Below are positions 1-21,978 of a stretch of 21,978 nucleotides of DNA, one piece after another. The notes under the pieces were generated by a model. The model saw only the letters and a program-made list of their open reading frames with translations, was not told the DNA's origin and did not search any database. The DNA is from a virus: the IMG/VR virus record IMGVR_UViG_3300046535_000459, positions 1 through 21,978 of that record; one strand, written 5' to 3'. The stretch's first letter is position 1, and the number at the start of each line of letters is the position of its first letter. A program made the position numbers and the translations under genes.

Positions 1-1578
1 CCACTTGGCGATGGGTATGCCATTTTTCCACTTGGTGACGCCTTGGACTTTGAACGCTTCTTGCGCCAGCTGGATCGTATTGGCACTGCCTTTGCCGGAG
101 CCGCTGCTACTCGTTGCGCCGGTGCTGAGCGTTTTGGTGTGCGTCGGGTTCGGCGGTTCCGGCAGCGGTTTGGTCGGCTTGGCTATCTTGATGGTGATCA
201 GATCTTCGCTCGAGAGCAGACTTGATTCGATGGTCTCCACGACGTACCGACCCTCAAACGGTCCCATGTTCTTTGTGATCTCACAGACACAGCCCGGTGG
301 AACCTTCCAGGACTCCGCATGCGCGATCACCGTCAGCTCAGTTACCTCACGGTTCTCGTGATATGCTCCGTTGATTTCTTCGACGCCGGGTGCGTCCTCA
401 TCCAGCTTCAGCCTCGATTGCGCCTCGTACAAAATCGTCTCTGGCACGTAGAAGAACTTGCCAGCCACCATGAACCGCCGCCAGTGGACATCGCTCGCCA
501 ACTTGCCGGTGTTCGTCCAAGCCGATTCTTTCTTCTTACGTTCAAATGGAAATCGCTCCACGACCGTTTCCGTCACGGAACCGCCACCCGTCGTGCTGGT
601 GCCGCCCAGATACCGTTCAACAGTTTGGATCGCTTCTTCTTCCCATTGGCCATACGCATTCGGAACGCCGGACTGCTGGACTTCTTGGGCCAGATCGTTC
701 TTCGATAGGTTGGGGTTGGAGTTGTCCTTGCTGATGGCGACCTTGAAGAATCCGTGGGCATCCGTCGATGGATCGCCGCTTGCCGGCCAAGCTCCGTTCT
801 TCAGCTGGCTGAAGGCTCCATAGCCGGACGGCGAGTTGAGTATGCTCACATCCGACTCTTGTGTGATCGTCATGATCGCTGTCACCAAGACCTTGAAGCT
901 CGCCCCCATCGACTCGCCAACCTGGAGGACTTCATCGATGATGTGTATCTGGCCGGCAGTCGCCTTGACATGCTTGACGGTGATACTGCCCTCATCCGCT
1001 TTGCCCAGCCCGTGTTCGGCCTGCGTGTGATGCTCGCCGGTTTCCTGCTGCTTTTCCTTCTTGGCATTCGCATCCTTTTTGTTTTTGATCGGCTGGACTT
1101 TGTGCAGTTCAGCGATGTGAACCGGGATCGGATTGCCATCCGCTTCCTGAACCTCACTCAAGACGAACTCGGCGCGGGTGACCTGATCTCTGTACGCTTT
1201 GCGGACGCCGAACACCCGCATCAGTCGAGCCGCGTTGTGTTCGATCAGCTTGAAGGTTCCGGATTCGCCTTCCTTGGTGTAGCCCATGTACCGGAAGTGC
1301 AACCCGTCCAGCGATGCGTGGTAGTAGGCGTTGGTCAGCGGCAACCGGAGTAGTGCCCGCTCCGGGTCGTCCACGGTAATGCTGACATTGCTGGCGCCGT
1401 CGATGGTCCTCTGGATCGTCGCGTCAGTTATTGCCGGCCCGATCAGCGCGGTGATGTGCTGGCCGGTATCTCTGAGGATCAGGTCGCTCAGGTCCGTCTG
1501 GATTCCAAGAACCCGGCTCTCCGTAGTCAGAGCGCGGGCTGCGGCTACTGCGACATGGCTACTTGCTTTGGTCGCCAT
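1..1578 (-). CDS. Tail baseplate hub-like protein with possible lytic transglycosylase domain (partial)
   Basis: This frame is open for 526 codons from an ATG at 1578 to the left edge, so the C-terminus is missing. The ATG overlaps the end of the upstream LysM gene by 20 bases and has no strong ribosome binding site. Residues 25-150 look like a beta-rich tail hub domain. Residues 160-200 are a Lys/Glu/His-rich linker. Residues 230-325 resemble a soluble lytic transglycosylase: a helix ending in Gln-Glu-Ser with Glu241 as candidate catalyst, a glycine-rich stretch near 250-280, and a C-terminal helix with an Asn-Ala-Tyr motif. Residues 410-465 resemble a hub domain again, followed by a Pro- and Ser/Gly-rich linker. 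Position after tape measure and LysM genes supports a baseplate hub that digests peptidoglycan during DNA entry. The enzymatic assignment is inferred from a weak motif. Confidence 0.8.
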   Translation of the reverse strand, partial: MATKASSHVAVAAARALTTESRVLGIQTDLSDLILRDTGQHITALIGPAITDATIQRTIDGASNVSITVDDPERALLRLPLTNAYYHASLDGLHFRYMGYTKEGESGTFKLIEHNAARLMRVFGVRKAYRDQVTRAEFVLSEVQEADGNPIPVHIAELHKVQPIKNKKDANAKKEKQQETGEHHTQAEHGLGKADEGSITVKHVKATAGQIHIIDEVLQVGESMGASFKVLVTAIMTITQESDVSILNSPSGYGAFSQLKNGAWPASGDPSTDAHGFFKVAISKDNSNPNLSKNDLAQEVQQSGVPNAYGQWEEEAIQTVERYLGGTSTTGGGSVTETVVERFPFERKKKESAWTNTGKLASDVHWRRFMVAGKFFYVPETILYEAQSRLKLDEDAPGVEEINGAYHENREVTELTVIAHAESWKVPPGCVCEITKNMGPFEGRYVVETIESSLLSSEDLITIKIAKPTKPLPEPPNPTHTKTLSTGATSSSGSGKGSANTIQLAQEAFKVQGVTKWKNGIPIAKW

Positions 1579-2248
1579 TGGAGCCGTAAGGGTTCTTGGG
1601 CAGCTTGAGCTTCGTGCCCGGTTTCAGTTCCTTGTTTGGATCCCGCAGACCGTTCTTGTCTGCGATCTTCTTCCAAACGGATCGGTCGCCGTAAAGGTTC
1701 GCTGCGATGGATGCCAGCGTATCGCCTTTGCGCGTCGTGTAGCTGGAGCCTGGCGCGGTCGTGCCGCCATTGCTCCGCTTCTTTTTGCCCTTCCGTCGAT
1801 TGCGAACCTTGAGGTCCTCGCCATCGCGAAACTCAATCACCTTCAGCACAGCCGCCTGGCGGAGTAGGGAGCGATCATCGTCGCGCTCGACTTCACCCCA
1901 TTCGATTGATTCAAGCACCCAGTCCAGCTGCGGGTAGTTGATCGGCCCGAACATCTGGAACAGCGGCGGCTCTTCATCGTTGGTCGTGTTTCTGCCAAGC
2001 CTTGCCAGCTCATTCATCTGACCTTGGATGGAGTTGCCCTTGATGTAGCCATTCAGCAGCACCGGGATATCCTGAGTGATCGGATCGCCGCCCGTCCACT
2101 TGGACACGCCAATGGCATCCGGTCGCCCTTCAGTTTCCCAGCCGCCAATTCCGCCCGTGAGTGTGGCTGCGCCTTCGCCCATCAGGATTTCCAGATCGAC
2201 ATCGGCCTCCTTGGAGACGATGTGGATTAGCTGTTGCGGGGTACTCAT
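1559..2248 (-). CDS. LysM-domain tail protein (baseplate/hub-associated)
   Basis: The product is 229 aa. Residues 1-145 form an N-terminal domain typical of small proteins that follow the tape measure in contractile-tailed phages. Residues 146-160 are a very basic linker. Residues 169-217 are a LysM domain, with the usual Tyr-Thr-x-x-x-Gly-Asp-Thr-Leu start and a Pro-Gly-Thr-x-Leu-x-Leu-Pro end. The family (Mu- and P2-like LysM tail proteins, T4 gp53-like) sits at the tail tip or baseplate and may bind glycan. The ATG overlaps the tape measure stop as ATGA, so the two genes are probably translationally coupled. The following hub gene starts inside its last codons. Confidence 0.85.
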   Translation of the reverse strand: MSTPQQLIHIVSKEADVDLEILMGEGAATLTGGIGGWETEGRPDAIGVSKWTGGDPITQDIPVLLNGYIKGNSIQGQMNELARLGRNTTNDEEPPLFQMFGPINYPQLDWVLESIEWGEVERDDDRSLLRQAAVLKVIEFRDGEDLKVRNRRKGKKKRSNGGTTAPGSSYTTRKGDTLASIAANLYGDRSVWKKIADKNGLRDPNKELKPGTKLKLPKNPYGSNGDQSK

Positions 2249-4611
2249 CCGTTGGCCTCGTCTTCCAGCGTCACATCGGCCACCGCTTCGCCTAGCTGCC
2301 TATGCCCTAGATGGACAGGGACGACGACGCGGAGCGGAGTTCCCCTAGCATTGCCGCTTCCCTGCCTACGGCTTGCGCTAGCAGGCTCTCCGAGTGTGGA
2401 TAGGGTACGGCGGTGCCCCTGGGGGTGAACCGCTCTAGAGGACGCTCCGGGCTTCTGACTTTTATGCCCACCACCACCGCCTTTGTGGCCGGGATGGATC
2501 GGTTCCAAATGGGGCTGAACCGTCGTGTTCGGATTGACTATATTGCCGGCGGCGCTCAGACCTTCGCCTGCCAGATTGAGTGCGTCCTTGACCGGACCCG
2601 GAAGGGCATCCAGGAAGCCTGAAAGAAATTCCTTTCCGAGTTCCTTGCCGGCTTCGTACAGCTTGGTGATGCCGGTCTTCAGAGCCGACCAGAGCCGACC
2701 CGGCAACGCGGAGAACCAGCCCTTGATACTTTCCCAAACGCTCTTCATGCCGTTCCACAGGAAGGTGATCGCCTTGATGCCGAACTGGAAAGCCTTTGGC
2801 GCGAAGCTCGAGACCGCGTTGATCAGCTTGCCCGGAACCGTGAACATGAAGCTCACAACATCACCGATCTTTTCACCGATGGCGGAGCGGAGGTTCACCA
2901 GCGCGGCTCCGATCCGGAAGGGCAGTGTAAGCCAGAACCCGACCAGCCACCCCAGAGCTTTCGGAATCTTTTTGATGATGCCCCAGACCATTCCCGGGAA
3001 GCTCTTGATCGCGTTGATGGTGTTGTGGATGGCGTTCACGATCCATTTCTTGATGTTCTTCCAGTTCTTGACGATCACCACCGCCAGCAGAGTGAGCGGG
3101 CTGATCACTGCGAGTACGTACTTGCCCCAGGTGTCGAAGTTCCTGATAGCCAGATAGATGACCGCGCCCAGAGCGATGATCCCGGCGACGATCAGCACCA
3201 CCGGAGCGCTGGCAATGTCGAGCGCCGTGAACGCTGTCGCAAGCGCATAGATACCAAGCGTCATGGTGCCGATCATCGTGAGCACCGGGCCAAGCACAGC
3301 CAGCCCGACTCCAAGCACGATGAGCACCGTCTTCACCGGCTTGGGCAGGTGCGCGAACCCTTCTGCGAGTTTCACGATGAACTTGGCCGCTTTCGTGACC
3401 CAGGGGATCAGCGCGTTGCCGACTTCGATCAGGACGACCTGTAGCTGAGCCCACGCCGTTTTCAGTTGGACGATGGGCTGTTTCTTTGTTTCCTCCAGAG
3501 CGTGTTTGAATTTGCCCGCCGAACCCGCGAGTTCTCCTTGCTTCTGTTTCAGCAGGTCGATGTGGCGCATCAGAGCGATGATGCCTCCGGACGTTCGGCC
3601 GCCACCGAACATTTCGCTGATGAGCTTCGCCCTGGCCGCCATTTCCGCTGGACCACCGCCCAGCTTTTCCAGTTTGGAGTTGAGCAGTTCCAGGGTCGGT
3701 ACAAGACCTTTCTTGCGCATGCTGATGGCGAGGGTGTTGCCTTGGAGGCCAAGCGATTCCATCGCTTTTTCAGCTTTGGCAGTCGGAGCCGCCATCATGT
3801 TGAAGGCCATCGCCATACGGGTCGATGCGGCGGCTGCCGGGGTTCCGGTCGTCGTCAGCGTTCCGAGTGCCGCGCCGATTTCTCTAAGGCTCAGCCCCAG
3901 GTTCGCGGCTTTGTCGAGCAGCCCAGTGCCCATGGCCGACAGCAGATCTTCGAACCGCATCGCGCCGATACCGACGATGCTGTTCATCAGCCCGACTGTT
4001 TCGTTGAGGTTCTTCGTGCCCTTGATCTGCGTGGCCATCGCGGCGGCGACAGCTTTGGAAGTTTTTTCAAGATTCGCGTGGCCTACCGATGCAAGCTCCT
4101 CGGATTTGACCAGGGCTTCAAACGCGCGTTTGCCTCGGAACCCTGCCGACTCGATACTGAACAGACCTTTCGCCAGATCATTCGGCCCGGATGCGCTGGC
4201 CCCGGAGCGGGCGAAGTTCAAGACCGCTTCGGACATCCGCCCGACTTCTTTCTGTGACGCGCCAGCCTGGGTGCTGATCTGCTCCATTGAGTCGCTGAAG
4301 TCCAGAGCCATCTTCACGCCGACGCCGCCGATGATCGCCAGCGGAACCGTGAAGGCTCTAGTGAGTTTCTGGCCGGTGGACTTCATGCCCTCGCCCACCG
4401 ACTTCATTTTGGCCATCGCCCCCATACCCTTCGCGGCGCTGGCTTGCATCGTCGCCATGCCAGCCGCTCCGGTCTGGGCCTGCGCCCCGGCGCGCTCTGC
4501 GGCTGCGCCGAACTCGCCCGTTGCCGTCGCGCTCCGCTGCATCTGCTCCTGGTACTGGACCGCACCAGTGAGACGCATTTTGATTGCTATGAGCTCCTCA
4601 GCTAAACCCAT
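2245..4611 (-). CDS. Tail tape measure protein
   Basis: At 788 aa this is the longest complete gene in the window, and it lies directly after the tail assembly chaperone, as expected. Residues 1-80 are Ala/Gln/Met-rich and helical. Residues 100-350 match the TP901-type tape measure core, beginning Met-Ala-Leu-Asp-Phe-Ser-Asp-Ser and containing the typical Gly/Ala-rich helices. Residues 427-515 hold several hydrophobic segments that may insert into the host membrane during DNA ejection. The end of the protein returns to a short beta segment (VVVPVHLGHRQLGEAVAD) common at tape measure C-termini. The ATG directly follows the chaperone extension stop (TAGATG). By the usual rule of about 0.15 nm per residue, the tail would be roughly 115-120 nm long; this is an estimate. 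Confidence 0.95.
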   Translation of the reverse strand: MGLAEELIAIKMRLTGAVQYQEQMQRSATATGEFGAAAERAGAQAQTGAAGMATMQASAAKGMGAMAKMKSVGEGMKSTGQKLTRAFTVPLAIIGGVGVKMALDFSDSMEQISTQAGASQKEVGRMSEAVLNFARSGASASGPNDLAKGLFSIESAGFRGKRAFEALVKSEELASVGHANLEKTSKAVAAAMATQIKGTKNLNETVGLMNSIVGIGAMRFEDLLSAMGTGLLDKAANLGLSLREIGAALGTLTTTGTPAAAASTRMAMAFNMMAAPTAKAEKAMESLGLQGNTLAISMRKKGLVPTLELLNSKLEKLGGGPAEMAARAKLISEMFGGGRTSGGIIALMRHIDLLKQKQGELAGSAGKFKHALEETKKQPIVQLKTAWAQLQVVLIEVGNALIPWVTKAAKFIVKLAEGFAHLPKPVKTVLIVLGVGLAVLGPVLTMIGTMTLGIYALATAFTALDIASAPVVLIVAGIIALGAVIYLAIRNFDTWGKYVLAVISPLTLLAVVIVKNWKNIKKWIVNAIHNTINAIKSFPGMVWGIIKKIPKALGWLVGFWLTLPFRIGAALVNLRSAIGEKIGDVVSFMFTVPGKLINAVSSFAPKAFQFGIKAITFLWNGMKSVWESIKGWFSALPGRLWSALKTGITKLYEAGKELGKEFLSGFLDALPGPVKDALNLAGEGLSAAGNIVNPNTTVQPHLEPIHPGHKGGGGGHKSQKPGASSRAVHPQGHRRTLSTLGEPASASRRQGSGNARGTPLRVVVPVHLGHRQLGEAVADVTLEDEANG

Positions 4612-4788
4612 CTACTTCAGCACCTTCGAGAGCTTGTTGGCGATGTCTGTTGCCAGATTCTGATCACGCTGCTCCAGGAGCTCGACGGCGCGATTGACTA
4701 TGGCTTCCATGACCGACCACTCGGTCTGGTCGCGGATGGTGATCAGCCGCCACGGGTCGATCCCGAACAGCGTTGCCGTCGCCACCAT
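4612..4788 (-). CDS. Tail assembly chaperone downstream reading frame (probable -1 frameshift extension)
   Basis: A 58-codon frame runs from an ATG at 4788 to a TAG abutting the tape measure start. The same frame is open back to 4839, overlapping the end of the upstream chaperone gene in the -1 frame. It encodes a mostly helical, acidic segment (FGIDPWRLITIRDQTEW near its start) and looks like real coding sequence. The ATG has no visible ribosome binding site, so I infer it is read mainly as the C-terminal extension of the chaperone, as with lambda G/GT. A slip at the Phe codon 4826-4824 would give a fusion of about 262 aa. Independent translation from the ATG cannot be excluded. Confidence 0.75.
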   Translation of the reverse strand: MVATATLFGIDPWRLITIRDQTEWSVMEAIVNRAVELLEQRDQNLATDIANKLSKVLK

Positions 4789-4817
4789 GTCAATCGCGTC
4801 GTCATCACTCTGGATCT

Positions 4818-4841
4818 CTAGGAGAAATCCTTGTCCTCCTC
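4818..4841 (-). other. Candidate -1 ribosomal frameshift window
   Basis: The downstream -1 frame has a TGA at 4842-4840 and the upstream frame a TAG at 4820-4818, so any productive slip must happen in the roughly 20 bases between them. The codons there are GAG GAG GAC AAG GAT TTC TCC TAG. No perfect X XXY YYZ heptamer exists. The nearest is GGATTTC, where the Phe codon TTC can re-pair with TTT but the Asp codon cannot re-pair well. A slip near the stop is the simplest reading. Confidence 0.5.
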
Positions 4842-5399
4842 ACTCTTGCTCGACTGCATCCACTCGCCCAAATCGTTGTGCATAGCGGTCACAGCCAGGT
4901 CGTTGGCGTAGACCGCCAACACTACCTTGCGAGCCGTCCGGTTGCCGTCGATTTCCAGGCCCAGCCACTTCGCCAGCCTCTCATCGAATCGAGCCGGGTT
5001 GCCCCCAAAGTCATCGGGGAACAGCTCCTGGAGCGGCGTCAGAACCTCCTTGCCGTCCAGTTCGCGTCGGATGAGCAGCACCTCACATGCGGTCGCCAGA
5101 ACGTCGGCGTGGCCGTTGAGCTCCTTGCGGTTACTCCGCGACGCATCCGCGTTCTCTGCGATTTTCTTCAGCTGCTCCCAGGGCATCCGCTTGAATCTGC
5201 CGACAAGCTCGCCGTCATATCCGGGGATGTCCAGGTCGATCTCTTTCTTGAGGCGAATCCGTTCCCGCTTCGCCTTCAATCTGTCGAGGACCGATTCCTC
5301 TGCATCACTTCCGTTGCGGGTCGGGTCCGGAGCGGGAGGAGTCTCCTCCTCATCCGCTCCGGTCACCGTCCGGTCTTTGGTGCCGCTGTCCTTCTCCAT
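4818..5399 (-). CDS. Tail assembly chaperone
   Basis: The 193 aa product lies between the tail tube and tape measure genes, the classic place for the chaperone that coats the tape measure during tail assembly. The first 50 residues are acidic, Thr/Pro-rich and probably disordered. The remainder is a helical domain with a conserved-looking FKRMPWEQLKKIAENAD segment. The start is an ATG with a good ribosome binding site (GGGAG, four bases upstream). The C-terminus is charged (SSKSEEDKDFS) and ends at TAG, but a -1 shift just before it joins a longer frame reaching the tape measure start. Function comes from position and architecture; chaperones in this family diverge strongly. Confidence 0.85.
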   Translation of the reverse strand: MEKDSGTKDRTVTGADEEETPPAPDPTRNGSDAEESVLDRLKAKRERIRLKKEIDLDIPGYDGELVGRFKRMPWEQLKKIAENADASRSNRKELNGHADVLATACEVLLIRRELDGKEVLTPLQELFPDDFGGNPARFDERLAKWLGLEIDGNRTARKVVLAVYANDLAVTAMHNDLGEWMQSSKSEEDKDFS

Positions 5400-5418
5400 C
5401 GTGCTCCCTTCTTCTCAG

Positions 5419-5841
5419 CTAGCCGATGATGGCAGCTGAGCTGATCTCGATTTCGACCCGGCCCTCTTCAGAGCTTTCCGAATCGACTGCTGGCGCTTTG
5501 GCCATTTTCAGGGTGCCCTGGTAGACGATGGGTTCTCCGTAGGGCACCTCATTGATGTCGAGCGGCTGCTTGGTGACCGTGACCTGGCCTTTGCCGGCCC
5601 GGTCGAACAGCGTCTTGATGATGCTGCCGTCGCGGTCCAGGTCATAGTACCGGCTCACGATGACGTTGCTGACGGTCCTTGAACCGCCCAGCGAAATCTC
5701 CGGAGCCATGCCACCCGGTTTGTACTTTTTCTCGTTGGAATCGACGTCCCCGCCGTCCATTTTATCCCAGATGCCGTAGTCGTCTCCGTCAACCGCGACG
5801 GAGACGCTGTACATGTCCTGTCGGCTTGGCTTGTCAGGCAT
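5419..5841 (-). CDS. Tail tube protein
   Basis: The product is 140 aa, directly after the sheath gene and overlapping its TGA by one base (TGATG). It is beta-rich, begins with a Val-Ser-Val strand around an Asp-rich loop (VDGDDYGIWDKMDGGDVDSN), and has the strand/loop pattern of contractile-tail inner tube proteins (PhageTube family). Gene order sheath, tube, chaperone, tape measure is diagnostic for myoviruses. It should polymerise as hexameric rings inside the sheath. The start is the only ATG fitting the coupling. Confidence 0.9.
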   Translation of the reverse strand: MPDKPSRQDMYSVSVAVDGDDYGIWDKMDGGDVDSNEKKYKPGGMAPEISLGGSRTVSNVIVSRYYDLDRDGSIIKTLFDRAGKGQVTVTKQPLDINEVPYGEPIVYQGTLKMAKAPAVDSESSEEGRVEIEISSAAIIG

Positions 5842-7280
5842 CAGACTGCCTCCGTCGTTGCGACCTTGGACACGTAGATCGACACGGTCTCACCGAACGG
5901 CGACATGCGCACCTCGATGACTGCGTTGATCTGGCGTCCTGCGATCGTTGTCGGAGTGTTGACCTGTGCTCCAGTGTCCACGAACGCCGCTTCATCGAAC
6001 GTATGCCCGTACAGAGCATCATTCGCGAAGTAAGGCAACAGCATTCCGCGAAGCTCGCCATTGAACTTCGCGAATGTGATGCCTTTGCCGTCGATCTGCT
6101 CGAACAGATACTTGCCGGCAATGGCGTCCGCTTTCGCTGCGATCTCCATGTAGAGTCGAGCGTTGGTGGCCAGAAGCCACGTTGCGTCCGTGACTCCGTT
6201 TACCAGCGTCCTGAACCCCATCTGAGTCGCCACTCCATTTCGCATATTCGCGATGTTGACTCCGCCGTCATAGAGCAGGTCTTTGTCGCTGTCGCTGAAT
6301 TCAGGTTTCGACAGTTCGACAGTGTAGTTGCTCTGACCGTAACGGTCGCCTGCCGCCGCGATGTTGGGGCTGAACCCACCAGCGTGATTGCGAGCGATGA
6401 TGCCGCAGACGACACAGCTTGGCGGCACCGTCCGGAACGTTCCTGCTGCGATCCCCGGGACCACTCGCCATGCGCCGAACATCGCACCGTACCGCGCCTG
6501 CGCAAGCGCCCGGTCGGTTGCGGCCATGGAGATCAACGTGGCAGCCGTTGCTGTATCTGTTCCGTCCAGAATGGCGAAGCGGTTCCTGGCTTCGGCATGT
6601 TCCAGCAACTGTTTGTGCGCGGTCGTCGTGGCCCGTCCGGGCATCGTTACCTGCCCTGGACCTTCCGACTTGCTGATGACGTTGAGGGCTGTCAGCCACT
6701 CGGTGTCGGTCGCGCTGGCGTGATCGTCTGCACCTTCCGTCAGGGTGAAGGACCCGTTTTTGGGATCGCCTTTGCCCAGGTCTTCCACTCTGATGTACTT
6801 CGACTTCGACGCCCACGCGATGGCGGCTGTGTTGTCGACCAGTTCAGGCGAGACTTCCAGAACCTTGGTGCCTTCCTTGACCGTGATGATGTAGTTGCCG
6901 CCGACTTCGCCTGCTTTGATTTCGACGGTGATGTTGTTGGCCCATTCGCCTGGCGAGACCGCCAAGACTTTCAGGGTGTTTTCGCTTGCGCCGTTCTGGA
7001 GCGTTTTGTTGGCCACTTTCGCAGCGGGTCCAACTACCCGGACCCACTTGAAAATTGCCCCGCCCTCTCGGAAGAACACGTCTGCGGCATCATACAGAAT
7101 GCCGTATGCGACTCGTTCTCCGCCCTGTTCTACGAACTGCTGTAGACTGTGGGCCTCAGCTACCGCTCCAGTCGGTCCACGGTCGGCCATGCCGACCGCG
7201 AACATCGTGCCAGACTGAATCGGCGCGGAGCGCGAAACCGGCGACTGCCGCGAGATGACTTGACTTTTGGGAAAAGGCAT
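5841..7280 (-). CDS. Contractile tail sheath protein
   Basis: The product is 479 aa, typical of sheath subunits. Near the N-terminus is the hallmark GTMFAVGMADRGPTGAV segment, resembling the usual opening of phage sheath proteins. The middle has the domain with a conserved Pro-Pro-Ser-x-x-Val-x-Gly-x-x-Ala-Arg segment followed by Gly and Ala-Ala-Ala-Gly, near residues 285-315. The C-terminal domain contains the Thr-Leu-Val-Asn-Gly strand and the RMSPFGETVSIYVSK ending. The ATG has a good ribosome binding site (AAAGGAG, about eight bases upstream). It forms the outer contractile tube and shows the virion is a myovirus. There is no sign of truncation. Confidence 0.96.
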   Translation of the reverse strand: MPFPKSQVISRQSPVSRSAPIQSGTMFAVGMADRGPTGAVAEAHSLQQFVEQGGERVAYGILYDAADVFFREGGAIFKWVRVVGPAAKVANKTLQNGASENTLKVLAVSPGEWANNITVEIKAGEVGGNYIITVKEGTKVLEVSPELVDNTAAIAWASKSKYIRVEDLGKGDPKNGSFTLTEGADDHASATDTEWLTALNVISKSEGPGQVTMPGRATTTAHKQLLEHAEARNRFAILDGTDTATAATLISMAATDRALAQARYGAMFGAWRVVPGIAAGTFRTVPPSCVVCGIIARNHAGGFSPNIAAAGDRYGQSNYTVELSKPEFSDSDKDLLYDGGVNIANMRNGVATQMGFRTLVNGVTDATWLLATNARLYMEIAAKADAIAGKYLFEQIDGKGITFAKFNGELRGMLLPYFANDALYGHTFDEAAFVDTGAQVNTPTTIAGRQINAVIEVRMSPFGETVSIYVSKVATTEAV

Positions 7281-7283
7281 CCG

Positions 7284-7622
7284 CTAGTCTCCTTTCTCGT
7301 TCTTCGCCTCGACGGCAGCGGTGACGTCATCGGCGGTAATCCGCCCGTCTTTGCCGGTGCCTGTTACGTCAGTCAGGTCGATGCCCGACTCATCTGCGAG
7401 CTTGATTGCTGCATCCGTTGCGCCCGCGTCAGCTGTTGAGAGCTCCTCGTCGGATCGACCATCCGCAGCCTGGTCGTCCTTTTCCGAGACGAACACGCCT
7501 TCCTCGATTCGCTCCTTGTTGAAATCGTTGTCCGTGTCGAGATCGGTGATGACCTCGCCAGGGGCAAACGTCCGGCCATCGCCGTCTGTCTCGGCGTGCG
7601 TACTCTGCACCCGGTAGTTCAT
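7284..7622 (-). CDS. Small protein with C-terminal E3-binding-like (PSBD-like) domain
   Basis: The product is 112 aa, coupled to the upstream tail terminator by an ATGA overlap and lying three bases before the sheath gene. Residues 1-48 are a small beta domain with Phe-Ala-Pro-Gly-Glu-Val-Ile and a Gly-Val-Phe-Val strand. Residues 49-70 are an acidic linker. Residues 72-105 match the peripheral subunit-binding domain of 2-oxoacid dehydrogenases, with the signature GTGKDGRIT followed by an Asp-Asp-Val helix. The same architecture recurs in the gene at 9267-9833. I infer a virion or assembly role at the head-tail joint or tail top. Binding to a host dehydrogenase is possible but unsupported. 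Confidence 0.8.
   Translation of the reverse strand: MNYRVQSTHAETDGDGRTFAPGEVITDLDTDNDFNKERIEEGVFVSEKDDQAADGRSDEELSTADAGATDAAIKLADESGIDLTDVTGTGKDGRITADDVTAAVEAKNEKGD
7336..7400. repeat. Diverged copy 1 of a 65-bp duplicated domain sequence
   Basis: This stretch encodes the E3-binding-like core of the 112 aa protein. Aligned by hand without gaps to 9319-9383 it matches at 48 of 65 positions, including a shared run CCGTCTTTGCCGGT. The similarity indicates duplication of a domain within the virion gene cluster. Confidence 0.7.
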
Positions 7623-8236
7623 GCTCCAACCTCGTCTTTCTTCTCGATTGTGATGTTGGCCTCGACTGGGTTATCAAATTCAGTTCCCAAACCGTATGGG
7701 TCAGCGGACGGTTCCGCGATGCCGAGACGTTTGTTGACCACGTTGTGGACTTCGACCCGGAAGGTGACTTGGACTGCCATCACAGCATGATCCTCCCGCT
7801 CGGGCGGTTCATCGTACCGCTCGTCCTCATACTCGACGGCGGATGATATGCCACCCAAGCCTTGCTGCTGGAGCATCAGCTGCCGGACAACCGGCCCGTA
7901 GATGCGCGCCAGCTTTCGCGTATTGTCGCGGTTGTTCGCCTCCACGATGACGGCAACGCCCAGATGGAACTTCGCCCGGTAGGTGCCATCACCTTTCATC
8001 GCAGGTTCCTCGGCCAAACCCGGCGACACAATGACGACCACCGGCGTGTCCTCTGCGGCCCAGTTCCTGAACTCGTTGACTGTCGTGTAGTTCTTGATGA
8101 TCGGCAGGGTCCGGGGTTTTAGTCCGCGCTCACGCTCTGCCTCGGCCAAGTAGTCTTCGATGAAGGCTTCCAAAGTTTCCTGCGCAGCCGCCTCGATCTC
8201 GTCCGGCCCAATATTTGATCCGAATAGATCGCTCAT
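7619..8236 (-). CDS. Tail terminator protein (probable)
   Basis: The product is 205 aa and lies between the Mu G/gp10-like gene and the sheath region, where the tail terminator or tail completion protein is expected. It overlaps both neighbours by ATGA. Residues 10-40 form an amphipathic helix. Residues 64-120 form an alpha/beta core with strand VVVIVSPG, strand FHLGVAVIVEANN and a following helix, which is the usual tail terminator pattern. The C-terminal third has the strand MAVQVTFRVEVHNVV. The role, capping the tail tube and mediating head joining, follows from position and fold pattern rather than a sequence signature. Confidence 0.72.
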   Translation of the reverse strand: MSDLFGSNIGPDEIEAAAQETLEAFIEDYLAEAERERGLKPRTLPIIKNYTTVNEFRNWAAEDTPVVVIVSPGLAEEPAMKGDGTYRAKFHLGVAVIVEANNRDNTRKLARIYGPVVRQLMLQQQGLGGISSAVEYEDERYDEPPEREDHAVMAVQVTFRVEVHNVVNKRLGIAEPSADPYGLGTEFDNPVEANITIEKKDEVGA

Positions 8237-8709
8237 ATCCCCACCAAGAATCCTTGAAGCTCCTTGATGTATTTCCGCCTCTGGATCTCCGTGAAGTCAA
8301 CAGGCGGGCGAGCAGGACGGGTTCCGTCAGCGGATGGGCCCATGTGGTAGGCGCCATAGTCCACCAGCGACTTGAACTCAAACCCGTGCGGGTCGATGAC
8401 CACCACCTGGTCGCTGTTGGCCTCGTCGGTGAGCGAAGTCATGAGCCGGTCGGTGGCCCGCATCGTCTCAGTCCGCAAGCCCATCGCCGCCTTCCGTTCG
8501 ATGGTCACCGGCTTGTCTGGGGGCCAGCCGCCCGACATCGAAGCACCCTCGGTATCGAACTGCTCCTTGATGTCCTCTTTCATCAAGTGGACGATGGTAT
8601 GCCAAGCCGGTGAAGCATCAGCTGCCCGCGCAGAGAAGCGGAGTAGTTCGCGCTCGATCTGCTTGTGACCGTACACGCTGAAGGTGACAACTGGTCCGCT
8701 GCCGGCCAT
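8233..8709 (-). CDS. Mu G-like / HK97 gp10-like tail completion protein
   Basis: The product is 158 aa. It has the pattern of the virion morphogenesis (Mu gpG) and HK97 gp10 families: an N-terminal strand VVTFSVYG and helix, a central GGWPP segment followed by a Lys-rich helix and Arg-Leu-Met-Thr-Ser-Leu, then VDYGAYHMGPSADG-type loop and PARPPVDFTE, close to the conserved Pro-Arg-Pro-Phe motif. The family sits at the head-tail junction. The ATG overlaps the upstream stop by one base (TGATG), with AAGG as a likely ribosome binding site. It is followed by the tail terminator with an ATGA overlap. Confidence 0.8.
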   Translation of the reverse strand: MAGSGPVVTFSVYGHKQIERELLRFSARAADASPAWHTIVHLMKEDIKEQFDTEGASMSGGWPPDKPVTIERKAAMGLRTETMRATDRLMTSLTDEANSDQVVVIDPHGFEFKSLVDYGAYHMGPSADGTRPARPPVDFTEIQRRKYIKELQGFLVGI

Positions 8710-9191
8710 CAGAACCTTCTCCGTCCCACGCGGCTCGAGACCGGGAAGCTACCGCTCGGCATCTCTTCGCCTAGCGGTCCAGTACCATCGCCGCCTTCCG
8801 CGCCGGGGCAGGTATCGCGGTATTGGTCGAGCATGTCCTTGAGACCGTCTTCGTATTCCTCTTTCAGAGTTTTGTACGGCGACTGGTCGGTGCGAAGTTG
8901 ATTGGCGAAGTAGGTCAGCTCAACGCGCATCGCCGCGCGGATCGTTGCGACTTCCTCTGCAAGTTCGATTGGTCCGTCAACGCAGATGTCGTGTGCCTCG
9001 CTGACGCGGAGCTTGTCCGCAATGCGGCTCGTCGCCCACGCGCAGATTTCTTCGACCTGCGGCAACGTCGGCGTCGTCGTGTCGTCCCAGGTGCCGGAGC
9101 CGCCGAACTGACCCTTGGTCCGGGTCGGCAAAAGCGCAGCCACACCTGTCGGGGTGGCCTCCCAGGCAAATGGCGTTGGATATTCGGGCAT
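8709..9191 (-). CDS. Head-tail connector protein (probable)
   Basis: The product is 160 aa, first in the connector block after the capsid genes. It is largely helical in the middle (ICAWATSRIADKLRVSEA and following), like phage head-tail adaptor proteins that bind the portal. The C-terminus is Gly-rich and ends in a basic VGRRRF tail. Two starts are possible, GTG at 9194 and ATG at 9191. I prefer the ATG because GGAG lies six bases upstream of it and only three from the GTG. A 72-base gap containing a strong hairpin separates it from the gene upstream. Confidence 0.72.
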   Translation of the reverse strand: MPEYPTPFAWEATPTGVAALLPTRTKGQFGGSGTWDDTTTPTLPQVEEICAWATSRIADKLRVSEAHDICVDGPIELAEEVATIRAAMRVELTYFANQLRTDQSPYKTLKEEYEDGLKDMLDQYRDTCPGAEGGDGTGPLGEEMPSGSFPVSSRVGRRRF

Positions 9192-9211
9192 CACATTCTC
9201 CGACCGGCGTT

Positions 9212-9242
9212 GCGGGAAGCGGCTCTGGCCACCGCCTCCCGC
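9212..9242 (-). terminator. Strong intergenic stem-loop (attenuator- or processing-like)
   Basis: On the minus strand GCGGGAGGCGGT pairs with GCCGCTTCCCGC around a seven-base loop. This gives a 12-bp stem with two G-U pairs and no mismatch. It lies in the 72-base gap between the capsid-side E3-binding-like gene and the connector gene, one of the widest gaps here. No T-tract follows on either strand, so it is not a classical terminator. It could attenuate or stabilise the mRNA. Confidence 0.5.
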
Positions 9243-9266
9243 GTTGTCCGGTTCCGTAGCAAGGAC

Positions 9267-9833
9267 CTACTCCTGGCCCTCAGCTTGGGCGTCGATATGC
9301 GCTTCAACGTCGCCCTTGGTGATCCGACCGTCTTTGCCGGTCCCCTCGACCTCAGCGAGATCAACGCCAGACTCCGTTGCGAGCGTCTCAGCCCCAGCGG
9401 TGTACTCGACGTCAACGATCTCGCCGTTGTCCTTTTCCGGAGCAGGCTCGCCTTCTCCCGCGACTTCCGCGAGAAGCTCGGCCAGACCGCCTCTTGGGTC
9501 GTTGCCCGTCGCCGTGTTCTCGGCGGCGAGCAGCGGCTGTGCAAGCTCCGGGTCCGTTCTTGCGACATTGACGATGTCGGGCACGGTGGCTTCTGAAACC
9601 CAGTCCACCAGCTCTTCCTCGTTCATCGCAGCGACGTCCTGAGCTTCCTCAGCCTCGACTGCTTCGTCTTCCTCGGTCACGAACGCGCCCATATCTTCGC
9701 CGTACTTGACGACCTCTTTGGACACGTCGATCTCATCACCCCGCTTGGCCGAGCAGCGCCGGTAGCCCTTCGTACCGGCAGACGTGAACTCCTCGTCCCA
9801 GTTGAATGATTTGATTTTGACGGTTCTCTTCAT
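9267..9833 (-). CDS. Capsid-adjacent protein with C-terminal E3-binding-like (PSBD-like) domain
   Basis: The product is 188 aa, directly after the major capsid gene, with a good ribosome binding site (GGGAG, seven bases from ATG). Residues 1-55 form a beta-rich domain ending in a Gly-Ala-Phe-Val-Thr-Glu strand. Residues 56-125 are acidic and helical, with a Pro-Glu-Leu-Ala-x-x-Leu-Leu-Ala-Ala-Glu segment seen in small proteins following capsid genes of actinobacterial phages. Residues 149-182 carry the peripheral subunit-binding signature GTGKDGRIT and the Gly-Asp-Val helix. The N- and C-terminal parts parallel the 112 aa protein at 7284-7622, so these look like paralogues, this one with an extra middle domain. 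Its role is unknown; a head completion or decoration function is inferred. Confidence 0.8.
   Translation of the reverse strand: MKRTVKIKSFNWDEEFTSAGTKGYRRCSAKRGDEIDVSKEVVKYGEDMGAFVTEEDEAVEAEEAQDVAAMNEEELVDWVSEATVPDIVNVARTDPELAQPLLAAENTATGNDPRGGLAELLAEVAGEGEPAPEKDNGEIVDVEYTAGAETLATESGVDLAEVEGTGKDGRITKGDVEAHIDAQAEGQE
9319..9383. repeat. Diverged copy 2 of a 65-bp duplicated domain sequence
   Basis: This encodes the E3-binding-like core of the 188 aa protein and is the partner of 7336-7400, with 48 of 65 positions identical by hand alignment. Both copies encode ESG-x-DL-xx-V-x-GTGKDGRIT. Confidence 0.7.
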
Positions 9834-9858
9834 CGGTTAGCTCCCTTCTAGTGAGCGA

Positions 9859-10755
9859 TCAGCCCGCCAGTTTTTCGACTTTGAGGACCGCGAACGGGTT
9901 GTTGACGAACATCACCGGGCGCACACTCGTCTGCACCCAGGTCCGCTCGGTCTCTGGCTCGCGCCAGGTCTCTGTGCCAAGCGGTTTCTCGACACGCATC
10001 TCACCGACCTGTTGCTGGGCGACCGCGTAAGAGGTCCCAGCCGTGACCCGGTTCGACACGTAGATGTCGATCCCCAACTCAGCGAGGAGCTCACGGAGGT
10101 TCGCCAGACCGTAGATCGTGACGAGCCGCGTGTACTCCTGCGGGTTGAGCAGCCAGAGGTCATAGACGATGCCCAGTTCGTCTTCCTCCGCCAGCTGCTG
10201 CGTGTGCGCGAAATCGAACGCCGGGAATTTGTCCGAGTTGGACTGACTCGATCCCCCGACGACAACTGTGGACCAGTTGTTTCCGTTCGTTTTCTGACCG
10301 CTCGCAGCGATGGATTTCTCCAACTCCGCGATGGCGCGCTGATTGACCTTTCGGATGATGGTGTTGGTCAGCTGCCTGACCTTGTTCGTGAACGCCGCCG
10401 ACTTGTTGCGTTCCCGCGCCTCGTCGGTGATGAACACTTTGCCGCCCCACTTCTCGACTTCGGCGACTGATGGAGCCGGTCGCTCTGCCGTGATGAGTGG
10501 GAACTCGCCGCCCGGCGAAACGCGCCCAACGTCCCGTTTGGCGTAGATCTGATTCAGTTCGGTGACGTCATAAATGACAGCACCGCCTGTCACGCCGCCC
10601 GCGCTTGCGAACACGCGGTCAACAATGAACCGCTGGAGTGACAGGTCCATGATCATCGCCGTGATGCGGGTGGGCTGTTCCAGCATCGTATCGACGGTGA
10701 TGAGGTTGCCAGATACTTCTGGCGGACCCAGTGGATGGCTTGGATTGACGTCCAT
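9859..10755 (-). CDS. Major capsid protein
   Basis: The product is 298 aa, directly after the decoration protein and protease/scaffold, where the major head protein is expected. It has HK97-type features: an extended N-terminal arm, a TAERPAPSVAEVEKWGGKVFITDEARERN segment of the E-loop/spine type split here only for description around residues 90-118, a long helix rich in Asn/Lys (QLTNTIIRKVNQRAIAELEK), and a C-terminal domain ending with FVNNPFAVLKVEKLAG. It carries the strongest ribosome binding site of the window, AAGGAGG eight bases from ATG, fitting the most abundant virion protein. No N-terminal scaffold is present; scaffolding is supplied by the upstream protease gene. Confidence 0.93.
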   Translation of the reverse strand: MDVNPSHPLGPPEVSGNLITVDTMLEQPTRITAMIMDLSLQRFIVDRVFASAGGVTGGAVIYDVTELNQIYAKRDVGRVSPGGEFPLITAERPAPSVAEVEKWGGKVFITDEARERNKSAAFTNKVRQLTNTIIRKVNQRAIAELEKSIAASGQKTNGNNWSTVVVGGSSQSNSDKFPAFDFAHTQQLAEEDELGIVYDLWLLNPQEYTRLVTIYGLANLRELLAELGIDIYVSNRVTAGTSYAVAQQQVGEMRVEKPLGTETWREPETERTWVQTSVRPVMFVNNPFAVLKVEKLAG

Positions 10756-10762
10756 CTACTGT

Positions 10763-10770
10763 TCCTCCTT
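10763..10770 (-). promoter_or_regulatory. Strong ribosome binding site of the major capsid gene
   Basis: AAGGAGGA lies eight bases before the capsid ATG in the 16-base gap after the decoration gene. It nearly matches the anti-Shine-Dalgarno consensus and fixes the start. Confidence 0.85.
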
Positions 10771-10771
10771 T

Positions 10772-11203
10772 CTAGAACAGCCTGACGGGGACATCTTCGC
10801 CTTCCGCCGCTGTTGCCATGGCCAGCCCGACTGCCGGATGTTCGCCATCGGATTTGACCGCTTTGCCTTCGGTCCCGATGCCGACCGCTTCTCCAGCCGT
10901 GATCGCGCCACCAGCAACTACAGGGACCACCATTCCGGGTGACGCGAGAACCGTCACCTTCTTTTTTTCAGCCGCATTGTGAGACGCCACGCCAAGAGCG
11001 CGAGCGTCTTTCGCTGCGGACTGTTCGATCTGGTAGTTGTTACCTTCGGTGTCTGTCGTCAGCGCATCCGGGGTTCCGCCCTGAATGTCGCCTGCGACCT
11101 TGACGAACCGTTTGCCGACCACCGATTTGCCGGCCAGAACGGAACACGGCAACTGCTCGCCGTCGTCCTGGTACGGAATGCACTCGTTCAGAAGTGGGCT
11201 CAT
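10772..11203 (-). CDS. Capsid decoration protein, DUF2190-like
   Basis: The product is 143 aa between the protease/scaffold and the major capsid gene. An N-terminal segment leads into a small beta barrel with the GKRFVKVAGDIQ strand, and the C-terminal part has the DUF2190 pattern AGGAITAGEAVGIGTEGKAV followed by a Gly-Leu-Ala-Met-Ala-Thr-Ala strand and EDVPVRLF end. DUF2190 proteins sit on or stabilise the capsid surface. The ATG overlaps the protease stop as ATGA. It contains an A7 run forming A AAA AAG in frame, discussed in the findings. Confidence 0.85.
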   Translation of the reverse strand: MSPLLNECIPYQDDGEQLPCSVLAGKSVVGKRFVKVAGDIQGGTPDALTTDTEGNNYQIEQSAAKDARALGVASHNAAEKKKVTVLASPGMVVPVVAGGAITAGEAVGIGTEGKAVKSDGEHPAVGLAMATAAEGEDVPVRLF

Positions 11204-12651
11204 CGCGAGTCACGCTCCTTCGTGATCGTGCCGGTGTTCCCGTTCCGCGCGGCAGAGATTCGACTCTGCTCACCAGGTGAGAGCCAGCCGTCATCGTATT
11301 GGCTGGCGTCGACACCGGTGTCGCCACCGGCTCCTTCGCTGCCATGCTCTTCGACCGGGACCAGGTTGGCCTCCAGCGCCTCGATGGACGCCTTGGTACC
11401 CTCCGGGTCCTTGTCGTACAACTTGACCCAGTGATCCTTTCGGTCTCTGGGGAACTTGCCGGCCTTGACGGCAGACTCGATCAGATCATCACGATCCTTC
11501 TGATCCTGCCTGGCCTTGGCTTCGCGACCGGCCTTGGCATCGCTCTGGAGACGTTTCAACGTCCCACGGTCGATGCTTGCGGTGGTCTCCTCCTCGGAGT
11601 CGTCGCCCTCAGGCGTCTCCTCCTCGGTCTCCTCCTCCTCGTCGTCGTCGCCATCGCCATCACCGTCGCCGTCATCGGCGGGTGGTGTCTCTGGCGTCTC
11701 CTCAGAGGCTCGGAGCTCTTTGATCTTTGCCGTGACCTCCTCGTCAGAGGCATCCTCGGCCAGACCAAGGGATGCGCGCAGCTCTTTGCTGTCCACGCTG
11801 GTCTCCTTTTCCTCGTTGTCCGGCCTGGATTCAGACCGTTTTGCATATACGGCGACCGGATGGCCACCGCCCGCCGCACCTAAAGCGGCTGCGGCTTTTT
11901 CTCCGCCGACATCAACGTACACGATCTGTACCTCGATTGGGTCGGAGAAAGTGATTTCGTCACCGCTGATCGAGAACGGAACCCGATACAGGTTCCCCTC
12001 GTCGTCATCAACGATGAGGTCAGTTGGGTCCATGCGGACGGCGCGAATCCACCACCACATCTGCTCCGCACCCAACGACTCATAGAAGGTTCGCTTGACG
12101 TCCTCGACTTCGACGGACGCCGTGATGGTCTTGACCATCCCACCGCCGACTGCTTTGGCGATGATCTTCTCGCCCGCCGTGACCTCGATGCCCTCCGGCA
12201 CCTCAGCGCCGTACAGATTCTTGAGGTCATCGAGCGTACTCACACCCGGAGCGACAACGCCCAGCAGCGACACGGCGGTGATCAGCAGACCGTGCTTCTT
12301 TCCGGTCGCCGTTTCCTGATTGAACATGCCCTCGATGGAGCGCGACGGATAAGCGGACGGCATCAGCTCAGCAAGCCAGGACGGCACGCCAACGTAGTCG
12401 CCATAGATCGTTTGGCCGTTATCGCCAACGGCCATATTGATCACCTTGCCAAAACAAGGCTCCCCGTCGCCCAGGTCCGACTCGTGACCGATCTTCAGAC
12501 GCGGTGACTGCACAGCCGGGTCATCCTGCGCCGCGACCGCTGCCGCCAGATGCTCGGTGGTGAACGTCGTCTTGCCGGACGCAAGATCGTACTCGCCGGT
12601 GGACAGGATCGGTACGTTTGGAATCGTCACGATTGATGGGGTGTCGCTCAT
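11200..12651 (-). CDS. Capsid maturation protease and scaffold, Mu I-like
   Basis: The product is 483 aa. Residues 1-145 resemble the Mu gpI-like protease: PSAYPSRSIEGMF around 98-110 with candidate Ser104, a His at 120, and SLLGVVAPGVSTLDDL at 128-143. Residues 179-249 are an extra alpha/beta domain containing Trp-rich MWWWIRAVRMDPTDLIV, which I recall from proteases of actinobacterial phages. Residues 317-357 are an extremely acidic Asp/Gly/Glu tract. Residues 360-435 form a charged scaffold-like helix ending with FPRDRKDHWVKLYDKDPEGT, the conserved C-terminal motif of this family. It should cleave itself and guide capsid assembly. The ATG overlaps the portal stop as ATGA. The catalytic residues are inferred from motif position. 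Confidence 0.88.
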   Translation of the reverse strand: MSDTPSIVTIPNVPILSTGEYDLASGKTTFTTEHLAAAVAAQDDPAVQSPRLKIGHESDLGDGEPCFGKVINMAVGDNGQTIYGDYVGVPSWLAELMPSAYPSRSIEGMFNQETATGKKHGLLITAVSLLGVVAPGVSTLDDLKNLYGAEVPEGIEVTAGEKIIAKAVGGGMVKTITASVEVEDVKRTFYESLGAEQMWWWIRAVRMDPTDLIVDDDEGNLYRVPFSISGDEITFSDPIEVQIVYVDVGGEKAAAALGAAGGGHPVAVYAKRSESRPDNEEKETSVDSKELRASLGLAEDASDEEVTAKIKELRASEETPETPPADDGDGDGDGDDDEEEETEEETPEGDDSEEETTASIDRGTLKRLQSDAKAGREAKARQDQKDRDDLIESAVKAGKFPRDRKDHWVKLYDKDPEGTKASIEALEANLVPVEEHGSEGAGGDTGVDASQYDDGWLSPGEQSRISAARNGNTGTITKERDSR

Positions 12652-14870
12652 AGGGTCGGAGCCTCCTCACCGTAGATCGCGACCAGCGTGCCTCGGCATC
12701 GCTCGCCGCCTTCACACTCTGCAAAACCGCCGCCAGGGTAATCAGCCTCAGCTTCATCGACGCTGCTGAATTCAGTGCCGTCCTCGGCGGAACAAGCCGA
12801 ACAAGTGTTCTCATCCAGAAGCTCGCTGGAGTAGATGCGCTTGGCGTCGTTGCGACGCATCGTGAGCTTGCGACCCGCGTTCATCGCGGTGTTCATCGCC
12901 CCGCTCACCTGCATTTTGACCCGTTCTTTCACCAGGTCATTCAGGTAGGTACGGGTCGCAGCAGCCACGTCCTTCGCGGCGGCGACCGGGCTGGTGAGTT
13001 TTATGGCGCGGTTGGCGGCTGCGCTGGACAGCTCTCGTGTCAGAATGTTGCCGACGCCTTGCGCCCGCGCTGTCAGCGAGTCATCCAACTCGGATACCTT
13101 CGGCTTGGTCGGAGAGACACCTTGCGATTCGGCCTCTGTCGTCGCTTGGCTGATGCCCTCGTCTGCCATTTCCTGCATCGCGGCGAGGATCGACTCGTGC
13201 GTGGTGTCGTCAACGGACAGTTCGGAGAGCTTCACCAGATCGCCCTTGGCTTGGACGATGAGATCGTGTAGTTCGTTGACCTGAGTGGTCTGTAGTGCTT
13301 TGACCTCATCGAACAGCTTGTCGCGTCGCTCCGTCCATTCGTTGTCCAGTCGAGCGAAGTCTGTGCTGGCTTCGATCTCGTGCTGGTAAGGCTGACGGCG
13401 CAGCGCTCGATCCGGCAAGGACACCGGCGAGGGAGCATCATCCGGTGCCGCCTTCACGACACCAGAGCCGCGCCGTCCCGAACCGGCTTTTGCCGGCTCA
13501 GATGGCGGAGGTTGTACGGGCGGTGGAACGGTGGGCTGCTCCGCTTCCTTGGCTTCACGCTCTTCTTCTTTGACTTTCTTCGCTTCTTCTTCGGCCCGTA
13601 CAGCCTCAGACTTGGGAGCCAAGTTCCGCGATTTGCGGATGAAGGATTCCAGTTCAGGATCGACGGTGAGCAGACCTTTGTCGACAAGCTGGGTAAGCTC
13701 GAGAGTCGGCGGGTCCTCGTGATTGGACCGGGTGTAGGCCAGACGCGGTGCCGGCTCGTCTTCGCCGTAGTTCCAATCAACCCAATCCTCAATCATGTGC
13801 TCGTTGAAAGTGTCAGTCACCCAGTCCGCGATTGCCTCCTGAGCGAACCCGAAGAAGTCCAGGAAGCTCTCGCCCAGTGCCCGCGCTCCGGTCTGGCTTT
13901 GGCCGAGCATCACGAACATCATCATGAAGCTCCGGGCCATCTCCTCATTCTGAAATTTCATGGAGGCGACAGTGTCCGGTGTACTGCCCTCGACGCCGAC
14001 CAGACGGAGTTTGGCTCCGTAGGGACCAGCGCCGCCCGACTCGTCGCCGCCTCGGAATTCTTGAGCCAGCTGGTCGAGCGCGTCGATGAGCTCCTGGCTC
14101 GCTCCTTCCGGAGCCTCAAACCACGGAACCCCCATGCCTGTGCGCTCTTGCTTCCGCGCGTCGATCCGCATCAGCATGTCCTTGATGATGAAGTTTTTGA
14201 ATACGCTCCGGAGCAGAGACTTGCCAACCCAGTTGGCGCCCTCCTTGTCCCATACGTAGTGGAGCAGCGCGTTGACGGGGATGCCTTCCGCTTGCGACGA
14301 GCCGAACCCCAGCTTGCTGTACTGCTTGATCTCTTGTAGCCCGCCGTCGTTGGCTGTGATGATCTGGCTCACCGTCCATGGCGGACGCGGCGCGATCTTC
14401 CGGATGTGGTAGAGATCATCGCCGTACTTGGTCTGATCAACCTCCATCACCTGCTCGAAATCGTAGAAGCCATATTTCAGAGCCTTCAACGCTTCGCTCA
14501 GGTGACGACGCCAAGTGAAGCGGTTGCGCGTCCGGCCGATTTGGAAGTTGTCTTCCTGACCCTTTATGGGCACCTTCAGCTCTCGGCTCAGCTGCTGAGT
14601 GATCTCATCACTCGCATCGCCTTGGTCCAGCGTGTAGCGGAACCGTTCGATGGGCAGGATGGTGCCGGCCATCAACCCCTTGACCTGAGCGTCCTGGGAG
14701 TACATCTTGTCATAGACGTAGACGGACACCGGGAAGCGAAGCTCCGGTGTGAACTCCATCTCGTCAATGATCTGGCCCCAGGAGAGCAAGCCAGTGCCGC
14801 CACGACCGGCGAGGAAGTTAGCTTCAACTCCCTGTTCGACCGTGGGAGGCTTGGTGACCGGCACAGCCAT
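12648..14870 (-). CDS. Portal protein fused to a MuF-like morphogenesis domain
   Basis: The product is 740 aa. Residues 25-415 form a DUF935/Mu-gp29-like portal: GLMAGTILPIERFRYTL near 65-81, a KIAPRPPWTV segment, the WDKEGANWVGKSLLRSVF segment at 207-224, and the helix SFMMMFVMLGQSQTGARALGESF. Residues 420-480 are a Glu/Lys- then Pro-rich linker. Residues 500-740 resemble the MuF domain, with long helices and a C-terminal cluster of Cys690, Cys693, Cys719 and Cys725 around SAEDGTEF. The portal forms the packaging ring; MuF proteins enter the head or help assembly. The fusion is longer than a usual portal and replaces the separate gpF gene. The ATG follows the holin-like TAG after one base. 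Confidence 0.93.
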   Translation of the reverse strand: MAVPVTKPPTVEQGVEANFLAGRGGTGLLSWGQIIDEMEFTPELRFPVSVYVYDKMYSQDAQVKGLMAGTILPIERFRYTLDQGDASDEITQQLSRELKVPIKGQEDNFQIGRTRNRFTWRRHLSEALKALKYGFYDFEQVMEVDQTKYGDDLYHIRKIAPRPPWTVSQIITANDGGLQEIKQYSKLGFGSSQAEGIPVNALLHYVWDKEGANWVGKSLLRSVFKNFIIKDMLMRIDARKQERTGMGVPWFEAPEGASQELIDALDQLAQEFRGGDESGGAGPYGAKLRLVGVEGSTPDTVASMKFQNEEMARSFMMMFVMLGQSQTGARALGESFLDFFGFAQEAIADWVTDTFNEHMIEDWVDWNYGEDEPAPRLAYTRSNHEDPPTLELTQLVDKGLLTVDPELESFIRKSRNLAPKSEAVRAEEEAKKVKEEEREAKEAEQPTVPPPVQPPPSEPAKAGSGRRGSGVVKAAPDDAPSPVSLPDRALRRQPYQHEIEASTDFARLDNEWTERRDKLFDEVKALQTTQVNELHDLIVQAKGDLVKLSELSVDDTTHESILAAMQEMADEGISQATTEAESQGVSPTKPKVSELDDSLTARAQGVGNILTRELSSAAANRAIKLTSPVAAAKDVAAATRTYLNDLVKERVKMQVSGAMNTAMNAGRKLTMRRNDAKRIYSSELLDENTCSACSAEDGTEFSSVDEAEADYPGGGFAECEGGERCRGTLVAIYGEEAPTL

Positions 14871-14871
14871 C

Positions 14872-15072
14872 CTACTTCACCCCGCGCCCAGCGCCGTTCC
14901 GAACGTGTCCGACCGCTGCGCCCGCGCCGGATAGTCCGGCTGCGCCCAGCATCGCCTGAATCCAGGTCAGGTCCTTGTTGATGACACCGATCACCGCGAG
15001 TGCGACGACGATGTAGTGATTCAGCGTCGCGAGCGGGATCTTGTCGATGATTAGTTCCTTCAACGATTCCAC
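14872..15072 (-). CDS. Small membrane protein, holin candidate
   Basis: The product is 66 aa and starts at GTG 15072, about ten bases after an AGG-rich stretch. Residues 1-17 are amphipathic. Residues 18-34 are a clear membrane segment (LNHYIVVALAVIGVINK region). Residues 40-58 are Gly/Ala-rich and weakly hydrophobic, possibly a second segment, followed by a basic tail. Its place immediately after the endolysin suggests a holin. Two other small membrane genes upstream of the endolysin are rival candidates, so the assignment is tentative. Confidence 0.7.
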   Translation of the reverse strand: MESLKELIIDKIPLATLNHYIVVALAVIGVINKDLTWIQAMLGAAGLSGAGAAVGHVRNGAGRGVK

Positions 15073-15109
15073 GTGGTGCCTACCTTTCTAGCGGTTTCCT
15101 TCGACCGGC

Positions 15110-15988
15110 TCACAGATAGCGCCGGATTTCATAGTCACCGTCACCAAAGAGGTCATAGACCCCTTCGTCAATCGGTGCCGACCCGTGGCCGCTCGTCGTC
15201 TTGGCCTTGGGGTTGTATACAACCTCGACATGGTGGTGCGGCGCGGGTCCGTATAGGACAAGGTCGCCCACCTGCGCGTGCTCCTCCGCGACGCGCGTGC
15301 CGTGTTCGCCCTCCGTACCCGTCCAGCCGACGCCGGACCCGCTGGGGCTGTCTAGGCCGCAGCAGATGTAGATGCCGTCGGCGTAGGTCGAACAGTCCCA
15401 CCGATGGCCGTTCGGCATCGCCCTCAGAATGTGATCGGTGTCCGGAGTCGCACCCGACATGCTGTAGTAGTTATTCTGAGCGCCGATGGAGCAGTTGCGC
15501 ATCGCCGTGTGGAGCGCGAAGTGAAGACGCTGGCGAGCGGTTCCGCCCTGGACGTGATTGTGATCCGGAGTCAGCGAGACACCGTGTTCCCTGCGATACT
15601 TCTCGATGGCAGCTTCAGCTTCGCCCTTGCCCTTGTTGAGCTTATGGATCGCCTGCTGATTCAGCTTGATCTGGCCAAGCCAGTACTGGGCTCGACTGTG
15701 CTGCTTGTAGGCGATGTGGCCTTGACGGAGTGCTTCCTTGTCCCGGCGTGTAGATGCCCGCAGCTTCGCTTCGCCTTGGTCGTGCTTCACCACTCCGCTT
15801 TCGCTGAGCAGCCGGTGGGCTTCTTTCCGGAGCGCCTCAGCCTGCTTCTGGTGCTTCTCTTTCTGCTGCTCGGCTTTGTATGCGCGTTTCCTGAATGCTC
15901 CGTACCGGCGCTGCGCTCGCGCCAGCTGGCTGTGCCTGGTCTGTAGCTTGCCGATGGTGTTCAGCAGCCACTCTCTTAGCTTGGTCAT
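15110..15988 (-). CDS. Endolysin with NlpC/P60- or CHAP-like peptidase domain
   Basis: The product is 292 aa from an ATG at 15988 that overlaps the upstream stop (ATGA) and has GGGAG six bases upstream. Residues 1-135 form a long, very basic helical or coiled-coil region without a signal peptide. Residues 150-195 are an intermediate region. Residues 196-290 contain the papain-like core: WDCSTYADGIYICCG with nucleophile Cys199, VGDLVLYGP at 240-248, and HHHVEVVY at 251-258 supplying the His, then GHGS at 267-270. It should cut peptidoglycan peptide bonds. Export would need a holin. The exact family, NlpC/P60 or CHAP, cannot be decided by eye. Confidence 0.88.
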   Translation of the reverse strand: MTKLREWLLNTIGKLQTRHSQLARAQRRYGAFRKRAYKAEQQKEKHQKQAEALRKEAHRLLSESGVVKHDQGEAKLRASTRRDKEALRQGHIAYKQHSRAQYWLGQIKLNQQAIHKLNKGKGEAEAAIEKYRREHGVSLTPDHNHVQGGTARQRLHFALHTAMRNCSIGAQNNYYSMSGATPDTDHILRAMPNGHRWDCSTYADGIYICCGLDSPSGSGVGWTGTEGEHGTRVAEEHAQVGDLVLYGPAPHHHVEVVYNPKAKTTSGHGSAPIDEGVYDLFGDGDYEIRRYL

Positions 15989-16425
15989 TCGCTGCTCCCT
16001 TGTTTGACTACCTTTGTTTGATTGCCTGGAACTACCAACGTGCACTTGATCCGCGCAAACCGTTCGTTGATGTCAACTTCCAACTGGTGAATCTGTTTGG
16101 CGACCAGTTCGCGGAAGACTTCCGGTGGAATAGACGGGAAGAGTTTGGGGTCCGTATTTTCCGCTTGGATGATTTGGATCTTGAAGTATTGGCGGAGTCC
16201 GGCCCGCAGGTTGTTGTTACGGTAGCAGCTGGCTGTCAGAACGGCATTGACTGATTCTTCGCGGTTCGTTCGCTCGCCTTCAAGCTTGTAGAAGCCAAGT
16301 GATGTGTACAAGAACAGCACGACTATGGCGACCTTCAGCCAGTGACGGTCCCACCAACTAACTGGGTGGACGGGTACAACATAGCCCTCGTCATCTAGTT
16401 TGTATCGGGGCGGCTTTCGATTCAA
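15985..16425 (-). CDS. Single-pass membrane protein in the lysis cassette
   Basis: The product is 146 aa from a TTG at 16425, overlapping the upstream TGA as TTGA with GGAGG six bases upstream, which favours this start over the GTG and ATG further up. Residues 1-28 are polar and Pro/Trp-rich. Residues 29-46 (WLKVAIVVLFLYTSLGFY region) are a transmembrane helix. Residues 47-146 are a mostly helical soluble domain with two Cys (67 and 128). It is coupled to the endolysin gene by ATGA. No family is recognised. A lysis accessory or holin-regulator role is inferred from context only. Confidence 0.72.
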   Translation of the reverse strand: MNRKPPRYKLDDEGYVVPVHPVSWWDRHWLKVAIVVLFLYTSLGFYKLEGERTNREESVNAVLTASCYRNNNLRAGLRQYFKIQIIQAENTDPKLFPSIPPEVFRELVAKQIHQLEVDINERFARIKCTLVVPGNQTKVVKQGSSE

Positions 16426-16565
16426 AACGCTCCTCCGGCATGTAACAATTCCGCTAGGAATGCCAAGGTCAGGACCAATGCGATGTAGCAAAGGATGATG
16501 AATATGCCAATCGTCGCACGTCGTTGGCCGTTGTTGTGCGGATGTTTATGACTGGTCACGATCAT
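16422..16565 (-). CDS. Small membrane protein (47 aa), lysis cassette
   Basis: The start is an ATG at 16565 with GGGAG five bases upstream. It lies inside the end of the preceding gene (20-base overlap). The first 17 residues are polar and His-rich; residues 18-40 are a strongly hydrophobic helix (IGIFIILCYIALVLTLAFLA). A longer reading from 16619 is possible but overlaps more of the upstream gene and lacks a binding site. It may be a holin or antiholin; the sequence alone does not decide. Confidence 0.68.
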   Translation of the reverse strand: MIVTSHKHPHNNGQRRATIGIFIILCYIALVLTLAFLAELLHAGGAF

Positions 16566-16752
16566 TGCCACTCCCGTTGTTGAAGGACGGCATGGCACGG
16601 AGTAGAACATCAGGACCAAAGAACAGTCCGATCAGAAGAATGTACGCGCCCCACGGGGCATTCAACCCACGTGACACCAGTAGGACGCCGAACCCGGCGA
16701 TGGCACACAATCGAGTGATCCAAACCCACGCCGCCTCTGCCTTGCTGCTCAT
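16546..16752 (-). CDS. Two-helix membrane protein, holin candidate
   Basis: The product is 68 aa with ATG at 16752 and a good binding site (GGAGAGG, six bases upstream). Two membrane helices fall near residues 10-27 and 33-52 with a short Gly-Leu-Asn-Ala-Pro turn, then a polar charged tail, the usual form of a class II holin. The second helix contains GAYILLIGLFFGPDVL. It sits 22 bases after the fibre-like gene and begins the run of membrane proteins ending with the endolysin. This is the best holin candidate by topology. Confidence 0.75.
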   Translation of the reverse strand: MSSKAEAAWVWITRLCAIAGFGVLLVSRGLNAPWGAYILLIGLFFGPDVLLRAMPSFNNGSGNDRDQS

Positions 16753-16774
16753 GCAATTCCTCTCCGCCTTCGTC

Positions 16775-17743
16775 CTAGGACGCTACCAACTCGTACATGA
16801 AGCACGTTTGTTTTTCATTGACGGTTCCGTTGCCAACGTTGAGCTTTTCCGCCCGGAGCTTTGCGGTGTGTTCCGCTGCCGTAAGGGCAACCTCCCAGAC
16901 CTGCACCACGGTGCCCTGCCAGTTCCACTGTTCGGCTTTCGCGAACCCGTCTGCCTCGGCATAGCGCGTCTGTTTCGCACCGTCCACATCCAGGTAGCCG
17001 CGAGCTTGCGTGCTACCTGCCGACGAGCCGCCCAGCTGAAAGTCAAAGACCCCGGTAACGCGGAGCTTGCTCGGCACCGATGGAGTGAGGGTCAGCGTCG
17101 CACCCGGAATGTCCGCCAACGCTCCAAGGGTCAGCGTTCCGGTCGCCGCGACTATGCCGGTCGTCGGTTTGAACTTCGGGCTGGTGACGGCTCCGTCCGC
17201 GAGCTTCGCGGTAGTCACAGCCAGGTTCGCGATCTTCGCCGTCGTGATCGCTTCTTCCGCGAGCTTCGCGGTTTCAACTGCAAGCGCAGCGAGCTTCGTT
17301 GGCGTGACGGCTCCTTCAGCGAGCTTGGCAGCTGTGACAGCTTCAGCGGCTATCTTGGCTGCCGTGATAGCGGCGGTTTTGATCTTCGCGGATTCGACCG
17401 CTTCTTCACCGATCTTGGCAGCGGTGACGGCCAGATTGGCGAGCTTCGCTGTTTCGATGGCCAGCGCCGCGATCTTGCCTGCCGTGATTTTGTTTTCGCC
17501 TATCGTGAGGGCACCGGCGCTCGAGAGCGTGGCGTCGCCGGACAGGGTCTTGTAGAGCGCCGCTCCTGTGCCTTGCGCGACGATCAGCTGGCCGGCAGTG
17601 CCGTCCGCCAGTTCGGCTATCGGAAAGTCATCAAGCAGTTCCTCGATCTGGAGCACGACACCGTACAGATCGGTCGGCACGTCGTCCAGCTGATTCGATT
17701 CGGGTGCTTTGAACCCGTATTTGGGAGTTGTTTTGTAACTCAA
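16775..17743 (-). CDS. Fibre-like virion protein with decapeptide repeats and C1q/TNF-like C-terminal domain
   Basis: The product is 322 aa from TTG at 17743, which overlaps the terminase stop as TTGA and has GGAGG five bases upstream. Residues 1-84 form an N-terminal attachment domain. Residues 85-194 are eleven decapeptide repeats of the form A-V/I-T-x-A-K-I/L-A-x-x with Lys at every tenth residue from 90 to 190. Residues 195-322 are a beta-rich domain (VTGVFDFQLGGSSAGS, YLDVDGAKQTR, VWEVALTAAEHTAKL) resembling the trimeric jelly-roll heads of phage fibres. It is probably a trimeric tail or head fibre that binds host or surface sugars. Its place next to terminase rather than the baseplate makes a head fibre a real alternative. 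Confidence 0.8.
   Translation of the reverse strand: MSYKTTPKYGFKAPESNQLDDVPTDLYGVVLQIEELLDDFPIAELADGTAGQLIVAQGTGAALYKTLSGDATLSSAGALTIGENKITAGKIAALAIETAKLANLAVTAAKIGEEAVESAKIKTAAITAAKIAAEAVTAAKLAEGAVTPTKLAALAVETAKLAEEAITTAKIANLAVTTAKLADGAVTSPKFKPTTGIVAATGTLTLGALADIPGATLTLTPSVPSKLRVTGVFDFQLGGSSAGSTQARGYLDVDGAKQTRYAEADGFAKAEQWNWQGTVVQVWEVALTAAEHTAKLRAEKLNVGNGTVNEKQTCFMYELVAS
17162..17491 (-). repeat. Eleven tandem 30-bp units encoding decapeptides
   Basis: Codons 85-194 of the fibre gene repeat every 30 bases. On the plus strand the units are marked by GAGCTTCGCGG- and GATCTTGGC-like words. Units are diverged, but the reading frame and the Lys codon position are fixed. Copy number could change by recombination. 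Confidence 0.85.
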
Positions 17744-19266
17744 AGTGCCCTCCGGTTCAGTCCGCTCGTGATGTTCTTGCGCTTGCCCTTCCGACGTTTC
17801 AACTGCTCACGGGTTCGGCTCGAGAGTTTCATCCCGGCGTCGGATACAGCCGACATCACAGCCGCGTCTGCACGGTCTGGCGATGGCAACCCACGTTTCT
17901 TCATGTCGTCCTTCGACTCGATACCCACCCTGCCTTTGGAGTCGAGATGCCATTTGATCGAGCCTAGCTGCGACAGAAGGTCGTCGTCCTCGCCAGGTCC
18001 GGGCAGATCAATCTCGCCTTCCTCGCAGAGCTCTTTGAAGGTCCAGAATGTCTCAGCCCGCTTGTTGACGAACCGCTTGGGGTCTCGAGCTTTGTGCCCG
18101 CCTCTGAATTCAAGGACAGGCAGCGACTCCGACCGCAGCGTGTCATATGGTCCGGCTCCGAGTCCGTCCGCGTCCACCCACATCGGCACTTCGCCGTTCC
18201 GGTCCTGGAGCAGTTTGCGGAATGCATTGGTGGTCTTGACGGTGTCCTGCTTGTGGCGCGAGTAGCAGATTCGTATTCGGCCGCCACGGTTCCGGTAGAC
18301 GCAGGTCTCGTCCTGCCCCATCCGGGCGATGTCGGCTCCGTATCTGCCCTTGGCTTTGCCCGACAGTTCGTTGAGCTGCGCAGCCAGCAGCAGGGATGGC
18401 GACAGCAGGGTGTCATCGCTGATGTCCGGGAACAAGCCGAGCACCTTGGACACATAGGTGGGTGAACCTTCGCCCCAGCGCTTGCGCCGCTCGTCCACCC
18501 ATTCCGGAGCGATCAGAAGTTCAAGCAGCCACTCGGGCACGTCCTCACCGGTGAAGGCTGGCGTGTCGGCGTATCCGATGTGGATCGTTTCCCAGCCGGA
18601 ACCCGGAGCGCAGATCTTCTGGAATTGACTCGACGGGTCATCCGGGTTGCCGATGGCTAGGACGCGGCTGTTGGAGTTGGTCACCAGCGAGTCCACGGCG
18701 TCATAGAGCAGTTTCGGAACGCCGCAGGCCTCGTCAATGATGACGAGCACGTACCGCGCGTGGATGCCCTGGAAGGCAGCCTGGTCATAGTCGCTGGGCT
18801 TGCGACCGTAGGCCACCAGTTCCTCGTCGGGTTTGCCTAACCCGCTGCCCATGTACCAGCGAGCATCCAGCGTGAGCCGCCCGGACAGGTCAGCTTTGTT
18901 GTGGAGTTTCCGCATCTCGCGCCAGAGGATCGCGTGGACCTGATTCCAGGTCGGCGCGGTCGTCACAACGAACGCCTCGCCCGCCTTATGAACGCTCAGC
19001 CACCAGCACGCTAGCGCCGACGCATCGAAGCTCTTGCCGGTTCCGTGGCACGAGTGGACAGCGGTGTAGCGATTGCCGACGATTGACTCTGCCACCTCAC
19101 GCTGTTTGCTCCACATGTAGCCATCGATGGATTCGATCCAGCCGACCGGGTCATCTAGGTACGGATGCGGAGTCGGGTCATACGCCTCGGCCAGCGCGAA
19201 CGGATCGACGCGCACCGCCTCCGTCGCGAATAGCTCCTGAGCCTTGCTATCGACCGCGACCGTCAC
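17740..19266 (-). CDS. terL: Terminase large subunit
   Basis: The product is 508 aa, standard for the family. The ATPase domain has Walker A SCHGTGKS at residues 72-79, Walker B VIIDEA at 175-180, and a coupling-type segment LAIGNPDD at 203-210. The nuclease domain has candidate acidic residues Asp312 (GADIARMGQDE), Asp365/Asp367 (WVDADGLG) and Asp464/Asp467 (SPDRADA). The ATPase translocates DNA into the prohead and the RNase H-like domain cuts it. The GTG start overlaps the upstream TGA (GTGA). The C-terminal tail is very basic (KRRKGKRKN). It is separated from the small subunit by seven small genes. Confidence 0.96.
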   Translation of the reverse strand: MTVAVDSKAQELFATEAVRVDPFALAEAYDPTPHPYLDDPVGWIESIDGYMWSKQREVAESIVGNRYTAVHSCHGTGKSFDASALACWWLSVHKAGEAFVVTTAPTWNQVHAILWREMRKLHNKADLSGRLTLDARWYMGSGLGKPDEELVAYGRKPSDYDQAAFQGIHARYVLVIIDEACGVPKLLYDAVDSLVTNSNSRVLAIGNPDDPSSQFQKICAPGSGWETIHIGYADTPAFTGEDVPEWLLELLIAPEWVDERRKRWGEGSPTYVSKVLGLFPDISDDTLLSPSLLLAAQLNELSGKAKGRYGADIARMGQDETCVYRNRGGRIRICYSRHKQDTVKTTNAFRKLLQDRNGEVPMWVDADGLGAGPYDTLRSESLPVLEFRGGHKARDPKRFVNKRAETFWTFKELCEEGEIDLPGPGEDDDLLSQLGSIKWHLDSKGRVGIESKDDMKKRGLPSPDRADAAVMSAVSDAGMKLSSRTREQLKRRKGKRKNITSGLNRRAL

Positions 19267-19451
19267 GCCATCGTCCCCGTTCGCACGATGCCTTCCATCT
19301 GCTCGCGCAGATGCGCCCGCTGCGCGTCGATCTGCTCAAGTGTTGCCTGGCAGCGACGGCATCTGCCGTTGTTATTGAGGCTGTGCCTACACCTACGCAT
19401 GGTCTGCCATTGGAGCCTGGCAGAGTGGCAGTCACGAACGCTTAGCCTCAT
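19263..19451 (-). CDS. Small Cys/His-cluster (zinc ribbon-like) protein
   Basis: The product is 62 aa, coupled on both sides: ATGA overlap with the gene upstream and GTGA with terminase large subunit. Residues 21-34 give Cys-x-His-x7-Cys-x2-Cys (CRHSLNNNGRCRRC), a compact metal-binding pattern, followed by an amphipathic helix at 35-55 (LEQIDAQRAHLREQMEG). A second possible start is Met18, which would leave just the metal motif and helix. Its function is unknown; tight coupling suggests it acts with the terminase. Confidence 0.75.
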   Translation of the reverse strand: MRLSVRDCHSARLQWQTMRRCRHSLNNNGRCRRCQATLEQIDAQRAHLREQMEGIVRTGTMA

Positions 19452-19693
19452 CCTACACCTGCTGCCTTAGCTAGTTGACCGTCGCGGAACCGATCTCGAG
19501 CGCGGTAGTGGGCCTTGGCTAGATTGGAAGCGTGACGCTCCGCGACCGTCTGGCGCCGGAACCGCGACACCAGCGAGCTTCGCGGCTTGCGCTCGGTCGG
19601 CAGCGGACGTTCGCAGATACAGACCAGTGCCGTGTAGCTATCGCCAAACGTCCGGTTACAGTACCGGCATTCGCGGATGGTCGGCTGCTCCAT
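19448..19693 (-). CDS. Small Cys-cluster protein (81 aa)
   Basis: The ATG at 19693 overlaps the upstream TAA by one base (TAATG). The frame is open further upstream, but that part overlaps a real gene and reads as Arg/Ser-rich noise, so I reject it. Residues 9-27 carry Cys9, Cys12, Cys25 and Cys27 (CRYC then CIC), a probable zinc site. The rest is a basic helical region rich in Arg and Lys, suggesting nucleic acid or protein binding. No family is recognised. Confidence 0.72.
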   Translation of the reverse strand: MEQPTIRECRYCNRTFGDSYTALVCICERPLPTERKPRSSLVSRFRRQTVAERHASNLAKAHYRARDRFRDGQLAKAAGVG

Positions 19694-20277
19694 TAGGCTG
19701 ACTCTGCCCATGTCGTGCCTCGGATGTTTGACAGCGGCTCCCACCACGATTCGTCGCACCGCAGGCAGTGAAGCATCGTCCGGCCCACGGTCTGAGCAGG
19801 CTGGCCGTCTAGATCGACCAGCGGAGTGACGTTGTCGTGGTCGCAGCGAGTGACCGGCGCGTTCAGCCACTGGCCGTTCTTCGCGGCTGGGATGACTTCG
19901 ACATCAGCTTTGGGATAGCTGGGGTCGGGAACGGTCGGCGGTGGCCACGACAGGTCCGGTATCGGCGGGTCTTCTTCGGTGGACGGTTTGAACTTGAGCG
20001 TTCCGCCGTTGCCCTCTTCCACGCTGGTCGCCGCCGCGACCGGCCTCACGGTGCCGTCCGTACCGACCAGGATGTTGCCTGCCGTTAGCGGAGTAGCTGG
20101 ACGCCACTGCTGCTGGAGCGTGAAGATGACTTCGCCGGACGCCACCGTATGAGTCGCCTCGACAAACAGGAAGATTGACCCGTCTTCTTCGTTGTAGTAG
20201 AAGCTGCCTGCGTTGACCCAGCCGTTCTGCATCGGCGGCGAGCCAGGCTGCCCAGGGGTGAATTCTTCTAGGGTCAT
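19693..20277 (-). CDS. Unknown protein with C-terminal Cys/His cluster (194 aa)
   Basis: The start is an ATG overlapping the previous stop (ATGA). Residues 15-100 are beta-rich, with Gly and aromatic residues (GSFYYNEEDGSIFLFVEATH) and a Gly-Asn-Ile-Leu-Val-Gly-Thr-Asp-Gly turn. Residues 100-125 are a Pro-rich, Trp-containing linker. Residues 145-174 give Cys145-x-His147 and Cys171-x2-Cys174 with a preceding His170, again a possible zinc ribbon and similar in order to the 62 aa protein. It may be a small virion or packaging accessory protein, but no family is recognised. Confidence 0.75.
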   Translation of the reverse strand: MTLEEFTPGQPGSPPMQNGWVNAGSFYYNEEDGSIFLFVEATHTVASGEVIFTLQQQWRPATPLTAGNILVGTDGTVRPVAAATSVEEGNGGTLKFKPSTEEDPPIPDLSWPPPTVPDPSYPKADVEVIPAAKNGQWLNAPVTRCDHDNVTPLVDLDGQPAQTVGRTMLHCLRCDESWWEPLSNIRGTTWAESA

Positions 20278-20492
20278 GCGAGCGCCGGGTTGGCGCGGGC
20301 AGGACCTCCGTGGGTTGCTATGGTGTTGATGTTCAGCCTGACGAGTGAGTGAGCTGCTTCAGCACAGCCGTCGAATCCATACAGGTCCACGAGCCGACGC
20401 GCGATCCGTGGATGGACGCTGACGTTGGAGCCGGTCGTCGCGATGATCCGCACGCGGTCGTCGTCGCGGCGCTCTATGCCTGCCGTGTTCAC
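20274..20492 (-). CDS. Unknown 72 aa protein
   Basis: The GTG at 20492 overlaps the upstream TGA (GTGA) and the stop overlaps the next ATG (ATGA), so coupling on both sides supports it as real. The sequence is mixed helical and strand, with RVRIIATTGSNVSVHPRIARRLVDLYGFDG in two short segments, an Arg-rich N-terminus, and an Ala/Pro-rich end. No domain is recognised. Confidence 0.7.
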   Translation of the reverse strand: MNTAGIERRDDDRVRIIATTGSNVSVHPRIARRLVDLYGFDGCAEAAHSLVRLNINTIATHGGPARANPALA

Positions 20493-20650
20493 TGGCCCGG
20501 CTCGACTCGCGCACCGGGGTTCGTCTTGCGCCTCAGCTTGGCGCAGACCGTGTCTGCCTGCTTCTGCGTGAAGAAGCCAGCCGACAGCACGAGCTTGGCG
20601 TCACCGCCACCTTCGACTACGCGCCACCGCTTGACGAGTAGCTGGGTCAC
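20489..20650 (-). CDS. Unknown 53 aa basic protein
   Basis: The GTG at 20650 overlaps the upstream TGA (GTGA). The frame is open to 20749 on the 5' side, but that part lies on the membrane protein gene, so the coupled GTG is preferred. It shows a strand-helix pattern: LLVKRWRVVEGGG, KLVLSAGFFTQKQADTVCAKLRRK, then a Pro/Gly tail. The pattern is loosely reminiscent of a SPOR-like fold, which I do not claim. It is coupled to the 72 aa gene. Confidence 0.68.
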   Translation of the reverse strand: MTQLLVKRWRVVEGGGDAKLVLSAGFFTQKQADTVCAKLRRKTNPGARVEPGQ

Positions 20651-20775
20651 GGACTGACATACCTGACCGCTAGAAGGACGAGTGACGAGATCACGACGAC
20701 GATCAGAGTCAGCTTCAGACCGATCAGCAGAGCCAGTAAGCAGAAGCAAGCAATGGTCAGTAGGACGCCGACCAT
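20647..20775 (-). CDS. Small membrane hairpin protein (42 aa)
   Basis: The ATG at 20775 overlaps the upstream TGA by one base (TGATG). A longer frame from a TTG at 20913 exists but covers the gene upstream, so I reject it. Almost the whole protein is hydrophobic: helix 1 about residues 1-17, a short Gly-Leu-Lys turn, helix 2 about residues 21-37. It ends in VRYVSP. It is a membrane protein in the packaging block, with unknown role. Confidence 0.68.
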   Translation of the reverse strand: MVGVLLTIACFCLLALLIGLKLTLIVVVISSLVLLAVRYVSP

Positions 20776-20909
20776 CAGCGCTTCTTTTTGCGCATCAGAT
20801 CGGTGGTGTTGGGTCCTGGCGGTGGCCCGCCTCCGGAACCCTTCCGGCCCGGCATCGTCTGGGGTGGGTTGTTCGCTGGCTTCGCCTCGCCCGGCTTCGG
20901 TTGCGCCAT
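20775..20909 (-). CDS. Small proline/glycine-rich basic protein (44 aa)
   Basis: The start ATG at 20909 follows a perfect AAGGAGGT with seven bases spacing, stronger than most in the window, and the TGA is coupled to the membrane protein (TGATG). The product is MAQPKPGEAKPANN at the start, then Pro/Gly-rich (GSGGGPPPGPN), ending MRKKKR. It is probably disordered, with a basic tail. No function is recognised. The binding site and coupling make it a real gene despite its small size. Confidence 0.7.
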   Translation of the reverse strand: MAQPKPGEAKPANNPPQTMPGRKGSGGGPPPGPNTTDLMRKKKR

Positions 20910-21608
20910 TCAAGCTACCTCCTTCAATATCGACACGTTGTGATTCTCGAGGACGGCAGGCAACTGCTCCCGAATTGCCGGCCCGACCTTCTTACGCTGG
21001 GCTGCGCTTAGCCCAACCTCATTCATCACCGCCTCCAGCAGCTCACCCATCATCGCCGTCTGGGCCTCGGCCAGTAGCGTCTGACGCTCCTGGATGCCCA
21101 TATCGGCGGCGACTTTCGTGATGTGCTTGACGCGGTCCATGATAGCAAGCTGGAGGCGCACCCAACGGTTCGGCACCACGCCTCCGTCGGTCGCTTCAAA
21201 CATCTCGCTCTCATCCAAACCGCCCACCTGGACAGAGCAGTATGCGAGCTGACCGGCGGCCAGATTGAGGAGGCCTTGGATCGCCTGGCCTGGGGTCACG
21301 GGGATCGGGTGGGCCATACCCTCCAGCTCTTCACGAGCAGCCGCGACTATGCCCTTGCCGGTCGATCCGGCGTGGTGCTTGCACTTCCCCGTGCCTGGGT
21401 GGTCGGTGCCCCAGCCCGCCTCGCGCAGACACACGTCGCCGTTGCGCTTCTTGCCCCCACAGGCTTTGGCTCCGTCGCGCCGCACCGCGCGTCCGTTCCT
21501 GCGGGGTTTGCGAGCCTTCCTCATCGTCGCCACGGCGGAAGCATAGCGGTCGGTCGGACGCTCGCGCGTAGGCGAGTCCCAGTCAAACTTCCCATCCCGC
21601 TCTAGCAA
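20910..21608 (-). CDS. Terminase small subunit
   Basis: The product is 232 aa from TTG 21608, or 204 aa from ATG 21524. Neither has a clear binding site, and a hairpin lies directly upstream of the TTG. Residues 29-48 are very basic. Residues 50-80 contain Cys50, Cys60, His70, Cys76 and His79 with AGWGTDHPGTGKC, the metal-binding signature of terminase small subunits in many actinobacterial phages. The rest is helical (RWVRLQLAIMDRVKHITK and following). It recognises the packaging site and recruits the large subunit. Seven small genes separate it from terL. Confidence 0.85.
   Translation of the reverse strand: MLERDGKFDWDSPTRERPTDRYASAVATMRKARKPRRNGRAVRRDGAKACGGKKRNGDVCLREAGWGTDHPGTGKCKHHAGSTGKGIVAAAREELEGMAHPIPVTPGQAIQGLLNLAAGQLAYCSVQVGGLDESEMFEATDGGVVPNRWVRLQLAIMDRVKHITKVAADMGIQERQTLLAEAQTAMMGELLEAVMNEVGLSAAQRKKVGPAIREQLPAVLENHNVSILKEVA
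20917..20924 (-). promoter_or_regulatory. Consensus ribosome binding site inside the end of the terminase small subunit gene
   Basis: AAGGAGGT lies seven bases before the ATG of the 44 aa gene and encodes the last residues of the terminase small subunit. It is a perfect anti-Shine-Dalgarno match and decides that start. Confidence 0.85.
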
Positions 21609-21613
21609 GCCGA

Positions 21614-21635
21614 AGACCCGCTCAAAGGCGGGTCT
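21614..21635 (-). terminator. Intergenic stem-loop upstream of the terminase small subunit
   Basis: On the minus strand AGACCCGC pairs with GCGGGTCT around a six-base loop, extended by weaker pairs. It lies between the unknown gene ending at 21670 and the terminase start. A T-tract is lacking, so it may be a weak terminator, a processing site or a translational control element near the TTG start. Confidence 0.5.
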
Positions 21636-21669
21636 CCGACCAGGCTACCTTTCGGCAGGCGCGTCTAGC

Positions 21670-21978
21670 TTACGCCAGCTCCTCGATGGCCTCTCCCAAC
21701 TCCACCAGCTTGTGCTGGAACTCGCGGGTCAGCTCCTCGCGTCCGGAGTAGCTGACCTTCTTGATCCGACCCGTGTCAGCGATGAGCTGATTCAGTCGCC
21801 TCCGTGCCTTTTCGACATCCACCCTCCGGTTGTTGGAGTTGATGATCCGGTAGTAGCGGGCCAGACCATCGACGCTCCGCTTCCTCAGCACCAGCGTCGT
21901 GTCCGGCCCGCTGGGGTCTTCGGCGTCCGGGTTCGATCCGCCGCGACGCAGAATGCGGCCGTCCTCGTTGTAGTCATC
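21670..21978 (-). CDS. Unknown helical protein (partial, N-terminus outside the window)
   Basis: The frame is open from the right edge to a TAA at 21670, giving 102 residues without a visible start. A GTG at 21891 could start a 73 aa product, but the 29 codons before it read naturally (DDYNEDGRILRRGGSNPDAED) and are probably coding. The C-terminal two thirds are helical and charged (VEKARRRLNQLIADTGRIKK, then REELTREFQHKLVELGEAIEELA). No domain is recognised. It precedes the terminase small subunit in the same direction. Confidence 0.7.
   Translation of the reverse strand, partial: DDYNEDGRILRRGGSNPDAEDPSGPDTTLVLRKRSVDGLARYYRIINSNNRRVDVEKARRRLNQLIADTGRIKKVSYSGREELTREFQHKLVELGEAIEELA

Follow-up and report, generated by a model that had tools for sequence, protein, structure and literature searches.

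Two small proteins within a contractile-tail gene module

The window, by which we mean the whole stretch of DNA analysed here, is itself a virus record of 21,978 bases and holds, on its minus strand, genes for the structural proteins of a contractile-tailed phage (Table 1). Along this strand, genes for a capsid protease, a decoration- or scaffold-like protein and the capsid protein are followed by a gene that we call gpB, a 161-aa gene and the neck protein gene, and then by a 205-aa gene, a second gene of interest, gpA, and the sheath and tube genes. An earlier note on this DNA had placed two copies of one C-terminal domain after the capsid gene and before the sheath gene, respectively, and this is what is found, gpB directly following the capsid gene and gpA directly preceding the sheath gene; the gpA start codon and the stop of the 205-aa gene preceding it overlap by 4 bp. 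The two genes thereby stand on either side of the connector set, which the note had rightly described as bracketed by them. Searches with domain and family profiles returned no clear family for the 161-aa gene, a putative connector gene by virtue of its position in a slot corresponding to that of Mu gp36, and no significant family for the 205-aa gene, which from its own slot may encode the tail terminator. When genome contigs were searched with the capsid protein for a host, no relative was obtained; an actinobacterial host is hinted at solely by the likeness of the capsid to those of Gordonia and Mycobacterium phages.

Table 1. Positions of the genes and protein domains considered (window coordinates unless a locus is named)
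Feature	Coordinates	Strand	Assignment and remarks
Tail tube	5419..5841	-	phrog_5102 3.1e-17
Tail sheath	5841..7280	-	phrog_23 3.4e-25
gpA, 112 aa	7284..7622	-	N-domain (fold suggestive of YqbF), flexible linker, PSBD; directly before and adjoining the sheath gene
gpA PSBD, residues 66-110	7293..7427	-	PF02817; 3rnm_E TMt 0.79, rmsd 0.9 Å
gpA N-domain, residues 1-50	7473..7622	-	Small alpha/beta; AF2 pLDDT about 95
205-aa gene	7619..8236	-	Putative tail terminator; kept in 44 loci
Tail completion / Neck1 protein	8233..8709	-	phrog_26 1.5e-9
161-aa gene	8709..9194	-	Putative connector gene, following gpB and preceding the neck gene; kept in 43 loci
gpB, 188 aa	9267..9833	-	N-domain (fold suggestive of YqbF), helical domain, flexible linker, PSBD; immediately follows the capsid gene
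gpB PSBD, residues 142-187	9273..9410	-	PF02817; 3rnm_F TMt 0.88, rmsd 0.9 Å
gpB helical domain, residues 54-128	9450..9674	-	Conserved A-E ... P-R motif (alignment)
gpB N-domain, residues 1-52	9678..9833	-	AF2 pLDDT about 95
Major capsid protein	9859..10755	-	phrog_1650 5.6e-69; PF25209 8e-16
gpB with tandem PSBDs	L003:4786-5517		
gpB with tandem PSBDs	L004:1444-2139		
gpB with tandem PSBDs	L005:6836-7534		
gpB with tandem PSBDs	L006:4362-5081		
L106 PSBD protein, first	L106:3233-3802		PSBD at N-terminus
L106 PSBD protein, second	L106:4908-5180		

Elsewhere in the window, a protein of 740 aa at the portal position (12648-14870, minus strand) has a cysteine-containing C-terminal stretch (CSACSAEDG ... 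CEGGERCRG); judged from the sequence, its C-terminus resembles a minor head domain of the MuF type that has been fused to the portal. A 322-aa protein (16775-17743, minus strand) contains short repeats of about 10-11 residues (AAKLAEGAVT / TAKIANLAVT type) resembling those of some tail-fibre or surface proteins.

The C-terminal domains and their surface

Both gpA and gpB contain the C-terminal segment ESG[IV]DL..V.GTGKDGRIT, from which the earlier note had recognized a peripheral subunit-binding domain (PSBD; PF02817, the E3-binding domain), and the assignment is firm. Indeed, residues 71-100 of gpA (45.5 bits, E = 8.7e-12) and 150-177 of gpB (43.1 bits, E = 5e-11) score above the curated Pfam cut-off of 23.7 bits, and PDB sequence searches with the two proteins returned almost only the PSBDs of dehydrogenase E2 chains. 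AlphaFold2 models based on aligned relatives from viruses (mean pLDDT 90 for gpB and 86 for gpA) predict the two-helix PSBD fold for the C-terminus of each protein; over 40-47 residues, the deviation from solved PSBDs is about 1 Å. Foldseek gave PSBD structures as first matches for both domains; with VIA, the gpA domain reached Z 7.2 at 1.2 Å over 47 residues (best Z for gpA, 7.9) and the gpB domain Z 8.3 to 9h1n_A. A match of gpA to the tape-measure family TMP_3 was discounted as weak (E 0.009, below cut-off).

The likeness of the two domains extends to the DNA: the 48 matches over 65 positions counted by hand in the earlier note were recovered exactly, and over 200 codon shuffles the best match averaged 35.6 and never exceeded 39. 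At the protein level, BLASTP aligned gpA and gpB with 25/45 identical residues (E 5e-13). The term paralogues used for the two proteins is appropriate for their C-terminal domains, but not for their N-domains, which belong to a common fold class but are not significantly similar in sequence (hhalign probability 9%). Regarding the origin of the two PSBDs, the 36-codon cores of gpA and gpB are 63% identical in nucleotides, no closer than orthologues (64% for gpA of the window and of L003), and a tree of the 36 residues neither supports nor excludes a duplication within the phage.

The small N-terminal beta domains attributed to both proteins are predicted with high confidence (Table 1). Both are about 50 residues long and, with Z-scores of 3.5-4.9, match GINS-type domains and the N-domain of Bacillus subtilis YqbF (PDB 2hjq). 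The comparison with 2hjq gave Z 3.5 (2.7 Å over 45 residues) for gpA and Z 4.6 (1.6 Å over 40 residues) for gpB, values also attained by unrelated small domains, and GINS rows gave Z about 4 for gpA; a search of PDB sequences using the profile of the gpB family did not find YqbF. The matches are suggestive of a YqbF-like or GINS-type fold for the modelled N-domains. The helical domain of gpB, which has no counterpart in gpA, occurs in the gpB family with or without a PSBD. In both proteins the PSBD is preceded by an acidic linker of low pLDDT, predicted to be disordered (residues 130-139 in gpB, 55-62 in gpA), and domain profile searches detected no lipoyl or acyltransferase domain in either of them.

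Recruitment of E3 by the PSBD of an E2 chain relies on charged side chains in helix 1, described as an electrostatic zipper (PMC9974300). We compared these positions, numbered after Bst, in 13 E2 and 39 phage PSBDs. Position 135 is basic in 9/13 E2 domains versus 8/39 phage domains, position 136 in 13/13 versus 11/39, and position 139 in 5/13 versus 2/39, with an acidic residue at the latter in 19/39 phage copies; gpA has I/K/D and gpB E/T/T at the three positions. Over 36 residues, the mean net charge is -3.7 for the phage domains (-5 for gpA, -6 for gpB) and +2.7 for the E2 domains, a difference whose Mann-Whitney p value (about 6e-7) is only indicative since both sets are of limited size and include related sequences. 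The basic residues of helix 1 being mostly gone, the phage PSBD has retained its fold and its loop, whereas the binding surface known from E2 is lost.

These data bear directly on the suggestion of the earlier note that a host dehydrogenase could be docked, i.e., that the PSBDs mimic E2 and bind the E1 or E3 component of a host 2-oxo acid dehydrogenase, either redirecting metabolism or bringing the enzyme into the virion. The domains are true PF02817 members in which the G-[TS]-G-x-x-G-R loop is kept, including Arg156 in 36/39 phage copies, as expected for such a mimic. However, the zipper with E3 is formed by charged side chains of helix 1 (PMC9974300), whereas the phage copies mostly have no basic residue at positions 135 and 136, they are acidic where E2 domains are basic, and the gpA and gpB genes sit among structural genes. 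This reading is therefore disfavoured and we regard it as very improbable.

The acidic character of the domains also weighs on a second alternative. The C-domains of YqbF and of Haemophilus HI1506 resemble nucleic-acid binders. By analogy with these proteins, to which gpA and gpB are similar in architecture (N-domain, linker and small helical C-domain) and, by a suggestive match to 2hjq, in the fold of the N-domain, the PSBD could be a nucleic-acid-binding module comparable to the SAP, LEM or Rho_N types, in contact with packaged DNA either at the portal or inside the capsid. With net charges of -5 and -6 over 36 residues, such contacts appear improbable, although somewhat less so than a mimicry of E2.

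Occurrence in capsid relatives and in other phages

A scan with the capsid protein gave 80 virus loci and a capsid tree of 81 tips. In nearly all these loci a gpB-family gene lies directly after the capsid gene and terminates after the helical domain, and in many of them a gpA-family gene precedes the sheath gene, some loci having no gpA. In most relatives gpA consists of the N-domain alone (57-108 aa, mostly about 60 aa). PF02817 was detected in 5/32 aligned gpB-family and 4/21 aligned gpA-family proteins, all from the clade of the window, and the PSBD-bearing loci form a single clade of the capsid tree (5 tips, support 1.0). Both genes carry the domain in all four clade members in which both can be read (the window, L003, L004 and L005), so that the co-occurrence in related phages about which the note had asked is borne out; the fifth locus, L006, shows only gpB and ends before gpA. 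Outside the clade, in the 17/17 loci with an aligned gpA, both genes are present and neither has a PSBD. The simplest account is that the clade ancestor gained the domain on both genes; being one evolutionary event, this joint presence does not by itself demonstrate a joint function. Of note, gpB of L003-L006 contains tandem PSBDs, of which the first is degenerate, its loop reading GTGDEDAV or GTGEDDEI in place of a sequence with GR, and yet conserved among them. The PSBD codons are under purifying selection, with a pooled pN/pS of 0.45 for gpA and 0.44 for gpB. A scan of viral contigs with gpA as query gave no matches.

Scanning viral contigs with the PSBD alignment extended this survey to 37 loci, which, outside the clade of the window, mostly encode a protein 86-190 aa long that has its PSBD at the C-terminus. 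Among 24 ORFs upstream of the PSBD genes, 11 matched phrog_617, 11 phrog_10 (largely the same ones), 2 phrog_283 and 2 phrog_371; as these capsid families overlap, we estimate that about 14-15 of the 24 are capsid proteins. PSBD proteins directly follow capsid genes of phrog_617/phrog_10 (loci of the L093, L110 and L119 types) and of phrog_283 (L097, L114), and lie near those of phrog_4523 and phrog_371 (L106, L121). Loci of the L093 type have a terminase gene first, then those for protease-capsid, PSBD protein and portal. Most of the other phage loci have a single PSBD gene within the stretch examined.

L106, a virus of 100 kb, is a second, unrelated lineage with two PSBD proteins flanking connector-sized genes: its capsid gene is followed by genes for a 330-aa protein, a PSBD protein of 189 aa, proteins of 156 and 168 aa, a PSBD protein of 90 aa, a 479-aa protein and a minor tail or tape-measure protein. 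The capsids of L106 and of the window have no BLAST match to each other, both matching the broad PF25209 model. The 479-aa protein (L106:5180-6619) was considered as a sheath and rejected, as it has BNR-type repeats and no similarity to the sheath of the window; its BNR/YCF48-type repeat segment (PSII_BNR above cut-off) is unusual in a tail region.

In a collection of deposited phages, PSBD matches were limited to host-type E2 sequences. The matches labelled as 'Listeria', 'Enterococcus', 'Staphylococcus', 'Pseudomonas Y12' and 'Acinetobacter' phages are E2 genes or E2-like fragments and not structural genes. Several of them sit in unannotated wastewater assemblies (OR846616, OR847274, OR849203, OR849149 and OR845008), where the E2-type frames, two of them long (416 and 432 aa), are probably host contamination. 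The open literature searched on PSBDs and phages contained no description of a PSBD in a phage structural module.

This distribution allows weighing a third alternative, namely that the PSBD is a passive tail for solubility or spacing, or an assembly-chaperone handle required only during the building of head or tail, in each case with no partner in the mature virion. The fact that most relatives do without a PSBD would fit, as would the acidic and predicted disordered linkers. A merely passive tail accords poorly, however, with a folding motif that both proteins have conserved despite deep divergence (pooled pN/pS of about 0.45), and with the recurrence of the module in unrelated capsid modules. 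We consider this explanation unlikely, although its chaperone-handle form may hold.

A proposed docking role and its known counterparts

A kept fold and a lost surface are most economically, and plausibly, explained by a docking module that has acquired another partner. We favour, with a probability of about 0.5, that the PSBDs of gpA and gpB serve as docking modules in head-tail assembly or joining, for a partner that we postulate; the function is placed at this stage by position, the gene slots matching those of Mu gp35 and gp38. In such a mechanism, gpA and gpB would be small structural-module proteins occupying the slots of Mu gp38 and gp35, respectively, and would be present in the virion. 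Their N-terminal domains may be seated on the capsid, connector or tail, while the PSBD on its flexible linker could act as a tethered hook, as in the E2 chains of 2-oxo acid dehydrogenases, and, while head and tail are being joined, dock a partner that is encoded by the phage or present in the virion. As the two PSBDs are found jointly in one clade and their genes flank the connector set, they may share one partner.

The same domain beside the capsid genes of several unrelated uncultured phages is probably a reused protein-docking part. A broader scenario is more tentative and, to our mind, rather doubtful: the PSBD would have been recruited several times independently as a virion docking module beside the capsid, and two or more unrelated lineages would have it as a pair around the connector genes that shares a partner and couples head and tail assembly.

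Compared with E2 PSBDs, those of gpA and gpB share the profile, the two-helix fold with its extended loop, the G-[TS]-G-x-x-G-R motif and the mounting on a flexible linker, but they are acidic, have lost the basic surface of helix 1, stand in proteins with no detected lipoyl or acyltransferase domain and are encoded within a phage structural module. YqbF and HI1506 consist of two domains joined by a linker. With YqbF, the phage proteins may have in common the small alpha/beta N-domain, as its fold match to 2hjq suggests, and with Mu gp35 (FluMu_N, PF17891), gpB shares the position directly after the capsid gene; in contrast to the YqbF, HI1506 and Mu gp35 type, the C-terminal module of gpB and gpA is a PSBD. 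Likewise, Mu gp38 (DUF2635, PF10948) is a small protein encoded directly before the sheath gene, as is gpA, and the gpA relatives outside the clade are small too (mostly about 60 aa), whereas gpA in the clade of the window adds a PSBD. The comparison of slots is positional, as no profile similarity links the proteins: gpB did not match PF17891 (Mu gp35 itself, 1.8e-10) nor gpA PF10948 (Mu gp38 itself, 2.2e-22), and hhalign gave probabilities of 0.4% for the gpB N-domain with Mu gp35 and 1.7% for gpA with Mu gp38.

Mu gp35 and gp38 are probably structural, gp35 being possibly connector-related, and both were left unresolved by a near-complete cryo-EM analysis of Mu (PMC11915804). In the phage studied here, a domain with an established function in hooking protein partners is present in both of these Mu-like slots, and since this domain is small and stable, pull-down experiments offer a direct route to the binding partners of the slot proteins. 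While the PSBD itself is well known, its presence in phage structural modules, which recurs with different capsid families and in two cases involves a pair, is new, and a domain of core metabolism is thus seen to recur in the structural modules of phages.
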